Origin: Cellulomonas humilata
Lineage (GTDB): Bacteria; Actinomycetota; Actinomycetes; Actinomycetales; Cellulomonadaceae
Direction: 5' to 3'
Assembly (NCBI RefSeq): GCF_013359775.1
Contig: NZ_JABMCI010000069.1
Span: 1-64,000, forward strand
Length of the DNA stretch: 64,000 nucleotides
A program made the position numbers and the translations under genes. The notes beneath the pieces are model-generated. The model made no database searches and was not told the origin of the DNA. It worked only from the letters and a program-made list of their open reading frames with translations. This document shows, one piece after another, positions 1 through 64,000 of this stretch (positions are counted from its first letter, which is position 1; each line of letters starts with the position of its first letter).

Positions 1-1
1 C

Positions 2-556
2 GTCCTGATCCAGAACATCACCATGCTCGAGGTCTGGAACAGCGTCCTCGCCCAGATCGAGGCGCTCACCGGGATCACCAGCTACGCCGTCATCTTCACC
101 GTGGCGTTCGCCGTCGCCGTGTCGGTGCCCGTGGGCCTGCTGGCCCTGGCATCGCGCATCGCCGCCAGTCGGAACCTCGACGACACCAAGCTGAACTTCG
201 CGCGGTTCGGGTATGCACTCATCCCCCTGGACGTCGCCGCGCACCTCGCGCACAACCTGTTCCACCTGCTCGCCGAGGGCGGGTCCGTCTACTACACCGT
301 CGGCGCACTGGTCGGCGTCGGCGGCACCGGCGGCGACCCTGCCCTCATGAGCACGGGGGCCATCCAGGTCCTGCAGTTCGCCCTGCTCGCCCTGGGCGTC
401 GCGGGCTCGCTCTACACGGCGCGACGCATCGCCCACCGCCGCTACCGCACCGCGAGCCGCCGCCGGTCGACCTTGATCCCCTACGTCGCCATCATCGTGC
501 TGCTGGGCGCGATCAACGTGTGGATGTTCCTGCTGCCCATGGCCCACCGCATGTGA
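2..556 (+). CDS. C-terminal part of a multi-pass membrane protein (partial at window edge)
   Basis: The reading frame is open to the left edge of the window, so the first ATG (base 23) is probably internal and only the C-terminus is present. The visible part has about four hydrophobic segments and a His-containing stretch, LAHNLFHLLAEG. That resembles C-terminal membrane domains of NapH-type 4Fe-4S membrane proteins, but no cysteine cluster lies inside the window, so the family is a guess. It ends 27 bases before a MerR-type promoter and may belong with the metal-related genes downstream. Confidence 0.55.
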   Translation, partial: VLIQNITMLEVWNSVLAQIEALTGITSYAVIFTVAFAVAVSVPVGLLALASRIAASRNLDDTKLNFARFGYALIPLDVAAHLAHNLFHLLAEGGSVYYTVGALVGVGGTGGDPALMSTGAIQVLQFALLALGVAGSLYTARRIAHRRYRTASRRRSTLIPYVAIIVLLGAINVWMFLLPMAHRM

Positions 557-582
557 CTCGCGGCCGTCCTCGCCAAGGAGGG

Positions 583-615
583 CTTGACCTTCGACCCGAG
601 TGGAAGGTTTACGGT
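583..615 (+). promoter_or_regulatory. MerR-type operator/promoter, probably giving a leaderless mRNA
   Basis: A perfect 6-bp inverted repeat, ACCTTC (587-592) and GAAGGT (603-608), lies between a -35-like TTGACC (584-589) and a -10-like TACGGT (610-615). The 20-bp spacer is the over-long spacing typical of promoters that MerR proteins activate by untwisting DNA. The -10 ends only 6 bases before the ATG at 622, so transcription would begin at or beside the start codon. Confidence 0.7.
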
Positions 616-621
616 CGCGGC

Positions 622-1392
622 ATGAGCTACCGCATCGCTGAGGTCGCAGCCCTCGTCGGGGTGCCTGCCACGACGCTGCGCTACTACGAGGACATCGGGC
701 TGATCGACCAGCCCGCCCGAGGCGGCAACGGGTACCGGTCCTACGACGACGCCGATCTCGCGCGGCTGCGGTTCATCACCGCGACCAAGAACCTCGGCAT
801 CCCGTTGGCCGACGTCGCCGAGCTGGTGAAGGCCTACGACGTCGAGGAGTGCTCGACCGTCGCCCACCAGGTCGTGGAGATGGTCGCCCGACGTCTGGCC
901 GAGACCCAGGAGCGCATCGGCGAACTCGTGGCGCTGGCGGCCCAGCTGCAGACGGCCTCGGCCCGGCTGGCTGACGCACCGACGTCGGGTGCCTGCGGGG
1001 ACGGGTGCCCGTGCGCGACCGCGGCACCCGCGCCCCTGGCCGATCGACGGACGTTCGTCCCGCTGACCCGCGCTCCGGTCGTCGCTGCACCGGATTCACC
1101 CGTCATCGCGTGCTCCCTCGACGCCGGCTCGGTGCCGGACCGGATCTCCGACTGGCAGGCGCTGGTCGCCCGGGCGGCGAGCCGCGAACCGATCACCGGC
1201 GGCGTCTCCCTGCAGTTCGTCGCCTCGCCCGAGCTGGTCGCGGAGATCGCACGGCTCGCCGCCGCCGAGCAGGACTGCTGCACCTTCTTCACCTTCACCC
1301 TGCAGATGACCACCGGCCACGTCCGCCTCGAGGTCCAGGCTCCCGACGCCGCCGCCGACGTCGTCGCGGCCATGTTCGGCACGGCTGCCTGA
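622..1392 (+). CDS. MerR-family metal-responsive transcriptional regulator with extra C-terminal domain
   Basis: The N-terminal winged helix (residues 1-70; YRIAEVAALVGV, then TLRYYEDIGLI) is typical of MerR. Candidate metal ligands are C77 at the start of the dimerisation helix and C125, C129 and C131 in ACGDGCPC. A further domain of roughly 110 residues follows, with a CC pair in AAEQDCCTFFTF; MerR proteins normally end near residue 140, so this is an extension. I place the start at 622 because the MerR motif begins there and the operator sits immediately upstream; a longer frame from 520 would run through the operator. With the Cys-tailed membrane protein next door, Hg(II) or another thiophilic metal is the likely signal, but the metal is inferred. 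Confidence 0.85.
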   Translation: MSYRIAEVAALVGVPATTLRYYEDIGLIDQPARGGNGYRSYDDADLARLRFITATKNLGIPLADVAELVKAYDVEECSTVAHQVVEMVARRLAETQERIGELVALAAQLQTASARLADAPTSGACGDGCPCATAAPAPLADRRTFVPLTRAPVVAAPDSPVIACSLDAGSVPDRISDWQALVARAASREPITGGVSLQFVASPELVAEIARLAAAEQDCCTFFTFTLQMTTGHVRLEVQAPDAAADVVAAMFGTAA

Positions 1393-1473
1393 GCCGGCCC
1401 GCACGACCCCGACCGACACCCGAACCGTTCCGGTCGCGATCCGTCCTGCCTGAAACCACCGAGGAGATCCACG

Positions 1474-1764
1474 ATGAGCACCCCGACCACCTACGACCAC
1501 ACGACCACCGGCAAGAAGAAGGGCCTCCTTGCCGGCATCGCCATCGCGGTGGCCTGTGCCGTCGTGTGCTCGCTGCCGCTGATCGCCGCCGGCGGTCTGG
1601 TCGCGGGGGTGGGGGCGTTCCTCCTCGGTGGGGAGGCCGTGGCCCTCGGGGTGGTCGTCCTCGTCGGTGTGCTTGTCGGAGCGGCGGTGTGGGTGCGGCG
1701 GCGTCGGGATACGGCGGCGGCAACCGCGTGCGGCACGGGGTGCGGGTGCGGCGGCCGCTGCTGA
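1474..1764 (+). CDS. Small two-helix membrane protein with Cys-rich tail (possible mercury/metal transporter)
   Basis: This 96-residue protein has two hydrophobic helices (about residues 20-42 and 46-70), a basic VRRRR stop-transfer stretch, and a tail ending [12 protein letters not shown] Cys pair also lies in the first helix (VACAVVCS). The plan of few helices plus Cys pairs resembles small mercury transporters of the MerT/MerF kind, but I do not see a recognised signature. GAGGAGA 6 bases before the ATG is a strong ribosome site. It follows the MerR gene on the same strand and is probably under the same control. Confidence 0.6.
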
Positions 1765-1855
1765 CCTCGACCAACCATCGCCGGGCACGTCGAAGGACCG
1801 ACCATTCCGCGTCAGCACACCGCGGCGGCGAGCGGACCCGCGCGAGACTGCTCCC

Positions 1856-2188
1856 ATGACCCTGCTGCGCTCCCTGCTGCTGTTCGCCGTCGCGGCCGTT
1901 GCCGAGATCGGCGGCGCCTGGCTGATCTGGCAGGGCGTCCGCGAGCACCGCGGCGTGCTCTGGATCGGCGCCGGGGTAGTCGCCCTGGGTGCCTACGGGT
2001 TCATCGCCACGCTCCAGCCGGACGCGAGCTTCGGACGCATCCTGGCGGCGTACGGCGGGATCTTCGTGGCCGGCTCGCTGGCGTGGGGCATGGCCGTCGA
2101 CAAGTTCCAGCCCGACCGCTGGGACGTCATCGGCGCGGCCATCTGCCTGCTCGGCGTCGCTGTGATCATGTACGCACCCCGGACCTGA
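1856..2188 (+). CDS. ynfA: YnfA/UPF0060 family four-helix membrane protein
   Basis: The protein has 110 residues and four transmembrane helices, with the family hallmarks [19 protein letters not shown] and a closing helix ending VIMYAPRT. The length matches the family norm. YnfA-like proteins are small inner-membrane proteins related to SMR-type transporters; their substrate is not settled. Here it closes a same-strand group of MerR regulator and Cys-tailed membrane protein, so a role in metal or toxic-compound efflux is plausible but inferred. The ATG at 1856 is chosen because it opens directly into the first family helix. Confidence 0.85.
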
Positions 2189-2359
2189 CCCGAGCCGGGC
2201 GCACAAGACAGCGCCGCTCGGTGCGCTGCAAGGGCGGGCCCGGATCTGCGGGCGCGGCGATCACGGGAGCGTCGACCGGAGAGACCTCGACGACCAGAGC
2301 CTGACACTCGCCTCGGCGGTCGTTCAGCCACGAGAAGGGCGTCGATCGGAGGGCGTTCC

Positions 2360-2390
2360 ATACCTAGAGGCGCTAGGGTTTGATACCTAG
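2360..2390 (+). promoter_or_regulatory. Candidate PadR operator
   Basis: ATACCTAG occurs twice (2360-2367 and 2383-2390), and the first copy forms the palindrome CCTAG-aggcg-CTAGG (2363-2377). It lies 24 bases before the GTG start of the padR-like gene, where an autoregulatory site would be expected. The AT-rich character of the motif stands out from its surroundings. Confidence 0.6.
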
Positions 2391-2413
2391 CACATCAAGG
2401 TAGAGGAGCCGTC

Positions 2414-2776
2414 GTGCGCATCGACAAGGACCTGGTCGCCGCCTCGGCGACACCGCTCGTGCTCGGGATCCTCGCGGACGGCGACCTCTACGGGTACGCG
2501 ATCCTCAAACGCGTCGGTGAGCTCTCCGGCGGGCGTATGCAGTGGACGGACGGAATGCTCTACCCGCTCCTGCACCGGCTCGAACGGCTCGGTCACGTGT
2601 CGTCGTCCTGGGGCACGTCGGAGTCGGGCCGACGCCGCAAGCACTACACGATCACCTCGACCGGCCGCGCGGCGCTCGCCGAGCGGCAGGCGCAGTGGAC
2701 CGTCGTCGCGGACGCGCTCCGGCAGGTCTGGGAAACGGCGCCGCGGCCCGCGACGGTCGTCGAGGCGTGGGCATGA
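2414..2776 (+). CDS. PadR-family transcriptional regulator
   Basis: This 120-residue winged-helix protein shows the PadR signature: LVLGILADGDLYGYAI, then TDGMLYPLLHRLERLG and RRRKHYTITSTGR in the wing. The GTG start at 2414 follows AGGTAGAGGAG. Such PadR proteins typically repress themselves and an adjacent membrane protein gene. Its stop codon overlaps the next start (ATGA), so the two proteins are translationally coupled. The ligand is unknown. Confidence 0.9.
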   Translation: MRIDKDLVAASATPLVLGILADGDLYGYAILKRVGELSGGRMQWTDGMLYPLLHRLERLGHVSSSWGTSESGRRRKHYTITSTGRAALAERQAQWTVVADALRQVWETAPRPATVVEAWA

Positions 2777-4134
2777 TGGCGCACGACGACGAGCTCGAGG
2801 CCCAGGTCGACCGGTGGAGGGGCTACGTGCTCCGACGTCAGGTCATCTCGTCGGCCGACGTCGACGAGCTCGAGGACCACCTGCGGGGGCAGGTGGCCGA
2901 CCTGCGGGCGACGGGGCTCGATGACGACGAGGCGTTCCTCGTCGCGATCAAGCGGCTCGGCAACGTGGACGCCGTGTCCCGCGAGTACGCACGTGAGCAC
3001 TCGGACCGGTTGTGGAAGCAGCTCGCGCTGGTCCCCGACAGCACGCTCGGCGCCTCCGGCGCCCCGGCGCCGCGGTGGCGCGAGCTCGCGGTCGTGATCG
3101 CGCTCGCGGTCGGCGCGGGCGTCGCGGTGCGGGCCGGGATCGCCTGGTTCGACGACGAGGGTGCGCTCGCCCGCAACGTCGGCCTGCTCGTGGCGCCGTT
3201 CCTCGCCGCGTACCTCGGGTGGAAGCGCCAGGTCGGCGTGCGGACGGTCGCGGCGATCGCCGTGCCCTTCGTCGTGCTCGCCGTCGCGCTCAACGTCTAC
3301 CCGTTCGTCCCTGAGGGATCGACCGAGGTGCTGGCGATCATCCACGCGCCGGTCATCCTGTGGCTGCTGGTGGGGCTCGCGTACGTCGCCGAGTCGTGGC
3401 GCTCCGACGGCCGACGCATGGACTTCGTGCGGTTCACGGGCGAGCTCGCGATCTACTACACGCTGCTCGCGCTGGGTGGCGGGGTCCTCCTGGGGCTCAC
3501 CGCCGGGGTGCTGCAGCTCGTGGGCATCGACCCCGAGCCCGTGATCACCGAGTGGGTGATGCCGTTCGCCGTCCCCGGCGCCCTCGTCGTCGCTGCCTGG
3601 CTCGTCGAGGCCAAGCAGGACGTCGTCGAGAACATCGCGCCCGTGCTCACCCGGATCTTCACGCCGCTGACCATCGTCATGCTCGTGGCCGTCCTCGGGG
3701 CGCTGATCGCCTCGGGGGGCCTCGTCGAGGTGGACCGCAACCTGCTCATCCTCATGGACGCGATCCTCGTGCTGGTCCTGGCGCTGCTCCTCTACTCGAT
3801 CTCGGCCCGCGACCCGCTGGCACCGCCCGCGCTCGCCGACTGGCTCCAGCTCGTCATGGTGGTGGCGGCCCTCGCGGTCGACGTCGTGATGCTGACCGCG
3901 ATGCTCACGCGGATCGCGGAGTTCGGCACGAGTCCCAACAAGATCGCCGCGCTCGGGCTCAACCTGCTGCTGCTGGTGCACCTCGTGGTCTCGGCGTGGC
4001 GGAGCGCTCGTTTCCTGCGCGGTCACGGCACCTTCTCGGAGCTCGAGCGCTGGCAGACGCGGTACCTGCCGGTGTACGCCGCCTGGGCCGCGGTCGTCGT
4101 GATCGTGTTCCCGCCGCTGTTCGACTTCGCCTGA
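2773..4134 (+). CDS. Permease-prefix-domain membrane protein, PadR partner
   Basis: The protein has 453 residues. The first ~80 form a soluble helical domain (ELEAQVDRWRGYVLRR, then DVDELEDHLRGQV) of the kind called permease prefix domain 1 in PadR-linked proteins. About ten transmembrane helices follow from residue ~95. The start is fixed by the 4-base overlap with the PadR stop. It has no ATPase or MacB features, so it is the common partner of PadR regulators rather than a complete exporter. The function is unknown and PadR control is likely. Confidence 0.8.
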   Translation: MMAHDDELEAQVDRWRGYVLRRQVISSADVDELEDHLRGQVADLRATGLDDDEAFLVAIKRLGNVDAVSREYAREHSDRLWKQLALVPDSTLGASGAPAPRWRELAVVIALAVGAGVAVRAGIAWFDDEGALARNVGLLVAPFLAAYLGWKRQVGVRTVAAIAVPFVVLAVALNVYPFVPEGSTEVLAIIHAPVILWLLVGLAYVAESWRSDGRRMDFVRFTGELAIYYTLLALGGGVLLGLTAGVLQLVGIDPEPVITEWVMPFAVPGALVVAAWLVEAKQDVVENIAPVLTRIFTPLTIVMLVAVLGALIASGGLVEVDRNLLILMDAILVLVLALLLYSISARDPLAPPALADWLQLVMVVAALAVDVVMLTAMLTRIAEFGTSPNKIAALGLNLLLLVHLVVSAWRSARFLRGHGTFSELERWQTRYLPVYAAWAAVVVIVFPPLFDFA

Positions 4135-4161
4135 CGCGCTGCACCGGAACCGCGTGGGTAC

Positions 4162-4788
4162 GTGGAACCTTTCGCCGAGATGCTGCGTGTTGAGGGTGTG
4201 ACGGTGACCGGGGACGCTGCAGCGGTGCTTGCCGAGGGCGACCCTCCGCGCGAGCACGGCGACGGTGAGGACTGGGTCCTGGTGGCCACGGGTGCCACCT
4301 ACGAGGACGAGTTCGTGGCGTTCGTGGCGACGTCTCGGGACCCGCTGTTCCGCATGGCATACCTACTGTGCGGCGATCGGCACCGCGCCGAGGACCTGAC
4401 CCAGCAGACGTTCGAGAAGACCTGGCGGTCCTGGCGCAGCGCGCGGCGCGGTGACCCGTTGGTGTGGGCTCGTCGGATCCTGGCCAACCAACGCATCGAC
4501 TCCTGGCGCCGCACCCGCCGAGAGGTGCTGACCGGCCTCGAGCAGCCCGATGCCACGAGCCGCTCGTCGACGAGGGCGGTCGACGACCGCGACGCCGTGG
4601 TGCGCGCCCTGCTCCTGCTGCCCGTGAAGCAGCGCCGCGTCGTCGTCCTGCGGCACCTGCTCGACCTGTCCGAGGCGGAGGTCGCCGCCGAGCTGGAGAT
4701 CCCGCTCGGCACCGTGAAGTCCTCAGCAGCGCGGGGCCTGTCCCAGCTGCGGCGCACGCTCGATGAGACACGATCGGAGGACTCATGA
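4162..4788 (+). CDS. ECF RNA polymerase sigma factor (SigE-like)
   Basis: A sigma-2 domain is visible (FRMAYLLCGDRHRAEDLTQQ, then FEKTWRSW), followed by a sigma-4 helix-turn-helix (LPVKQRRVVVLRHLLDLS, ending GTVKSSAARGLSQLRR). An N-terminal extension of ~45 residues has no recognised motif. The GTG at 4162 is the first in-frame start but lacks a clear ribosome site, and an ATG at 4180 is an alternative. The stop overlaps the next gene (ATGA), so the membrane protein encoded there is its likely partner or anti-sigma-like protein. Confidence 0.88.
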   Translation: MEPFAEMLRVEGVTVTGDAAAVLAEGDPPREHGDGEDWVLVATGATYEDEFVAFVATSRDPLFRMAYLLCGDRHRAEDLTQQTFEKTWRSWRSARRGDPLVWARRILANQRIDSWRRTRREVLTGLEQPDATSRSSTRAVDDRDAVVRALLLLPVKQRRVVVLRHLLDLSEAEVAAELEIPLGTVKSSAARGLSQLRRTLDETRSEDS

Positions 4789-5789
4789 CGCTCACGACAG
4801 ATGAGGAGTACGCCGCCCGGCTGCGTACCTCGATGCGTCTCGACGAGCTGCACTCCGACGCGCGGCCCGAGCAGGTGCTCGTCGCCAGCCGTCGCGCTCA
4901 ACGGCGGCGGGCGTTGCGGACCTCGGCCGTGGTGCTGTGCGGGGTCCTGGCCGTCGGGTTCGCCGGACCGGCCCTGGTGCAGGAGGTGCGTCGCGCTGCG
5001 GAGGCGCCGTCGGCGACCCAGCCGGAGGACGTCGAGGTCGTCATCGACACGACGGACGGCACCATCACCCTGCCCCTGGACCGGTACTTCCTCACCGAGA
5101 CAGAACAGGCGGAGGTTCTCCACGCGAGCGCCCTCGCGATGCACGAGTGCGCCGCAGACCGCGGGTACGTCATCTCCGACGCCGCATCCATGGCCCTCCT
5201 GACGCCGTCGACGGAGCCCAACCCGATCGGTGACCGGCGGTTCGGGGTGTGGTGGATGCCGTCCGCAGAGACCTACGGGTACGCCACGTGGTCCACGCCC
5301 GGCAACGACTACGGGGTCGCCGACGCACTCTGGGGCGAAGCTCGGACCGATGAGCAGTGGGAGATCCTCGACGAGTGCGGCCGGACTCCCACGGTTCAGC
5401 AGTTCTGGCCGGACGCTGAGCTGGGCGAGCCGACGCCCGACTTCCAGAAGCGGGCGCTGGACAGCGGTGCCGGCCAGGCCGCGGTCCGCGACTGGGATGC
5501 CTGCCTCGCGACCCACGGGCTGCACGAGACGGGAGGGTGGGGCGTCACCGACGGCACGCGCAACTCGGGGGACACCCCTGCCGACAACGGCGAACCCCTC
5601 GGCCCCGACAGCGCCGTCATCGACGCTCAGTGCAAGGCGGACGTCGACCTGGTCGAGCGGCTCACGCAGATGGTCGCCGACCGGCAGGCACCGTTCATCG
5701 CGGCCCACCGTTCCGAGCTGACGGTCATCCGGATCGCGCTGGACGAGTCCCTGCGTCGCGCCCGGGCCTACATCGCCGAGCACGGCTGA
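4785..5789 (+). CDS. Membrane-anchored protein coupled to the ECF sigma factor
   Basis: This 334-residue protein has a basic cytoplasmic N-terminus of ~45 residues with SRRAQRRRALR, one transmembrane helix (about 47-66) and an extracytoplasmic domain with four or more cysteines. It contains no zinc-binding ZAS motif (HxxxCxxC), so it is not a canonical anti-sigma factor. The 4-base overlap with the sigma gene and the topology still suggest an extracytoplasmic sensor or output protein of that system. The domain is not recognised. Confidence 0.8.
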   Translation: MTLTTDEEYAARLRTSMRLDELHSDARPEQVLVASRRAQRRRALRTSAVVLCGVLAVGFAGPALVQEVRRAAEAPSATQPEDVEVVIDTTDGTITLPLDRYFLTETEQAEVLHASALAMHECAADRGYVISDAASMALLTPSTEPNPIGDRRFGVWWMPSAETYGYATWSTPGNDYGVADALWGEARTDEQWEILDECGRTPTVQQFWPDAELGEPTPDFQKRALDSGAGQAAVRDWDACLATHGLHETGGWGVTDGTRNSGDTPADNGEPLGPDSAVIDAQCKADVDLVERLTQMVADRQAPFIAAHRSELTVIRIALDESLRRARAYIAEHG

Positions 5790-5866
5790 CCGGTTGAGTG
5801 GCGGACGTCCCGGCGGGTCGTCCGATTTTGCCCGCGGATCGGGGTGAAGAGTTCTACATTTCAGAC

Positions 5867-6505
5867 ATGGCAGACATCCTGTTGGGCATCCTGGCGATCG
5901 TCGCCGGGGGCGCCATGTTGTTCGCGGGGCAGTTCGTGCTGCGGCTCGTGCTCCCGATCTGGGGCTTCTTCGCCGGGTTCGCCTTCGGCGCAGGCCTCTT
6001 TGCCGAGCTCGCGGACGAGAGCTTCCTCGGCACCGCACTCGGCTGGGTCTCGGGGTTCGTCTTCGCCGTGATCTTCGCCCTGCTCGCCTACCTCTACTAC
6101 GCGGTGGCCGTGATCCTCGCGATGGCGGCGTTCGGCTATGCGATCGGTGCGGGCCTGGTCGTCGCCCTGGGGATCGACTGGAGCTGGGTCGCGGTTCTCG
6201 TGGGCGTGGCCATCGGTGCGGTCTTCGGTCTGCTGGCGGTCGTCGGGAACATGCCGATGGTCGTGCTGGCCGTGGCCAGCTCCCTCGCGGGCGCCGTCAG
6301 CGTGGTCGCCGGCCTGATGCTGCTGCTGGGCACCCTGAACTCCGCCGACTTCTCCGAGGGCGGCTTCAGCAGCGCGGTCGACGCGAGCTGGGTGTGGTAC
6401 GTGCTGCTGGTGGTGCTGGCCGTGGTCGGCTTCATCGTCCAGACCCGGCAGCGGATCGAGGTGCGCCGCACCGTCAACGAGGCCTGGTTGGCCGAGGCGC
6501 GGTGA
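5867..6505 (+). CDS. DUF4203-like multi-pass membrane protein
   Basis: The 212-residue protein consists almost wholly of transmembrane helices (seven, approximately), with small-residue runs such as LPIWGFFAGFAFGAG. The pattern resembles DUF4203/TMEM198-type proteins; that assignment is by eye. The ATG at 5867 is chosen over an upstream in-frame start because the first helix begins right after it. No catalytic motif is seen. It is on the same strand as the sigma pair, but 77 bases away. Confidence 0.75.
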   Translation: MADILLGILAIVAGGAMLFAGQFVLRLVLPIWGFFAGFAFGAGLFAELADESFLGTALGWVSGFVFAVIFALLAYLYYAVAVILAMAAFGYAIGAGLVVALGIDWSWVAVLVGVAIGAVFGLLAVVGNMPMVVLAVASSLAGAVSVVAGLMLLLGTLNSADFSEGGFSSAVDASWVWYVLLVVLAVVGFIVQTRQRIEVRRTVNEAWLAEAR

Positions 6506-6528
6506 CCTGAGGGGGGCGGTCGGGTGAG

Positions 6529-7230
6529 TCAGCTCGGCGGGCCGAACGGGTTGTGCCCGGGCGGGAGCGGCTGCTGGGCCGGGGGCGGGTAGTACGCCGG
6601 GACCGGAGGCGCGGGGAACATCCCGTGCTGGTGCCACTTCCGCGTGAAGTGGAGGGCGACCAGTCCCAGTCCGAAGACCACCGGCGCGAGCACGAGGAGC
6701 AGAGCGCCGGCGCCGAAGCGGAACCCGTCGGTCAGGACCCCGTCCGTGGAGGTGATCGCGAAGGACTCGACACCTTCCCCGGTGCAGGTCAGGAGGTCCG
6801 GCTCCATCCACTCGGTGTTCCGGGTCGCGGCAAGGGGCACGAAGCTGCGCGGCGTCGCGTCGTAGGTGGTCAGGGTCTCGGCGACGCCGTCGGGGTGGGC
6901 GATGTCCAGGCGGCCTTCCCTCTGCTCGCCCGTGCTGTACACCCGGCTCTTCCAGGCGCACTCGACCGTGCCGAGGTCCACGGTGGCGGGGGTGGCCAGC
7001 ACCATGAAGTTGCCGGGGCCGACGCCGTCGTCGACCGCCACCTCCTGGCCGGGGGAGAACTCCAGGCCGGGGTCGACGACCGCCTTGTCGGCGAACACGC
7101 CGGTACCCGTGACGAGCATGAGGCCGAAGGAGCCGAAGAGCAGGGCGCCGCCGAAGCCGACGACGATCCACATCCCGACGACGATCCGGAATCGTTCGGC
7201 GTTGTTGCGGACGTAGCCGGTGATGCTCAC
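6529..7230 (-). CDS. Membrane protein of unknown function with Pro-rich C-terminus
   Basis: There are two hydrophobic helices, one near residues 15-40 and one near 190-210, flanking a ~140-residue soluble domain. The C-terminus is Pro-rich (PAPPVPAYYPPPAQQPLP). The two-helix plan with an extracytoplasmic domain resembles DUF3592-type proteins, but I see no firm signature. The GTG at 7230 is preferred because SITGYVRNNAERFR reads as a natural N-terminus; an ATG at 7272 would add 14 residues. The gene is divergent from the dehydrogenase gene at 7294. Confidence 0.65.
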   Translation of the reverse strand: MSITGYVRNNAERFRIVVGMWIVVGFGGALLFGSFGLMLVTGTGVFADKAVVDPGLEFSPGQEVAVDDGVGPGNFMVLATPATVDLGTVECAWKSRVYSTGEQREGRLDIAHPDGVAETLTTYDATPRSFVPLAATRNTEWMEPDLLTCTGEGVESFAITSTDGVLTDGFRFGAGALLLVLAPVVFGLGLVALHFTRKWHQHGMFPAPPVPAYYPPPAQQPLPPGHNPFGPPS

Positions 7231-7293
7231 GGGGCGATTGTGCACGGTCGTGCCCGGCAGGTGGCCATGCACCGCACACGACTACGATCGAGC

Positions 7294-8457
7294 ATGAGTA
7301 AAACGATTGCCAAGTCCGGGTTGTTGCGCCTGGGTGTGATGGCCACGTCGCGCAAGCCCGACGAGCGGCGGCTCCCGATCCACCCCGGTCACCTCGAGCG
7401 CATCGACGCGGACCTGCGGGCGCAGATGATCCTCGAACGGGGCTACGGCGCCCGTTTCGGCATCGCCGACGACCAGATCGCGCCGCTGGTCGGGCAGATG
7501 TCCGACCGCGACGAGGTCATCGCCCAGGCGGACATCGTGCTGCTGCCCAAGCCGCAGGCGTCGGACCTGGAGGATCTCCGCGACGGTCAGGTGCTGTGGG
7601 GGTGGCCCCACTGCGTGCAGGACCGCCGGATCACCCAGCTGGCGATCGACAAGCGGCTCACCCTGATCGCCTGGGAAGCCATGAACCACTGGCAGGCGGA
7701 CGGCGGTTTCGGCCTGCACGTGTTCCACAAGAACAACGAGCTGGCGGGCTACTGCTCGGTGCTGCACGCGCTGCAGCTGTGCGGGTCGACCGGTGACTAC
7801 GGGCGCAGGCTCAGCGCGGTGGTGATCGGGTTCGGCGCGACCGCTCGCGGCGCCGTCACGGCGCTCAACGCGCACGGGATCCACGACGTGCGGGTGCTGA
7901 CCAACCGGGAGATCGCGGCCGTCGGCTCCCCGATCCCGTCGGTGGACATCATCCACTTCGACCACGACCCCGAGCACCCGTTCGAGAGCACGGTCACCAC
8001 CGAGGACGGACCGGTGCGGCTCCCTGGGTACCTGGCCGAGAACGACATCGTCGTCAACTGCACGTTGCAGGACCCGAACGCGCCGCTGACGTACCTGCGC
8101 ACCTCGGACCTGGGTGAGTTCCGGCCGGGCAGCCTCATCGTCGACGTGTCCGTCGACGAGGGGATGGGCTTCGGCTGGGCGCGGCCGACGGCGTTCGCGG
8201 ACCCGATGTTCACGGTGGGTGACACGACGAACTACTACGCGGTCGACCACAGCCCGTCGCTGCTGTGGAACTCGTCGACGTGGGAGGTCAGCGAGGCGCT
8301 GATGCCGTTCCTGCGCACGGTGATGGAGGGCCCAGAGTCGTGGGCCTCGTCGGACACGATCCGGCGGGCGGTGGAGATCGAGGACGGTCAGATCCGCAAC
8401 GAGGCGATCCTCACGTTCCAGGGCCGGTCCGCCGACTACCCGCACCCGGTGGCGTAG
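7294..8457 (+). CDS. Alanine dehydrogenase/PNT-family enzyme, N5-(carboxyethyl)ornithine synthase-like
   Basis: The 387-residue protein has the alanine dehydrogenase N-terminal fold (KPDERRLPIHPGHL) and a Rossmann fold with VIGFGATARGAVTALNAHG for NAD(P). The C-terminal part SVDEGMGFGWARPTAF differs from true alanine dehydrogenase and recalls N5-(carboxyethyl)ornithine synthase, which reductively condenses pyruvate with the ornithine side chain. The substrate is inferred. It lies upstream of the 1,150-residue gene with 130 bases between, and operators in that gap suggest separate regulation. Confidence 0.7.
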   Translation: MSKTIAKSGLLRLGVMATSRKPDERRLPIHPGHLERIDADLRAQMILERGYGARFGIADDQIAPLVGQMSDRDEVIAQADIVLLPKPQASDLEDLRDGQVLWGWPHCVQDRRITQLAIDKRLTLIAWEAMNHWQADGGFGLHVFHKNNELAGYCSVLHALQLCGSTGDYGRRLSAVVIGFGATARGAVTALNAHGIHDVRVLTNREIAAVGSPIPSVDIIHFDHDPEHPFESTVTTEDGPVRLPGYLAENDIVVNCTLQDPNAPLTYLRTSDLGEFRPGSLIVDVSVDEGMGFGWARPTAFADPMFTVGDTTNYYAVDHSPSLLWNSSTWEVSEALMPFLRTVMEGPESWASSDTIRRAVEIEDGQIRNEAILTFQGRSADYPHPVA

Positions 8458-8497
8458 GGCCACGGAGGTGATGCCTCTGTGTGTCGTTGCCTTCTCC

Positions 8498-8530
8498 GGT
8501 GACACGTGTCACCCTATGGGAGCGCATCCA
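8498..8530 (+). promoter_or_regulatory. Two adjacent operator-like sites: CRP-like palindrome and CelR/CebR-like box
   Basis: GGTGACACGTGTCACC (8498-8513) is a perfect 16-bp palindrome with the GTGA-N6-TCAC core of CRP/GlxR sites. Three bases later TGGGAGCGCATCCA (8517-8530) matches 12 of 14 bases of TGGGAGCGCTCCCA, the operator of CelR/CebR, LacI-family regulators of cellulose-utilisation genes. Both lie 60-92 bases before the start at 8590. The pairing suggests catabolite control plus cello-oligosaccharide induction. Confidence 0.6.
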
Positions 8531-8589
8531 CGGTCGCACCGACGCGGCCGACACCAGACCCACGCGCGTACGAACGAAGGACATCGGCA

Positions 8590-11500
8590 ATGGCGTCGCA
8601 GACAATCACGCCCGCACCCACGGACGAGCCGGGCATGATTCCGGATGTGCCTGACGCCCCCAAGTCCGGGCTCGTCGACCTCGACGGACGACGCTTCTAC
8701 CGGATCACGTCCTTCGACGACCTGCCGCCGTTCTTCATGACGCTCGTCGGCGCGAGCGACCTGTGGCTGTTCGTCTCGAGCACCGGTGGCGTCACCGCGG
8801 GCCGCGAGCAGGCCGACCGCGCGCTGTTCACGTACACGACCGAGGACAAGGTCGCCGCGGGCGCCGGCCGGACCGGCGGGCTCACGCTCCTGCGCGTCGC
8901 CACGGCCGACGGCACCGTGTTCTGGCAGCCGTTCGCGCCGCGCCGGCCAGGCGACCCGGACGCCGAGCGCCACCTCTACAAGGACCCGCTCGGCACGACC
9001 CTCGTGTTCGAGGAGACCCGGCCGGACCTGGGCCTGCGCGTGCGCGTGACGTGGCAGACCGCCGCCCGCTACGGCATCGTGCGCGAGGTCGAGGTCGCCT
9101 CGACGACCGACCGGCACGTCCGCGCCGAGGTGCTCGACGGCTTCGTCGACCTGCTGCCCGCGGGCGTCACCGTGCAGACGCAGGGCGAGCTCAGCAGCCT
9201 GCTCGACGCGTACAAGCGTGCCGAGGTCGACGCCGCGACCGGCCTCGGGCTGGTCTACCTGAACTCGACGCTCACCGACAAGGCCGACCCCAGCGAGTCG
9301 CTGTCGACGACCGTCGCCTGGCAGGTCGGGCTCGACGACGTCGACCACCTGCTGTCCGTGCGGCAGGTCGGCGCGTTCGCGACCGGCTGCCCGGTCGTCG
9401 CGGAGCACGAGGTCCGCGGCGAGAAGGGCGCGTACCTGGTCCGCGCGCGCCTCACGATCGCCCCCGGCGAGCACCGACGCTGGAGCGTCGTCGCCGACGT
9501 CGACCAGAGCGCCGCCGACGTCGTGCGCCTCCAGACCCAGCTCGCCGACCCCGCCGCGGCCGCCGCTGCGCTCGCCGCGGACGTGGAGGGCACCCGCGCG
9601 CACCTCGACCGGCTCGTCGGGACCGCCGACGCCGCGCAGGTCACGGGCGACGAGCTCGCCACCGCCCACCACCGCGCGAACGTGCTGTTCAACGTCATGC
9701 GCGGCGGCATCCTGGTCGACGGGTACGCCGTCCGCACCTCCGACCTGCGGGCCTTCGTCGGCCAGCGCAGCCCGCGGACCGCGTCCCGCAGCGGTGCGTG
9801 GTTCGACGCGCTCGCCGCGACCGAGCAGCTGGACGACCTGGTCGAGCGGGCCGACGCGTCCGGCGACCCGGACCTGCTGCGGCTGGTGCGCGAGTACCTG
9901 CCGTTGACGTTCAGCCGCCGGCACGGCGACCCGAGCCGCCCGTGGAACAAGTTCGCGATCGCCCTCACCGACGCGAACGGCGAGACGCGCGTCGACTTCC
10001 AGGGCAACTGGCGGGACATCTTCCAGAACTGGGAGGCGCTGGCCTTCTCGTTCCCGGAGTACGTCGAGTCGATGGTGGCGGTGTTCCTCGACGCGACGAC
10101 GGCCGACGGCTACAACCCGTACCGCATCTCGCGCTCCGGCATCGACTGGGAGGTGCCCGAGCCGTCGAACCCGTGGGCGAACATCGGCTACTGGAGCGAC
10201 CACCAGGTGATCTACCTGGTCAAGCTCCTGGAGGCGTCGCGCCGGTTCCACCCGGGTCGCCTGGAGGCGCTCGTCGACCGGGCCGTCTTCACGCACGCCG
10301 ACGTGCCGTACCGCATCGCGACCTACGACGAGACGGTCGTCGAGCCGATCGCGACGATCGCGTTCGACACCGCGACGGAGGAGCGCGTCGAGTGGCGCGT
10401 CGCGACCGAGGGTGCCGACGGGAAGCTCGTGCACGGGCCCGACGGCGACCTGGTGCGCGTGTCGCTCGGCGAGAAGCTGCTCCTGACCATCCTGGCGAAG
10501 GTGGTCAACCTGGTGCCCGACGGCGGCATCTGGATGAACACCCAGCGCCCCGAGTGGAACGACGCCAACAACGCGCTCGTCGGCAAGGGCCTGTCGGTCG
10601 TCACCCTCGCCTACCTGCGCCGCGCCCTGAGCCTGGCCCGGGACCTGCTGGCCGACGACCTCACGGTGACGAGCGAGCTCGCGGGCCTGCTCACCGACGT
10701 GCACGCGGCGCTCGACGAGCACATCGAGCAGGCGGGCACCGGGTTCGACGACCGGGGCCGGCGCTCCGTCATGGACGCCCTCGGCGCAGCCGGCACGGCG
10801 TACCGCACGCGCGTCTACGCCGGGTTCAGCGGCGCGCGCACCGGGGTGCCGGCGGCGGCGGTGCAGGAGTTCCTCGCGCACGCTCAGGTCTACGTCGACG
10901 CCGCGCTGCGCGCCAACCGTCGCCACGACGGTCTGTTCCACGCGTACAACCTGCTCGACCTGCGCTCCGGGGCGGCCATCGGTCGCCTCCAGGAGATGCT
11001 CGAGGGCCAGGTCGCGGTGCTGTCGTCCGGCCTGCTGACCCCGGCGGAGGCACTGGGCCTGGTCCGGGCCCTGCGCGGCAGTGCGCTCTACCGCGCGGAC
11101 CAGCACTCCTACCAGCTCTACCCGGACCGCGAGCTCCCGACGTTCCTGGGGCGCAACCTGATCACCGCGGAGCAGGCCGCGTCAGCGCCGCTGCTGGCGG
11201 CCCTCGTCGCCGCAGGGGACACGTCGCTCGTGCTGCGCGACGTGCGCGGCGACCACCGGTTCGCGCCCGGCCTGCACAACGCGCGCGACCTCGACGCCGC
11301 CCTCGACGCGCTGAGTCGCCACGTCCCGGGCGTGGCCGACGGTCGCCAGGCCGTTCTCGACGTGTTCGAGCAGGTGTTCCGGCACGCCGAGTTCACCGGT
11401 CGGTCGGGGTCGTTCTTCGGGTACGAGGGACTCGGCAGCATCTACTGGCACATGGTCTCCAAGCTGCTGCTCGCCGTGCAGGAGAACCACGAGCGCGCGG

Positions 11501-12042
11501 TCGCGGAGGGCGCCGACGCGGCCGTCGTGGCGGGCCTCGCCGACGCCTACGAGGACGTCCGCCTCGGCCTCGGCTACTGCAAGAGCCCCGACGTGTACGG
11601 AGCGTTCCCCGTCGACCCGTACTCGCACACCCCCGCAGGCAAGGGTGCCCGGCAGCCCGGCATGACCGGCCAGGTCAAGGAGGAGATCCTCACGCGGCTC
11701 GGCGAGCTGGGGCTGCGGGTCGAGGGCGGGCGGATCGTGCTGCGGCCGGTGCTGCTGCGCGCCGACGAGTGGACCACGACCCCGACGACGTTCACGTTCC
11801 ACGACGTCGCCCAGCAGGAGCGCGTCCTCGCACTGCCCGCGGGGTCGCTCGCCTTCACGTTCTGCCAGGTGCCGGTGGTCTTCCGCCGCGTCGCCGTCGG
11901 TGCGGCGCTGACGGTGGTCGCGCACCTCGCCGACGGCACCCGGGTCGAGGGGGTCGACGGCGCGCTCGACACCGACGTGAGCGAGCGGGTGTTCCGGCGC
12001 ACGGGCGAGGTCGTCCGCGTGGACGTGGAGGTGCTCGGGTGA
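8590..12042 (+). CDS. Large carbohydrate-active-enzyme-like protein (glycoside phosphorylase/hydrolase candidate)
   Basis: The protein has 1,150 residues and no signal peptide. Residues ~60-320 look like a beta-sandwich (SSTGGVTAGREQADRALF, then RHLYKDPLGTTLVFEE). A long helical middle follows with conserved-looking aromatic/acidic blocks (FQGNWRDIFQNWEAL, IGYWSDHQVIYLVK, NTQRPEWNDANNALVGKG, FFGYEGLGSIYWHMVSKL). A beta-sandwich followed by a helical toroid is the plan of GH94-type and similar large beta-glucan phosphorylases (GH149, GH161), but I cannot assign a family. AAGGA 8 bases before the ATG supports the start. The upstream CelR/CebR-like box points to cello-oligosaccharide metabolism. 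Intracellular location is inferred from the missing signal peptide. Confidence 0.7.
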   Translation: MASQTITPAPTDEPGMIPDVPDAPKSGLVDLDGRRFYRITSFDDLPPFFMTLVGASDLWLFVSSTGGVTAGREQADRALFTYTTEDKVAAGAGRTGGLTLLRVATADGTVFWQPFAPRRPGDPDAERHLYKDPLGTTLVFEETRPDLGLRVRVTWQTAARYGIVREVEVASTTDRHVRAEVLDGFVDLLPAGVTVQTQGELSSLLDAYKRAEVDAATGLGLVYLNSTLTDKADPSESLSTTVAWQVGLDDVDHLLSVRQVGAFATGCPVVAEHEVRGEKGAYLVRARLTIAPGEHRRWSVVADVDQSAADVVRLQTQLADPAAAAAALAADVEGTRAHLDRLVGTADAAQVTGDELATAHHRANVLFNVMRGGILVDGYAVRTSDLRAFVGQRSPRTASRSGAWFDALAATEQLDDLVERADASGDPDLLRLVREYLPLTFSRRHGDPSRPWNKFAIALTDANGETRVDFQGNWRDIFQNWEALAFSFPEYVESMVAVFLDATTADGYNPYRISRSGIDWEVPEPSNPWANIGYWSDHQVIYLVKLLEASRRFHPGRLEALVDRAVFTHADVPYRIATYDETVVEPIATIAFDTATEERVEWRVATEGADGKLVHGPDGDLVRVSLGEKLLLTILAKVVNLVPDGGIWMNTQRPEWNDANNALVGKGLSVVTLAYLRRALSLARDLLADDLTVTSELAGLLTDVHAALDEHIEQAGTGFDDRGRRSVMDALGAAGTAYRTRVYAGFSGARTGVPAAAVQEFLAHAQVYVDAALRANRRHDGLFHAYNLLDLRSGAAIGRLQEMLEGQVAVLSSGLLTPAEALGLVRALRGSALYRADQHSYQLYPDRELPTFLGRNLITAEQAASAPLLAALVAAGDTSLVLRDVRGDHRFAPGLHNARDLDAALDALSRHVPGVADGRQAVLDVFEQVFRHAEFTGRSGSFFGYEGLGSIYWHMVSKLLLAVQENHERAVAEGADAAVVAGLADAYEDVRLGLGYCKSPDVYGAFPVDPYSHTPAGKGARQPGMTGQVKEEILTRLGELGLRVEGGRIVLRPVLLRADEWTTTPTTFTFHDVAQQERVLALPAGSLAFTFCQVPVVFRRVAVGAALTVVAHLADGTRVEGVDGALDTDVSERVFRRTGEVVRVDVEVLG

Positions 12043-12133
12043 ACACGGGCACCTGAGCCGGTGGATGGTGGGCGGCCGCCGTACGGTGGGCCCGTCACAC
12101 GCCGTGTGCGACGACGAGAGGCCTGCGATACCC

Positions 12134-12535
12134 ATGACCGAGCCGAAGAGCTACATGTACGTCGCGTTCCCGGACCGGTTGGTCATGACGGACAACCTCC
12201 TGCTCGTCACGGATGCGGCCGCCACGGCTGTCACCGCGTTCACCGTCCAGTCCAAGAACGCGTCCGTGGCATTCGTCAGCATCCTCGGCGACGACGAGGA
12301 CGGGACCCAGGCGGCGCGACGGTGGGTCGGCACGTACCACGCGTCCGGCGCGTTCATGGTGAGTGCCTGGCTCGCCGGCCAGCACCTCGACACGAACGAC
12401 CCGGCGAGCGTCCGCACGTTCGCGCCCGGCGCCTGGTCGTCGGTGGCCGTCGGCTCGGTCGCGCAGGTGTGGTCGACCGACGGCATCGACGCGGGCGACG
12501 TCGTCCGCGTGGAGACGGATGCTCCCGTCCGCTGA
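12134..12535 (+). CDS. Hypothetical protein, 133 residues
   Basis: No family is recognised. The sequence is strongly patterned for beta strands (YMYVAFPDRLVMTDNLLLV, AFTVQSKNASVAFVSIL) with one WSTDG turn and no signal peptide, cysteine or membrane helix. The ATG at 12134 is chosen because upstream codons look non-coding. The gene ends 6 bases before the convergent kinase gene. Confidence 0.65.
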   Translation: MTEPKSYMYVAFPDRLVMTDNLLLVTDAAATAVTAFTVQSKNASVAFVSILGDDEDGTQAARRWVGTYHASGAFMVSAWLAGQHLDTNDPASVRTFAPGAWSSVAVGSVAQVWSTDGIDAGDVVRVETDAPVR

Positions 12536-12541
12536 CGCCTT

Positions 12542-13666
12542 CTAGTGCCGCCCCGTGCCGTCAGCGTCGCCGGGGGCCGCATCGGGGAGCGCGACCGTGA
12601 AGCGCGCCCCTCCCTCGGCGGCCTCGCCGACGGTGATCGACCCGCCGAGCCGGCTGACCAGACCGTGCACCAGCGAGAGCCCGATGCCGACGCCGACCGG
12701 CCGCTCGTCGCGGTAGCGCGCGCCGAGGGCGCCCGGCTCGAACGCGACAGCCCGGTCCTGCGCGGAGAGTCCCGGCCCGGCGTCGCGGACCTCGAGCACC
12801 ACGCGGGTGCCCGCGGGGTCGGACGGTCCGGGCGGGCGGGCGGCGACCACGACCGGGCGGCCCGCCGGGGTCATGCGGACGGCGTTGTCCGTGAGGCCGT
12901 CGAGCACCTGGCGTAGCCGAAGAGCATCGGTGCGGACGGGCAGCGGCACCCCTGGGCGTTCGACGTCGACCTGCGCCCTGCCGGACCAGACCCGAGCGGC
13001 CTCGTCGAGCAGCGCCGCGGCGTCGACGGTCGCCAGGTCCAGCCGGAAGTCGTCGGCACCCAGGCGCGCGAGGTCCAGCAGGTCGCGCACGAGGTGCTCG
13101 AGCCGCCCCGACTCCGCGAGGATCACGCTCCCGGCGGCGCGGGCGTCGTCGCCGGTCACGACGCCGTCGGCCACCGACTCGGCGAAGCCGCGGACCGCCG
13201 TGAGCGGGTTGCGCAGCTCGTGCGACACCGACAGGAGGAAGCGTCGCTGACGCCCCTCGCTCGCGGCCAGCGCCTCGGCCAGCGCGTTGAGGCTGACGGC
13301 GACCTCCGCGATCTCCGGCGGGCCCTCGACGGGCACCCGCACGTCGCGCCGACCCGTCCCCATGGCCCGGGCGGCGTCGGCGGTGCGGCGCAGCGGCCGC
13401 GTGAGCACCCGCGCGGCCGACCCCCCGGCCAGCACACCGACTCCGAGCCCCACCGCCACGGAGACCAGCACCGCGCGCGTGACGCGCAACCCGGCCCGGC
13501 GCTCGATGCGGTCGGACTGCCGGGACGCCGTCGAGGTCGCGACGTCCTCCGCGCGGCGCTCCGCGACCGCGAACCGTGCGCCGGCTAACCCGGCGAGCAC
13601 GGCGGTGACGATCGCGACGCCGACGCACACCAGCGTGATCCGCGCGGTCAGGCTCGTGCTCCTCAC
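12542..13666 (-). CDS. Sensor histidine kinase (HAMP, HisKA, HATPase_c)
   Basis: The 374-residue protein has two transmembrane helices (about 10-32 and 63-86) with a short extracytoplasmic loop between, then HAMP (TRPLRRTADAARAMG). The H-box is SVSHELRNPLTAVRGF with phospho-acceptor H149, the N-box LTDNAVRMTP, and the G1 box VRDAGPGL. The small loop suggests sensing at or within the membrane or by accessory proteins. The GTG start overlaps the response-regulator stop by 4 bases. It is the last gene of a four-gene operon whose first two products are exported and could be sensory accessories. Confidence 0.92.
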   Translation of the reverse strand: MRSTSLTARITLVCVGVAIVTAVLAGLAGARFAVAERRAEDVATSTASRQSDRIERRAGLRVTRAVLVSVAVGLGVGVLAGGSAARVLTRPLRRTADAARAMGTGRRDVRVPVEGPPEIAEVAVSLNALAEALAASEGRQRRFLLSVSHELRNPLTAVRGFAESVADGVVTGDDARAAGSVILAESGRLEHLVRDLLDLARLGADDFRLDLATVDAAALLDEAARVWSGRAQVDVERPGVPLPVRTDALRLRQVLDGLTDNAVRMTPAGRPVVVAARPPGPSDPAGTRVVLEVRDAGPGLSAQDRAVAFEPGALGARYRDERPVGVGIGLSLVHGLVSRLGGSITVGEAAEGGARFTVALPDAAPGDADGTGRH

Positions 13667-14352
13667 GGCTCACCGGCCGACTGGTCCGCCGCGTAGCCGA
13701 CGCCGCGGACCGTGCGGATCGGTGCGCGCGCGCCGAGCTTGGCCCGCAGCTGGGCCACGTGGACGTCGACCGTGCGCGTGCCCGCCGCCGCGCCGTAGCC
13801 CCAGACCGCCCCGAGCAGCGTCTCGCGCGTGTGCACGCGGCCGGGCGAGCGCAGCAGGTGGACGAGCAGGTCGAACTCGGTCGCGGTCAGGTGCACCGGG
13901 TCGCCGTCGACCGACGTGCGTCGGCCGGGCACGTCGACCACGACCGGGCCGAGCGCCAGCCGCTCGACGTCGACCGGGCGCGCGCGCCGGAGCACGGCGT
14001 GCACGCGCGCGACGAGCTCGCGCGGGCTGAACGGCTTGGTGATGTAGTCGTCCCCGCCGAGCTCGAGGCCGAGGACGCGGTCCACCTCGTCGTCGCGTGC
14101 GGTGACGAAGAGCACCGGGGTGCGGTCGCCGTCCGCCCGCATCCGACGGCAGACCTCGATGCCGTCCAGCCCCGGCAGCCCGATGTCCAGCACGACCGCC
14201 ACCGGCCTGTGCGCGCGGACGGCCTGGAGGGCGGCGCTGCCGTCGGAGTACGTCTCGACGCCGAACCCGTCGCGCGTGAGGTACAGCCGCAGCAGCGCGA
14301 CGACGGCGGGGTCGTCCTCCGCCACGATCACGAGCCCGGTCCCCGTGGTCAC
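13663..14352 (-). CDS. OmpR/PhoB-family response regulator
   Basis: The receiver domain (residues 1-120) has acidic pocket residues in VAEDDPAV, phospho-acceptor D56 (VVLDIGLPGLDG) and K106 (DYITKPFSP). The C-terminal winged helix of OmpR type (HLTATEFDLLVHLLRSPGRV, then TRTVDVHVAQLRAKLG) follows. The start is the GTG at 14352, immediately before LVIVAEDD; the longer open frame upstream is non-coding in character. The gene overlaps its kinase by 4 bases and lies 34 bases after the lipoprotein gene. Confidence 0.93.
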   Translation of the reverse strand: MTTGTGLVIVAEDDPAVVALLRLYLTRDGFGVETYSDGSAALQAVRAHRPVAVVLDIGLPGLDGIEVCRRMRADGDRTPVLFVTARDDEVDRVLGLELGGDDYITKPFSPRELVARVHAVLRRARPVDVERLALGPVVVDVPGRRTSVDGDPVHLTATEFDLLVHLLRSPGRVHTRETLLGAVWGYGAAAGTRTVDVHVAQLRAKLGARAPIRTVRGVGYAADQSAGEP

Positions 14353-14386
14353 GTGCCTCCCGTCGGGTCGATGTCGGTCGTCCTGC

Positions 14387-14611
14387 TCATCCGTCGCCGG
14401 CCAGCTCGGACTCCACGGCCGCGGCCAGCGCCTCGCCCTCGCCGACCGTGGCGTCGAGCGTCTGGAGCACATCCTGTGGCATCGCGGCGCCCGAGGTGGT
14501 GGGCGCGCCCACGACGGGGTCGGTCCGCCCACCGCACCCCGCCAGGCCGATCGCGAGCACGCCCGCGACCACCGCGATGGCGACGGTCCGCGACCTGTGG
14601 CGCCAGGTCAC
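14387..14611 (-). CDS. Small lipoprotein of a two-component operon
   Basis: A 74-residue product with a basic start, a hydrophobic stretch (VAIAVVAGVLAIGLAGC) ending in a lipobox (LAGC) and a ~45-residue acidic helical tail. The GTG start overlaps the stop of the upstream secreted-protein gene (GTGA), so translation is coupled. It is most likely anchored to the outer face of the membrane. No domain is recognised. Its position before the response regulator and kinase suggests an accessory role in sensing. Confidence 0.75.
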   Translation of the reverse strand: MTWRHRSRTVAIAVVAGVLAIGLAGCGGRTDPVVGAPTTSGAAMPQDVLQTLDATVGEGEALAAAVESELAGDG

Positions 14612-15015
14612 GGGGTGCTCGGCGTCGCGGTGGCACCGCAGTGCTCGGCCGACGCGCTCGCGAGGCGGTCGAGGACGTCCTCGATCTCCGGCACCCGCGC
14701 CTCGCGACGGTCGGCCCGGGCCCGCAGGGACGCGGCGAGGTCGGCGTGGCCGGCCGTCGACGCCCGCTCGCCGCGGGCTCGCAGCCACGCGACCGAGCCC
14801 TGCCGGTCGACGTCGCCCTGGATCCGGTCGAGCGCCTTCTCCAGCCGGGCACTGAGCTGGTCGGCCCGCGCGCAGAGGGTCGCCGAGCGGTCGGTACGTG
14901 CCGGCTCGACGACGGCGTCCGCCGCGAGCGCGGTCGTCGCACCGGCGGTGACGAGCCCGAGGGTCAGGGCCGCGGTGACGGCCAGGCGGGCGAGGGCGGG
15001 GCGGTGTGCGGTCAT
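14608..15015 (-). CDS. Secreted helical protein of a two-component operon
   Basis: The 135-residue protein has a Sec-type signal peptide (residues ~1-32, cleavage after TTALA) and a mature part predicted as two or three amphipathic helices rich in Arg/Asp/Ala (TDRSATLCARADQLSARLEK). Two cysteines are present. AGGGAGCC before the ATG supports the start. It is the first gene of the operon with a lipoprotein, response regulator and kinase. No family is recognised. Confidence 0.75.
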   Translation of the reverse strand: MTAHRPALARLAVTAALTLGLVTAGATTALAADAVVEPARTDRSATLCARADQLSARLEKALDRIQGDVDRQGSVAWLRARGERASTAGHADLAASLRARADRREARVPEIEDVLDRLASASAEHCGATATPSTP

Positions 15016-15197
15016 GATCGGCTCCCTGAGCAGGACGCCCCGGCGGGGTGTCGTGAGGGGAGCCTGTCGCGGCCGTGCGTACGAGAGGTGCGGCGGATGT
15101 TCGGGTCGTGCAAAGGCCCGATCGGCCGGGAGCAGCAGTCGCGGGTGTCGTCGCCATTCCCGGGACGCGCACGCCGCTGACCTGCCACGATCGGCGC

Positions 15198-16271
15198 GTG
15201 ACCGACACGGTGGCGCTGTCCACGGACCTCGCGACGCCCGTCGACGCGCCCCCGGTCGCCTCCTGGTCGCGGCGCGTGGTCGCCGCACTGCTCGACTGGG
15301 CGATCCTGTCCGGCGCGACGTGGCTCGTGCTCGGGTCGGGCGGTGTCGCGCCCTCGCTGCAGCCCACGTTCGGCGGTCCGTCGTCCGGCGCTGCCGACCC
15401 GGTCGAGTGGTACACCAGCGGCTGGCTCGTCGGGCTCGTCGTCGCGATGCTCGTGCTCCAGGGCTGGACGGGCGCGACCCCGGGCAAGCGCGTGGCGGGG
15501 GTCGCGGTGGTGCGGGTGTCCGGGCGGCCGGCGGGGATCGTCGCCGCCGGCCTGCGGGTGGTGGCGCACGTGCTCGACTCGATCCTCGTCATCGGCTACC
15601 TGCGCCCGCTGTGGAACGCGCGGAGGCAGACGTTCGCCGACTCGATGATCGGGACGCTCGTGATCCAGACGCGCGAGCCCGCGGCGCACCCGTGGTTCGC
15701 GCGGTTCCGGCGCGAGCCGTCGGCGGTCGGCTCGACGGTGGTGAGCGTGGCGGCGTTCTCGGTGTGCGTGGTCGGCGTCGGGTTCTCGACGTCGTCGAGC
15801 TCGTGGGGCGGGGAGTGGGAGTCCGACGTGCCGTGCGTCGCCGACGGGACGGTCGCCGCCCCGACGGCCACCGCGACGGCGGCGCGCGTCGGCGGCGGCA
15901 TGTACGAGGGGCGGTTGTGGATCGACCGGGAGGTCGACGACCACGTGGAGAAGGGTCTGCGGATCACGTGGTCCATGGCCTCTCCGGACGGGCAGGTGGA
16001 CGGCGCGCGGGTGGACACCGACGTCCGACGGGCGGACGGGTCGGTGATCGCGATCGAGCAGGAGGTGGCGGTCGCGAGCGGGGACGGCTACGTGGTGTCC
16101 CTGGACCGGGCCGAGGTCTCGGCGGACGACCTGGCGGAGGCCGGACCGGGGTGGACCGCGCGGACCAGGCTCGTCGTGGAGGGGCGCGTCGTCGGTGCCT
16201 GCTCGATCGACGCCGCGGACTGGGAGGCCGCCGACGTGCCCGACTACGGACCGCCCTCGATCGACGGCTGA
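15198..16271 (+). CDS. RDD-family membrane protein with extracytoplasmic domain
   Basis: The N-terminal half is an RDD domain: SWSRRVVAALLDWAIL, a second helix, then GATPGKRVAGVAVVR and a third membrane helix before RPLWNARRQTFADSM. A fourth helix (about 182-200) precedes a ~155-residue C-terminal domain with two cysteines, probably outside the cell. The GTG at 15198 is the nearest start to the RDD motif; upstream codons look non-coding. It is divergent from the two-component operon. Function unknown. Confidence 0.85.
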   Translation: MTDTVALSTDLATPVDAPPVASWSRRVVAALLDWAILSGATWLVLGSGGVAPSLQPTFGGPSSGAADPVEWYTSGWLVGLVVAMLVLQGWTGATPGKRVAGVAVVRVSGRPAGIVAAGLRVVAHVLDSILVIGYLRPLWNARRQTFADSMIGTLVIQTREPAAHPWFARFRREPSAVGSTVVSVAAFSVCVVGVGFSTSSSSWGGEWESDVPCVADGTVAAPTATATAARVGGGMYEGRLWIDREVDDHVEKGLRITWSMASPDGQVDGARVDTDVRRADGSVIAIEQEVAVASGDGYVVSLDRAEVSADDLAEAGPGWTARTRLVVEGRVVGACSIDAADWEAADVPDYGPPSIDG

Positions 16272-16650
16272 GCGAGGTCCAGCCGACGACACGCACCACC
16301 TCGCGTGCGGCGTCCTCGACGGACCGGCCGTGGGTGCTGACCAGGACGTCGCGGATGCGCTCGAGGTCGGTGCGCCCGTCGTGCAGGTCGACGAACGCCC
16401 GCAGGCGCGCCCGCCAGAGCTCGTCGGGCTCCCGGGCGGTCACGCGCTCCTTCAGCACGTCGACGGGAGCGGTGAGCTCGCACACGACGAAGGTGCGCCC
16501 CGGGGCGGCGGCGCGCAGCGAGACCAGCTCGTCCTCGTCCCGGACGACGGTGGGGAGCGCGAGCTTCAACCCGGCGACGGCCGCGTAGCGGGGCCAGATC
16601 GCCCGCAGGTTCTCGATCGCACGCGGCGCCGCTAGCGGGCTGACCAGCAC
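16272..16650 (-). pseudogene. Remnant of a P-loop ATP-binding (kinase-like) protein
   Basis: The minus-strand frame encodes about 126 residues resembling the middle and end of an actinobacterial nucleotide-kinase-like ATP-binding protein (IENLRAIWPRYAAVAGL, TFVVCELTAPVDVLKERV, STHGRSVEDAAREVV). The Walker A loop that should precede this is absent: the frame opens at SPLAAPR only 27 bases from the divergent gene at 16677. At the 3' end there is no stop; the frame runs into the antisense of the RDD gene. Both ends appear lost, so this is called a remnant. A short alternative gene in this frame cannot be excluded. Confidence 0.55.
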
Positions 16651-16676
16651 TGTCGGAGCCCGATACCGTGACGCCC

Positions 16677-17342
16677 ATGGATCGTCGCCCTCCCGTGCAG
16701 GTATTCCTCGGCATCCTCATCGTCGGCGTCGGCCTGATCGCCCTGCTGACCCAGCTCGACGTGGTGGACGTGAACGTCGGTCAGCTCGTCGCCGACTGGT
16801 GGCCGCTCGCCGTGATCGGGGTCGGCCTCGTGGCGCTGGCCACCGTGCCGCGGGCGTGGATCGGTCCGAGCGTGATCGTGGCGGTCGGGGTGTTCTTCCT
16901 GCTCCAGACCCTCGGCATCCTCGACGTGCACCTGTGGGAGATCCTCTGGCCGGTCGGGATCATCCTGGTCGGGCTGTCCCTCATCACCAGCATCGGCAGC
17001 CGCTCCCTGGACGACGACACGATCAACTCGACCGTGTTCTGGTGGGGGTCGCAGCGCAAGACGCGGTCGCAGCAGTTCAAGGGCGGCAGCCTGACCGCGA
17101 TCATGGGCGGGATCGAGGTGGACCTGCGGGACGCGGACATCGTCGACAAGGCGGAGATCGCGATCTTCGCCCTCTGGGGTGGGGTCGAGGTCAAGGTGCC
17201 GCCCACGTGGCGCGTCCGGACCAGCGGGCTGCCGCTGCTGGGGGGCTGGGACGACAAGACGACGCTCCCGCTCGAGGACGGGGCCCCGGAGCTCGTCGTG
17301 CACGTGACCGCCATCATGGGCGGGGCCGAGATCAAGAGCTGA
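16677..17342 (+). CDS. LiaF-like/DUF5668 membrane protein
   Basis: The 221-residue protein has four N-terminal transmembrane helices of the DUF5668 type (VFLGILIVGVGLIALL, DWWPLAVIGVGLVAL, LWPVGIILVGLSL). A soluble LiaF C-terminal-like beta domain follows, with repeated glycine turns (SLTAIMGGIEVDLRDA, ending VTAIMGGAEIKS). In Firmicutes LiaF restrains an envelope-stress two-component system; no such pair is adjacent here. The ATG at 16677 is preferred over a GTG three codons earlier. The next gene begins 4 bases after its stop. Confidence 0.85.
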   Translation: MDRRPPVQVFLGILIVGVGLIALLTQLDVVDVNVGQLVADWWPLAVIGVGLVALATVPRAWIGPSVIVAVGVFFLLQTLGILDVHLWEILWPVGIILVGLSLITSIGSRSLDDDTINSTVFWWGSQRKTRSQQFKGGSLTAIMGGIEVDLRDADIVDKAEIAIFALWGGVEVKVPPTWRVRTSGLPLLGGWDDKTTLPLEDGAPELVVHVTAIMGGAEIKS

Positions 17343-17346
17343 CGCG

Positions 17347-17646
17347 ATGCCCTCCTACCGGGTCACCGCCGCCATCGGCCTGCTCCAGCCGGGGGTCTCC
17401 GCGCCGGACGTTCTGCCCCAGGCCGTGGCCACCGCCGAGGCGATGACCACCGTCGAGGCTCACGACGTCGCCGTCGTGCGGGGTCAGGCGCGGGTGACCG
17501 TGCGGTTCCAGGCCGACGACGACCAGACTGCCCGCCGCGTCGGGTGGGCGGTGCTGGCGCGGCTCGACGAGCTGGCGGACATCAGCGGGCGCAGCGTGAC
17601 CCGGCGGTTCGGCTCGCGCTGGTACCCGGTGCGCGCTCAGTCCTAG
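17347..17646 (+). CDS. Hypothetical protein, 99 residues
   Basis: A small soluble protein with no recognised family and no cysteine. It reads as a mixed alpha/beta domain (PSYRVTAAIGLLQPGVSAPD, DQTARRVGWAVLARLDEL) with a basic end. It starts 4 bases after the LiaF-like stop, so the two are co-transcribed. Its 3' end overlaps the convergent gene by 4 bases. Confidence 0.7.
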   Translation: MPSYRVTAAIGLLQPGVSAPDVLPQAVATAEAMTTVEAHDVAVVRGQARVTVRFQADDDQTARRVGWAVLARLDELADISGRSVTRRFGSRWYPVRAQS

Positions 17647-18077
17647 CCGACGCCCAGCTCCTCGGCCGCCTTGGCGATCCGACGAGTGCGCGTCTCGGGG
17701 GTCTTGGCGGCCTCGATCGGGTCGACGAGGGCGCGCTGCCTGCTGATCGACAGCGCGTCGAACGTGGCACGCGCGGGCTCGCTGAGGGCCGCTGCCAGGT
17801 CGGCCGGAACGTCGACCGTGCGCGGGGCGTCGTCGTGCTCGATGTCGACGTCGATCTCCTGACCGGCCTCGACTCCGGCGCCCGCACGGTTCTCGGAGCT
17901 CAGCGGGAGCATCGTCTTTCCGCGGTACGGCGTCACGGTGCTCCGGTACGAGTAGCCGTTGATGGTCACGACGACGGGGAACCGGGCGCCGCGATCCATC
18001 GCCACGACCACGTCGTCGGGTACCGGGAGGCCCGTCGCGGACTTGCCACTGAGCTCCACCGTGGTGCGAAAGCGCAT
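17643..18077 (-). CDS. DUF1905/YdeI-OmdA-like protein
   Basis: The N-terminal ~85 residues match DUF1905 (MRFRTTVELSG, GLPVPDDVV, FPVVVTINGYSYRSTV). The C-terminal part (VPADLAAALSEPARATFDAL, then ETRTRRIAKAAEEL) matches the YdeI/OmpD-associated helical tail. The whole has 144 residues, usual for the combined form. These proteins are cytoplasmic and poorly characterised. CTCTGCCGGAGGAGGA-like sequence upstream gives a good ribosome site for the ATG at 18077. Confidence 0.8.
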   Translation of the reverse strand: MRFRTTVELSGKSATGLPVPDDVVVAMDRGARFPVVVTINGYSYRSTVTPYRGKTMLPLSSENRAGAGVEAGQEIDVDIEHDDAPRTVDVPADLAAALSEPARATFDALSISRQRALVDPIEAAKTPETRTRRIAKAAEELGVG

Positions 18078-18142
18078 GAGTTCCTCCTCTGCCGGCAGCC
18101 GCGCCCGGTGCACGGGGCGCACCGTCGCAGACTAGCCACGCG

Positions 18143-19096
18143 TCAGAGCAGCGGCGCGGCCTGCCCCAGCACCAGCGGCTCACCGACGGGTCGTGCGGGG
18201 CGCGCCCGGCCGTCGCCCTCCGGGGTGGCGGCCGTGTAGCGGTGCGCGACGACGAGGCTGGGCGCCCCGGCGTCGGAGGCCTCGACCAGCACGGCGGGCC
18301 GGTCGGCGTCGTCGGCGGGGAGCTGGCCGAACCAGGCGACCGCGGCCCGCGCGGCACCGGAGCTGCGGACCCACGCCCGGGCCTCCTGCAGCGCCCGCTC
18401 GGGCGCACCGTCGAACGTGCGCACGTCGTGGCCCTGCGCGGGGCTGCCGTCGACGACCGCGAACGGCACGACGGCCGCCCCGGGGGTGAGCGCCGCCTCG
18501 AGCACCTGGTCGAGCACCCCCAGCGCGATGTCCTGCGCGGCCGGCGACGGAGGGAACGGGAGGTCGGCAGGCGTGCGGAAGGTGGCAGTCGCCGCCGCGA
18601 CGCGCGCCGGGGTCCGAGGGCTGGGCACCTCGGGGGCGGTGTCGGGGGTCAGGTGGGCCGAGGCGGCGGCGACGTACTCGCTCACCCACTCCGGGCCGCA
18701 CCCCGACTCCCAGCGGGAGGCGACGTCGGCGAGCGGCAGCGCGGCATCGGCCCCCGAGACCGACACGACCGCCGGCGTGGGTGCCGCACCGCCGGTGCGC
18801 AGGGCCCATCGGGCACCCGGTGCCCGCGCGACGACGAGGTCGCCGACGCCGACGCCGAGCGCCATGACCATCGCCTGCGGGACGGGGGTGGCGGGTCCGG
18901 CGGCCCAGCGCGAACGGGTGGTGTGCAGCAGGGCGCCGACCGCACCGGCATCGGCGAGGTCCGTGCCGCTGGCCCGCAGGTGGGCCCGCGCGCGGTCGAG
19001 GTGGGCCAGCTCGACGGGGGTCAGCGGGCGTACGCCGGGGGCCGTGCCGTGCACGTCGGACGCGGGAAGGGACAGCGTCGGACGCACCTCAGTCAT
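18143..19096 (-). CDS. DUF3806-like protein (larger paralog)
   Basis: In this 317-residue cytoplasmic protein, residues ~20-160 contain LTPVELAHLDRARAHLRASG, VMALGVGVGDLVVARAPG and PEWVSEYVAAASAHL. These blocks line up with the protein encoded at 34733-35245 (LNPAELVWAAQHREIITG, HAFGVTLGDLVAQRVPG, VGWVSEYVTEASQGA), so the two are paralogs. The C-terminal ~150 residues, absent from the smaller one, form a second alpha/beta part. No catalytic motif is visible. The start is the ATG at 19096. Confidence 0.7.
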   Translation of the reverse strand: MTEVRPTLSLPASDVHGTAPGVRPLTPVELAHLDRARAHLRASGTDLADAGAVGALLHTTRSRWAAGPATPVPQAMVMALGVGVGDLVVARAPGARWALRTGGAAPTPAVVSVSGADAALPLADVASRWESGCGPEWVSEYVAAASAHLTPDTAPEVPSPRTPARVAAATATFRTPADLPFPPSPAAQDIALGVLDQVLEAALTPGAAVVPFAVVDGSPAQGHDVRTFDGAPERALQEARAWVRSSGAARAAVAWFGQLPADDADRPAVLVEASDAGAPSLVVAHRYTAATPEGDGRARPARPVGEPLVLGQAAPLL

Positions 19097-19244
19097 GCCT
19101 GCGGGATCGGCCCCCAGGGCCGGGTCCTTGAGTGCGCCGCAGACGGTTCCACCGGATGGCGGCGGGCGGCCCGGTGGGTCGTCACGCGGGCCGGCGGCTA
19201 CCCTGGCTCCCGGTCCTGACCGTCGTACGCCCGGGAGATCCGTC

Positions 19245-20267
19245 ATCCGACCATCGCGCAGCATCGTCGCCGCCGTCACCGCCGTCCTGCTGGTCGGCGG
19301 CGCGGGGAGCGCCTGGGCGTGGACGGAGCACGAGGACCGCGTGGCCGCCGAGCAGGCGTCCGCGCAGGACCGCGCGTCGGACGTGCTCGCCGCGCAGGTC
19401 CGCGACGCCGACGAGGTCGAGGCCCAGGCCGCCGACGCCGCCCGGGTCCGGTCGGCCGCTGTCCTGTCCGATGCGCGTGCCGTCCTCGCGGCCGCCGCCG
19501 AGCACGCCCGCGCGACACTGGCCGCGAGCGACGGCGCGGTGGCCGACGACGCGGTCCGGAAGGCGCTCGCGGCGGAGCTCGCCGGGGCCGATGCGGCGCT
19601 CGCCGCCACCGGACCGGGCGCCGGCCAGAGCGCCACGGCCCTGCGGTCGCTGTCGGCCGCGCTCGCCGCCTCCGACGCTGCAGTCGTCGGGGCGCACGAC
19701 GCCTGGCTCGCGGAAGAGGCGGCCGCTGCTGCCGCGGCGGCCGCTGCCCCGAGGCCGTCGACCCCGGGCAAGCCCGCCACCTCGGCCCCCTCGTGCGGGA
19801 CCACCTACTCGGGTCCGCCGTTCTACACGTCCCCCGCGACCGCCGGCGGCGACGGGTCGAACGGCAGGCTTCCCCCCGAGGCGCTGGCGGCGATCTCGTG
19901 GGACGTCGACCCGCACGGCACCCCGTACTTCCTGAAGAACGCCGCCGCGGCCGCGCTCGAGCGGCTGAACACCGCCTTCCGCGGAGAGTTCGGGCACAAC
20001 CTCGACCTCGACCTCACGTACCGCGACTACGACACCCAGGTGGCCATGCGCGCCGCGCTCGGCTCGGTGGCCGCCACACCCGGGACCTCGACGCACGGCA
20101 CCGGTCTGGCGCTCGACGTGCCGGAGCTCCCCTGCGAGTACGGGTGGGACACCCCGCAGCGCAGCTGGATGGTCAGCAACGGGCCGTCGTACGGGTGGGT
20201 CTCCCCGTCCTGGGCCGGCCGGAACGGGTCCAACCCGGAGTACTGGCACTTCGAGTACCGCGGCTGA
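19245..20267 (+). CDS. Secreted M15-family D-Ala-D-Ala carboxypeptidase (VanY-like), candidate ATC start
   Basis: A signal peptide (RPSRSIVAAVTAVLLVGGAG) and a long Ala-rich coiled coil (~residues 25-165) precede a VanY-type zinc peptidase domain. The ligand motifs are STHGTGLALDV (HxxGxxxD) and EYWHFEY (final His). It would trim peptidoglycan stem peptides outside the cell. No ATG or GTG opens the signal peptide. The best-placed ribosome site, GGGAGA (19233-19238), lies 6 bases before an ATC at 19245. A TTG at 19128 is the nearest canonical start but gives a 40-residue non-signal extension. The start is therefore uncertain. Confidence 0.8.
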   Translation: MRPSRSIVAAVTAVLLVGGAGSAWAWTEHEDRVAAEQASAQDRASDVLAAQVRDADEVEAQAADAARVRSAAVLSDARAVLAAAAEHARATLAASDGAVADDAVRKALAAELAGADAALAATGPGAGQSATALRSLSAALAASDAAVVGAHDAWLAEEAAAAAAAAAAPRPSTPGKPATSAPSCGTTYSGPPFYTSPATAGGDGSNGRLPPEALAAISWDVDPHGTPYFLKNAAAAALERLNTAFRGEFGHNLDLDLTYRDYDTQVAMRAALGSVAATPGTSTHGTGLALDVPELPCEYGWDTPQRSWMVSNGPSYGWVSPSWAGRNGSNPEYWHFEYRG

Positions 20268-20269
20268 CC

Positions 20270-21703
20270 TCAGACCACGTCGACCGGTCGTACCGCGTCC
20301 GCGCTCGACGGGACCGTGAGCAGCGAGACCACCCCGCCGGCGGCGAGCAGCCCGGCGCACACGAGCATCGCGAGCCGGTGGGCGGGCTCCAGGGTGCTCG
20401 GGTCGGTCAGCGACGAGCCGACGCCGGCGGCCAGCGGCAGGACCGCGATCGCCAGGAGGCCGGCCACGCGGGCGACCGCGTTGTTGACGCCGCTGGCCAC
20501 GCCGGCCAGGTGGTCGGGGGCGGCCGCCAGCGCGGTCGTGGTCAGGGGCGCGACGGTCGCGGACAGCCCGAGGCCGAACACGAGGACCCCGGGCAGGACG
20601 TGCGTGAGGTACGGCTCGTCGGGTCCGATGCCGGAGAGCATCACCGCGCCGACCGCGCACACCAGCGGACCGACCGTCATCGGGATCTTCGGACCCATGA
20701 TCGTGCTCAACGCACCGGCCCGCGGGGACAGCAGGAGCATGAGCACCGTGACCGGCAGGGGAGCCAGGCCGGCCGCGAGCGGTGAGTAGCCGGCCACCAC
20801 CTGGAGCGTCACGACGAGGAAGAAGAACACCCCGGCGATCGCGGCGTAGATCAGCAGCGTGGCGGCGTTGGTGCCCGCGAACGGCCGCCACCGGAACAGG
20901 GCCGGGGGCAGCAGCGGGGCGGCCGCCCGCGACTCGACGACGAGGAACGCCACCATCGCGGCGACCCCGAACGCCAGCGCGCCGACGACCAGTGCGTCCG
21001 GCGTCCCACGCTCCGTCCACGCCGTGAACCCGTACGTCAGACCGCCCAGTCCCAGCGCGCCGAGCACCGTGCCCGCGATGTCGAGCTTCTTCACCGCGCT
21101 GGCGTCGGCACTCTCCGGCACGTGCCGCATGGTCACCGCGACCACGACGGCGGCCAGCGGCAGGTTGATGCCGAAGATCCACCGCCACGTGGTGATCTGG
21201 ACGATCCAGCCGCCCAGGAACGGCGCGACCGCCCCGGCGATGCCGCCGAGACCCGACCAGGCGCCGATCGCGCGCCCGCGGTCCGGGCCGCTGAACGTCG
21301 ACTGGAGGATCGCCAGCGAGCCGGGGGTGAGCAGTGCGCCGCCGATCCCCTGCAGGGCCCGCGCCGCGTTCAGCGCTCCGATGGTCGGCGCCACCGCGCA
21401 GAGCAGGGACGCGACCGCGAACCAGACGACCCCGACGAGGAACACCTTGCGCCGGCCGAACCGGTCCCCGAGCGAGCCGCCCAGCAGCAGGAACGCCGCG
21501 AGCGTCAGGGCGTACGCGTTGACCGTCCACTGCAGGTCCGTGGTGGTGGCGTCCAGCTGGTCGGCGATGGTCGGCAGGGCGATGGTGACCACGGTGGCGT
21601 CGATGAACGCGATCGCGGAGCCGAGGACCGTCGCGAACAGCACCCACCGGCCGCGCGCGGACGCATAGACGATGCCGTCCGTGGGCTCAGCGGGGGCGGT
21701 CAC
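20270..21703 (-). CDS. MFS multidrug exporter, DHA2 (EmrB/QacA) type
   Basis: The 477-residue protein has about 14 transmembrane helices. Motif A between helices 2 and 3 reads GGSLGDRFGRRKVF, and helix 1 carries the DHA2-type IAFIDATVVTIALPTI. Family members pump drugs or quaternary cations out against the proton gradient. The GTG start at 21703 has AAGGACC just before it and overlaps the end of the LigD-type gene by 17 bases, so the two are co-transcribed although the functions look unrelated. It converges with the M15 peptidase gene, with 2 bases between. Confidence 0.9.
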   Translation of the reverse strand: MTAPAEPTDGIVYASARGRWVLFATVLGSAIAFIDATVVTIALPTIADQLDATTTDLQWTVNAYALTLAAFLLLGGSLGDRFGRRKVFLVGVVWFAVASLLCAVAPTIGALNAARALQGIGGALLTPGSLAILQSTFSGPDRGRAIGAWSGLGGIAGAVAPFLGGWIVQITTWRWIFGINLPLAAVVVAVTMRHVPESADASAVKKLDIAGTVLGALGLGGLTYGFTAWTERGTPDALVVGALAFGVAAMVAFLVVESRAAAPLLPPALFRWRPFAGTNAATLLIYAAIAGVFFFLVVTLQVVAGYSPLAAGLAPLPVTVLMLLLSPRAGALSTIMGPKIPMTVGPLVCAVGAVMLSGIGPDEPYLTHVLPGVLVFGLGLSATVAPLTTTALAAAPDHLAGVASGVNNAVARVAGLLAIAVLPLAAGVGSSLTDPSTLEPAHRLAMLVCAGLLAAGGVVSLLTVPSSADAVRPVDVV

Positions 21704-22757
21704 GGTCCTTGCTCGGCTGCACGCGCTTGGGCTCGCCCGGCATCTTCGGGTACTCCGGCGGGTACGGCAGGTCACCCTCGCCGTGGTCGGTCTCCTGCCG
21801 GTCGGCCAGCTCCAGCAGCGACTCGAGGGAGTAGCGCGGGGTCGCGTGCGCCACCAGCGCGGCGAACAGGTCGCCCACCTCCGCGAACCGCGCGGGCATC
21901 GTCGTCACGTCGAAGTCGTTCGGGTGCACGTCCGCGACCTCGTCCCAACGCAGCGGGGCGGAGACCGTGGCGCGCGGGTTGGTGCGGATCGAGTAGGCCG
22001 ACGCGATGGTGCGGTCGCGGGCCATCTGGTTGTAGTCGACGAAGATCTTGGCGCCGCGCTCCTCCTTCCACCACTTCATCGTGACCTGCTCGGGCATGCG
22101 CCGCTCGAGCTCGCGACCGAACGCGATGGTGGCGCGGCGGGCCTCGACGAACGACCAGCGCGCCTCGATGGGCACGAAGACGTGGATGCCCCGGCCGCCG
22201 GAGGTCTTGGGCGTTCCCTCCAGGCCGTGCTCGGACAGCAGCTCCCGCACGTGGGGTGCCACGCGGGCGGCGTCGGAGAAGTCGGTGCCCGGCTGCGGGT
22301 CCAGGTCGATGCGGATCTGGTCGGGGGAGTCGACGTCGTCGCCGAGCACGGGCCACGGGTGGAACGTCAGCGTGCCCAGGTTGGCGGCCCACGCGACGAC
22401 GGCCAGCTCGCTGGGGGCGACCTCGTCCGCGGTCCGGCCGCTCGGGAAGGAGATGCGAGCGGTCTTCACGTACTCGGGGGCGCCCTGCGGGACCCGCTTC
22501 TGGTAGAACGCGTCGCCGGTCGAGTCCATCCGGGTGGCCAGCTTGGCGCCCTCGAACACGCCCTTGGGCCAGCGCTCCAGCGTCGTCGGCCGGTCCAGCA
22601 GGGCACCGAGGATGCCGTCGCCGACGGACACGAAGTACTGGACGACGTCGAGCTTGGTCAGCCCGCGCTCCGGGAAGTAGACCTTGTCCGGGCTGCTGAC
22701 CCGGACCGTCCGGCCGCGCACCTCGAGCTCGACCGCGGGGGTCTTCGACGGAGACAT
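21687..22757 (-). CDS. LigD-type DNA polymerase domain protein (stand-alone primase-polymerase)
   Basis: The 356-residue archaeo-eukaryotic primase fold is typical of the NHEJ polymerase domain of LigD: SSPDKVYFPERGLTKLDVV, catalytic pair in RIDLDPQPG, TSGGRGIHVFVPI, and MARDRTIASAYSIR. No ligase or phosphoesterase domain is attached and no Ku gene lies in the window. This stand-alone polymerase form is common in actinobacteria beside the full LigD system. It probably adds ribo- or deoxynucleotides at DNA breaks. Confidence 0.9.
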   Translation of the reverse strand: MSPSKTPAVELEVRGRTVRVSSPDKVYFPERGLTKLDVVQYFVSVGDGILGALLDRPTTLERWPKGVFEGAKLATRMDSTGDAFYQKRVPQGAPEYVKTARISFPSGRTADEVAPSELAVVAWAANLGTLTFHPWPVLGDDVDSPDQIRIDLDPQPGTDFSDAARVAPHVRELLSEHGLEGTPKTSGGRGIHVFVPIEARWSFVEARRATIAFGRELERRMPEQVTMKWWKEERGAKIFVDYNQMARDRTIASAYSIRTNPRATVSAPLRWDEVADVHPNDFDVTTMPARFAEVGDLFAALVAHATPRYSLESLLELADRQETDHGEGDLPYPPEYPKMPGEPKRVQPSKDRDRPR

Positions 22758-22796
22758 GACCCTCAACCTAAGGGCAGGCGTCGGTCCGCGCCCAGG

Positions 22797-25709
22797 TCAG
22801 CCCGCACCGATCAACCCCCGCTGGTGCGCGACGGACACGGCCTCCGCGCGGCCCGAGACCCCGAGCTTCGCCAGCAGGTTGGAGATGTGCACCGAGACGG
22901 TCTTGCCGGAGATGAACAGCTTCTCGCCGATCTGCCGGTTGGACAGCCCCTGCGCCACCAGTGCGAGCACCTCCGCCTCGCGCGCGGTCAGCACGTCGAC
23001 GCCGCCCACCCGGACGCCCGGCAGGTCGAGCCGGCCGCGCCGCGCGAGCCCCCGGACGGCGGTCGCCAGCGGCACCGCTCCCATCGCGTCCGCCTCGCTC
23101 AGCGCGATCCCGGCCTCGTCACGCGCGGCGTCCCGGTCCCCGCTCTCCAGCAGCGCCTCCGCCAGCCGGAACCGGCTGCGCGCCATCTCGTAGCGGTAGC
23201 CGTAGCCGAACTCCGCGACCGTCGCGCGCCACAGGTCCACGTCGCTGGCGCCCGCGAGCCGCGAGTGCTCGGCGTGCGCGCGGGCCAGCCACGCGCGCCC
23301 CTCCGGGCCCAGGCGACCGCCGCGCGGCCGGCCGCGCTCCGCCGTGGTCCGCGCGCGCTCCAGCAGGCGCTCGCCCAGGGCCAGCCGCTCGGACACGTCC
23401 CGACCGAGCAGCCGCTCCTGCTGGGCGGCGTCGGCCAGGGCGCTCAAGGCCAGCGCGACCAGCCAGATGCCGCCGAGGAAGTAGTCCGACCACGCCCGCC
23501 ACAGGTGCTCCAGGAGCCGCAGCGCGAGGGTGATCGCGTCCTCGAGCTCCCCGCGCCACGTGTGCGCGTCGATGGTGCACCCGCCGGCGACCAGCGCGAT
23601 CAGCCCGTCCTTGGACCAGCTGGGCTCCAGGGCGTGCCCGCGCTCGGCGGCGTCGACGTCCCCGCGGGCCACGGCCGCGTACAGGTTCACGGCGATGAGC
23701 GTGTCGGCCAGCTCGTCGGGGACGCCGCCGATGGACGCCGCGCGCAGGTCGCCCGACACGTACCGGATGAGCTGCGTGAACATGTGCAGCTCGACGCCGT
23801 ACACGCTCCACGTCATCCCGAGCGAGCGGGCGCGCTCCACCCCGTCGGCCGTGACCTGCGTGGCACCCGGCAGGTCACCCGCGTAGTAGCGGTTGCTGGC
23901 GAGGTTGTACATGGTCCGCAGCTCGGTCGCGTAGTCGCAGGCCTCCCGGGCGCGGGCGAGCGCACTGGTCAGCAGCTCGGCCGCGCGGTCCTCGTCGTCG
24001 ACCACGAGCACCGCCAGCGTCGTCAGCGCGTCCGACTCGGCGTCGGCCGCGCCCGCTTCCCGCGCCAGCTCGACCGCCCGGGTGGCGCTCGCGACGGCCT
24101 CGTCGTCCAGGTCCGCGTTCAGGGCGGAGCGGGCGTAGGTGGCCAGGGCCCAGGCGCGTTCCGCCGTCGGCGCGTCCGGTAGGTCGGCCAGAGCGCGCGA
24201 CGACTGCTCCAGGGCGTCGTGCACGCTCTCGATCCCCAGCAGGTACCGCGCGAGGCTGGTGCGCAGGTGGGCCTGCCGCGGGACGTCCGACGCCGTCTCC
24301 TCGACCGCCGCGCGAGCCAGCTGCACCGAGCGGTCCACCTGTCCGGCGCGGCTCGCGGCCGCCGCAGCCGCGACGAGCACGTCGATGTGGTCGGTACCCC
24401 CGAGCGACGCCGTGACCTCCGGGACGGCCTCCCAGAGCCGCAGGACCACCTCCAGGTGCCGCAGCTCCTCCGCGGGCGCGAGCACCTCGTGCGCCTGGTC
24501 GGCCGCATCCAGGGACGCGCGCAGGGCGGTCGGCAGGTCGGGGGCCCGCAGCGCGTGCGAGGCCAGCTGCGACGACGGCCCCAGAGTCGGGTCGTCCCGC
24601 AGCACGCGCAGGTAGGCCCGGTGCAGCGACGACTGCTCGCCGGGGAGCAGGTCGGTGTAGACGGCCTCCGCCAGCAGGGCGTGCCGGAACGCGATGAGCT
24701 CGTCCTCGCCGACGAGCACGTGGTGGGTGACGGCCTCCCGCAGCGCGGTGTCGAACGCCCCCGGCGCGGTGAGCTGCGGGTCAGCGGCCGCGACGGCAGC
24801 CCGCAGCAGGGGCTCGGACACGCGCCGGCCGGCGGCCGACGCGATGCGCGCCAGGCGCTGGACCGGCGGGTCGAGGAGCTCGAGGCGGGCGCGCAGCACG
24901 TCGGCCAGGGACCACGGCAGCTCGTCGGCCTCGGCGCCGGCCTCCAGCAGCTCCTCGGCGAAGTAGGCGTTGCCCTCCGACCGGTCGATCACCCGGCGCA
25001 GCGTGGACTCCGTCAGCGGGGCGCCGGACAGCGCGGTGGTGAACTCGCGGAGCTCGTCGTCGGTGAACGGGGACAGGTCGAGCCGCTCGACGCGGGGGTG
25101 CCGGCTGAGCTCGGTGGCGACCGGGCGCCACGGGTGCCGGCGGTGCAGGTCGTCCGTGCGGTAGCTGGCGACGAGCAGCAGGTGCTGGTCCCGCAGCCGC
25201 GAGACCAGGAACCGCAGCACGTCCCGGCTCGAGGCGTCGGCCCAGTGCAGGTCCTCGAGGACCAGCAGCAGCGGGTGTCCGGGGCCGCCGACCGCGCTGA
25301 ACGCCTCCACCAGTCCGTCGAACAGCTGGAGCCGGTTGGCCTGGTCGTCCGGGGCGGCGCCGGTGCCGGACGGTCCGGGCAGCAGCCGGGCGAGCGCCGG
25401 ACGGTTGGCGACCACGGCGTCGACCGCCTCGGGGTCCAGCGCGTGCAGCTGCGACAGCGCCTCCGCGAAGGGCAGGTAGGGCAGGCCGATCTCGCCCAGG
25501 TCGACGCAGTGCGCCACCACCACCCGGGCTCCGGCGGCGTCGGCGAGCTCGGCGACGTGCCGCAGCAGCCGGGTCTTGCCCACGCCCGCGTCCGCCCCGA
25601 TCAGGACTGTCGACGGCTCGCCGACGCCCGCGCGCTCCAGTGCCAGCGTGAGCTGGTCGACCTGGAGCGCGCGGGCGACGAAGGGTGTGCTCATCGAGCC
25701 ACGTGCCAT
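22797..25709 (-). CDS. Large ATP-binding LuxR-family regulator (LAL type)
   Basis: The 970-residue protein has an AAA/STAND ATPase (Walker A GADAGVGKTRLL, Walker B LLLVLEDLHWAD) in residues ~20-330, then a long helical repeat region typical of the TPR part. A C-terminal LuxR helix-turn-helix follows (LTAREAEVLALVAQGLSNRQ, GKTVSVHISNLLAKLG). LAL regulators bind an inducer and ATP to activate nearby genes; the inducer is unknown. The start at 25709 is preferred because GAGG lies 9 bases upstream; an ATG at 25694 is the alternative. It overlaps the small upstream gene by 19 bases and is probably translated with it. Confidence 0.9.
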   Translation of the reverse strand: MARGSMSTPFVARALQVDQLTLALERAGVGEPSTVLIGADAGVGKTRLLRHVAELADAAGARVVVAHCVDLGEIGLPYLPFAEALSQLHALDPEAVDAVVANRPALARLLPGPSGTGAAPDDQANRLQLFDGLVEAFSAVGGPGHPLLLVLEDLHWADASSRDVLRFLVSRLRDQHLLLVASYRTDDLHRRHPWRPVATELSRHPRVERLDLSPFTDDELREFTTALSGAPLTESTLRRVIDRSEGNAYFAEELLEAGAEADELPWSLADVLRARLELLDPPVQRLARIASAAGRRVSEPLLRAAVAAADPQLTAPGAFDTALREAVTHHVLVGEDELIAFRHALLAEAVYTDLLPGEQSSLHRAYLRVLRDDPTLGPSSQLASHALRAPDLPTALRASLDAADQAHEVLAPAEELRHLEVVLRLWEAVPEVTASLGGTDHIDVLVAAAAAASRAGQVDRSVQLARAAVEETASDVPRQAHLRTSLARYLLGIESVHDALEQSSRALADLPDAPTAERAWALATYARSALNADLDDEAVASATRAVELAREAGAADAESDALTTLAVLVVDDEDRAAELLTSALARAREACDYATELRTMYNLASNRYYAGDLPGATQVTADGVERARSLGMTWSVYGVELHMFTQLIRYVSGDLRAASIGGVPDELADTLIAVNLYAAVARGDVDAAERGHALEPSWSKDGLIALVAGGCTIDAHTWRGELEDAITLALRLLEHLWRAWSDYFLGGIWLVALALSALADAAQQERLLGRDVSERLALGERLLERARTTAERGRPRGGRLGPEGRAWLARAHAEHSRLAGASDVDLWRATVAEFGYGYRYEMARSRFRLAEALLESGDRDAARDEAGIALSEADAMGAVPLATAVRGLARRGRLDLPGVRVGGVDVLTAREAEVLALVAQGLSNRQIGEKLFISGKTVSVHISNLLAKLGVSGRAEAVSVAHQRGLIGAG

Positions 25710-25957
25710 GTCTCCGATCCTCGCAGCAGCCACCCACGCGCCGCACTCACCAACGGGTGCGCGGGGTGCACGGGTCGCAGCGAGCCGTCGGGGCGGGCAG
25801 TGGCAGCCAGCGCGTCGTCGGGACGGGCGGTGGCAGTCAGCGCGTGGTCGTCGTCGCCACGCTCCGAAGGGTTCGGGATCCCTCGCAGCGCCGTGAACAG
25901 GCGCTCGTGACGGTAGGCGAGCTCGGCGTCGAGGCCAGGTCCCCAGAAGTCAGGCAT
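25691..25957 (-). CDS. Small hypothetical protein coupled to the LAL regulator
   Basis: An 88-residue product with GAGGAGG placed ideally before its ATG. Its reading frame ends 19 bases inside the LAL gene, implying translational coupling. The central part carries two copies of a 10-residue unit (ALTATARPDD, ALAATARPDG) from a 30-base DNA repeat. The N-terminus, FWGPGLDAELAYRHERLF, and a basic C-terminus flank it. No family is recognised. Confidence 0.65.
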   Translation of the reverse strand: MPDFWGPGLDAELAYRHERLFTALRGIPNPSERGDDDHALTATARPDDALAATARPDGSLRPVHPAHPLVSAARGWLLRGSETWHVAR

Positions 25958-26084
25958 GGTGTCCTCCTCATGAACGCCGGACGATCTGCCCGGCTCTCGT
26001 TGACAACCACGACTCTGGTGGTGAGGGGGCGGTCGCCGGATCGGGCGGTCGACGGGTCATGAGGAGGGGATGGGACGGCGGACC

Positions 26085-26142
26085 ACCTGAGGCGGGGCTC
26101 GTCGGACCTGAGGCGGGCCCGTCGGCGTCTGAGGTACCTCAG
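26085..26142 (+). repeat. Tandem repeat plus perfect palindrome upstream of the VOC gene (possible operator array)
   Basis: ACCTGAGGCGGG begins two back-to-back units of 21 and 20 bases (26085-26105 and 26106-26125) that both end CGTCGG. They are followed by the perfect 14-bp palindrome CTGAGGTACCTCAG (26129-26142). CTGAGG thus occurs three times in one orientation and once inverted, ending 41 bases before the VOC gene. The arrangement looks like a set of binding sites. The divergent LAL/88-residue operon starts ~130 bases to the left. Confidence 0.5.
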
Positions 26143-26183
26143 AAGGGGCTGACCTGGGCTGACGGCAGGTGCAGGATGGGCGC

Positions 26184-26549
26184 ATGGGACTCGTCCAGGT
26201 CGCCCAGCACGCGGAGGACCTCGACCGCGCCGCCGCCTTCTACACCGACGTGCTGGGCGCGCCGCCGACGGCCCGGTTCGACCCGCCGGGGCTCCTGTTC
26301 TTCGACCTCGACGGGGTCCGGCTCCTGCTCGACGTGGGCGCCCCGTCCTCGCTGCTCTACCTGCGGGTGCCCGACGTGGCCGCCGCGACCGAGCGGTTGC
26401 GCGCCCGTGGGGTGGTCGTCGAGTCCGAGCCGCACGTGATCTTCCGGCACGAGGACGACACCCTCGGCCCCGCGGGCACCGACGAGTGGCACGCGTTCGT
26501 CCGCGACTCCGAGGGGAACCTGCTCGGTCTCGTGAGCCAGCTGCCCTGA
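26184..26549 (+). CDS. VOC (glyoxalase/dioxygenase) superfamily protein
   Basis: This 121-residue single-module protein has paired beta-alpha-beta-beta-beta units: QHAEDLDRAAAFYTDVLGA, then FFDLDGVRLLLD, LRVPDVAAATERLRARGV, ending DSEGNLLGLVS. Potential metal ligands include H9 and the E in SEGN. The substrate cannot be read from sequence. The ATG at 26184 starts directly before the first strand. Confidence 0.85.
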   Translation: MGLVQVAQHAEDLDRAAAFYTDVLGAPPTARFDPPGLLFFDLDGVRLLLDVGAPSSLLYLRVPDVAAATERLRARGVVVESEPHVIFRHEDDTLGPAGTDEWHAFVRDSEGNLLGLVSQLP

Positions 26550-26622
26550 GCGCGGCCCGTTCACCCGGACGCGTCGGCGGTCCCCCCAGGCAGGAACGGA
26601 CCGCGTCGGGCACTCTGGGCTG

Positions 26623-27063
26623 GTGGGCGATGTGCGAGATCTCCGGAGCGCGGCCAGCGTGCGCCGTCGAGACGCCCAGGCCGTCGTCGGCGAGCTCGTG
26701 GTCCAGGCGGAGCGCTCGGCACCCCGGGCCGTGCGGCACTGGGTCATGCGGACCATCGCCGACGCCGACGTCGGGGGAGCGCCCAACCAGGTGGTCGAGC
26801 TGCTCACGGCCGAGCTGGTGTCGAACGCGGTCGTGCACGGTCCCGACGGTGGCGACGTGCGGGTCGAGGTCCGGATCGACGGTGCGACGGTCCGCGTGAG
26901 CGTCCGCGACACCGGCGGTGGCACCCCGACGGTCGGCCACCCGGAGCCGACGGCACCGAGCGGGCGCGGTCTGGCGCTCGTCGAGGCGCTGTCCACCGAC
27001 TGGGGCATCCACCCCCACCGCGACGGCAAGACGGTGTGGTTCGAGGTCCGGACGGACGAGTGA
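26623..27063 (+). CDS. RsbW/SpoIIAB-like ATP-binding regulatory protein
   Basis: The 146-residue GHKL ATPase has an N-box ELVSNAVVHG, G1-like RDTGGG and G2-like SGRGLALVEAL. Such stand-alone ATPases in actinobacteria act as anti-sigma factors or serine kinases of anti-anti-sigma proteins. No SpoIIAA-like or PP2C gene is adjacent, so the partner is unknown. The GTG at 26623 is the first in-frame start. Confidence 0.85.
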   Translation: MGDVRDLRSAASVRRRDAQAVVGELVVQAERSAPRAVRHWVMRTIADADVGGAPNQVVELLTAELVSNAVVHGPDGGDVRVEVRIDGATVRVSVRDTGGGTPTVGHPEPTAPSGRGLALVEALSTDWGIHPHRDGKTVWFEVRTDE

Positions 27064-27252
27064 CCGGACGAGCCGGCCCGACACGCCCGGGATGTCTGGC
27101 AGTTCCGGATGTCACGCGGAGGTCCTCGGGCGCTGCTCATGGCGGCCCCGGAGGGGGCTCCTAGTGCGCTGGCCTGCGCCTCGACAGTGCGCGCCGGGCC
27201 TGTGCAGCGTAGTTTCGGTGGCGGACGACCAGGAGCGAGGGGCAACCACACC

Positions 27253-28875
27253 ATGAGCGAGCGCACCGACGGGCAGAACTCGTCGACGACGACGACTCGA
27301 CTGCCGGACATCCGCGCCGAGGTGCGCGAGGACGGCACGGGGGAGATCTCGGTCGACGGCGTCATCGAGCGGGTGCGCATGGCCACCCTGGCCGAGGCGG
27401 GCGCGGCGATCACCAGCCGCATCGCCGGTCTGGCCGGCTCGCTCGGGCGGCCGGTGCCGGTGCAGGTGCGGGACCCCGACGGCGTCTGGTCGCTGCTGAT
27501 CCACCCGGACGGCCTCGTCGACGAGGCACCCGGGGACCCGTCGTCCGACGACGCCGACGCCGACGGTGCGCCGCAGTCCGGCCCGGTCGACGAGGTCGGC
27601 GACGCCGACCAGAAGCGTGCCGACGAGAAGCGCCCCGGCGACGCACCCGCTCCGGAGCGTCCCGCCACCCCGACCTCCGTCACCACCAGCCCCGAGGCCC
27701 CGCCCGCCGGCTCGGTCCCGTCCACCCCGTCGGCCGGTCTGCCGATCCCCGTCACGACGGCGCCCCCCGCCGGTGCGAGCGCGCCCACGGCCCCGCCGTC
27801 ACCCGCCCGCGGACCCGCGGCGACGCGCGGAGCGTCCACGCGTCCGCAGGACGCGACCCCGACGACGGACGCCGCCGGCACGAGCAGCCTGACCGGCAAC
27901 CGCCTGAGCTCTCCCGCGCCGGCCAGCTCGTCGCAGCCGCTGCCCACGCTGGACGACCTCCTCGCCGCGCGTCACCCCGCCGCGACCGGCGGCCCCGCCG
28001 AGCACGGGTGGCAGGCGGGCATCCGGCGGCTGACGTTCGGCGGCATCTCGCCCGCGCCCGGACGGGTGGAGCGGCGTCGGCGCATCGCGTCGGCCTCGGT
28101 GCGCCGCACCCTGGACGGTCCCAAGACGATCGTGGTGATCAATCCCAAGGGTGGCGCCCACAAGACGACCGCCACGATGCTGCTGGCCGCGACGTTCGGG
28201 CTCCAGCGCGGCGGGTACACGCTGGCGTGGGACAACAACGAGACCCGGGGCACCCTCGGCTGGCGCTCCTCGCACGCCGACCACACCCGCACCGCGGTGG
28301 ACCTGCTGAACGCGCTGCCCGTGCTCGGCGACGAGGGCACCGTGCGCATCGGCGACCTCGACGGGTTCGTCCGCACGCAGCCCAGCGAGCAGTTCGACGT
28401 GCTGGCGTCCGACGAGAACTCCGCGTCGGCGTCGTCGGTCGACGCCGACTCGTTCAGCTCCCTGCACCAGGTGCTCTCGCGCTTCTACCGCGTGCTCGTC
28501 ATCGACACGGGCAACAACATGCGGGCCTCGAACTGGCAGGCGGCCGTGGGTGCGGCCGACCAGATCGTCGTCGTCTCGACCGTCCGCGAGGACACCGCGC
28601 AGTCCGCCGCGTGGGCCCTGGACGCGCTGCGCGCCACCGGTCACGACGAGGCGGTCCGGCGTGCGGTCACCGTCCTGTCGGCACCCGAGCCCAAGGTGGA
28701 CAAGGACCTGCAGAAGCGCCTGCGGTCCCACTTCGGCGCCCTCACGCGGGCCGTGCTGGAGGTGCCGCACGACAAGGCCCTGGTCGCCGGCGGGCCCATC
28801 GACTACGACGCCCTGAGCACGACCACGCGCGACGCCTGGCTCCGCGTCACCGCCGTGGTGGCCGACGGTCTCTGA
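27253..28875 (+). CDS. ParA/MinD-like ATPase with Pro-rich N-terminal region and variant P-loop
   Basis: The 540-residue protein has three parts. Residues 1-95 form a small alpha/beta domain, ~96-245 are a disordered Pro/Ala/Thr-rich linker, and ~280-540 are a deviant Walker A ATPase. The P-loop reads NPKGGAHKTTATML: both lysines are kept, but the usual KGGVGKTT has AH where VG is expected. VLVIDTGNNMRAS is the Walker B part. This layout is seen in MinD-like ATPases linked to septum placement or type VII secretion, but no esx or ecc gene is here. AGGAGCGAGGGG precedes the ATG. Confidence 0.82.
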   Translation: MSERTDGQNSSTTTTRLPDIRAEVREDGTGEISVDGVIERVRMATLAEAGAAITSRIAGLAGSLGRPVPVQVRDPDGVWSLLIHPDGLVDEAPGDPSSDDADADGAPQSGPVDEVGDADQKRADEKRPGDAPAPERPATPTSVTTSPEAPPAGSVPSTPSAGLPIPVTTAPPAGASAPTAPPSPARGPAATRGASTRPQDATPTTDAAGTSSLTGNRLSSPAPASSSQPLPTLDDLLAARHPAATGGPAEHGWQAGIRRLTFGGISPAPGRVERRRRIASASVRRTLDGPKTIVVINPKGGAHKTTATMLLAATFGLQRGGYTLAWDNNETRGTLGWRSSHADHTRTAVDLLNALPVLGDEGTVRIGDLDGFVRTQPSEQFDVLASDENSASASSVDADSFSSLHQVLSRFYRVLVIDTGNNMRASNWQAAVGAADQIVVVSTVREDTAQSAAWALDALRATGHDEAVRRAVTVLSAPEPKVDKDLQKRLRSHFGALTRAVLEVPHDKALVAGGPIDYDALSTTTRDAWLRVTAVVADGL

Positions 28876-28964
28876 GAACTCGCCCGCAGGGGCGTGCAAG
28901 ATCCCACGCGCTCGCGACAGAGTGCAGGTGTAGGCCTTCGTCCGACCACCACCAGGGGAGCACC

Positions 28965-29531
28965 GTGCCGTCGCGGACATCGAGCACGCCGGACAGCGAG
29001 ACCGGCGACGTGCCGACGGGCATCGGGGACGCTGGGGGCCCTGCGGACACGGCGCACGACGCCGCCTGGTTCGAGGCGCTGGTCCGCGCGCACGCCACCG
29101 CCGTGCACCGCTTCGTGGTCCGTCGCGCGGGCCGTGAGGAGGCCGAGGACCTGGCCGCCGACGTGCTGACGATCGCGTGGCGACGACGCGCGGACGTGCC
29201 GGACGGCGCCGAGCTGCCCTGGCTGTACCGCACCGCGGGGTTCGTCGTCGCCAACCACCGGCGCAAGAGCCGCCCCATCCCGGTCGCGGACGTGCCCGAC
29301 GAGGTCGACTCCGACGACCCGGCCGTCCGCGCGGTGCAGGAGGAGCGCGTCCGCGAGGTGCTCGGCGCCCTGAGCGCCCGCGACCGGGAGGTCCTGCTGC
29401 TCAACGCGTGGGAGGGGCTCACCGGCGACGGGCTGGCCCAGGTGCTCGGCATCGGCCGCGGCGGGGCGGACGCCGCGCTCAGCCGCGCGCGGGCCCGGTT
29501 GCGTGAGGTCTGGGCGGCTGCGGAGGCCTGA
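28965..29531 (+). CDS. ECF-type RNA polymerase sigma factor
   Basis: In this 188-residue protein sigma-2 is FEALVRAHATAVHRFVVRR with EEAEDLAADVLTIAWRR, and sigma-4 is LSARDREVLLLNAWEGLT with LAQVLGIGRGGADAALSRA. CAGGGGAG before the GTG start is a good ribosome site. The following gene, encoding a membrane protein, begins 67 bases later, the usual place for an anti-sigma or sensor partner. Confidence 0.9.
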   Translation: MPSRTSSTPDSETGDVPTGIGDAGGPADTAHDAAWFEALVRAHATAVHRFVVRRAGREEAEDLAADVLTIAWRRRADVPDGAELPWLYRTAGFVVANHRRKSRPIPVADVPDEVDSDDPAVRAVQEERVREVLGALSARDREVLLLNAWEGLTGDGLAQVLGIGRGGADAALSRARARLREVWAAAEA

Positions 29532-29598
29532 CCTGCAAGGTGCGGGCCCCTCGGCACACAGGAGGGGTAGAGGGGCACCGCGAACCAGGAGGCAGTCC

Positions 29599-30987
29599 AT
29601 GAACGACCGCGAGCACGACCGCACCGAGCACGAGCCCACCGAGGACGTGGCCTTCGCCCGCCTCCAGGCGGCCGACCCCGCCGCCGGCAGCGAGCCGAAC
29701 CTGCCGGCGCTGTACGCAGCCGTCGCCGAGGGGACCGGCATCGCCGTGACCGCCCCGCAGGACGAGCTCGCGGCCCGCCGGAACCGTCGGGCACCGCGCT
29801 GGATCACGATCGCGGCGGCCGTCGCCGGGGTCGCGGTGATCGGCGGGGGCAGCTACGCGTTCGGCCTCAACAACGCTCCGCCGGCAGTGACGGCCGAGCC
29901 GGCGATCTCGCTCGGGCAGGCGCCCGGCGCCGAGGTCGCGCGCGACGAGGCGGCGACGTCGATGGCGGCCGGGGGACCGGAGTCCGCCAAGCTGATGTAC
30001 CCCTGGTACGGCGGCCGGACGGTGTTCACCGCGTCCGGGCTGTCCACCGACGGGGGCTCAGGCGGCGCGTGGGGGTTCGACGCCGCGGGCACCTACTCGG
30101 AGGCGACCGTCACGGCTGCCGCTGCGGCGCTGGGCGTCGACGGGCAGCCGCGGCAGGAGTACGGCAACTGGTCGGTCGGGCCGACCGACGGCTCCGGTCC
30201 GTCGGTCTCGCTGTCCGCGGACGGCCTGTCGAGCCTGTCGTACTACGACCCGACGCGGGACCCGTGGAACTGCCAGCTCTCTCCCGACGGTGCCGTGCAG
30301 CCCGACTCCGGGACCACCGAGGGTGGGGTCGCCCTGCCCGAGCCGGCGATCGACGGCGGGGAGACCAAGTGCCCGGCCCCCCTGGACGCACCGACGGGGG
30401 ACGCCGCGGTCCAGCAGGCCACGGACGTCCTCGTCGCGCTCGGCATCGACGTCGCCGACTACCAGCTCACCGCCTCGACCGAGGCGTCCGGCCCGCAGGT
30501 GACGTACGTGACCGCCAGCCAGACGCTCGACGGGCAGCTCACGGGCGTCACGGCGAGCGTCACGGTCGTGGCCGACGGGGTCCAGTCGGTGTACGCCCCG
30601 CTGGCGCCGATGGTGGAGCTGGGCACGTACGACGTGGTGAGCCCGACCGAGGCCGTCGAGCGGCTGGGCGACCCGCGGTTCGGCGTCTCCGGAGGGGGCG
30701 GCGTGATCCCGCTGGCCGCCGAGAGCGCGCGCGTGGCCGACGACTCCGTGAGCTCGCCGGTCCAGTCGGAGCCGACGGTCCCCGAGACGCCCTCTGCCGG
30801 CAGCCCGCTGGCCTGGCCGGTGCAGGAGGTCACCCTGGTGTCCGCGCGTCTGGGCGTCGCCCTGACCACCCTGCCGACGGGCGCGTCGGTGCTGGTGCCC
30901 ACGTACGAGCTCGCGGACGCCGACGGCGTCACGTGGAGCGTCATCGCGGTCGTGGACGACCAGCTGGATTTCTCCGCGGCGGGCTGA
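29599..30987 (+). CDS. Membrane-anchored partner of ECF sigma factor
   Basis: The 462-residue protein has a cytoplasmic ~75-residue N-terminus (EDVAFARLQAADPAAGSEPN), one transmembrane helix (WITIAAAVAGVAVIGGGS, ~76-97) and a ~360-residue outside domain rich in Gly/Ser/Thr. There is no zinc anti-sigma motif. The N-terminal LQAADPA-type segment is often seen in actinobacterial proteins paired with ECF factors. CCAGGAGG precedes the ATG, and a strong terminator follows at 31016. Confidence 0.8.
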   Translation: MNDREHDRTEHEPTEDVAFARLQAADPAAGSEPNLPALYAAVAEGTGIAVTAPQDELAARRNRRAPRWITIAAAVAGVAVIGGGSYAFGLNNAPPAVTAEPAISLGQAPGAEVARDEAATSMAAGGPESAKLMYPWYGGRTVFTASGLSTDGGSGGAWGFDAAGTYSEATVTAAAAALGVDGQPRQEYGNWSVGPTDGSGPSVSLSADGLSSLSYYDPTRDPWNCQLSPDGAVQPDSGTTEGGVALPEPAIDGGETKCPAPLDAPTGDAAVQQATDVLVALGIDVADYQLTASTEASGPQVTYVTASQTLDGQLTGVTASVTVVADGVQSVYAPLAPMVELGTYDVVSPTEAVERLGDPRFGVSGGGGVIPLAAESARVADDSVSSPVQSEPTVPETPSAGSPLAWPVQEVTLVSARLGVALTTLPTGASVLVPTYELADADGVTWSVIAVVDDQLDFSAAG

Positions 30988-31015
30988 CCCCCCCGGAAGC
31001 CCTGCGGAGAAAGCA

Positions 31016-31056
31016 CGAAGGCCGGCCGGCGTCGGAGGGACGCCGACCGGCCTTCG
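31016..31056 (+). terminator. Strong hairpin terminator
   Basis: Arms 31016-31033 (CGAAGGCCGGCCGGCGTC) and 31039-31056 pair at 17 of 18 positions around a 5-base loop, 29 bases after the stop of the membrane protein gene. There is no U-tract, as is usual in high-GC actinobacteria. Confidence 0.8.
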
Positions 31057-31086
31057 TCACGCCCGACGGTCGGTGCACGGCCCGCC

Positions 31087-31140
31087 GAGCACAACCTGGG
31101 TGCCGTTCCGACCGCGCGATCCGCGACCCAGGTTGTTCTC
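31087..31140. repeat. Intergenic inverted repeat, GAG(C/A)ACAAC family, copy 1
   Basis: GAGCACAACCTGGGT (31087-31101) and ACCCAGGTTGTTCTC (31126-31140) pair with one mismatch around a 24-base spacer. The outer part GAG-N-ACAAC is shared with the palindrome at 31485-31542. The 64-residue gene at 31265 lies between the two. Confidence 0.6.
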
Positions 31141-31264
31141 GCTCAGACGCTCGAGGGCGCCGAACCGGCGGCATTCACCCCGCGGGCGTCCCGGGTGGTC
31201 CGCGCGAGCGCGTGAGTACCCTCACCGGCATGGGCGGAGGAGACGAGGGCAGATCCGGGTACAC

Positions 31265-31459
31265 GTGGAACCGATCACCTCCTTCGAGCGCGACCGTCGC
31301 GTCCTGGCCCGGATGATCGACGCCGGCGAGGCGAACGAGACCGAGGTCGAGGCCTACGAGATGGTCTCCGACCCGGCCGTCCGGGACCTCAACCGGCAGC
31401 AGCGTAGCCGTGCCGGCCAGTACCTTCGCCGCCTGCGACGCCGCACCCGCCACACCTGA
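31265..31459 (+). CDS. Small highly charged hypothetical protein, 64 residues
   Basis: The GTG at 31265 opens a compact, strongly codon-biased frame (SFERDRRVLARMIDAGEANE, ending GQYLRRLRRRTRHT). It is helical with a very basic C-terminus and could bind nucleic acid. GGAGGAGACGAG upstream is a ribosome site, somewhat far from the GTG. No family is recognised. It is flanked by two inverted repeats. Confidence 0.6.
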   Translation: MEPITSFERDRRVLARMIDAGEANETEVEAYEMVSDPAVRDLNRQQRSRAGQYLRRLRRRTRHT

Positions 31460-31484
31460 CTCGGTCAACCTCCCGGGCACAAGC

Positions 31485-31542
31485 GCGAGAACAACGTTGG
31501 ACGTCTTCTGCGCTGTCATACGGCGTGCAACGTTGTTCTCGC
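31485..31542. repeat. Intergenic inverted repeat, GAG(C/A)ACAAC family, copy 2
   Basis: GCGAGAACAACGTTG (31485-31499) and CAACGTTGTTCTCGC (31528-31542) form a perfect 15-bp inverted repeat with a 28-base spacer. Each arm itself contains the palindrome CAACGTTG. It shares TTGTTCTC with the right arm of the repeat at 31087. It starts 25 bases after the 64-residue gene. Confidence 0.7.
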
Positions 31543-31631
31543 CTTCGGGGATCGGGACGCGCGGCCCCCGGCGACGTCGGGCAGGCCGGACGTGCAGACC
31601 CACGTCGGTCGTTGCTGACAGACTCGCGGGC

Positions 31632-31709
31632 ATGGGTGAACGGACCGAGAAGCTGCTCCTGCTGGACACCGCGTCGCTGTACTTCCGCGCTGGAGCGCTT
31701 CCGTGGTGA
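31632..31709 (+). pseudogene. Orphan 5' fragment of the 5'-3' exonuclease gene
   Basis: The ATG at 31632 encodes MGERTEKLLLLDTASLYFRA and then leaves homology, stopping at 31709. From base 31647 to 31690 the DNA repeats the first codons of the intact exonuclease gene (31962-32005). The differences are third-base or synonymous changes (GCG/GCC, CTG/TTG, CGC/CGG, GCT/GCG). This is therefore a second, diverged copy of the gene's 5' end, cut off by the segment carrying the 83-residue gene. Confidence 0.75.
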
Positions 31710-31961
31710 TCCGAATGCGCCGCGTGGGTCAACGGCGCACGTGGCCCTTCTTCCAGATTCGCGCGGTGTACGAGATCGTCATTGCAGAGGGAAGCCGCGA
31801 GATCTTCAACGACACGACGATGGCGCCGTCAGCAGTCCTCGTCTCGCGAGGGAAGATCCACCCGATCGACTCCTATGACTGGATTGCCGCTGCCGACCAC
31901 GTCTCCTCGTCAGGCGAGGCAGCCTGGGTCACTGATCCCTTCGGAGGGCGTTGAGATGGCG
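31691..31961 (+). mobile_element. Putative insertion flanked by a 44-base imperfect direct repeat
   Basis: About 270 bases separate the two copies of the exonuclease 5' end (31647-31690 and 31962-32005). The inserted segment holds one small gene of visibly lower GC than its surroundings and supplies a new ribosome site and start for the exonuclease. The pattern is that of an element that entered the 5' end of a gene while carrying a replacement 5' end. No integrase remains, so the boundaries and mechanism are inferred. Confidence 0.5.
31703..31954 (+). CDS. Foreign-looking hypothetical protein inside the exonuclease locus
   Basis: The product has 83 residues from the GTG at 31703 (79 from the ATG at 31715), with an aromatic- and acid-containing middle (WPFFQIRAVYEIVIAEGS) and no recognised family. 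Codon use is much less GC-biased than in neighbouring genes (codons such as ATT, GCA, TCA, TAT), a sign of transfer. Its stop lies 1 base before the exonuclease ATG, and the exonuclease ribosome site GGAGG (31943-31947) is inside its last codons. Confidence 0.6.
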   Translation: MVIRMRRVGQRRTWPFFQIRAVYEIVIAEGSREIFNDTTMAPSAVLVSRGKIHPIDSYDWIAAADHVSSSGEAAWVTDPFGGR

Positions 31962-32894
31962 GAGAAGCTGCTCCTGCTGGACACCGCCTCGTTGTACTTC
32001 CGGGCGTACTTCGGGGTGCCCGACTCCGTGAAGGCTCCGGACGGGACGCCTGTGAACGCGGTGCGTGGGCTGCTCGACATGATCGCGCGGCTGGTCAACG
32101 ACCACCGGCCCACGCGGCTGGTCATGTGCTGGGACGACGACTGGCGCCCGCAGTTCCGGGTCGACGCGATCCCGTCGTACAAGGCGCACCGCGTGGCGGT
32201 CGAGGTGCCCGGCACCACGGGGGTCGAGGAGGTGCCGGACACCCTCTCGCCGCAGGTGCCGATCATCGTCGAGGTGCTCAAGGCGCTGGGAATCGCACGC
32301 GTCGGGGTGCCCGGCTACGAGGCGGACGACGTGATCGGCACGCTGGTCGCACGCGAGGTGGCCAAGAAGGACCGCGCCCCGGTGGACGTGATCACGGGGG
32401 ACCGGGACCTGTTCCAGCTGGTCGACGACGCGGTCCCGGTGCGGGTGCTCTACACGATCCGGGGCATCAAGGACCTGATGGCCATCGACCAGGCGGTGCT
32501 CAAGGAGAAGTACGCGGTCTCGTCGGGACCCGGCTACGCCGACATGGCCGTGCTGCGCGGCGACCCGAGCGACGGGCTGCCCGGCGTGCCGGGGATCGGC
32601 GAGAAGACGGCCGCGCAGCTGGTGCACCGGTACGGCTCGTTGCAGGGGATCCTCGCCGCGCGCGACGCCGGCGACCCGGGCCTGACCGCGACGCAGCGTC
32701 GGCGGCTGGTCGAGTCGGCCGACTACCTGGCGGTCGCGCCGGCGGTCGTGCGGGTGGCGCCGGACGCTCCCGTCGGGGAGCTCGACGACCGGCTGCCGAG
32801 CGTCGTCGCGGACGCCGGGGCGCTCGTCGCGCTGGCCGAGACGTGGGGGCTGTCGTCGAGCGTGAAGCGGGTGGTGGACGCGCTCGCCGGGTGA
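31956..32894 (+). CDS. 5'-3' exonuclease, PolA N-terminal/FEN-like
   Basis: The 312-residue protein has the PIN-like 5'-nuclease fold: LLLLDTASLYFRAYFG, VMCWDDDWRPQFR, YEADDVIGTLVAREV, VDVITGDRDLFQLVDD, then the helix-hairpin-helix GLPGVPGIGEKTAAQLV. The acidic metal-binding residues of these blocks are all present. No polymerase domain is attached, as usual for stand-alone actinobacterial forms that process RNA primers or flaps. The 5' end of the gene lies in a rearranged locus, and its ribosome site is provided by the inserted upstream gene. Confidence 0.92.
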   Translation: MAEKLLLLDTASLYFRAYFGVPDSVKAPDGTPVNAVRGLLDMIARLVNDHRPTRLVMCWDDDWRPQFRVDAIPSYKAHRVAVEVPGTTGVEEVPDTLSPQVPIIVEVLKALGIARVGVPGYEADDVIGTLVAREVAKKDRAPVDVITGDRDLFQLVDDAVPVRVLYTIRGIKDLMAIDQAVLKEKYAVSSGPGYADMAVLRGDPSDGLPGVPGIGEKTAAQLVHRYGSLQGILAARDAGDPGLTATQRRRLVESADYLAVAPAVVRVAPDAPVGELDDRLPSVVADAGALVALAETWGLSSSVKRVVDALAG

Positions 32895-32962
32895 AAGTCG
32901 GGCTCGACCCGAGAATCGGACGTATCAGACATGGACAAGCGTCCTCCTGCTCGGACGTGCGT

Positions 32963-32974
32963 TACCGACCGGTA
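32963..32974. promoter_or_regulatory. TetR-like operator candidate upstream of doxX-like gene
   Basis: TACCGACCGGTA consists of TACCG and CGGTA around a 2-base centre, a form common in actinobacterial TetR-family operators. It lies 74 bases before the DoxX-type gene. No TetR gene is in the window. Confidence 0.4.
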
Positions 32975-33047
32975 GCCACGGCCCCGCCGGAGATCACCGG
33001 CACCCTGCGCCCCGACCCCCGGGGTCTCGACCGGAAAGGCACGTCCC

Positions 33048-33614
33048 ATGTCTTCTGCCCGCACCCTGACGTCCACTGTGTCGAAGCGGCACCCCGCGCC
33101 ACGGACGTCGGCCCCCGTGCCGAGCAACACGTTCGCTCCCTCCGTCCCCCCGGCCTCGATGCTCGACCGCGCGGTCGCTGGACTGGCGACCGTGCTGACC
33201 CGCTACTCGATCACCGCACTCCGGATCAGCCTCGGGCTGGTGTTCCTCGGCTTCGGCGTCCTGAAGTTCTTCCCCGGCATGAGCCCGGCGGCGGAGCTGG
33301 CCGAGCGGACCATCGGCACGCTGACGTTCGGCCTCGTCGGCCCCACGGCGGCCCTGCTGCTGACCGCGATCATGGAGACCGTCATCGGGCTCACGCTGGT
33401 CACGGGACTGTTCCTGCGCACCGGCCTGGTCATCCTCGCCGCGGCGCTGGTCGGCATCATGTCGCCGATCGTGCTCTTCTACGGCGAGCTGTTCCCCGCC
33501 GGCGGACCGACCCTGACGGGTCAGTACGTGCTGAAGGACATCGTGCTCGCGTGCGCGGGCGCGGTCATCGGCGCCGCGGCGCTCGGTGCACGGCTGCGCC
33601 TCCCGCAGGAGTGA
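33048..33614 (+). CDS. DoxX-family membrane protein
   Basis: This 188-residue protein has a polar ~50-residue start and four transmembrane helices in the DoxX pattern (ALRISLGLVFLGFGVLKF, then AALLLTAIMETVIGLTLVTG). DoxX-like proteins are linked to thiosulfate/quinone or redox-stress systems, with the function often unknown. A TACCG-AC-CGGTA site upstream may bind a TetR-type repressor. Confidence 0.82.
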   Translation: MSSARTLTSTVSKRHPAPRTSAPVPSNTFAPSVPPASMLDRAVAGLATVLTRYSITALRISLGLVFLGFGVLKFFPGMSPAAELAERTIGTLTFGLVGPTAALLLTAIMETVIGLTLVTGLFLRTGLVILAAALVGIMSPIVLFYGELFPAGGPTLTGQYVLKDIVLACAGAVIGAAALGARLRLPQE

Positions 33615-33620
33615 GCGGCG

Positions 33621-34145
33621 TCAGTCCTTCAGGAACACCTGGGGGCCCGCCTCGTGCCAGCCGTCCGCGGCGGCCGGGGCGGGTCCTCCTGCGTTCACGA
33701 CCAGCAGCTCGTCGCCGATGACGAGGTCGACGACGCCCCCGTCGGTCGACGTGCACCCGGTGGTCGGCAGCTCGCCGGTGGTCAGGCTCAGCACGCAGAG
33801 CAGGTGCGTCCGCGACACGCCGGCGTAGTAGCGCGTGTCGTCCGTCGCGGCGAGGAACCGGGTGCTGGCGGGGTCGATGAGGCTGCCGGTCAGGTCGTCG
33901 GCGTCGACGGTGTCCACCGACCGCTGGGGGTGGTCGAACACGGCGAGCGTGGTCGCAGGGTCCACGGCGGGCAGCGCGACGGGGATCTGCGCGAGCCGCA
34001 CCCAGATCATGCCGCTGGCCACCAGGGCGGCCGCGGCGACCAGGACGAGCGCGGTGAGCATGCTCGACCTGCGCCGGGGCGCCTGGTCGGCACCGAACCC
34101 GGTGAACGCGTCGGTGAAGAAGTCCGTGTCGTCGAACGTCGTCAT
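33621..34145 (-). CDS. Single-pass membrane protein of unknown function
   Basis: The 174-residue protein has a short acidic cytoplasmic start (TTFDDTDFFTDAF), one helix (LTALVLVAAAALVASGMIWV, ~29-48) and an extracytoplasmic beta-rich domain with two cysteines (HLLCVLSLTTGELPTTGC) that could form a disulfide. The family is not recognised. It converges with the DoxX gene, 6 bases apart. Confidence 0.7.
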   Translation of the reverse strand: MTTFDDTDFFTDAFTGFGADQAPRRRSSMLTALVLVAAAALVASGMIWVRLAQIPVALPAVDPATTLAVFDHPQRSVDTVDADDLTGSLIDPASTRFLAATDDTRYYAGVSRTHLLCVLSLTTGELPTTGCTSTDGGVVDLVIGDELLVVNAGGPAPAAADGWHEAGPQVFLKD

Positions 34146-34248
34146 GCCGTGCACATCGACGTGATCCGTGCCGGACGTGAGGGGCTGTGCACCGAATGCC
34201 CCCGTTCGGGTGCAGCGACCGTGCGAACGCAGGGCAGAATCACCTCCC

Positions 34249-34725
34249 GTGATCACGGTCAGCACGGACGGCTCCTGCCTGCGCAACCCCGGCGGGGCGA
34301 TCGGCTGGGCCTGGGCCAACCACGACGGCAGCAGCGCCAGCGGCGGTCACGCGTCCGGCACCAACCAGGTCGCCGAGCTCATGGCGGTCCTCGAGGCCAT
34401 CCGGTCGCACCCGGGTGACGAGCCGCTGGTGATCCAGGCCGACTCGCAGTACGCGATCAAGTGCTCGTCGGAGTGGGTGCACAGCTGGAAGCGCAAGGGC
34501 TGGCGGACTGCCGCCGGCGGACCGGTGCAGAACCTCGCCCTGATCCAGTCCATCGACGCCGCGATCGCGCAGCGGCCGGGTGGGGTGAGCTTCGTGTGGG
34601 TCCGCGGTCACCGCGGGGACGAGTTCAACGAGCGGGCCGACGAGCTGGCGGGGATCGCGGCGCGGAGCGTGCGCGACGACGCTCCGGCTCGGGCGACGGC
34701 CGCGGAGCCCGACGTCTTGTTCTAG
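34249..34725 (+). CDS. rnhA: Ribonuclease HI
   Basis: The 158-residue RNase H fold has its four catalytic acids visible: D in STDGSCLRNPGGAIG, E in NQVAELMAVLEAI, D in IQADSQYAIKC, and D near RGHRGDEFNERADELA, which also holds the conserved His. It cuts RNA in RNA:DNA hybrids, for example R-loops and primers. The GTG start at 34249 opens directly into the first strand; upstream frame is non-coding in character. Confidence 0.93.
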   Translation: MITVSTDGSCLRNPGGAIGWAWANHDGSSASGGHASGTNQVAELMAVLEAIRSHPGDEPLVIQADSQYAIKCSSEWVHSWKRKGWRTAAGGPVQNLALIQSIDAAIAQRPGGVSFVWVRGHRGDEFNERADELAGIAARSVRDDAPARATAAEPDVLF

Positions 34726-34732
34726 GGGGCGA

Positions 34733-35245
34733 TCAGCGAGGCTGGGAGCTCCGGGAGAGGATCGCCTTCGCGCCCTGCGACGCCTCGGTCACGTACTCGG
34801 AGACCCACCCGACCGGCGCGCTGCCCCACGACTGCCCGACGGCGGCCACGGGGAAGACCACGAGGTCGTGCTCCGCGTGCGTCAGGACCAGCTCGGGGGA
34901 GCCGTCGCCGCGCGCTGAGCCCCACACCAGGCCGGGCACGCGCTGCGCGACGAGGTCACCCAGCGTGACGCCGAACGCGTGCACGAGAGACTCGGGGTCG
35001 GTGCGGTCACGCTCGTCGGACTGCAACCAGATGGCCTGGACGCGGTCGAACAGGTCACCGAGCGTCTGCGTGTCGACCTGGCCCGCGCACAGGCCGGTGA
35101 TGATCTCCCGGTGCTGGGCTGCCCAGACAAGCTCGGCAGGGTTGAGCGGCTCCACCTGTACCGAGCGGGTGTCGTCGGCAGGCGTGTGCGGGTGCGGCAC
35201 CGTCGACCCGTCGGTCGGCGTCTCGGCGCGTCGGAACAGTCCCAT
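34733..35245 (-). CDS. DUF3806 protein (smaller paralog)
   Basis: The 170-residue cytoplasmic protein has the DUF3806 core: AFGVTLGDLVAQRVPGLVWG, then DLVVFPVAAVGQSWG and WVSEYVTEASQGA. It is a paralog of the N-terminal half of the protein at 18143-19096. The start is the ATG at 35245. Function is unknown, and it converges with rnhA. Confidence 0.8.
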   Translation of the reverse strand: MGLFRRAETPTDGSTVPHPHTPADDTRSVQVEPLNPAELVWAAQHREIITGLCAGQVDTQTLGDLFDRVQAIWLQSDERDRTDPESLVHAFGVTLGDLVAQRVPGLVWGSARGDGSPELVLTHAEHDLVVFPVAAVGQSWGSAPVGWVSEYVTEASQGAKAILSRSSQPR

Positions 35246-35350
35246 GTGCCGAGTATCGACGGTGTCACCCCTGCGCTTGACCCCCGACACCCCGGGATCG
35301 CCCGGACGGCGTCTCGGTGCACCCGGGCAACTGACCGCCGGACGCACGAA

Positions 35351-35380
35351 GGCCGCGCCGACCAGGAGGTCGACGCGGCC
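35351..35380 (-). terminator. Hairpin terminator after the subtilase gene
   Basis: GGCCGCGCCGACC (35351-35363) and GGTCGACGCGGCC (35368-35380) form a 13-bp stem with one mismatch and a 4-base loop. It begins 21 bases beyond the minus-strand subtilase stop at 35402. Confidence 0.75.
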
Positions 35381-35401
35381 CTCGTCACGGAGCCGGGCGG
35401 C

Positions 35402-38400
35402 TCAGCGCCTGACGGTCAGGGCGTGCGACGTGGCGGTCGGCAGGTACCCGCCGTCGCCGTTGTAGCTGGCGAGCACGACGGTCGAGTGCTGCACCGCCGG
35501 GAGGGTCACCTTGGCGACCCCGTTGGTGAGGGGCACCGTGGCCACCCGCTGGAGGCCCAGGGAGACGGACACCGAACCGGTGGGCGCGGGTGCACCCTTC
35601 GGGCCGGTGACCGAGACGGTCACCACGGGCTTGGCGCCCTTGGAGACGGTCCATGAGGTCGCCGTGAGCGACGCCTTGGCCTTCACCTTGGTCACGCTGA
35701 ACCACCGCTGCGCCTGCGACCCGGACACGTCCGCGTTGCCGGTGTAGACGGCGGTCAGGTGGTGGTTCCCGGACCGGAGCGTGCCGGGGATCACCACGTC
35801 GGCGACACCCCGCAGACCGGTGACCGTGACCGTGCCGGTGGCGATCGTCACCCCACGGTCCTTGATCTCGACCGTGCCCGTCGGCGGTGCGGTCGCACCC
35901 TTGACCACGATCGCTGCCTTCGTCGACTGCCCGTACGGGGCGGAGGTCCGGGACAGGATGAAGGTGGTCGTCGAGGTCGACTTGGCGATCTCGACCGGGA
36001 CGGCCTCCGACGTGGACGGCGCGAACAGGCTCGCGTCCGCCGGGGCGAAGCTCGCGGTCAGCGAGTGCGCTCCGGCGCCGAGCGTGACCTTCACGCTCGC
36101 CGTGCCGTCGGTGACCGCGGACGAGCCGACCGGGGTCTGTCCGTCGAGGAACGTGACGGTGCCCTCGGCCTCCGTCGGCGCGACGGTGGCCGTGAGCGTG
36201 AGCTCCGAGCCGACCGTCTTGTTGCCCGTGACCGCCAGGGTGGTGGTCGTCGGCGTCGCCGGCTCCCCGGTGGCCACCTGTACGACCGTGAACACGCCGG
36301 TGTCGCCGTAGCTCACCAGACCGAGGTAGGTCGTCTGCGGCGTGAGGTCGGCCCACGACGCGGTGTAGGTGACCGGGACGCCCTGCACGCCGGGCAGCAC
36401 CGCCGGGTCGAGCGCCAGCGGCGCCCCACCCTCGACCACCGAGGTGACGGTGGTGTCCCAGGTGACGCCGTTCGGCGCGCTGTACACGTCCACGAGGACC
36501 GCGTACGTGCCCGCGTCGGGCTGCACCAGGTTGACCCGCTCGTCGGCCGACCCGGACGCCGACTGCCAGCCCGCGACGGGGTTGCCGTCGGCGTCGAGCA
36601 GGTAGACGACCAGGTCGAGGTCGGCTGTGTCGTCGAGCGCGTCGAGGTTGAACCGCGCGTACTGCGCACCCTCGGGGACGTCGACGAGGTACTCCGCGAA
36701 GTCGCCCGTCGAGCCAGACCCGCTGTGCTCGGTCTCGGTCCCGGTCGGGTCGGCGAGGAGCTCACCGGCGGACAGGCCGGTGGTCGCCAGCGGGATGTCC
36801 CCGTCGCCACCGGGGGTCACCTCGACGGCGACGGACCCGGTGACTCCCGTCCCGGCGACCGACGCCGGGGCGACGATCGTGACGGGCTGCACGGCGATCG
36901 GGCTGCGGACGGCCGTGTCGCCGGACGTCCAGGTGAGCGAGCCGGTCGAGAACTCGTCGAGAGGTGCGTCCGTCCGGCTGAACGTCACCGAGTAGGTCTT
37001 CGACTCGCCGGCGGCCCCGAACACCAGGGTGGCCGGCTCGACGACCGTGGTGATGCCGGCGAGCCCCTGCACCGAGGAGGTGAAGGTGCCGGCCTGCGTC
37101 GCGGTGACCGTGCGGGTGATCGTCTCCGGCGCGGTGAGGCTGCCGATGCCGATCGAGGCGATGTTCAGGTCGCTCGGGTCGATCGCCTCGACCGGGACGT
37201 CGTAGCCGACGCCGCCCAGGTACGCGTACCAGTCGGTCAGGCCGTTGAGGTAGAGCAGACCCGGCTCGAAGAACTTCGTCGGGTCGACGTGGCCGGCGCC
37301 CTGGGCGAACGGGTCGGTGGCGGGGTCGCCCGCGTCGTCGACGGTGTCGTACGCGGTCGTCATCATCGCGGACTTGATCTCGGCGGGCGTCGCGTTGGGA
37401 CGCTCCCCGAGGTAGAGCGCCGCGATGCCGGCGATGTGCGGCGACGCCATGGAGGTGCCGCTGAGGAACTCGTACGTGGGCTCGGCGCCCTCGGCGTTCG
37501 CCGCAGCCGCCAGGATCGACACGCCAGGTGCGGCGATGTCGGGCTTGATGATGTCGCTGCCGCCCGCGAGCACGGGGCCGCGCGAGGAGAAGCCGGCGAC
37601 CTGCGGGACCGGCGGGGTGGTGCCCAGCTCGTTGCCCGTGGTGAACGTGGCCGTCGCACCGGGGGTGGCCGCGTAGGCGACGACCTCGTCGTGGACCAGG
37701 TGGCTGAGGTGGACGGTCGGGACCGCGTGGAAGTCGGTGTCGATGGAGCCCGGCGTGACGTTCACCAGCACCATGCCGATGCCGCCGACCCGTGCCACCT
37801 CGGCCGACTTGTCCGTGCGGGCGTACGTGCCGCGCTCGCAGACGATGATCGTGCCCGGCGCGACGAGCGCGGGATCGAGCGAACCCGGGGCGCACAGTGC
37901 CGCACCGGTCCCACCCGTGAGGGCGACGGCGGTGGAGTTCACCAGCGCACCGGTGAGCGGCTCCGCGGCCGGGTCCATGTCGACCGTGATCGACGCACCG
38001 GCGAAGGCCTGGCCGTCACCGAACGTGACCGTGGCCTCGTAGCTGGGGATCGTCGTGGCGGCCACCGAGGTGTACCAGGGGGACGCGTGGTCCGTGGTCG
38101 AGGCACCGGGGCCGTCGTTGCCGGCGGAGACCGCGACGAACACGCCGGCCGCTGCTGCGCCGAGGAACGCCTGGTCCTCGGGAGCGGCGACGCTCGTGGC
38201 GGCACCGCCGCCGATCGAGAAGTTGATGACGTCGACGCCGTCCGCGACGGCCTGGTCGATGGCGGACAGGATGTCGGTCGTCGTGCAGCCGTCGTCCGTG
38301 GTCACCACCGGGTCGGGGCCGGACCAGCAGACCTTGTAGGCCGCGATGCGGGCCGCGGGGGCGACGCCGGAGATGGTGCCGAAGTCGATGCCGCCGATGG

Positions 38401-39292
38401 CCGCCGGGGTGCCGACGTTGCCCGCGGCCGTGCTCGCGGTGTGCGACCCGTGCGAGTCGCCGTCACGCGGGGAGATGTACTCACCCGTGGACGCGTCGCC
38501 GAGGTTCTCGGCGCCGAACCCGTCGAGGTAGTAGCGCGCGCCGACGACCTTGGTCGAGCAGTCGTCCGCGGTGAACTGCTCGCCGGTCTCGCAGACGCCC
38601 CGGAAGACGTTCCCGTCGCCCTTCAGGTACGTGATAGCGGTGCCGTCGAGGTAGGGCTCGGCGCCGGGCGTGGTGCCCAGCGCGTCCCCCGCGAACGCGG
38701 GGTTCTCCGGCGCGATGCCGGTGTCCAGGACGCCGACGACGACGCCGGCACCGGCCTCGTCGGCCCCGCCCACGGCCTCCCAGACGCCGCCCGGGCCCTC
38801 GAGGCCCAGGAAGGACGTCGACGGCTCCGCGGTGATGTGGCGGAGCTCGTCGGGGACCACGGAGACCACGTCGTGGTCGGCCAGGAGGTCGGCCGCCTGG
38901 CGGGCGGTGAGGTCCGCCGAGAAGCCGTTGAGGGCCAGCGTGTAGGACACGTCGATGGAGACGCCGGCGGCCTCGGCCACCGACTCCTGCTTCTCCGTGA
39001 GGTGCTCCCGGTAGCTCTTCACCGGCGCCTTGCGCGCGTTGAGCTGGTCGCCCTCGTCGGGCGTGGTGGCCGCGAAGCCGCTCACGCCGCCGTCGTAGGT
39101 GGCGACCGCGTCGTCGGCGAGCGTGACGATGTACCGGCCGGGCTTGAGCTCGGTCTGACCCGAGGGCTTCGTGATCTGGAAGCCCGTCCCTGTCGGCGGG
39201 GGAGCCGCCGACGCGCCTCCGGCGCCGAGTAACGCGGTGCTGACCGCGACTGACAGGGCGGTGACGGCGGCGAGGACGGGTCGACGTGGCAT
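35402..39292 (-). CDS. Secreted subtilisin-like serine protease (S8) with PA insert and Ig-like C-terminal repeats
   Basis: The 1,296-residue protein has a signal peptide (~1-30), an I9-type propeptide (PGRYIVTLADDAVATYDGG onward) and an S8 catalytic domain. The triad is D190 (VVGVLDTGIA), H281 (DSHGSHTAS) and S614 (LSGTSMASPH), with oxyanion N392 (SAGNDGP). A protease-associated insert occupies ~440-560. Past residue ~750 there are beta-sandwich domains, including bacterial Ig-like repeats near 1,060-1,290. There is no sortase signal, so it should be released. A CRP-like site lies 48 bases upstream and a terminator follows the gene. Confidence 0.95.
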   Translation of the reverse strand: MPRRPVLAAVTALSVAVSTALLGAGGASAAPPPTGTGFQITKPSGQTELKPGRYIVTLADDAVATYDGGVSGFAATTPDEGDQLNARKAPVKSYREHLTEKQESVAEAAGVSIDVSYTLALNGFSADLTARQAADLLADHDVVSVVPDELRHITAEPSTSFLGLEGPGGVWEAVGGADEAGAGVVVGVLDTGIAPENPAFAGDALGTTPGAEPYLDGTAITYLKGDGNVFRGVCETGEQFTADDCSTKVVGARYYLDGFGAENLGDASTGEYISPRDGDSHGSHTASTAAGNVGTPAAIGGIDFGTISGVAPAARIAAYKVCWSGPDPVVTTDDGCTTTDILSAIDQAVADGVDVINFSIGGGAATSVAAPEDQAFLGAAAAGVFVAVSAGNDGPGASTTDHASPWYTSVAATTIPSYEATVTFGDGQAFAGASITVDMDPAAEPLTGALVNSTAVALTGGTGAALCAPGSLDPALVAPGTIIVCERGTYARTDKSAEVARVGGIGMVLVNVTPGSIDTDFHAVPTVHLSHLVHDEVVAYAATPGATATFTTGNELGTTPPVPQVAGFSSRGPVLAGGSDIIKPDIAAPGVSILAAAANAEGAEPTYEFLSGTSMASPHIAGIAALYLGERPNATPAEIKSAMMTTAYDTVDDAGDPATDPFAQGAGHVDPTKFFEPGLLYLNGLTDWYAYLGGVGYDVPVEAIDPSDLNIASIGIGSLTAPETITRTVTATQAGTFTSSVQGLAGITTVVEPATLVFGAAGESKTYSVTFSRTDAPLDEFSTGSLTWTSGDTAVRSPIAVQPVTIVAPASVAGTGVTGSVAVEVTPGGDGDIPLATTGLSAGELLADPTGTETEHSGSGSTGDFAEYLVDVPEGAQYARFNLDALDDTADLDLVVYLLDADGNPVAGWQSASGSADERVNLVQPDAGTYAVLVDVYSAPNGVTWDTTVTSVVEGGAPLALDPAVLPGVQGVPVTYTASWADLTPQTTYLGLVSYGDTGVFTVVQVATGEPATPTTTTLAVTGNKTVGSELTLTATVAPTEAEGTVTFLDGQTPVGSSAVTDGTASVKVTLGAGAHSLTASFAPADASLFAPSTSEAVPVEIAKSTSTTTFILSRTSAPYGQSTKAAIVVKGATAPPTGTVEIKDRGVTIATGTVTVTGLRGVADVVIPGTLRSGNHHLTAVYTGNADVSGSQAQRWFSVTKVKAKASLTATSWTVSKGAKPVVTVSVTGPKGAPAPTGSVSVSLGLQRVATVPLTNGVAKVTLPAVQHSTVVLASYNGDGGYLPTATSHALTVRR

Positions 39293-39339
39293 GTGCGCAT
39301 CCCTGGCTTCGAGGAGGATCGACGTGCGTGCGCCCACGA

Positions 39340-39355
39340 CGTGACGGTAGTCACA
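39340..39355. promoter_or_regulatory. CRP/GlxR-like site upstream of the subtilase
   Basis: CGTGACGGTAGTCACA matches TGTGA-N6-TCACA at 9 of 10 conserved positions. It lies 48 bases before the subtilase ATG on the minus strand. The same GTGA-N6-TCAC core is found at 8498-8513. Confidence 0.5.
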
Positions 39356-39445
39356 CGGTGGCGCACGCCCGGTGCACGTTACTGGCAGGTACGGCATTCG
39401 TCACCTTCAGGCGGAATGATCGTTTCCTGTTCGTGACCTGTGGCC

Positions 39446-40030
39446 TCAGCGGAGGGGCACGAAGACGAACGACCCGTGCGTCGTGATCTCCGTCCGACCC
39501 TCCCGCCGCTCCACCAGGTGCATCGTCGAGCGCACCGGGATCACCATGCGCGCGTCCTCGCCCAGCTGGTCCACCAGGGCGGCGGGCATGCGCCTCGGTG
39601 CCGCCGACACGAGGATCCGGTCCCACCCGCCGTCGACCGGCCGGCCGAGGGCCCCCGGGGTCGCCCGATCGATGCGCGCCCACGGCAGACCGCACGCGTC
39701 GAGGTTGGCCGCACCCCACACGGCCAGCTCGGGGTCCAGCTCCAGCCCGAGCACGACGCCCCCCGGTCCGACGAGCCGGGCGAGCAGCGCGGTCGTCCAG
39801 CCGGAGCCGGACCCGACGTCGAGCACGCGCGCACCGACGGGCACCTGCAGGAGGCGGAGCATGAACGACACGGTGCTCGGCTGCGAGCTGGTCTGCCCGT
39901 GCCACAGCGGCAGCGGGTGGTCCTCCGCCGCGCGGGCACGCTGCTGCGCCGGCAGGAACCGCTCGCGCGCGAGCTCGCGCATCGCGTCGGCCACGTCGGC
40001 GGCGCGCGTCGGGTCGGCCTGCTCACCCAT
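39446..40030 (-). CDS. PCMT-like (protein-L-isoaspartate) methyltransferase
   Basis: The 194-residue protein has an N-terminal helical part (MRELARERFLPAQQRARA), a TSSQPSTVSFMLRLL substrate loop typical of the PCMT family, and a Rossmann SAM site (ARVLDVGSGSGWTTALLA, then VLGLELDPEL). It is likely to repair isoaspartyl residues or to be a related SAM methyltransferase. The ATG at 40030 is divergent from the GMC oxidase start at 40082, so they share a 51-base promoter region. Confidence 0.87.
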   Translation of the reverse strand: MGEQADPTRAADVADAMRELARERFLPAQQRARAAEDHPLPLWHGQTSSQPSTVSFMLRLLQVPVGARVLDVGSGSGWTTALLARLVGPGGVVLGLELDPELAVWGAANLDACGLPWARIDRATPGALGRPVDGGWDRILVSAAPRRMPAALVDQLGEDARMVIPVRSTMHLVERREGRTEITTHGSFVFVPLR

Positions 40031-40081
40031 GAGGTGAGCCTACGATCGGGCGTTCCGCCATGGACGCCGTGAGGAGGCACC

Positions 40082-41767
40082 ATGCACTACGACGTCGTGG
40101 TCGTCGGCTCCGGCTTCGGCGGGTCCGTGGCGGCCCTGCGGCTCGTCGAGAAGGGCTACCGCGTCCTGGTGCTCGAGGCCGGGCGACGCTTCACCGACGA
40201 GACCCTGCCGCGCACGTCGTGGGACGTCAGCCGCTTCCTCTGGGCGCCCCGGCTCGGCTGGCTCGGCATCCAGCGCATCCACGTGCTGCCCGACGTGGTG
40301 GTGCTCGCCGGCGCGGGCGTCGGCGGCGGCTCGCTCGTCTACGCCAACACCCTCTACCGGCCCACGTCCGACGCGTTCTTCGCGGACCCGCAGTGGGCGG
40401 ACATCACCGACTGGCGCGCCGAGCTGGCGCCGTACTACGACCAGGCGAGCCGCATGCTCGGGGTCGTCGACAACCCCACCTGCACCCCGTCCGACGAGAT
40501 CGTGCGCAAGGCCGCGATCGACCTGGGCGTCGGCGACTCGTTCCGGCTGGCCCCGGTGGGCGTGGTGTTCGGCGTCCCGGGCGCGCGGGTGCCGGACCCG
40601 TTCTTCGGGGGTGCCGGACCGGAGCGGCGCGGCTGCCTGGAGTGCGGCGAGTGCATGACCGGCTGCCGGCACGGTGCCAAGAACACGCTGCCCACCAACT
40701 ACCTGTACCTGGCCGAGCGGGCGGGCGCGCGGGTGGTCGCGGAGACGACAGTGACGTCCGTGCGCCCCGGCGGTCAGGGCTGGGAGGTCCGGACCGAGCG
40801 CACCGGTCGCCGCGGGCCCGGGCGCACCGTGACCGCCGACCAGGTGGTCGTCGCGGCCGGGACGTGGGGCACCCAGCAGCTCCTGCACCGGATGAAGGCG
40901 GACGGCACCCTGCCGCGGCTGTCGGACCGCTTGGGCGCGCTGACCCGCACCAACAGCGAGTCGCTCGGCGGCGCGGCGACGCGCTGGCGCGGGTGGCGAC
41001 GCCGGCCGGACCTGACCCGCGGCGTCGCGATCACGTCCTCGGTCCACCTGGACGACCACACCCACCTGGAGCCGGTCCGCTACGGCCGCGGGTCCAACCT
41101 CATGGGCCTGCTCAGCACGGTCCTCACCGACGGCGGCGGGCGCGTGCCCCGACCGGTGCGCTGGCTGGGCAACGTGCTGCGGCACCCCGGACAGGTGGCG
41201 TCGCTGCTGCTGGGCCTGGGCAGCTGGTCGCAGCGGACGGTCATCGGGCTCGTCATGCAGACCGGCGGCGCGTCGATCACCGTGCGACCCCGGCGCACCT
41301 GGCGGGGGACCACCCGGCTCACGTCGACCCCGGGGGAGGGCGAGCCCAACCCCACCTGGATCCCGGCCGCCAACGCGGCCTACCGGCGGATGGCCGCGCA
41401 CCTGGGCGGCTTCGCCGCGAGCAGCCTGGGCGAGGTGGCCGACGTGCCCATGACGGCGCACTTCCTCGGCGGGTGCCCCATCGGCCGGTCGGCGGACGAC
41501 GGGGTGGTCGACGCCTATCACCGGGTGTTCGGGTACCCGGGCCTGCACGTGGTGGACGGCTCGACGGTCTCCGCGAACCTCGGTGTCAACCCGTCGCTCA
41601 CCATCACCGCGCAGGCGGAGCGGGCGTTCTCGCTGTGGCCCAACGTGGGGGAGCCCGATCCGCGGCCCGCGCCCGGGGAGCCGTACGAGCGGCTGCGACC
41701 GGTCCGACCGGTGCGTCCGGCGGTGCCGGCGTCGGCCCCGGGTGCGCTGCGCCTGACCGTGCTCTAG
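40082..41767 (+). CDS. GMC-type FAD oxidoreductase, cholesterol-oxidase-like
   Basis: The 561-residue protein has an FAD-binding start (DVVVVGSGFGGSVAALRL), a second GMC block (VVLAGAGVGGGSLVYANTLY) and a C-terminal NPSLTITAQAERA FAD loop. A cysteine cluster, CLECGECMTGCRHGA, is typical of this bacterial sterol/alcohol oxidase group. No signal peptide is visible. The substrate is not determined: a sterol or another secondary alcohol is possible, but no other steroid genes are in the window. Confidence 0.87.
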   Translation: MHYDVVVVGSGFGGSVAALRLVEKGYRVLVLEAGRRFTDETLPRTSWDVSRFLWAPRLGWLGIQRIHVLPDVVVLAGAGVGGGSLVYANTLYRPTSDAFFADPQWADITDWRAELAPYYDQASRMLGVVDNPTCTPSDEIVRKAAIDLGVGDSFRLAPVGVVFGVPGARVPDPFFGGAGPERRGCLECGECMTGCRHGAKNTLPTNYLYLAERAGARVVAETTVTSVRPGGQGWEVRTERTGRRGPGRTVTADQVVVAAGTWGTQQLLHRMKADGTLPRLSDRLGALTRTNSESLGGAATRWRGWRRRPDLTRGVAITSSVHLDDHTHLEPVRYGRGSNLMGLLSTVLTDGGGRVPRPVRWLGNVLRHPGQVASLLLGLGSWSQRTVIGLVMQTGGASITVRPRRTWRGTTRLTSTPGEGEPNPTWIPAANAAYRRMAAHLGGFAASSLGEVADVPMTAHFLGGCPIGRSADDGVVDAYHRVFGYPGLHVVDGSTVSANLGVNPSLTITAQAERAFSLWPNVGEPDPRPAPGEPYERLRPVRPVRPAVPASAPGALRLTVL

Positions 41768-42096
41768 ACGGACTCGCGCGCCGGGACCACGGGGATCATC
41801 CCCGTGCGCGGCACGTCCGCCGCCGACGGGGGCGGGACGAACTTCGGCTTGCGACCCGGACGGCCGCGTTCGCGACGCATCTCGATGCCCTCGAGCGTCG
41901 TCGCGCGCCACACCGCGCCGCCGTTCAGTCGCCCGTCGGGCTGCGGCAGCCACGGCACCTTGCGAGACAGCCAGACGCGGATGGTGGCGTGCTCGACCCC
42001 CAGCCGGTCGGCCAGCCGGGCGATGTCGTAGAGGTCGTCGAGGCCGTGCGGCACGGGGGGCGCGGCGGTCGGGGTGGGGGGTGGTTCGGGGAGCAC
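41764..42096 (-). CDS. Small helix-turn-helix DNA-binding protein
   Basis: The 110-residue protein has a MerR/AlpA-like helix-turn-helix (DIARLADRLGVEHATIRVWL), which continues SRKVPWLPQPD. A basic segment (RRERGRPGRKPKF) contains an AT-hook-like GRPGRKP core. The GTG start at 42096 is the first in frame. Its C-terminus overlaps the convergent oxidase gene by 4 bases. The target is unknown. Confidence 0.75.
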   Translation of the reverse strand: MLPEPPPTPTAAPPVPHGLDDLYDIARLADRLGVEHATIRVWLSRKVPWLPQPDGRLNGGAVWRATTLEGIEMRRERGRPGRKPKFVPPPSAADVPRTGMIPVVPARESV

Positions 42097-42224
42097 GGCG
42101 AAAGCGTAGCGGCCCGTCCCTATGAATTGTGTGACGGAGACGTGACGAGATCCACACGAGATCTCCCCCGCCCTGAGGCCTCAAGTGTCAGGAGCGACCG
42201 TCCGAAGAACTTAACGTGTTACGC

Positions 42225-43418
42225 GTGAGTAACAAGATTCCGTTCCGAGGTCGGCCAGCGGGTGGCCGGCACGCTGTGGCGCGCCCTGCGCCGACGCGTG
42301 CCCTCGCCCACCCCGCCCGCCTCGCCCAGGGTGCCGTGGTCGCGGCGCTCGCCGTGAGCATGTGCGCGATGGTCGCTGTGTCGGCGAATGCCCGTGACGG
42401 TGGGAGCGCGTTCATAGGCGCCGCTCCGGCCCCCCGGTCGACCGCCCAGGTCGAGCAGGCGCGGGCAGGTGCGGTCGAGGTCGCCTCCGACGCCATCGTG
42501 TTCGCCCAGTCCGTCAAGGCGGAGGCGACGCAGGTCGCGATCGACGCCGCCCAGCTCGAGGCCCTGGAGGTCGCGACCGCCCACCTCGACGAGGTGCTCG
42601 CCGTCGCGACCGCCGACGTCGACCGTGGCGCAGCCACCTCCCGCACCGCCGACCGCGACGAGGTCGCTGGCATGGAGGGCACCGCCGGGGCCGCGGCCGA
42701 GCCGACCGCCGCCGCGACCAGCACCCCGGCCCCGCAGACGGAGACCGACCCCGCGACGGTGTTCGAGCAGACGCCGGCCGCCGTGCCGACCGTCGCGCCG
42801 AAGACCGGTGCGGAGGACTCCACGACCGCCGAGCTGCGGGAGGCCGTCGCCGCGGTCGCGACCGCCACGGCCGCCGTGAAGCAGAGCGCCGAGGCGAAGA
42901 AGGCCGCCGACGCCGCCGCTGCCGCGGCCTCCGCGCAGGCCGCCGCCGACGCCGCTGCCGCCGCGCAGGCCGCCGCCGAGGCGGAGGCAGCCCGACGCGC
43001 CTCGTGGAAGCAGTCGCTGCTCGGCTACGCCAACGGCAAGATTCCCGACTCCGCCCTCTGCGGCGTCAGCTTCGACTCGTCCGTGCGCCTGCGCTGCGAC
43101 GCCGCCGAGCAGCTGGACATCCTCAACGCCGCCTACCGGGCCAAGTTCGGGACCAACCTCTCGATCAGTGACTCCTACCGCTCGTACGCGGGCCAGGTGA
43201 TGTGCCAGCGCACCAAGGGCTACCTGTGCGCGACGCCCGGCACGTCCAACCACGGCAGCGGCGTGGCGGTCGACTTCGGTGGCGGCATCGAGACGTTCGG
43301 CACCAAGCAGTACCGCTGGATGACCGCCAACGCCCCGGCGCTGAACTGGACGCACCCGTCCTGGGCCGAGAGCGGCGGCAGCAAGCCCGAGGCGTGGCAC
43401 TGGGAGTACACGGACTGA
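42225..43418 (+). CDS. Secreted M15-family D-Ala-D-Ala carboxypeptidase (VanY-like), second copy
   Basis: The 397-residue protein has a long basic start, a signal helix (VVAALAVSMCAMVAVSANA), an Ala-rich helical/Thr-Pro linker to ~residue 260, then a peptidase domain. SDSYRSYAGQ, TSNHGSGVAVDF and EAWHWEY supply the Arg, His/Asp and His motifs. It is the same architecture as the protein at 19245 but divergent in sequence. A GTG at 42216 would add three residues. GTTACgcgtgaGTAAC (42218-42233) overlaps the start codon and may be regulatory. Two GTGAC motifs (42131, 42142) lie upstream. Confidence 0.88.
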   Translation: MSNKIPFRGRPAGGRHAVARPAPTRALAHPARLAQGAVVAALAVSMCAMVAVSANARDGGSAFIGAAPAPRSTAQVEQARAGAVEVASDAIVFAQSVKAEATQVAIDAAQLEALEVATAHLDEVLAVATADVDRGAATSRTADRDEVAGMEGTAGAAAEPTAAATSTPAPQTETDPATVFEQTPAAVPTVAPKTGAEDSTTAELREAVAAVATATAAVKQSAEAKKAADAAAAAASAQAAADAAAAAQAAAEAEAARRASWKQSLLGYANGKIPDSALCGVSFDSSVRLRCDAAEQLDILNAAYRAKFGTNLSISDSYRSYAGQVMCQRTKGYLCATPGTSNHGSGVAVDFGGGIETFGTKQYRWMTANAPALNWTHPSWAESGGSKPEAWHWEYTD

Positions 43419-43475
43419 TCGTTCGTGGTGGTCCGTCCGACCCGGACGCGCCACCGCGGCCCTACGATCGGGCGC

Positions 43476-44633
43476 ATGAGCACCTCGGCCGAGCCGGGGC
43501 GGACCTGGCCCTTGGTGGGCCGGGCCGCCGAGCTCGACGACCTCGACGACCTGCTGTCGACGGCCGCCGACGGGGTGGGCGTGACGGTGCTGCTCGAGGG
43601 TGAGGCCGGCGTCGGCAAGACGAGCCTGGTCGACGCCCTGCGCGGCTCGGCGAGGCTGCTCGACGTCGAGCTGCGCACCGCCCGCGCCACCGAGATGCGC
43701 GCCTGGCCGTTCGCCCTGCTCTCCGACGCCCTGCTGGTGCGGTCCGGCCGGTCCAGCCGCGGTCCCGTGGAGGCGGAGCTGACCGACCTGCTCGACGCGA
43801 TCTATGCCGACCCCGTCCGCTCCGTCGCCCGGTACGACCGCGCCGCCGAGCTGTTCGCCGCCCTCCTGCGCCGCCGCGGTGACAGCCGACCGTGGGCCCT
43901 GGTGCTCGAGGACGTGCACGAGGCCGACGCCCCCTCGCTCGAGGTCCTCCTCCAGCTGGCGCACGAGGGTGCGGTGCCGCGGGCGCTGGTGGTGCTCACC
44001 ATGCGTCCGGTCCCGTACCGGCCCGAGCTCGCCGAGGTCGTCGCCGCGTGGACGCGGGCGGGCGCCCGGTACCTGGAGCTGCGGCCGCTGAACGCGCGCG
44101 CCACCGTGGAGCTGGCCGAGAACCTCGTCGGCACCCCGGTGGGTCCGGCGCTGCGCGGGACGCTCGCGACGACGGGCGGCAACCCCCGGCTGGTCGCGGA
44201 CGTGGTGCGCACGGCTCGGGCGGCCGGCGCGCTGGTCACCACGGACGGCGTCCTCGACTCGACGGGCGTCCGCTGGCTGACGCCGCTGGACGAGGTGGTC
44301 CGGCGGCGCGTCGAGTACCTGGGGCCTGAGGTGCTGGCCCTGCTGGGTCAGGCGTCGGTGCTGGGCTCGTCGTTCGTGATCGCCGACCTGGCCTCCCTGG
44401 CCGGCGACCCGGTCGGCGACTGCTGGCGCACGCTGCGGCACGGGCTGGCCGCCGGCGTGGTCCGCGCTCGCGGCGACCGGCTGGTGTTCGGACACGACCT
44501 GGTGCGGGGGGCGCTGTACAACGGGCTCGAGCCCGACCAGCGCCGCGCTCTGCACGCACGGGCCGCCTGGGCGCTGCGGCAGGCCGGTGCGCCCGCACAG
44601 ATCGTCACCGCGCACCTCGAGCGCGCGCGCTGA
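43476..44633 (+). CDS. AAA/STAND ATPase resembling the N-terminal half of a LAL regulator
   Basis: The 385-residue protein has Walker A (LLEGEAGVGKTSLVDALRG), Walker B (WALVLEDVHEADAPS) and the downstream helical winged region (RRRVEYLGPEVLALLGQASV) that in LAL regulators precedes TPR repeats and a LuxR helix-turn-helix. The frame ends at 44633 with no such domains. What follows is a normal promoter region and OsmC, with no leftover coding sign. It may be a genuine short ATPase or an old truncation. Confidence 0.8.
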   Translation: MSTSAEPGRTWPLVGRAAELDDLDDLLSTAADGVGVTVLLEGEAGVGKTSLVDALRGSARLLDVELRTARATEMRAWPFALLSDALLVRSGRSSRGPVEAELTDLLDAIYADPVRSVARYDRAAELFAALLRRRGDSRPWALVLEDVHEADAPSLEVLLQLAHEGAVPRALVVLTMRPVPYRPELAEVVAAWTRAGARYLELRPLNARATVELAENLVGTPVGPALRGTLATTGGNPRLVADVVRTARAAGALVTTDGVLDSTGVRWLTPLDEVVRRRVEYLGPEVLALLGQASVLGSSFVIADLASLAGDPVGDCWRTLRHGLAAGVVRARGDRLVFGHDLVRGALYNGLEPDQRRALHARAAWALRQAGAPAQIVTAHLERAR

Positions 44634-44696
44634 CGCGTCCGGCTGCCTAGCGTGGGGGTGCGGGCAGCTGCCCGCTCCACCAACCCGAGGAGCACC

Positions 44697-45134
44697 ATGT
44701 CCACGCGCACCGCTCGCACCGCCTGGAACGGGACCCTGATGGAGGGGGGCGGCCAGGTCGAGCTCACGAGCTCAGGCGCCGGCACGTTCGACGTCTCGTT
44801 CCCGAAGCGGACGGCCGACGAGGCGGGCGGCACGACGAGCCCCGAGGAGCTCATCGCCGCCGCTCACACCTCCTGCTACGCCATGCAGCTGTCCGGCGTG
44901 ATCGCCGCGGCCGGCGGCACCCCCGTCGCGCTCGAGGTCTCCGCCGACGTCACGCTGCGTCCCGACCCCGCCGGCGGCCTGCACATCACGACGATCGCCC
45001 TGACGGTCCGCGGCGAGGTCGAAGGGCTGGACGAGGCCGGCTTCCTCGCTGCTGCGGAGAACGCCAAGGCCACGTGCCCGGTGAGCAAGGCCCTGACCGG
45101 CACGGAGATCACCCTGAACGCGTCGCTGGCCTGA
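44697..45134 (+). CDS. OsmC/Ohr-family peroxiredoxin
   Basis: The 145-residue protein has the two redox cysteines of the family, in AAAHTSCYAMQLSG and NAKATCPVSKALTG, with conserved SPEELIAAAH. These proteins reduce organic hydroperoxides. The sequence is closest in feel to OsmC rather than Ohr, since TARTAWNGTLMEGGGQ is an OsmC-type start. GAGGAGC precedes the ATG. The first palindrome pair lies just after its stop. Confidence 0.9.
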   Translation: MSTRTARTAWNGTLMEGGGQVELTSSGAGTFDVSFPKRTADEAGGTTSPEELIAAAHTSCYAMQLSGVIAAAGGTPVALEVSADVTLRPDPAGGLHITTIALTVRGEVEGLDEAGFLAAAENAKATCPVSKALTGTEITLNASLA

Positions 45135-45144
45135 CAAACCCTCC

Positions 45145-45196
45145 CGCAGCGTCCGCACTCGATCGGGTTCCCACCCCCACGAGTGCGGACGCTGCG
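45145..45196 (+). repeat. GTCCGCACTC palindrome, copy A1
   Basis: Arms 45145-45161 and 45180-45196 form a perfect 17-bp inverted repeat. The core is CGTCCGCACTC, 20 bases (gatcgggttcccacccccac), GAGTGCGGACG. It starts 11 bases after the osmC stop. Confidence 0.9.
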
Positions 45197-45212
45197 TCGT
45201 CCTTGGTCGGTG

Positions 45213-45254
45213 CGTCCGCACTCCGGCGGGTTCCGGGCCACCGGAGTGCGGACG
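45213..45254 (+). repeat. GTCCGCACTC palindrome, copy A2
   Basis: Arms 45213-45226 and 45241-45254 pair perfectly over 14 bp. The distance between CTC and GAG is again 20 bases and the loop carries GGGTT. It lies 17 bases after copy A1 in the same orientation and 65 bases before the dehydrogenase start. Confidence 0.9.
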
Positions 45255-45318
45255 TCGTCGGGTTCCACCCCTCGGTGACGTGTGCGGGGGAGACGGTCGC
45301 CGGTGCGAGACTGCCCCC

Positions 45319-48300
45319 GTGGTGGCCGTGACGCAGACCGTGGCAGGTGACGTGGGGAGCGCCGACGTGGTGCAGGCCCTGCGGGCCGCGCTGCGCGGGG
45401 AGGTCGACGACAGCACCCGCCGCCGCGCCGAGTACTCCACCGACGCGTCGAACTACCGCGTGGTCCCCCAGGTCGTCGCGTTCCCGCAGGACACCGACGA
45501 CGTGCTCGCTGCCCTGTCGGTGGTGCGGGACCTCGGCGTCCCGCTGACCGCCCGCGGCGGAGGCACCTCGGTGGCCGGGAACGCGGTCGGCACCGGGGTG
45601 GTGCTCGACTTCTCGCGGCACGTCAACCGGATCCTCGAGGTCGACCCGGAGGCGCAGACCGCCCGCGTCGAGCCCGGCGTCATCATGGCCGCCCTCCAGA
45701 AGGCCGCGGCCCCGCACGGTCTGCGCTTCGGGCCGGACCCGTCCACGCAGGCACGCGCGACGCTCGGCGGGATGATCGGCAACAACGCCTGCGGCCCCCG
45801 CGCGGTGGCGTACGGGCGGACCGCGGACAACGTGCTCGCGCTCGACGTGGTGGACGGCACCGGGCGACGGTTCGAGGCACGGTCGGGAGCGGGCGCGCTC
45901 GACGTCGTACCGGGTCTCGACGCCCTCGTCCGCGGCAACCTGGACGTCCTCCGGACCGAGCTGGGCCGATTCGGCCGGCAGGTCTCCGGCTACTCGCTCG
46001 AGCACCTGCTGCCCGAGAAGGGCACCGACCTGGCCAAGGCGCTGGTCGGCACCGAGGGGACGGTCGCCACGCTGCTCGGCGCGACCGTGCGCCTGGTGCC
46101 GGTCGCGGCCGCCCCGGTGCTCGTCGTGCTCGGCTACCCGGACATGCCCACGGCCGCGGACGCCGTCCCCGCGCTGCTCGCGCACGCGCCGCTGGCCATC
46201 GAGGGCATGGACTCCCGGCTGGTCGACGTGGTGCGCCGGGTCCGTGGTGCGTCGGCCGTCCCCCCGCTGCCGGCCGGTGGGGGATGGCTCATGGTCGAGG
46301 TGGGCGGTTCGGACCTCGCCGAAGCTCTGCAGCGGGCGCACGCGCTGGCGAGCGACGCGGGCACCGACGCCGTCGGCCTCTTCCCGCCCGGACCCGAGGC
46401 CGCCGCGATGTGGCGCATCCGTGAGGACGGTGCCGGCCTGGGTGGTCGTACGCCCTCCGGCGCGCAGGCGTGGCCGGGGTTCGAGGACTCGGCCGTGCCG
46501 CCGGAACGGCTCGGTGCGTACCTGCGCGAGCTCGAGGCGCTCATGGCGGCGCACGCCGTGGACGGTCTGGCGTACGGGCACTTCGGCGACGGCTGCGTGC
46601 ACCTGCGGCTCGACATCCCGCTCGAGCGGTCGGGCAACCCGCTGCGCGCGTTCATGACGGACGCGGCGGCGCTCGTCGCGTCGCACGGCGGCTCGCTGTC
46701 CGGGGAGCACGGCGACGGCCGCGCCCGCTCGGAGCTGCTGCCGGTGATGTACTCCGCGCAGGCGATCGACCTGTTCGGCGCCTTCAAGGACCTGCTCGAC
46801 CCGCGCGACCTGCTCAACCCTGGGGTGCTGGTCCGGCCGAGCCCGCTCGACGCCGACCTGCGCCGCCCCTGGGCGCGCCCGCTGCTGGCCGACGGTCACG
46901 GCTTCTCGTTCGCGCACGACGCGGGGGACCTGACCACCGCGCTGCACCGCTGCGTCGGCGTCGGCAAGTGCCGCGCGGACAGCACCGCGACCGGCGGCTT
47001 CATGTGCCCCTCCTACCTGGCGACGCGGGACGAGAAGGACTCGACCCGCGGCCGCGCCCGCGTCCTGCAGGAGATGGCCAACGGCACGCTGGTCGGCGGT
47101 GGCTGGTCGTCGCCCGAGGTGCACGAGTCGCTCGACCTCTGCCTGTCCTGCAAGGCGTGCTCGTCGGACTGTCCTGCGGGCGTCGACATGGCGCAGTACA
47201 AGTCCGAGGTGCTGAACCGTACGTACCGCGGCCGGCTGCGCCCGGCGTCGCACTACGCCCTCGGCTGGCTGCCCCGCTGGGCGCGGCTGATCACCGGTGT
47301 CCCGGGGCTGTCCGCGCTGACCAACCGGGTCCTCGGCATCCGCCCGGTCGCGCGAGCGGTGCTGGCCGGCGGCGGCATGGACACCCGGCGGCAGATGGTC
47401 ACGTTCGCCCGCCGGCCGTTCCGCGTGTGGGTGCGCGGCGAGGGCCGCGACGCGGTGACCCTCACCCGCAACGTCCGAGGACGGTTGCGCCAGGACGACC
47501 AGAGGCTCGGACGTCCTGCGAAGCGCGAGTTCCTCGGGCGTCCGGGCAAGGGGACCCAGCACGGCGGCGCCACGGGGGGACGCAGGCCGCAGGTCGTGCT
47601 CTGGACGGACTCGTTCTCCGACACGCTCGCGCCGTCCGTCGCGCAGGCCGCGGTGGCGGTGCTCGTCGACGCGGGGTACGAGGTGCTGGTCCCGCAGGAC
47701 AACGCGTGCTGCGGCCTCACCTGGATCAGCACCGGGCAGCTGGACGGGGCGAAGAAGCAGCTGACCCACCTGCTCGGCGTGCTCGGTCCGTTCGCCGTCA
47801 ACGGCATCCCGATCGTCGGCCTCGAGCCGTCATGCACCGCGGTCCTGCGCTCCGACCTGCGCGACCTGCTCCCCGACGACCCGCGCGCGGTCGCGGTGGC
47901 CCGCGAGTCCCGCACGCTGGCGGAGCTGCTCACCGCGCCCGCCCCCATCGGTCCCGGTGACCGCTGGCGGGTGCCGGACCTGTCGGACGTCACCGCCGTC
48001 GTGCAGCCGCACTGCCACCACCACTCGGTGATGACGTGGACGCCCGACCGCCGCCTGCTCACCGACGCGGGCGCGCAGTTCTCGGCGCTCGCCGGGTGCT
48101 GCGGGCTGGCCGGCAACTTCGGCATGGAGAAGGGGCACTACGACGTGTCGGTCGCGGTGGCGGAGAACGCGCTGCTCCCGGCCCTGCGCGACGCCGCTCC
48201 CGGGGACGTGTTCCTGGCCGACGGGTTCTCGTGCCGCACGCAGGCGGACCACCTGGCGGGGGTGCAGGGCGTGCACCTGGCCGAGCTGCTGGCCGCGCAC

Positions 48301-48336
48301 CTGCCGGCGCGGCACGGCGCCGACACGTCCGCCTAG
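45319..48336 (+). CDS. Fused FAD-binding and Fe-S dehydrogenase (GlcD/D-LDH-like with GlpC-like half)
   Basis: In this 1,005-residue protein residues ~40-230 are FAD_binding_4 (PLTARGGGTSVAGNAVGTG) and ~235-500 the FAD-oxidase C domain (SGEHGDGRARSELL). Then come two 4Fe-4S motifs, CVGVGKCRADSTATGGFMC and CLSCKACSSDCPAG, and CCG domains with DNACCGLTW and AGCCGLAGNFG. Such proteins oxidise 2-hydroxy acids (D-lactate, glycolate or D-2-hydroxyglutarate) and pass electrons to the quinone pool. The substrate is not assigned. The GTG at 45319 is the first of three nearby GTGs. Confidence 0.92.
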   Translation: MVAVTQTVAGDVGSADVVQALRAALRGEVDDSTRRRAEYSTDASNYRVVPQVVAFPQDTDDVLAALSVVRDLGVPLTARGGGTSVAGNAVGTGVVLDFSRHVNRILEVDPEAQTARVEPGVIMAALQKAAAPHGLRFGPDPSTQARATLGGMIGNNACGPRAVAYGRTADNVLALDVVDGTGRRFEARSGAGALDVVPGLDALVRGNLDVLRTELGRFGRQVSGYSLEHLLPEKGTDLAKALVGTEGTVATLLGATVRLVPVAAAPVLVVLGYPDMPTAADAVPALLAHAPLAIEGMDSRLVDVVRRVRGASAVPPLPAGGGWLMVEVGGSDLAEALQRAHALASDAGTDAVGLFPPGPEAAAMWRIREDGAGLGGRTPSGAQAWPGFEDSAVPPERLGAYLRELEALMAAHAVDGLAYGHFGDGCVHLRLDIPLERSGNPLRAFMTDAAALVASHGGSLSGEHGDGRARSELLPVMYSAQAIDLFGAFKDLLDPRDLLNPGVLVRPSPLDADLRRPWARPLLADGHGFSFAHDAGDLTTALHRCVGVGKCRADSTATGGFMCPSYLATRDEKDSTRGRARVLQEMANGTLVGGGWSSPEVHESLDLCLSCKACSSDCPAGVDMAQYKSEVLNRTYRGRLRPASHYALGWLPRWARLITGVPGLSALTNRVLGIRPVARAVLAGGGMDTRRQMVTFARRPFRVWVRGEGRDAVTLTRNVRGRLRQDDQRLGRPAKREFLGRPGKGTQHGGATGGRRPQVVLWTDSFSDTLAPSVAQAAVAVLVDAGYEVLVPQDNACCGLTWISTGQLDGAKKQLTHLLGVLGPFAVNGIPIVGLEPSCTAVLRSDLRDLLPDDPRAVAVARESRTLAELLTAPAPIGPGDRWRVPDLSDVTAVVQPHCHHHSVMTWTPDRRLLTDAGAQFSALAGCCGLAGNFGMEKGHYDVSVAVAENALLPALRDAAPGDVFLADGFSCRTQADHLAGVQGVHLAELLAAHLPARHGADTSA

Positions 48337-48345
48337 GCTGGCCGC

Positions 48346-48641
48346 ATGCTCGTCGCCTTCTCCGTCGCCCCGCTCGGTGCGGGCGAGTCCGTGACCGCCG
48401 CCGTCGCCGATGCCTGCGCATCGTCCGCGAGTCCGGGCTACCCAACCGCACCGACGCCATGTTCACCACGCTCGAGGGCGACTGGGACGAGGTGATGGAC
48501 GTCGTCAAGCGCGCCACCGAGGCGGTCGGCCGGCACGGCCACCGCGTGAGCCTGGTGCTCAAGGCGGACATCCGCCCGGGGCGCGACGGGGAGCTCACCG
48601 GCAAGGTCGAGCGGGTCGAGGCCGCGCTCACCAACGGGTGA
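48346..48641 (+). pseudogene. MTH1187/thiamine-binding-type small protein, frameshifted
   Basis: The ATG at 48346 gives MLVAFSVAPLGAGESVTAAV, the family's N-terminus. After the codon at 48412-48414 the frame derails, and the rest (RIVRESGLPNRTDAMFTTLE, VSLVLKADIRPGRDGEL) continues in the frame shifted by one, to a stop at 48641. The locus is 296 bases, one short of 99 codons, so a single-base deletion near 48412-48416 explains it. It could be a real pseudogene or a sequencing error. Confidence 0.8.
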
Positions 48642-48824
48642 CGAAAGCGGCCGACCGGACGATCCGGACGGCGGAAACTGGACGCATCCGGGTGATGTGA
48701 CCGATCTCCGAGCGGCACGTCCGACGGACGGGCTGACGTGCCAAGCGCGCTGTGGGACAGTGTGGTCGCGAGCGTGCCGGTCGGGGCGCGCGGGGCGCAC
48801 GACGGGACGCGGAAGGCCAGACAG

Positions 48825-50210
48825 ATGCCCATCTTCGAGCTCGACGAGGGCCGACCGCGCCTAGTCCAGCCGATGCAGCCCCTGACCGGATCCTTCGCGC
48901 AGGAGTGCGCCTCGCTCCTCACGCACCACCTCGCCGCCATCGCCGGTGAGCCCCTGTTCGCGGTCCGTTCCCGCACGGGTGCCCCCGACCACGCGGACCT
49001 GCCGGAGCTGCTGGCCCTGGACTCCACCGGCCGTCCGGTCGTCGTCGACGTGGTGCAGGTGGTCGACGACGACGCCGTCATCTCCGCCCTCCGGCACGCG
49101 GGTGCAGCTGCGCGCATGACCACCACCGACCTCGCGCGGGCCTACCACCCGGACCCGAGCCGGTTCGCGGTCGACTTCGCGGCGTTCCGGGAGCAGGCGG
49201 CGTTCGGCGCCCAGACGAGCCGGCGCGAGGGCGTCCGGCTGGTCCTGCTGTGCTCCGAGGTGGCCGCGGAGGCCGGTGACACGCTCGGCTTCCTGCGCGG
49301 CCCCGGCCGCCACGTGGACGTGCTCCAGGTGGGCGTCGTGCGCGGGGTCGACGACCGCCGCCTGCTCGACGTCTCCCCGCTGGCCACGCACGAGGGCGCC
49401 CGGCGATCCGTGGAGCCCACGGCCCTGCGCCTCGTGCGGTCCAGCGAGGGCTTCACCGCGGGTGCGTACGAGCCCTACGTCCCGACGGTCGGCCCGGTGC
49501 GCACGCCCGCGACGGGGGAGCTGCGTGCGGTCACCCCGCCGCCCGCCACCCCGGCGCCGCCGGCTCCGACCCCGCTGCGGGTTCCGCCGCCCGAGCCGGC
49601 ACCGCGGCCCGCCACGGAGCAGAAGCCCCGACCGACCGTGCACGAGGCGCCGACCACGCTGACGCCGGTGGTGGGCCTGCGGTCCGCCGCCGACCACGTG
49701 GTGCCGCGCACCCCGCCGCGCGACCGGACCGACGAGGTGGCCGGTCCGCGACCGTTCGTGCCGGTGTCGGCGCCGCTGCCCATCTCGTCGAGCTTCCCGT
49801 CGACCCCGGCCACACCGGCGGTCCCGACCATCCCGATGCCCCCACGGCCGTCGATTCCCGCGCAGCCTGCGCCGCCTGCTCCGCCGGCACCGACCGAGGA
49901 GATCGCCCCGGTCCGGGACCCGATCCTCGACGACGACCTCAGGGCGCTGCCCGAGCTGGCCACGCTGGCGAAGAGCCGCCGCGCGATCACGACGCTCGTG
50001 TGGGTCCGGGCGCGCCGCGGTCAGCGGCTGGTCGCCATGCTCCGCACCGACGGGCTCATCGAGCTGCCGACGGGCGAGCTGCACGCGGATCCGGACAAGG
50101 CGGCGTCGGCGGCGGTCGCCGCGGAGAACCTGGTCGACGGCTGGCGGGCGTGGCGGCTGGGCGAGGGCGGTCCGACGCTCGCCGAGGCCACCGGCATCCT
50201 GCGTCCGTGA
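48825..50210 (+). CDS. Degenerate PD-(D/E)XK-like domain plus C-terminal RAMA domain protein
   Basis: In this 461-residue protein residues ~25-200 resemble the RecB/NucS-type nuclease fold (LPELLALDSTGRPVVVDVVQ, then AVISALRHAGAAARMTTTDL). The catalytic (D/E)xK is D75-V-V77: the lysine is missing, so it is probably inactive as a nuclease. A ~170-residue Pro-rich linker follows. Residues ~385-461 (LVAMLRTDGLIELPTG, NLVDGWRAWR) match the RAMA domain found with restriction-modification enzymes. This suggests a DNA- or modification-binding protein. The start ATG at 48825 is downstream of the frameshifted gene. Confidence 0.75.
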   Translation: MPIFELDEGRPRLVQPMQPLTGSFAQECASLLTHHLAAIAGEPLFAVRSRTGAPDHADLPELLALDSTGRPVVVDVVQVVDDDAVISALRHAGAAARMTTTDLARAYHPDPSRFAVDFAAFREQAAFGAQTSRREGVRLVLLCSEVAAEAGDTLGFLRGPGRHVDVLQVGVVRGVDDRRLLDVSPLATHEGARRSVEPTALRLVRSSEGFTAGAYEPYVPTVGPVRTPATGELRAVTPPPATPAPPAPTPLRVPPPEPAPRPATEQKPRPTVHEAPTTLTPVVGLRSAADHVVPRTPPRDRTDEVAGPRPFVPVSAPLPISSSFPSTPATPAVPTIPMPPRPSIPAQPAPPAPPAPTEEIAPVRDPILDDDLRALPELATLAKSRRAITTLVWVRARRGQRLVAMLRTDGLIELPTGELHADPDKAASAAVAAENLVDGWRAWRLGEGGPTLAEATGILRP

Positions 50211-50217
50211 GACCCGG

Positions 50218-51192
50218 TCAGCTCCACCCGTAGGCGGCGGACCACCGGTCGATCTCCGCGTACAAGCGCCTGCGCACAGGCTCCGGCGAGAGCGTGAGGT
50301 CGTGCAGACCGTCCCGGACCCGCACCACGGTCACGTGCGTCCCCAGCTGCACCGCGCGGCGCACCACCAGCTCGACGTCGAGCACCACGTCGGCGTGGCG
50401 CATCTCCTCGTTCCACCGCGGGTTGATGACGGTCCGGCTGGACGCGAGGACGAGGATCGGCTGCTCGACGGTCAGGCCGCGGGCCACCCGCGCGTGCCCG
50501 GCCATGATCGCCTGGAGCCAGCCGGCGCGGACCGGGAACGACGGCGTCGGCCGCCACACCGTGTCGTACGTCCACTCGCCGCCGCTCGCGCTGCTCAGGG
50601 TCCGCGCGTAGTAGCCGGGGTCGATGTTGGGCAGGGGCGCCTTCGGCTGGAACCGCGCGATGCGCGCGATCGCGGGGGTGCTGACGTGCCGGAGCACCGA
50701 CGACCCCTGCAGCTCCAGCCATGGGCTGTTGAGCACGAGCCCGCTGAGCTCGCCGGGGTGCCGGTGGGCCCACAGCGCCGCGATCAGCCCGCCGGTCGAG
50801 TGCCCCATCACCATCACGCGCGCCCGGGCGCCCAGGTCGGCGGTGATCACGGCCAGGGACGCCTCGAGCTCCTCGTCGTACGTCTCCAGGTCGTCGATGT
50901 ACCCCGGCGTCTGTCCGGGACGCAGGCTGCGGCCGTACTTGCGCAGGTCGACGGCGTAGAAGGCTGCCCCGCGCGCGTGCCAGTACTGCGCGAGCTCGGT
51001 CTGGAAGAAGTAGTCGGACCAGCCGTGGACGTAGAGGATCGCCCGCGACGGACGCAGCGGCTCGGGCGCCGGCGGCGCGTAGCGGACCAGGCTGGCCACC
51101 ACGTCGCCCTCGTCGTCGGGCCGCAGCGGCAGGGTCCGGACCTGGTAGTCAGGACCGAGGATGTCGTCGACCCACTCCCCTCCTGGGCTCAT
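50218..51192 (-). CDS. Alpha/beta hydrolase (S33/lysophospholipase-like)
   Basis: The 324-residue protein has an oxyanion-hole HGWSDYFFQTELAQYW, nucleophile elbow VMGHSTGGLIAALW (Ser), an acid in the VLASSRTVINPRWNEEM region and His in VRDGLHDLTLS. It resembles monoglyceride lipase/lysophospholipase-type serine hydrolases, with no signal peptide. The ATG at 51192 overlaps the stop of the reductase gene by 4 bases, so the two are coupled. Confidence 0.88.
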   Translation of the reverse strand: MSPGGEWVDDILGPDYQVRTLPLRPDDEGDVVASLVRYAPPAPEPLRPSRAILYVHGWSDYFFQTELAQYWHARGAAFYAVDLRKYGRSLRPGQTPGYIDDLETYDEELEASLAVITADLGARARVMVMGHSTGGLIAALWAHRHPGELSGLVLNSPWLELQGSSVLRHVSTPAIARIARFQPKAPLPNIDPGYYARTLSSASGGEWTYDTVWRPTPSFPVRAGWLQAIMAGHARVARGLTVEQPILVLASSRTVINPRWNEEMRHADVVLDVELVVRRAVQLGTHVTVVRVRDGLHDLTLSPEPVRRRLYAEIDRWSAAYGWS

Positions 51193-52148
51193 GGCTCGAG
51201 GACGATCTTCCCGAACTGGCTCCCGTCCACCAGGCGTCGGACGGCGTCCCGCGCGTCGGCCAGCGCGAACGTCGAGTCGACCAACGGGCGCACCCCCGTG
51301 CGGGCGAGGAACGCGAGCAGGTGCTGGAGGTCGTCGCGCGAGCCCATCGTCGCGCCGACCACGCTGATCTCCTGGAAGAAGATCCGGGTCAGCTCCGCCG
51401 GCTCCGCGTCCCCGCTGGTGGCCCCCGCGACGACGATGGTCCCGCCCGGCCGCACCGAGCGCACCGAGTGCGACCAGGTGGCCTTGCCGACGCTCTCCAG
51501 GACGATGTCCACCCGCGGCACCCGGGCGCCGGGCTCGACCGCGGCGGCGGCGCCGAGCGACAGGGCACGTGCGCGGCGGTCCTCGTCGCGACTCGTCACG
51601 ATGACCTCCAGCCCGGCGGCGGCGCCGAGCAGGATCGCCGCCGAGGCCAGCCCGCCACCGGCGCCCTGCACCAGCACGCGCTGCCCGGGCGTCGCGCCCC
51701 CGGAGCGGAAGAGCATCCGGTACGCGGTGAGCCAGGCGGTCGGCAGGCACGCGGCCTCGACGAACGACAGCGCGGCCGGCTTGTCGACGAGGTTCCAGGT
51801 GGGCACCGCGACCTGCTCGGCGAGCGTGCCGGGGTAGCGCTCCGACAGCAGGCTGCGCGGCTCGTCGGCCCCCACGCCGTGCCCCGACGCCCCGCCGATC
51901 ACGCCGTGCACGACGACCTCGCGCCTGTCGGCCGTGACCCCCGCGGCGTCGGTGCCCAGGATCATCGGCAGCTGCTCCGCGCGGATGCCGACCCCGCGCA
52001 GCGTCCACACGTCGTGGTGGTTGAGGGCGGCCGCGCGGACGTCGACCACCGACCAGTTCTCCCGAGCCTGCGGGGCCGGCTGCTCGCCCACCTCGAGGCC
52101 GCTCGCGGGGTCGTCGGACGAGAAGCGGGCGGCGTAGGCGGCGATCAC
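51189..52148 (-). CDS. Zinc-less MDR-type NADPH:quinone reductase / alcohol dehydrogenase-like
   Basis: The 319-residue MDR protein has an N-terminal GroES-like part (VVDVRAAALNHHDVWTLRG), NADPH-binding VLVQGAGGGLASAAILLG, and closing DGSQFGKIVLEP. The catalytic zinc cysteine of true alcohol dehydrogenases is absent (NHHDVW in its place), which points to a quinone-reductase-like enzyme. It lies upstream of, and overlaps, the hydrolase gene. Confidence 0.88.
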   Translation of the reverse strand: MIAAYAARFSSDDPASGLEVGEQPAPQARENWSVVDVRAAALNHHDVWTLRGVGIRAEQLPMILGTDAAGVTADRREVVVHGVIGGASGHGVGADEPRSLLSERYPGTLAEQVAVPTWNLVDKPAALSFVEAACLPTAWLTAYRMLFRSGGATPGQRVLVQGAGGGLASAAILLGAAAGLEVIVTSRDEDRRARALSLGAAAAVEPGARVPRVDIVLESVGKATWSHSVRSVRPGGTIVVAGATSGDAEPAELTRIFFQEISVVGATMGSRDDLQHLLAFLARTGVRPLVDSTFALADARDAVRRLVDGSQFGKIVLEP

Positions 52149-52185
52149 GAGCCCAACGTATCCGCCTGCGCGGTCACGCTCGCGG

Positions 52186-52902
52186 TTACAGGATCGGCAG
52201 CATCCGGCCGAGGTCGGGCACCGCGTCGGAGGTGTAGCGCGGGTGCAGGGCGACGGCCAGCTCGTCCACGTCGTACGGGACGCGGCCGGCGGCGAGCCGG
52301 ACCCACGTCCGGGCGTCGGCGATCTCCAGGCTCCACCCGCCGCGCGCGACGACGATCTCGAGCAGCTTGTCGGCGACGAGCCGCAGCGCGCCGGGGTCCA
52401 CGGGGTCCGGGCTCTGCGGCACCGACCGCGCCAGGTCGTCGGCGTGCACCACGAGCTCGAGCACCCGCGAGACCGCCATCGTGCTGAGCAGCACCGGTCC
52501 CCGACGGGCCTGCACCACGCGGTCGTCCGGGCCGAGCGCGTCCAGCTGCGCGAACGCGGCCTCCGCCCGGCGGTCCACCTCGGCGAGCGGGTCGTGGGCG
52601 ATCTCGACGGCCAGGGCGCGGGTGGTCTCGGCGATGTCGGCTGCCCGGCCCGCGTACGTGCCGACGTACTCGCCGAGCGTCAGCGGCACGGTGCCGTCCG
52701 GCACGGGGACGCAGACGGCCAGGGCCTCCATCGCGCGGCCCAGGTGCGCGACCAGCTCGGCGACCGTCCAGCCGTCCAGCACGGAGGGGGCGTCGGCCAC
52801 GTCGTCGTCGACCACGTCGGTGACCCAGGACCGCAGCCGGTCCCACTGGGCGTGCAGGGCGGTGCGGGCGTCGTCGAGCTCTCCGGAGGGCATGGGGCCC
52901 AT
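52186..52902 (-). CDS. Maleylpyruvate isomerase-like (DinB/MDMPI fold) protein
   Basis: The 238-residue protein has the four-helix MDMPI N-terminal domain (VLDGWTVAELVAHLGRAMEA, with the metal-site His of VAHLGR, and LELVVHADDLARSV with a second His/Asp pair) and a C-terminal ~80-residue domain. Family members use mycothiol or act as mycothiol-dependent isomerases and transferases. The substrate is unknown. An ATG at 52893 is an alternative start. Confidence 0.8.
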   Translation of the reverse strand: MGPMPSGELDDARTALHAQWDRLRSWVTDVVDDDVADAPSVLDGWTVAELVAHLGRAMEALAVCVPVPDGTVPLTLGEYVGTYAGRAADIAETTRALAVEIAHDPLAEVDRRAEAAFAQLDALGPDDRVVQARRGPVLLSTMAVSRVLELVVHADDLARSVPQSPDPVDPGALRLVADKLLEIVVARGGWSLEIADARTWVRLAAGRVPYDVDELAVALHPRYTSDAVPDLGRMLPIL

Positions 52903-52910
52903 CGTGCCCG

Positions 52911-54191
52911 CTACCGCCGCTCGGCGGGCTGCTCCAGGAACTCCCGCACGTAGGCACCCACCAGGTCCTCCTCGATGAGGAAGCCGTCGTGCCCGTAGTC
53001 GGAGTGGATCGTGTGCAGCGAGGCGTCGGTGATGCCCGCCGCGATCCGCTCGGACTGCGCGGGCGGGAACAGCCGGTCGGAGTCGACCGCGATGACCAGC
53101 GACCGGGCGGTGATCGACCGGAGCGCCGCGCTGACCCCGCCCCGGTCGCGGCCGAGGTCGTGCGTGATCATCGTGCGCGTGAGCACCACGTAGGTGTTGG
53201 CGTCGAACCGCCGGCTGAGCTTGTCGCCGTGGTGGTCGAGGTAGGACTGCACCGCGAACCGGCCGCCTTCCAGCGGCTCCTCGCCGCCCTGCGGGATGCG
53301 CCCGAACCGGGTGTCCAGCTCGAGCGGGCTGCGGTAGGTCTGGTGCGCGATCTGCCGGGCCAGGCCGAGGCCCACGTGCGGCCCCTCACCGTCGGGGGCG
53401 TCGTAGTAGTCGCCGTCGCGGTAGTGCGGGTCCGCCCGGATCGCGGCCAGCTGCGTGTGGAAGCCGGCGATCTGGTCGCCGGACGTCTGCGCGGCCGTCG
53501 CGATCGCCGCGATGGCGTCGACGCGCTCGGGTGCGCTGGCCGCCCACTCCAGCACGCGCAGGCCGCCCAGCGACGCGCCGATGACGAGTGCCCACGAGTC
53601 GATGCCGAGCAGGTCGCTCAGCCGGACCTCCGCGGCCACCTGGTCGCGCACGGTCAGCAGCGGGAACCGGCTGCCCCACGGCTGGCCGTCGGGACCGGGG
53701 GAGGCCGGTCCGGTCGAGCCCTGGCAGCCGCCGAGCACGTTCGGTGCGACGACGAACCACCGGTCGGTGTCGATCGGCGCACCCGGACCCACCATCGACG
53801 ACCACCAGCCGGGCGTCGGGTGCCCGTCGCCCGCGTCGCCGGTGACGTGCGAGTCGCCGGTGAGCGCGTGCAGGACGAGCACGGCATTGCTGCCGTCCTC
53901 GTTCAGCTCCCCCCACGTCTCGTACGCCAGCCGCACGGCCGGCAGCCGCCCGCCGGACTCGAGCTTGAGCGGGCCGAGGTCGGCGAACTGCCGACGCCCC
54001 ACCGGGTCGCCGTCGTGCCACGCCGCGCTCGCGGGCACCGGGCCGCGGTCGGTCTGCGGGGCGCGCGAGCCCAGGGTGCGCGGTCGGGCGGGGGACAGAG
54101 TCAGGTCGGGCACGTGCTTCCCTTCGGGGTGCGTCGCCGGACCGCCGGTGCGCGTGCTGCGCTCCGGCGGTCTCGGCGGCGTCGTGCTCAT
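52911..54191 (-). CDS. metX: Homoserine O-acetyltransferase
   Basis: The 426-residue alpha/beta-hydrolase-fold acyltransferase has LVLHALTGDSHVTGDAG, nucleophile elbow WALVIGASLGGLRVLEWA (Ser), catalytic Asp in VIAVDSDRLFPPAQ and His in IHSDYGHDGFLIE. It acetylates homoserine for methionine synthesis. The first ~25 residues are a low-complexity Pro/Thr-rich extension; an internal start near PDLTLSPARP is possible. It is 6 bases downstream of metY, so the pair is an operon. Confidence 0.94.
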   Translation of the reverse strand: MSTTPPRPPERSTRTGGPATHPEGKHVPDLTLSPARPRTLGSRAPQTDRGPVPASAAWHDGDPVGRRQFADLGPLKLESGGRLPAVRLAYETWGELNEDGSNAVLVLHALTGDSHVTGDAGDGHPTPGWWSSMVGPGAPIDTDRWFVVAPNVLGGCQGSTGPASPGPDGQPWGSRFPLLTVRDQVAAEVRLSDLLGIDSWALVIGASLGGLRVLEWAASAPERVDAIAAIATAAQTSGDQIAGFHTQLAAIRADPHYRDGDYYDAPDGEGPHVGLGLARQIAHQTYRSPLELDTRFGRIPQGGEEPLEGGRFAVQSYLDHHGDKLSRRFDANTYVVLTRTMITHDLGRDRGGVSAALRSITARSLVIAVDSDRLFPPAQSERIAAGITDASLHTIHSDYGHDGFLIEEDLVGAYVREFLEQPAERR

Positions 54192-54197
54192 GCTCGG

Positions 54198-55517
54198 TCA
54201 GACGCCCTTCGCGGCGCGGAAGCCCGCGTCCAGGTCCGCCAGGATGTCATCGATGTGCTCGATGCCGACCGCGAGGCGGACGAGCCCCGGCGTGACACCC
54301 GACAGCGCCTGCTCCTCGGGGGTCAGCTGGCTGTGCGTGGTCGACGCCGGGTGGATGACCAGGGAGCGCACGTCCCCGATGTTGGCCACGTTGGAGTGCA
54401 GCTCGAGCGCGGACACGAACGCCTGGCCGGCGTCGGTGCCGCCCTCGAGCTCGAACGCGAGCACCGCGCCCGCACCGCGCGGCGAGTACTTCAGCTGGGC
54501 CGCGTGCCACGGGCTCGACTCGAGACCGGCGTAGTGCACTGAGAGGACGTCGTCGCGCGCCTCGAGCCAGGCGGCCACCTTCTCGGCGTTCTGCACGTGC
54601 CGCTCGATCCGCAGCGACAGGGTCTCGATGCCCTGCGCGATGAGGAACGCGTTGAACGGGGAGATCGCCGGGCCGAGGTCGCGCAGCAGCTGCACGCGGG
54701 CCTTGAGGATGAACGCGAGGTTGACGCCGAACGCGCCACCGACGCCGAGGTCCCGCGCGAACACCAGGCCGTTGTAGGACGGGTCGGGGGTGTTGTAGTT
54801 GGGGAACCGCTCCGGGTGCTGCGCGAAGTCGAACGAGCCGCCGTCGACGATGACGCCACCGATGGCCGAGCCGTGGCCGCCCAGGTACTTGGTGGCCGAG
54901 TGGACGACGATGTCCGCGCCCCACTGGAGCGGGTTGATGAGGTACGGCGTCGCGACGGTGTTGTCGACGATCAGCGGGACGCCCGACTCGTGCGCGACGC
55001 CGGCGACGAGCTCGATGTCGAGGATGTCGGCCTTCGGGTTGGGGATGGTCTCCGCGAAGAACAGCTTGGTGTTCGGGCGGACCGCGTCCTTCCACGCCTG
55101 CGCGTCGTGGGGGTCGGTGACGAACGTCGTCTCGATGCCGAGCTTGGGCAGCGTGTAGTGCAGGAGGTTGTACGTGCCGCCGTAGAGCGACGGGCTGGCG
55201 ACGATGTGGTCGCCGGCCTCGGCGATGTTGAGGATGGCCAGCGTCTCGGCCGCCTGGCCCGACGCGACGAGCAGCGCGCCGACGCCGCCCTCGAGAGACG
55301 CGATCCGGTTCTCGACGACCTCCTGCGTGGGGTTGTTGATGCGTGTGTAGATGGGGCCGAGCTCGGCGAGCGCGAACCGCTTGGCGGCCGTCTGAGCGTC
55401 CGGGAAGACGAACGAGGTCGTCTGGTAGATCGGCAGCGCGCGGGCGCCCGTCGTCGGGTCGGGCTCCTGGCCGGCGTGGATCTGGCGGGTCTCGAAGTTC
55501 CAGTTCTCGTTGCTCAT
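54198..55517 (-). CDS. metY: O-acetylhomoserine sulfhydrylase
   Basis: This 439-residue Cys/Met metabolism PLP enzyme has TIPNPKADILDIELV, Asp holding the PLP ring in LIVDNTVATPYLI, the PLP lysine in VVHSATKYLGGHGS, and the C-terminal RLAVGIEHIDDILADLDAG. It turns O-acetylhomoserine plus sulfide (or methanethiol) into homocysteine (or methionine). The ATG at 55517 is clear, and a long unassigned leader precedes it. metX follows on the same transcript. Confidence 0.95.
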   Translation of the reverse strand: MSNENWNFETRQIHAGQEPDPTTGARALPIYQTTSFVFPDAQTAAKRFALAELGPIYTRINNPTQEVVENRIASLEGGVGALLVASGQAAETLAILNIAEAGDHIVASPSLYGGTYNLLHYTLPKLGIETTFVTDPHDAQAWKDAVRPNTKLFFAETIPNPKADILDIELVAGVAHESGVPLIVDNTVATPYLINPLQWGADIVVHSATKYLGGHGSAIGGVIVDGGSFDFAQHPERFPNYNTPDPSYNGLVFARDLGVGGAFGVNLAFILKARVQLLRDLGPAISPFNAFLIAQGIETLSLRIERHVQNAEKVAAWLEARDDVLSVHYAGLESSPWHAAQLKYSPRGAGAVLAFELEGGTDAGQAFVSALELHSNVANIGDVRSLVIHPASTTHSQLTPEEQALSGVTPGLVRLAVGIEHIDDILADLDAGFRAAKGV

Positions 55518-55986
55518 GGTGCTGCGCTCCGTTGTCGATGGCTTGTCGAAGGGCTTGTCGATGGATCTGCTGTGGTGCACGGATCCGCGGAGGGCCTCGG
55601 GCAGCCGACATCCGTCCCGCGGAGGGGGGAGTGGCGCACGGATCGAGCCATGGCTCGGGCGGGGATCAGGACCGTCTGCTGGTGACGGTGACCTGCCCGC
55701 GGGCACAGCCGAGCGTGCGCTGGGTCAGCGACACATTCGGCGGGTCATGGGCCGAGGGTAGGCGGATCCGTCCGGTCGTTGGAACAGCCGTCTCAGGATG
55801 TGGATTCTGGGTCGGTCGCTACGGCGAACGGGTGATCTCGCACGGATCGCGTCCGGTTCGTCCCAAAGCACATGGATGTGACTCGTGGGACTGGTGTGAC
55901 AGGTGTTCACTCCTGAGGTTTTCGCAGGTAGCGTCCTTCGAGAACGGCCACCGAAGGCCGTCCATCCATGTCAGGGAGCGACCACG
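55518..55986. other. 469-base divergent intergenic region between metY and the NlpC/P60 gene
   Basis: The metY-side half holds two direct repeats of GTGG(T/C)GCACGGATC (55572-55585 and 55631-55644), each beside a GCGGAGGG block. Together these could fold into alternative hairpins in the metY leader. No SAM riboswitch could be recognised by eye. The NlpC side has TGTGAC at 55877 and 55895, the second within TGTGA-N7-TCAC, one base longer than the CRP consensus. No small gene is supported. Confidence 0.5.
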
Positions 55987-57393
55987 GTGAGCCACAGCAG
56001 GAGCACGCGCAGGGCCCTGGTCGCGGGCGCCCTCGTCGCCACCCTGCTCGCCGCCGGAGCGTCGAGCGCCCTGGCCGACCCGACGCCACCGTCCGCGCAG
56101 GACGTCCAGCGGGCGCAGGGCGCGGTGAAGTCCGCGGAGCGCTCGGTCGCCTCGATGGAGGTCCGGCTCGCCCAGCTGAGCTCCGAGACCGACGCCGCCG
56201 AGCTCAAGGTGCAGCAGGCGGGTGAGGCCTACAACCGGGCCGTCGTCGACGCCGATGCCGCGCAGCAGGCCTCCGTCGATGCCGTCGCCCAGGCCGAGGA
56301 CGCGTCCGGCAAGGCCGAGGACGCCCGCCGCCAGCTCGTCGCGATCGCCCGCGAGCTCGCGCGGTCCGGCGGCTCGAACGACCTGCTCCAGGCGCTCCTG
56401 TCGTCGGACGGGTTCCAGGACGTCGCCCGCCGGACCACCGCGCTGGACCGCATCAGCGGCAAGGCCGACGAGGCCGTCCAGGAGTACCGCGCGACGCAGC
56501 TGGTCGCGAACACCCTCGCCACGCTCGCCACCGAGGCCGCCGACGAGGCCAAGGCCGCCAAGGCCTCCGCCGCCGACGCCCTCGCCGCCGCCGAGCAGGC
56601 CCAGGACGACGCCACCACAGCCCTGACCGCCGCCGCCACCGAGCGCGACAGCCTCATCACCGCGCTCGCCGCCGCCCGCCAGACCAGCGCCGAGGTCGAG
56701 CGCGCCCGGCAGGACTTCGTCGACCAGCAGCGCCGCGACCGCGAGGAGGCCGCCGCCCGCGCCGCCGCCCTGCGTCCGGTCGTCGCACCCCCGGCCACGA
56801 CGACGCGCCCCGCCACTGCGCCGGCGACGACCACCCCTCCGGCCGCCACCGCCCCGGCGGCCACCACACCGGCTGCCCCGGCTGCCGCGGCTCCTGCACC
56901 CGCCCCGGCTCCTGCACCCGCCCCGGCCCCTGCACCCGCCCCGGTCCCGGCTCCCGAGCCGGTCCCGGCCCCCGCTCCGACGCCCGCCAAGTACGGCCTC
57001 GGCACCGGCACGTCGCGCGGCTCGGCGGCCGGTGGCGCCGCGGCGCTGGCCTGGGCGCAGACCAAGACCGGCCTCCCGTACGTCTGGGGCGGCGTCGGAC
57101 CCGACGGCTACGACTGCTCCGGCCTGTCGATGGGCGCCTGGCGCACGGCGGGGGTCAACCTCGCCCGCACCACGCGCGACCAGTACAAGCAGGTCCTCAA
57201 GATCAGCTACAACGACCTGCGCCCCGGCGACCTCGTCTTCTGGTCCACGGACGCCAACAACCCGGATGCGATCTACCACGTGGCCATCTGGGCCGGCGGC
57301 GGGCAGATCATGGAGGCCTCCAAGCCGGGCGACCCGCTGCGCACCACCAAGATGCGCTGGGGCAACACCATGCCCTTCGCCGGCCGCCCGTAG
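55987..57393 (+). CDS. Secreted NlpC/P60 peptidoglycan endopeptidase with coiled coil
   Basis: The 468-residue protein has a signal peptide (LVAGALVATLLAAGASSALA, ~10-33) and a coiled coil of ~210 residues (VKSAERSVASMEVRLAQLSS onward). A low-complexity linker of repeated Ala-Pro follows. The C-terminal NlpC/P60 domain has Cys in YDCSGLSMGAW and His in IYHVAIWAGGGQ. RipA-like proteins of this layout cut the stem peptide between D-Glu and meso-DAP or its replacement during division. CAGGGAG before the GTG supports the start. The second palindrome pair follows the stop. Confidence 0.93.
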   Translation: MSHSRSTRRALVAGALVATLLAAGASSALADPTPPSAQDVQRAQGAVKSAERSVASMEVRLAQLSSETDAAELKVQQAGEAYNRAVVDADAAQQASVDAVAQAEDASGKAEDARRQLVAIARELARSGGSNDLLQALLSSDGFQDVARRTTALDRISGKADEAVQEYRATQLVANTLATLATEAADEAKAAKASAADALAAAEQAQDDATTALTAAATERDSLITALAAARQTSAEVERARQDFVDQQRRDREEAAARAAALRPVVAPPATTTRPATAPATTTPPAATAPAATTPAAPAAAAPAPAPAPAPAPAPAPAPVPAPEPVPAPAPTPAKYGLGTGTSRGSAAGGAAALAWAQTKTGLPYVWGGVGPDGYDCSGLSMGAWRTAGVNLARTTRDQYKQVLKISYNDLRPGDLVFWSTDANNPDAIYHVAIWAGGGQIMEASKPGDPLRTTKMRWGNTMPFAGRP

Positions 57394-57410
57394 CGCACCC
57401 CGCGTCACCG

Positions 57411-57458
57411 CAACGTCCGCACTCGATCGGGCTGGAGCCCTCCCGAGTGCGGACGTTG
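57411..57458 (+). repeat. GTCCGCACTC palindrome, copy B1
   Basis: Arms 57411-57425 and 57444-57458 are a perfect 15-bp inverted repeat. The core is CGTCCGCACTC, 20 bases with GGGCT, GAGTGCGGACG. It starts 17 bases after the NlpC/P60 stop. Confidence 0.9.
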
Positions 57459-57476
57459 TTGCGTTCCCCCGGGAGA

Positions 57477-57518
57477 CGTCCGCACTCGTGGGTGCTCAGG
57501 GCCGTCGGAGTGCGGACG
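57477..57518 (+). repeat. GTCCGCACTC palindrome, copy B2
   Basis: Arms 57477-57487 and 57508-57518 (11 bp, perfect) have the same 20-base spacing. The repeat ends 3 bases before the stop codon of the minus-strand DUF559 gene. Orientation is the same as in the other five copies. Confidence 0.88.
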
Positions 57519-57521
57519 CTG

Positions 57522-58508
57522 TCATGCCGGGTGGCCGGGCGGTGAGGGAGTCCAGCCCGCGTGGCGCAGTGCGCGCTCCACGGCGTCCAGGTGGCGACGA
57601 GGATCGAGGCGGAGTCCGAGGCTGGGGATCCGCAGCACGGTGTCGCCCCCGAGTGCGATCTCGTTGTGCCGGAGGCTGTCGTCGATCCACCGGTCCGGCT
57701 GCAGGTGTCCGACTCCGTCCACCTCGACGACCACCCGCCACCGTCGCCACCGCACGTCGAGGTAGGAGCTGCCTCGCGCTGACGAGACCACGACCTGGCG
57801 ATCAGGTTCGGGCAGGCCGCGTTCCCGGCAGTGCGCGGCGAAGTCGAGCTCGTTGAGCGAGTGGGCTCCGCCGGCGACGTCGACCAGCACGCTCCGGAGC
57901 AGTGAGCGTCTCCGATCGCGCTTCACCCTCTCGAGCACCGAGACGAGAGGGTCGATCGCCGTCAGTCGTTGCTGCACGGTCGCGACGAGCAGGAGGGTCG
58001 CCTCCCGGTCCGACCGCGCCCACAGAGCCGCCTGGACGGCCGCGACCTCAGGTCGTGCTCGCGGCACTCCCAAAATCGTCACGACGTCCTCGTCGCGCCA
58101 GCGTCGTGTCTCGTGCACGCGGACGCCTGGTGGCGGCGGGACCGGGTGCGACGACTTCGGGGCGGCGACGTGCACGAGGCCGTCGTCGGCGATTCCCGAG
58201 AGCCCGGCCGCGACCAACGCCGTCAGCCCGGCGATGGCGGCTCGAGGGCGGGTTCCGACTGCAGCCCGTGGGGCGCACTCCAGAACGGCCTGCCACCAGG
58301 CGACCGTGTCGGTCGGCCACGGCGGCGCGACCACGACCGTGTTCCTGCCGACGGATCGCCACCTGCCGGCGGCGAGCTCCGCTTCGAGCTGCGCTGCCGT
58401 GACCCCGAGGCCGCGGACCTGCGGCCGACTGAGCAGGCCGGCCTGCTCCGCGGCGTGAGCGGCGACTCGCTCACGGCGTTCCACACGAGGCTGACGATCC
58501 GTTGCCAT
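57522..58508 (-). CDS. DUF559 (Vsr-like) endonuclease-domain protein with AbiEi-like N-terminus
   Basis: The 328-residue protein has an N-terminal AbiEi-like helix-turn-helix (LLSRPQVRGLGVTAAQLEAE), a middle domain of ~150 residues, and a C-terminal DUF559 domain (~215-325). The nuclease-type residues are E220 (SLNELDFAAHC), D251 (SYLDVRW) and E262/D264 (VVVEVDGVGH). DUF559 proteins have the very-short-patch-repair/restriction-like fold; their function in actinobacteria is mostly unknown. The gene is bracketed by two pairs of the GTCCGCACTC palindrome, the nearest copy 3 bases from its stop. Confidence 0.85.
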   Translation of the reverse strand: MATDRQPRVERRERVAAHAAEQAGLLSRPQVRGLGVTAAQLEAELAAGRWRSVGRNTVVVAPPWPTDTVAWWQAVLECAPRAAVGTRPRAAIAGLTALVAAGLSGIADDGLVHVAAPKSSHPVPPPPGVRVHETRRWRDEDVVTILGVPRARPEVAAVQAALWARSDREATLLLVATVQQRLTAIDPLVSVLERVKRDRRRSLLRSVLVDVAGGAHSLNELDFAAHCRERGLPEPDRQVVVSSARGSSYLDVRWRRWRVVVEVDGVGHLQPDRWIDDSLRHNEIALGGDTVLRIPSLGLRLDPRRHLDAVERALRHAGWTPSPPGHPA

Positions 58509-58603
58509 GCCCCCACGTTCCTGGCGATCGCCCGACCGGCCGTGCAGCGCGACGACCACTGTGGGCGGTGGCCCCTCCGCAGCGTCCGGTGGGCGGCTCG
58601 GCA

Positions 58604-58647
58604 ACGTCCGCACTCGCGAGGGTTGGAACGCACACGAGTGCGGACGT
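58604..58647 (+). repeat. GTCCGCACTC palindrome, copy C1
   Basis: Arms 58604-58616 and 58635-58647 are a perfect 13-bp inverted repeat. The 20-base core spacer contains GGGTTGGAAC. It lies 95 bases upstream of the DUF559 start. Confidence 0.9.
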
Positions 58648-58663
58648 CACGCGGGGGAGAACA

Positions 58664-58713
58664 GCAACGTCCGCACTCCCGCGGGTTGGAACCTGCAGGA
58701 GTGCGGACGTTGC
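58664..58713 (+). repeat. GTCCGCACTC palindrome, copy C2
   Basis: Arms 58664-58679 and 58698-58713 are a perfect 16-bp inverted repeat. The 20-base spacer contains GGTTGGAACC, itself an inverted repeat. It lies 24 bases beyond the ppa stop. Confidence 0.9.
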
Positions 58714-58737
58714 GGGTGGGGCGGTGGTTCGGCAGCC

Positions 58738-59235
58738 TCAGTGGCTGTAGTAGTTGGTGTCGATGGCGCGCTGGCGGCTGCGCTCGATCTCGGCTTCCGC
58801 CTCCGACCGGCCTACCCAGTGGGCGCCCTCGACCGACTTGCCGGGCTCCAGGTCCTTGTAGACCTCGAAGAAGTGCTGGATCTCGAGGCGGTGGAAGTCG
58901 GACACGTCATCGATGTCCTGGCGCCACGCGGCGCGCTGGTCGCCCGTCGGCACGCACAGCACCTTGTCGTCGCCGCCGGCCTCGTCGCGCATGCGGAACA
59001 TGCCGAGCGCGCGGGCGCGGATCAGGCAGCCGGGGAACGTCGGCTCCTCGAGCAGCACCAGGGCGTCGAGCGGGTCGCCGTCCTCCCCGAGGGTGCCCTC
59101 GATGAACCCGTAGTCGTCGGGGTACCGGGTCGAGGTGAACAGCATCCGGTCGAGGCGGATGCGCCCCGTGGCGTGGTCCACCTCGTACTTGTTGCGCTGA
59201 CCCTTGGGGATCTCGATCGTGACGTCGAACTCCAC
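58738..59235 (-). CDS. ppa: Inorganic pyrophosphatase (family I)
   Basis: The 165-residue protein starts [18 protein letters not shown] and carries the metal-binding cluster [20 protein letters not shown] (the family DGDPLD signature) and further Asp residues in QDIDDVSDF. It hydrolyses PPi and drives biosynthetic reactions. The GTG at 59235 with GGAGGAGCAC before it fixes the length at the family norm. It is divergent from dacB. Confidence 0.95.
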
Positions 59236-59387
59236 AGTGCTCCTCCGCCCCACGTCCGCGGCCGGCGGTCGCGACACTTGTCGTCATGCGGCGCGCCGGA
59301 GTGTCAGGGGCGCCCTTGTCTCGGACAGTAGTCTGACGCACCGCGGGACGGGGCGTCCCATCGGGGACTGAGCGGGGCGGGGTGACG

Positions 59388-60800
59388 ATGACCACAGCGG
59401 CGAGAGTCGTCGGCACGGCCTTCCTCGTGCTGGTGCTGGCCGGCGGGGCGTACCTGACGGCGGACGCGTACGACGTGGTCCCGGGCATGGTCACGCTGGA
59501 GGACCCGCCGCCGGACCCGCTCCCGTTCCCCACCGCGCCGGGCGCGGTCGAGGCGGCGGACACCGTCACCGCGCTCGCCGACCTGGACCCGCAGGCGCCG
59601 GTCCCGGCGGCCGCGAGCGTGCAGGCGCTCGTCGACGGGCTCGTCGCGGACCCGCGCATGGGCCCGAGCGTCGGGGTGGTCGTCGCGGACCAGCTGACCG
59701 GCGACGTGCTGGGCGCCCACCTGCCGGAGGCCGGCCGCACCCCGGCGTCGACGGCGAAGCTGGTGACGGCCATCGCGGCGCTGAGCACCCTCGGTCCGGA
59801 CGTGACCCTGCCGACGAGGGTCGTGCGCGGTGCGGGCAACAGCATCGTGCTGGTCGGCGGCGGCGACATGATGCTCGCGGCGGGCGCGGGCGACCCGACG
59901 GCGGTCGAGGGGCACGCGGGGCTGGCCGACCTGGCCGCGCAGGTGGCCAAGGTGCTCCAGCTCGAGGGCGCCACCACGGTGAGCCTCGGGTTCGACGACT
60001 CCCTGTTCTCCGGTCCGACGCTGAGCCCCACGTGGAACCCGGCGGACATCGCCGCGGGCTTCGTCGCCCCCGTCACGGCCCTGGCGGTCGACACCGCCAA
60101 GATCACGCCCGGCGAGTACCCGCCGCGCTACCCCGACCCGTCGCTCGCGGCGGCGAAGACGTTCGCGCAGCGGCTGACCGAGGCGGGGATCACGGTCGAC
60201 GGCACGCCGCGCCGGTCGGAGACGCCGGGGGACGGGCGGGAGCTCGGCATCGTCCGGTCGGCCCCGCTGGACGGGATCGTGCACCACTTCCTCGACACGT
60301 CGGACAACACCATCACCGAGCTGGTCTCCCGGCTGGTTGCCATCGACGCGGGGCTGCCGGCGTCGTTCGAGGGCGGGACCACGGCGGTCCTGCACGCGGT
60401 GGCGGTGGCGGGGATCGACACCACCGACGCCCGGCTGTCCGACGCGTCCGGCCTCGGGTCGGGGTCGGTGCTGCCGCCCGACCTGCTGCTCGGGCTGCTG
60501 CGCCTGGCTACCGACCCCTCGCACGGTGTGCTGCGGGACGTCGCCACGGGCATGCCCATCGCCGGCCTGACCGGCACCCTGAGCGACCGGTACAGCCAGT
60601 CGACGGCCAAGGGGCTGGTCCGCGCGAAGACGGGCAGCCTGCCGCACGTGACGTCGCTGGCGGGGACGGTGCTGGACGCGGATGCGCGCCAGCTGGTGTT
60701 CGTCGTGATGGCGGACGCGACCCCCGACGGCGGTCAGTGGGGGCCGCGGGCGGCGATCGACTCCTTCGTCACCACGCTGTCCGGGTGCGGCTGCGGTTAG
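59388..60800 (+). CDS. dacB: D-alanyl-D-alanine carboxypeptidase/endopeptidase (PBP4, S13)
   Basis: The 470-residue protein has an N-terminal signal/anchor helix (VVGTAFLVLVLAGGAYLT) and the three penicillin-binding motifs: SxxK in TPASTAKLVTAIA, SxN in DTSDNTITE and KTG in VRAKTGSLPHV. A large insert between the first two motifs is typical of class C PBP4 proteins. It trims peptidoglycan in the cell wall space. ATG 59388 is preferred to the GTG two codons earlier. Confidence 0.93.
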   Translation: MTTAARVVGTAFLVLVLAGGAYLTADAYDVVPGMVTLEDPPPDPLPFPTAPGAVEAADTVTALADLDPQAPVPAAASVQALVDGLVADPRMGPSVGVVVADQLTGDVLGAHLPEAGRTPASTAKLVTAIAALSTLGPDVTLPTRVVRGAGNSIVLVGGGDMMLAAGAGDPTAVEGHAGLADLAAQVAKVLQLEGATTVSLGFDDSLFSGPTLSPTWNPADIAAGFVAPVTALAVDTAKITPGEYPPRYPDPSLAAAKTFAQRLTEAGITVDGTPRRSETPGDGRELGIVRSAPLDGIVHHFLDTSDNTITELVSRLVAIDAGLPASFEGGTTAVLHAVAVAGIDTTDARLSDASGLGSGSVLPPDLLLGLLRLATDPSHGVLRDVATGMPIAGLTGTLSDRYSQSTAKGLVRAKTGSLPHVTSLAGTVLDADARQLVFVVMADATPDGGQWGPRAAIDSFVTTLSGCGCG

Positions 60801-60809
60801 TTTGACCCG

Positions 60810-61862
60810 GTGGACACCCCCGAAGGACCGGTCGACTGGGACCTCGCCGCCCGCATCGCCGGACGGCTCGCCGCGCCGGGCCCGACGGCGGACCGTGCCG
60901 AGCTGACCGCGCTGGTCGACGAGCTGCGCGTTGCCGCCGCGCGGGCCGCGGTGCACGCCGCCGCGATCACGGGCCTGTCGGCCGCGGACGGGACCGCGCC
61001 CGAGCAGGTCTCGACGGTGCTCGTGGTGGACCGTCCGCGCTGGGCCCTGGCCAACGCCGAGGTGTTCGCTGCGATGACCGGTCCGCTGTCCGCGACGACG
61101 CCGTCCGCGGCGACGCGCTCGGCGGCCGCGGTGCAGGTGGGGGGCGTGCTCGCACTGCTGTCCGGCAAGGTGCTGGGCCAGTTCGACCCGTTCTCGTCGC
61201 GCGACGGCCGCGGGCGGCTGCTCCTGGTCGCCCCCAACGTGCTGCACCACGAGCGACGGCTGCGGGTGGACCCGTCCGACTTCCGGCTCTGGGTGGCCCT
61301 GCACGAGCAGACGCACGCCCTCCAGTTCGCCGCGGCGCCCTGGCTGGCGGACCACATGCGGAGCCGGGCGGCCGAGCTGATGACGGACCTGGTCGCCGAC
61401 AAGTCGCTGGTGCCGCGTCTCGGCGAGCTGTTCCAGGCCGTCGCGCGGGCGGTGACCGGCGGTGCCGACGACGGCATCGGGGTGCTCGACCTGCTGTCCC
61501 CACGGCAGCGGGTGGTGTTCGAGGAGGTCGGCGCGGTGATGGCGCTGCTCGAGGGGCACGCGGACGTGGCGATGGACGAGGTGGGCCCCGGGGTGGTGCC
61601 GAGCGTCCGCAAGATCCGCAAGGCGTTCGAGGCCCGGCGCGACGAGGCGGCGAAGGCGCGGGGCGCCGACCGCGTGCTGCGCCGGCTGCTCGGGCTGGAC
61701 ACCAAGCTGGCGCAGTACCGCGACGGCGCCGCGTTCGTCCGGGCCGTGCGCAAGGACGTCGGCCTGGACGGCCTCAACGCGGTCTGGACGTCGGCCGACC
61801 GTCTGCCGCTCCCGCAGGAGATCTCCGACCCGCGCGCCTGGGTGCGACGGGTGCACGGATGA
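60810..61862 (+). CDS. Zincin-type metalloprotease-like protein (DUF2342)
   Basis: The 350-residue protein has a HExxH-like zinc motif, [12 protein letters not shown], and a later [13 protein letters not shown] that could provide the third ligand. This family sits between dacB and tilS in many actinobacteria and is often labelled F420-biosynthesis associated, a role I cannot confirm from sequence. The start is the GTG at 60810, and the stop overlaps tilS (ATGA). Confidence 0.88.
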
Positions 61863-62881
61863 GTGGTCCCGCCCTCGCGGTGGCGCAGGTGCGGTCGGCG
61901 GTCGTCGCCGCGCTGGCCGACGTGCCGCCGGACGCGCTCGTCCTCGTCGCGTGCTCCGGCGGTCCGGACTCCCTCGCGCTCGCGGCGGGGGTCGCCTTCG
62001 TCGCCGCACGCCCGGCGACGACCTGGCGCGCGCAGGCGGTCGTCGTCGACCACGGGCTCCAGGACGGCTCCGCGCGGGTGGCCGACGAGGCGGCGCGGGC
62101 CTGCCGCGGGCTCGGGCTCGACGCCGTCGTGGTCCGCGTCGGGGTCGACGGCCCGGGCGAGGCACCCGCGCGCGCCGCCCGGTACGCAGCGCTGGAGCGG
62201 GCCGCCGACGAGCTCGGTGCCGCCGCGGTCCTGCTCGGCCACACGCTCGACGACCAGGCCGAGACCGTGCTGCTGGGACTGGCCCGGGGATCGGGGGCGC
62301 GCACTCTCGCGGGCATGGCGGACACCCGCGGACGGTTCCGGCGTCCGCTGCTGGGGCTGCGCCGCGCCGACACCCTCGCCGCGTGCGCCGCGCAGAACCT
62401 CACGCCCTGGCACGACCCCACCAACGACGGCGCCCACCCCGACGCGTCGCTGCGCAGCCGGGTCCGCAGCGAGGTGCTGCCCACCCTGGAACGCGTCCTC
62501 GGTCCGGGGGTCGCCGACGCGCTGGCGCGCACCGCGGCCCAGCTGCGCGACGACGCCGACCTGCTGGACGCGCTGGCCGCCGAGCTGCTGGCAGCGGCGT
62601 CGGCCGAGGATGGCCTCGACGTCGACGTGCTCGCCGCAGCACCCCCGGCCCTGCGCACGCGCGCGCTGCGGGCCGCCGCGATCGCCGCCGGGAGCCCCGC
62701 CGGCGCGCTCCTGCGGGTGCACGTGCTGGCGGTCGACGCGCTGGTCACGGACTGGCACGGGCAGGGTGCGGTGGCCCTGCCGGGCGGCGTCGCGGCCGGT
62801 CGGTCGTGTGGCAGGCTTGCCCTGGGTCCGGCCCCCGCCCCGCGGGAAGTGCCGGTACGGGCGGTGGATCAAGAGGAGTGA
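61859..62881 (+). CDS. tilS: tRNA(Ile)-lysidine synthase
   Basis: The 340-residue protein has the PP-loop [12 protein letters not shown], the [12 protein letters not shown] block and [20 protein letters not shown], all typical of TilS. It attaches lysine to C34 of the tRNA that reads AUA. The short form, with only a small C-terminal part, is normal for actinobacteria. It overlaps the zincin gene by 4 bases, and hpt follows 5 bases after its stop. Confidence 0.95.
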
Positions 62882-62886
62882 CTTCG

Positions 62887-63441
<555 letters not shown>

Positions 63442-63560
63442 CCCGTCAGACGGCCTAGTGCGCCCTCGGTGAACACGGTCGGTCCCGCCCAGGTTCCCCG
63501 TGTAACTTCGAGGCCACCTGTCCCGCGAGCGGAGGTTGAGGGGCTCTGCCCCGATCGCCC

Positions 63561-64000
63561 ATGAACGTCAAGCGACTAGCCCGTGGCCCCATCGTGTGGG
63601 TCGTCATCGCCGTGATCCTGCTGTACATCGGCGCGTCCACGCTCGCGGCCCCGCGCATCAGCAAGATCGACACGTCGGACGGCCTGTCGCTCATCGCGGA
63701 CGGCAAGGTCGAGCAGGCGAAGATCACCGAGGGCGTCCAGCGCGTCGACCTGACCCTCACGGAGGACTTCACCAAGGGCGAGGACAACCTCGGCAAGCTG
63801 GTCCAGTTCAACTACGTCGTCCCGCAGGGCGAGTCGGTGGTCGACGCCATCGCCGACGCGAAGATGGACAAGGGCTACACCTCGATCGTCCCGCAGACGG
63901 CGTGGTGGGCCAGCATCCTCAGCTTCGTCCTGCCGCTGATCATCATCCTGGCCATCTTCTGGTTCCTCATGTCGAACATGCAGGGCGGCGGCTCGCGCGT
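63561..64000 (+). CDS. ftsH: ATP-dependent zinc metalloprotease FtsH, N-terminal part
   Basis: The frame is open to the right edge. The first 147 residues include transmembrane helix 1 (PIVWVVIAVILLYIGAS), the periplasmic-type loop domain (DTSDGLSLIADGKVEQAKIT) and helix 2 (ILSFVLPLIIILAIFWFLMS) followed by NMQGGGSR. The AAA and protease domains lie outside the window. The gene starts 119 bases after hpt. Confidence 0.93.
   Translation, partial: MNVKRLARGPIVWVVIAVILLYIGASTLAAPRISKIDTSDGLSLIADGKVEQAKITEGVQRVDLTLTEDFTKGEDNLGKLVQFNYVVPQGESVVDAIADAKMDKGYTSIVPQTAWWASILSFVLPLIIILAIFWFLMSNMQGGGSR

Follow-up and report, generated by a model that had tools for sequence, protein, structure and literature searches.

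A DUF559-type nuclease gene bracketed by paired palindromes in Cellulomonas humilata: a REP-like repeat family with a predicted cognate nuclease

Palindromes and the bracketed gene

The window, which is the whole stretch of 64,000 nucleotides of Cellulomonas humilata DNA analyzed here, contains a gene for a protein of 328 residues (P0001) lying between two pairs of palindromes (Table 1). A preliminary description of this DNA had reported six copies of one palindrome, and all six were found. The palindrome is CGTCCGCACTC-N20-GAGTGCGGACG (42 bp in total); the arms are identical at 11 of 11 positions and the loop has 20 bases in every copy, the 20 middle bases being variable. The copies form three pairs (A, B and C) with a start-to-start distance of 63 bp within each pair. 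As had been described, the B and C pairs enclose exactly one gene, and B2 ends 3 bases from its stop codon. The C pair also simply marks where the pyrophosphatase gene (ppa) ends, 29 bp past its stop. All 12 exact half-sites in the window are inside the six palindromes, and the idea that the half-sites are uptake-type single motifs was therefore rejected. A 42-bp palindrome of a second family, hereafter the CGTCCGAG family, lies inside a coding region and is possibly an intragenic repeat.

Table 1. Positions of the palindromes, the nuclease gene and its two regions in the window
Feature	Position	Strand	Remark
Palindrome A1	45150..45191	no strand	16 bp 3′ of OsmC-like gene
Palindrome A2	45213..45254	no strand	start 63 bp after A1
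42-bp palindrome, second (CGTCCGAG) family	47472..47513	no strand	inside coding region 45280-48336 (FAD-linked oxidase)
Palindrome B1	57414..57455	no strand	pattern search
Palindrome B2	57477..57518	no strand	3 bp from nuclease stop codon; start 63 bp after B1
Predicted cognate nuclease gene, P0001 (328 aa)	57522..58508	-	AbiEi-like N-terminal part and DUF559-type PD-(D/E)XK nuclease part
DUF559-type nuclease region, residues 215-315	57564..57866	-	profile comparison, conserved residues, low-confidence model
AbiEi-like region, residues 11-183, winged-helix start	57960..58478	-	PADLOC AbiEi profile, E = 2.7e-9; low-confidence model secondary structure
Palindrome C1	58605..58646	no strand	upstream of nuclease gene
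Palindrome C2	58668..58709	no strand	29 bp 3′ of ppa stop; start 63 bp after C1

The protein had been described as a DUF559 Vsr-like nuclease with an AbiEi-like N-terminus. The N-terminal assignment was confirmed: the PADLOC AbiEi profile is matched at E = 2.7e-9, and all 19 aligned homologs match it. The nuclease assignment stood on profile comparison and conserved residues, although not on the Pfam score. P0001 reaches 15.4 bits against DUF559 (PF04480), below the curated cut-off of 20.6, so that a PF04480 search alone misses the window's own protein; only 6 of the 19 homologs match the DUF559 profile at E 0.1. When the P0001 family was compared with the Rhizobiales DUF559 family by hhalign, the probability was 93.2 (E 3e-7, 74 columns). 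The residues D, ExDG, H, D and R are invariant in both alignments alike, and E220, D222, D251, E262, D264, G265, H268, D277 and R280 are invariant in the 19 homologs of P0001. The AlphaFold model is weak (mean pLDDT 57.8) and is no evidence by itself; its elements come in an order compatible with a winged helix and, after it, an alpha-beta nuclease. With this poor model, Foldseek returned nothing at E 0.001 or better; the second-ranked hit was an AbiEi protein, which was not significant (E 0.71). The search for relatives with solved structures returned none.

The direct neighbors of the gene are ppa (inorganic pyrophosphatase) and an NlpC/P60 gene. Neither an AbiEii toxin gene, as in Type IV AbiE toxin-antitoxin systems, nor a methyltransferase gene, as in restriction-modification or Dcm/Vsr systems, is adjacent. 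In all nine close orthologs ppa adjoins the gene, and the orthologs at the same locus are open to the terminal stop in 4 of 4 checked. A phage or plasmid origin was rejected, since no viral contig carried the exact palindrome and no plasmid record matched the protein at E 0.01.

Repeats and nuclease genes in Actinomycetes

We searched the genome of C. humilata for the palindrome. There are 25 exact copies and 6 with one mismatch (31 in total); a 32nd match, with three mismatches, looks unrelated. Chance palindromes were rejected as an explanation, because the reversed control pattern has no copy in the genome. The 31 copies form 17 loci. According to a simple gene caller, 15 of these start no more than 60 bp 3′ of a stop codon, and 6 are flanked by convergent stops. 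Across the 31 copies, the arm hardly varies and positions 16-18 usually read GGG; variation is found at positions 12-15, which pair little, and the two central bases are almost never complementary. The CGTCCGAG family is present with 9-23 copies in this genome and five relatives. A cognate enzyme of this second family was looked for in 7 stretches of 8 kb holding 8 of its 9 copies in C. humilata, and none was found there. Besides the bracketed gene, the genome gave a second match to homolog alignment A1 in the class-wide search.

Of the 221 genomes of the family, 12 contain the palindrome; within the genus, 11 of 81 do. In the named collection, 104 of 105 palindrome stretches among the matches listed were titled Cellulomonas. 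One exact palindrome (L123) was seen near a run of N on a Rhizobium anhuiense contig, in a genome without a DUF559 match.

Close orthologs of P0001 (61-90% identity), counted with the window's own gene, are present in 10 of the 221 family genomes. The Cellulomonas-type repeat was found in 9 of these 10 genomes versus 3 of the 211 others (Fisher p = 7e-13, relatedness ignored). The tenth ortholog genome (G084) has a sister palindrome type instead. The preliminary description had proposed a scan of relatives that lack the gene, and signs of a lost gene were seen in two of the three genomes that have the repeat alone. G095 retains a nuclease-gene fragment at the ppa locus (tblastn E 7e-8), and at the ppa locus of G061 there are two palindromes of the type of G045 but no gene. 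These patterns are consistent with gene deletion. The third genome, G059, has a single copy elsewhere than the ppa locus, where ppa and NlpC are neighbors with no palindrome between them.

Among 77 genomes with a ppa match, 30 ppa loci were compared. The gene is present at 8 of them. At 18 (L328, L329, L333-L342 and L344-L349), ppa and NlpC are neighbors and there is no such 42-bp palindrome between them; the remaining loci are those of G095, G061 and G059, together with L343, whose NlpC match starts roughly 1 kb away. By eye, the empty ppa site of relatives contains GC-rich, terminator-like hairpins. Since the homolog searches scored part of the first-look candidates (9 in the family search, 6 in the class search), some genomes counted as lacking a homolog may be false negatives.

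In the class-wide search, a homolog was detected in 162 of 394 Actinomycetes genomes. In other genera, homologs of about 36-47% identity are flanked by different 42-bp palindromes, which have the outer tag TGTCAG and the same geometry. A genome can hold as many as 200 dispersed copies of the pattern TGTCAG-N30-CTGACA; the control gave a total of 1. At least five TGTCAG copies were found in all 21 genomes with a distant homolog versus 18 of 200 without one (p = 5e-19, Fisher, relatedness ignored). G002, with a match of 29% identity (E 8.5e-11) and no TGTCAG copy, was counted among the 200; when it is included as a positive, the count becomes 21 of 22. Some repeat-rich genomes have no detected homolog, among them G190 (97 TGTCAG copies), G193 (109), G187 (44), G186 (38) and G016 (31). 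In seven stretches around repeats from six repeat-bearing genomes (G016 twice, G020, G021, G109, G112 and G116), no homolog lay near the repeats.

Next to the homologs, the palindromes are concentrated. A 42-bp YGTC palindrome lies within 450 bp on at least one side at 64 of 79 homolog loci (these represent 78 genes, L233 and L274 being the same one) and on both sides at 54; there is none on either side at 15 loci, including 7 of 20 paralog loci. At 29 class-wide loci scored by the pairing rule, a palindrome is present at 21 and on both sides at 18. The flanks of these loci hold 44 palindromes in 26.5 kb, whereas random stretches from ten of the same genomes hold 4 in 200 kb, an enrichment of about 80-fold at the Actinomycetes DUF559 loci. 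Under a stricter rule, 18 loci have a palindrome and 12 have it on both sides (32 palindromes versus 3 in the control). When lengths of 36-48 were allowed under this rule, 32 of the 36 flank matches and 3 of the 22 control matches were 42 bp long. Four different gene neighborhoods occur among 29 loci of one family.

Half-sites, paralogs and a second phylum

Each 42-bp palindrome consists of two inverted half-sites, made up of the YGTC tag and a stretch peculiar to the family. The type of half-site was compared with the relationships of the proteins. A tree of 61 proteins accounts for the half-site classes with 10 changes; the mean after shuffling is 29.3, and none of 200 shuffles was as low. 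One branch with 100/100 support separates 28 CGTC rows from 31 TGTC rows, the latter joined by 2 long-branch CGTC rows. Second-copy (paralog) loci have a 42-bp palindrome at 13 of 20. Paralogs within one genome have different half-sites in G124, G150, G179, G232, G506 and G584. L269 (G124) groups with L173 (G120), both with TGTCAGCGC, and L276 (G506) groups with L285 (G396), both with CGTCATGGC. These groupings are cases in which the half-site goes with the protein and not with the genome.

Orthologs at the ppa locus have changed half-site. The ppa-locus orthologs of G035 and G084 have a half-site of the CGTCCGAG type, and these genomes hold 33 and 20 CGTCCGAG copies, respectively, with one window-type palindrome in G035 and none in G084. 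The ortholog at the ppa locus of G045 has an CGTCCGCACATTCG-type half-site. At site A (45150-45254), CGTCCGAG palindromes are in register in two related genomes, G064 (a pair) and G035 (one), and the outer flanks are kept. Since the place is the same and the outer flanks are preserved, one family has replaced another between the tags.

Several further observations concern these palindromes. In G063 and G062 (L315 4626-5395 and L316 5294-6075), the single palindrome at site A has next to it some 0.6 kb of additional DNA that is probably coding. G079 carries 27 CGTCCGAG palindromes, several with nearly symmetric loops, and has no P0001 homolog at E≤1e-10. Palindromes of different families also abut, with the two bases CG common to their tags (GGACGTCCG; L377 1914-1995 and 3010-3091, L382 1157-1238), as if one had been joined exactly at the tag of another. 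Ordinary genes are bracketed too, namely those of a Ppx/GppA phosphatase (L377 of G045 and L379 of G035, two species) and an aldehyde dehydrogenase. Bracketing alone therefore proves little, and we rejected it as special in itself.

We also analyzed DUF559 genes in Rhizobiales, where they are present in 121 of 249 genomes. Within 450 bp, 29 of 30 loci (one of the 30 is cut by a contig end) have a C(C/T)TCTCCC-type hairpin or one of two close variants of it, and 18 have one on both sides. The flanks contain 71 hairpins in 26.6 kb; the control, 184 kb of random stretches taken from ten of these genomes, contains 3, which gives an enrichment of about 160-fold. The hairpin pattern was written after the loci had been viewed, and the control used the same pattern. 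At least three copies of CTCTCCC-N5-GGGAGAG were found in 63 of the 121 genomes with DUF559 versus 4 of the 128 without it (p = 4e-20, Fisher, relatedness ignored), and at least one copy in 79 versus 17. This exact pattern has no copy in the other 42 DUF559-bearing genomes. The Rhizobiales DUF559 proteins are short, and their repeat is a short, tight hairpin of another shape than the 42-bp palindrome. Thus, the theme shared by the two phyla is a nuclease with a matching palindrome, not one sequence.

Interpretation and comparison with known systems

That the gene and the palindrome belong together, as had been hypothesized, is borne out by their co-occurrence, by the enrichment of palindromes at the gene, by the signs of gene loss in two of the three genomes that have the repeat alone, and by the cognate repeats at distant homologs and paralogs. 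The gene and the type of repeat tend to share the same fate, whether they are inherited, lost or changed. Judged from sequence comparison, the link between them is well supported.

The form in which the palindrome would be recognized was addressed by covariation. Within genomes, the inner positions of the two halves show no excess pairing over a half-swap in 9 of 9 sets (9-25 copies each, among the matches listed; the comparison concerns the inner positions, the arms being fixed by the search pattern). Pooled covariation was rejected as proof of hairpins, because pooling mixes species with different half-sites and the effect is gone within genomes. The two halves behave as independent copies of a genome-specific half-site. 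Each unit is 21 bp, i.e., two helical turns; there are two units per palindrome, usually with another 20-21 bp between neighbors, and 77 of 88 pairs of neighboring palindromes are spaced 61-63 bp. AbiEi binds inverted repeats. We infer that this spacing pattern reflects a dimer bound to duplex DNA, which would be expected of an AbiEi-type domain. Because of the 21-bp units and the lack of covariation between the halves, binding to duplex DNA is favored over the RAYT-like hairpin mechanism, and this part of the earlier hypothesis is not upheld.

The explanation that we prefer, with moderate confidence, is that the repeats form a REP-like family with a DUF559 nuclease of its own, for which duplex binding, cutting and repair-driven spread are predicted. 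The AbiEi-like part would bind the duplex palindrome as a dimer, with one 21-bp half-site per subunit, and neighboring palindromes would lie on the same face of the helix. The DUF559 part would then nick or cut the DNA at the YGTC tags or next to them. Repair with other copies as templates may spread and renew the arrays, may swap one family for another in place, and may keep the gene between the arrays. The cutting and repair steps are predicted because the active site is intact, the distribution is patchy and replacement occurs at fixed sites. Binding upstream of its own start may autoregulate the nuclease gene.

It is rather doubtful that the role of the protein is regulatory or structural, namely that P0001 is an AbiEi-like repressor whose genome-wide sites are operators, terminators or chromosome marks, with no role of the nuclease part in spreading. 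The AbiEi profile match of all 19 aligned homologs, the palindromes upstream of the gene's own start, the position of 15 of 17 loci 3′ of genes, and the terminator-like, GC-rich hairpins apparent on visual inspection where the ppa site of relatives is empty would all fit such a role. However, the nuclease residues are invariant in the 19 homologs, the copy number varies from 0 to 200 between related genomes, and the patchy presence, loss and in-place replacement of families resemble repeat turnover.

A RAYT-like mechanism, in which the enzyme would recognize the palindrome at the replication fork, as a single-stranded hairpin, and would move it by cleavage and strand transfer, is unlikely. The layout is that of REP and RAYT, with the gene bracketed by repeats and copies 3′ of genes; the Rhizobiales repeats are short, tight hairpins, and the mostly unpaired block inside the stem recalls the bulge of the E. 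coli REP in the portion of the report consulted (PMC8266576). On the other hand, none of the nine within-genome sets has excess inner pairing, the enzyme is PD-(D/E)XK-like and not HUH, and the 21-bp periodicity fits duplex DNA.

Two further explanations are very improbable. The first is that another enzyme spreads the repeats, or that they are ordinary terminators, and that the DUF559 gene is merely among them; some repeat-rich genomes without a detected homolog and the occasional bracketing of housekeeping genes would agree with this, whereas the approximately 80-fold and 160-fold enrichments over random stretches at DUF559 genes in two phyla, the paralog-specific repeats and the four neighborhoods among 29 loci of one family do not. 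The second, a Vsr-type enzyme that serves a cytosine methyltransferase in mismatch repair, as proposed for Caulobacter VsrA, draws on the DNA-damage response that this DUF559 protein causes when the methyltransferase ScmA is absent, according to the part of the report consulted (PMC12907096), but it is hardly tenable here because ppa and NlpC/P60, and no methyltransferase, are the direct neighbors and the matching palindromes would be left unexplained.

Under the preferred explanation of a cognate nuclease acting on duplex palindromes, DUF559 nucleases may, at least in Actinomycetota and Alphaproteobacteria, constitute a second class of REP enzymes that has been overlooked so far. They would play the role of RAYT for YGTC-tagged or other non-GTAG palindromes by a predicted sequence-specific cutting of duplex DNA and copying by repair. 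We put this extension forward only tentatively. If it is true, the process would be a "homing" of the repeat rather than of the gene, with a specificity that can be altered at a single locus and then carried over to the copies throughout a genome. For many families of palindromic repeats in bacteria, no enzyme is known; an enzyme of an unexpected class would be assigned to such a family, a role and a substrate for DUF559 genes would follow, and the long-standing question of who makes and maintains these repeats becomes directly testable. The loci also offer natural enzyme-site pairs that differ in specificity, and tie a common but little-studied nuclease family to palindromes in two phyla.

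In our literature search, which covered a minority of subscription papers and no preprints, no link between DUF559 nucleases and repeats was found among the matches listed. Judged by title and the opening of the abstract, none of the papers found to mention DUF559 deals with repeats. In the consulted part of a 2025 REP survey (PMC12306157), the words RAYT and endonuclease are not used. Among known proteins, P0001 shares its set of nuclease motifs with DUF559/Vsr-like nucleases (PF04480, Caulobacter VsrA). The consulted part of the VsrA report (PMC12907096) contains no link to repeats and proposes a mismatch-repair role; since VsrA is reported to be behind a DNA-damage response in cells without a methyltransferase, at least one DUF559 member acts on DNA in vivo. 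P0001 resembles the AbiEi antitoxin-type DNA-binding proteins in the N-terminal region, which matches AbiEi profiles, and differs from them in the fused nuclease-type domain and in having no neighboring AbiEii toxin gene.

Among known repeats, the CGTC-tagged REPs (Di Nocera et al. 2013, PMC3733652) have the same outer motif (CGTC/TGTC) and also occur as dimers. In the part consulted of that paper, a survey of GTAG and CGTC REPs, they are described as being without a dedicated transposase, and Actinobacteria are not mentioned. By its description, with which our comparison was made, the stem is 8-9 and the loop 4-5, and the tag is unpaired at one end; in the palindromes analyzed here, the tag is paired at both ends, the arms are 11 bp including the tag, and the loop is 20.

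The closest comparison is with the REP/RAYT systems (TnpA-REP, "REPtrons"). Those, with RAYT features taken from PMC8266576, have a GTAG tag and a Y1/HUH tyrosine transposase, whereas the outer tag here is YGTC (CGTC or TGTC) and the bracketed gene encodes a DUF559/PD-(D/E)XK protein with an AbiEi-like domain. The 42-bp two-fold site, whose halves lack covariation at the inner positions, is a further difference. In common with REPtrons, the repeats are short intergenic palindromes, arranged in pairs of fixed spacing and mostly 3′ of genes, and they are dispersed in many copies (31 at 17 loci here, up to 200 in relatives). As in REPtrons, the gene of the enzyme is bracketed by its own repeat, and recognition would be family-specific.
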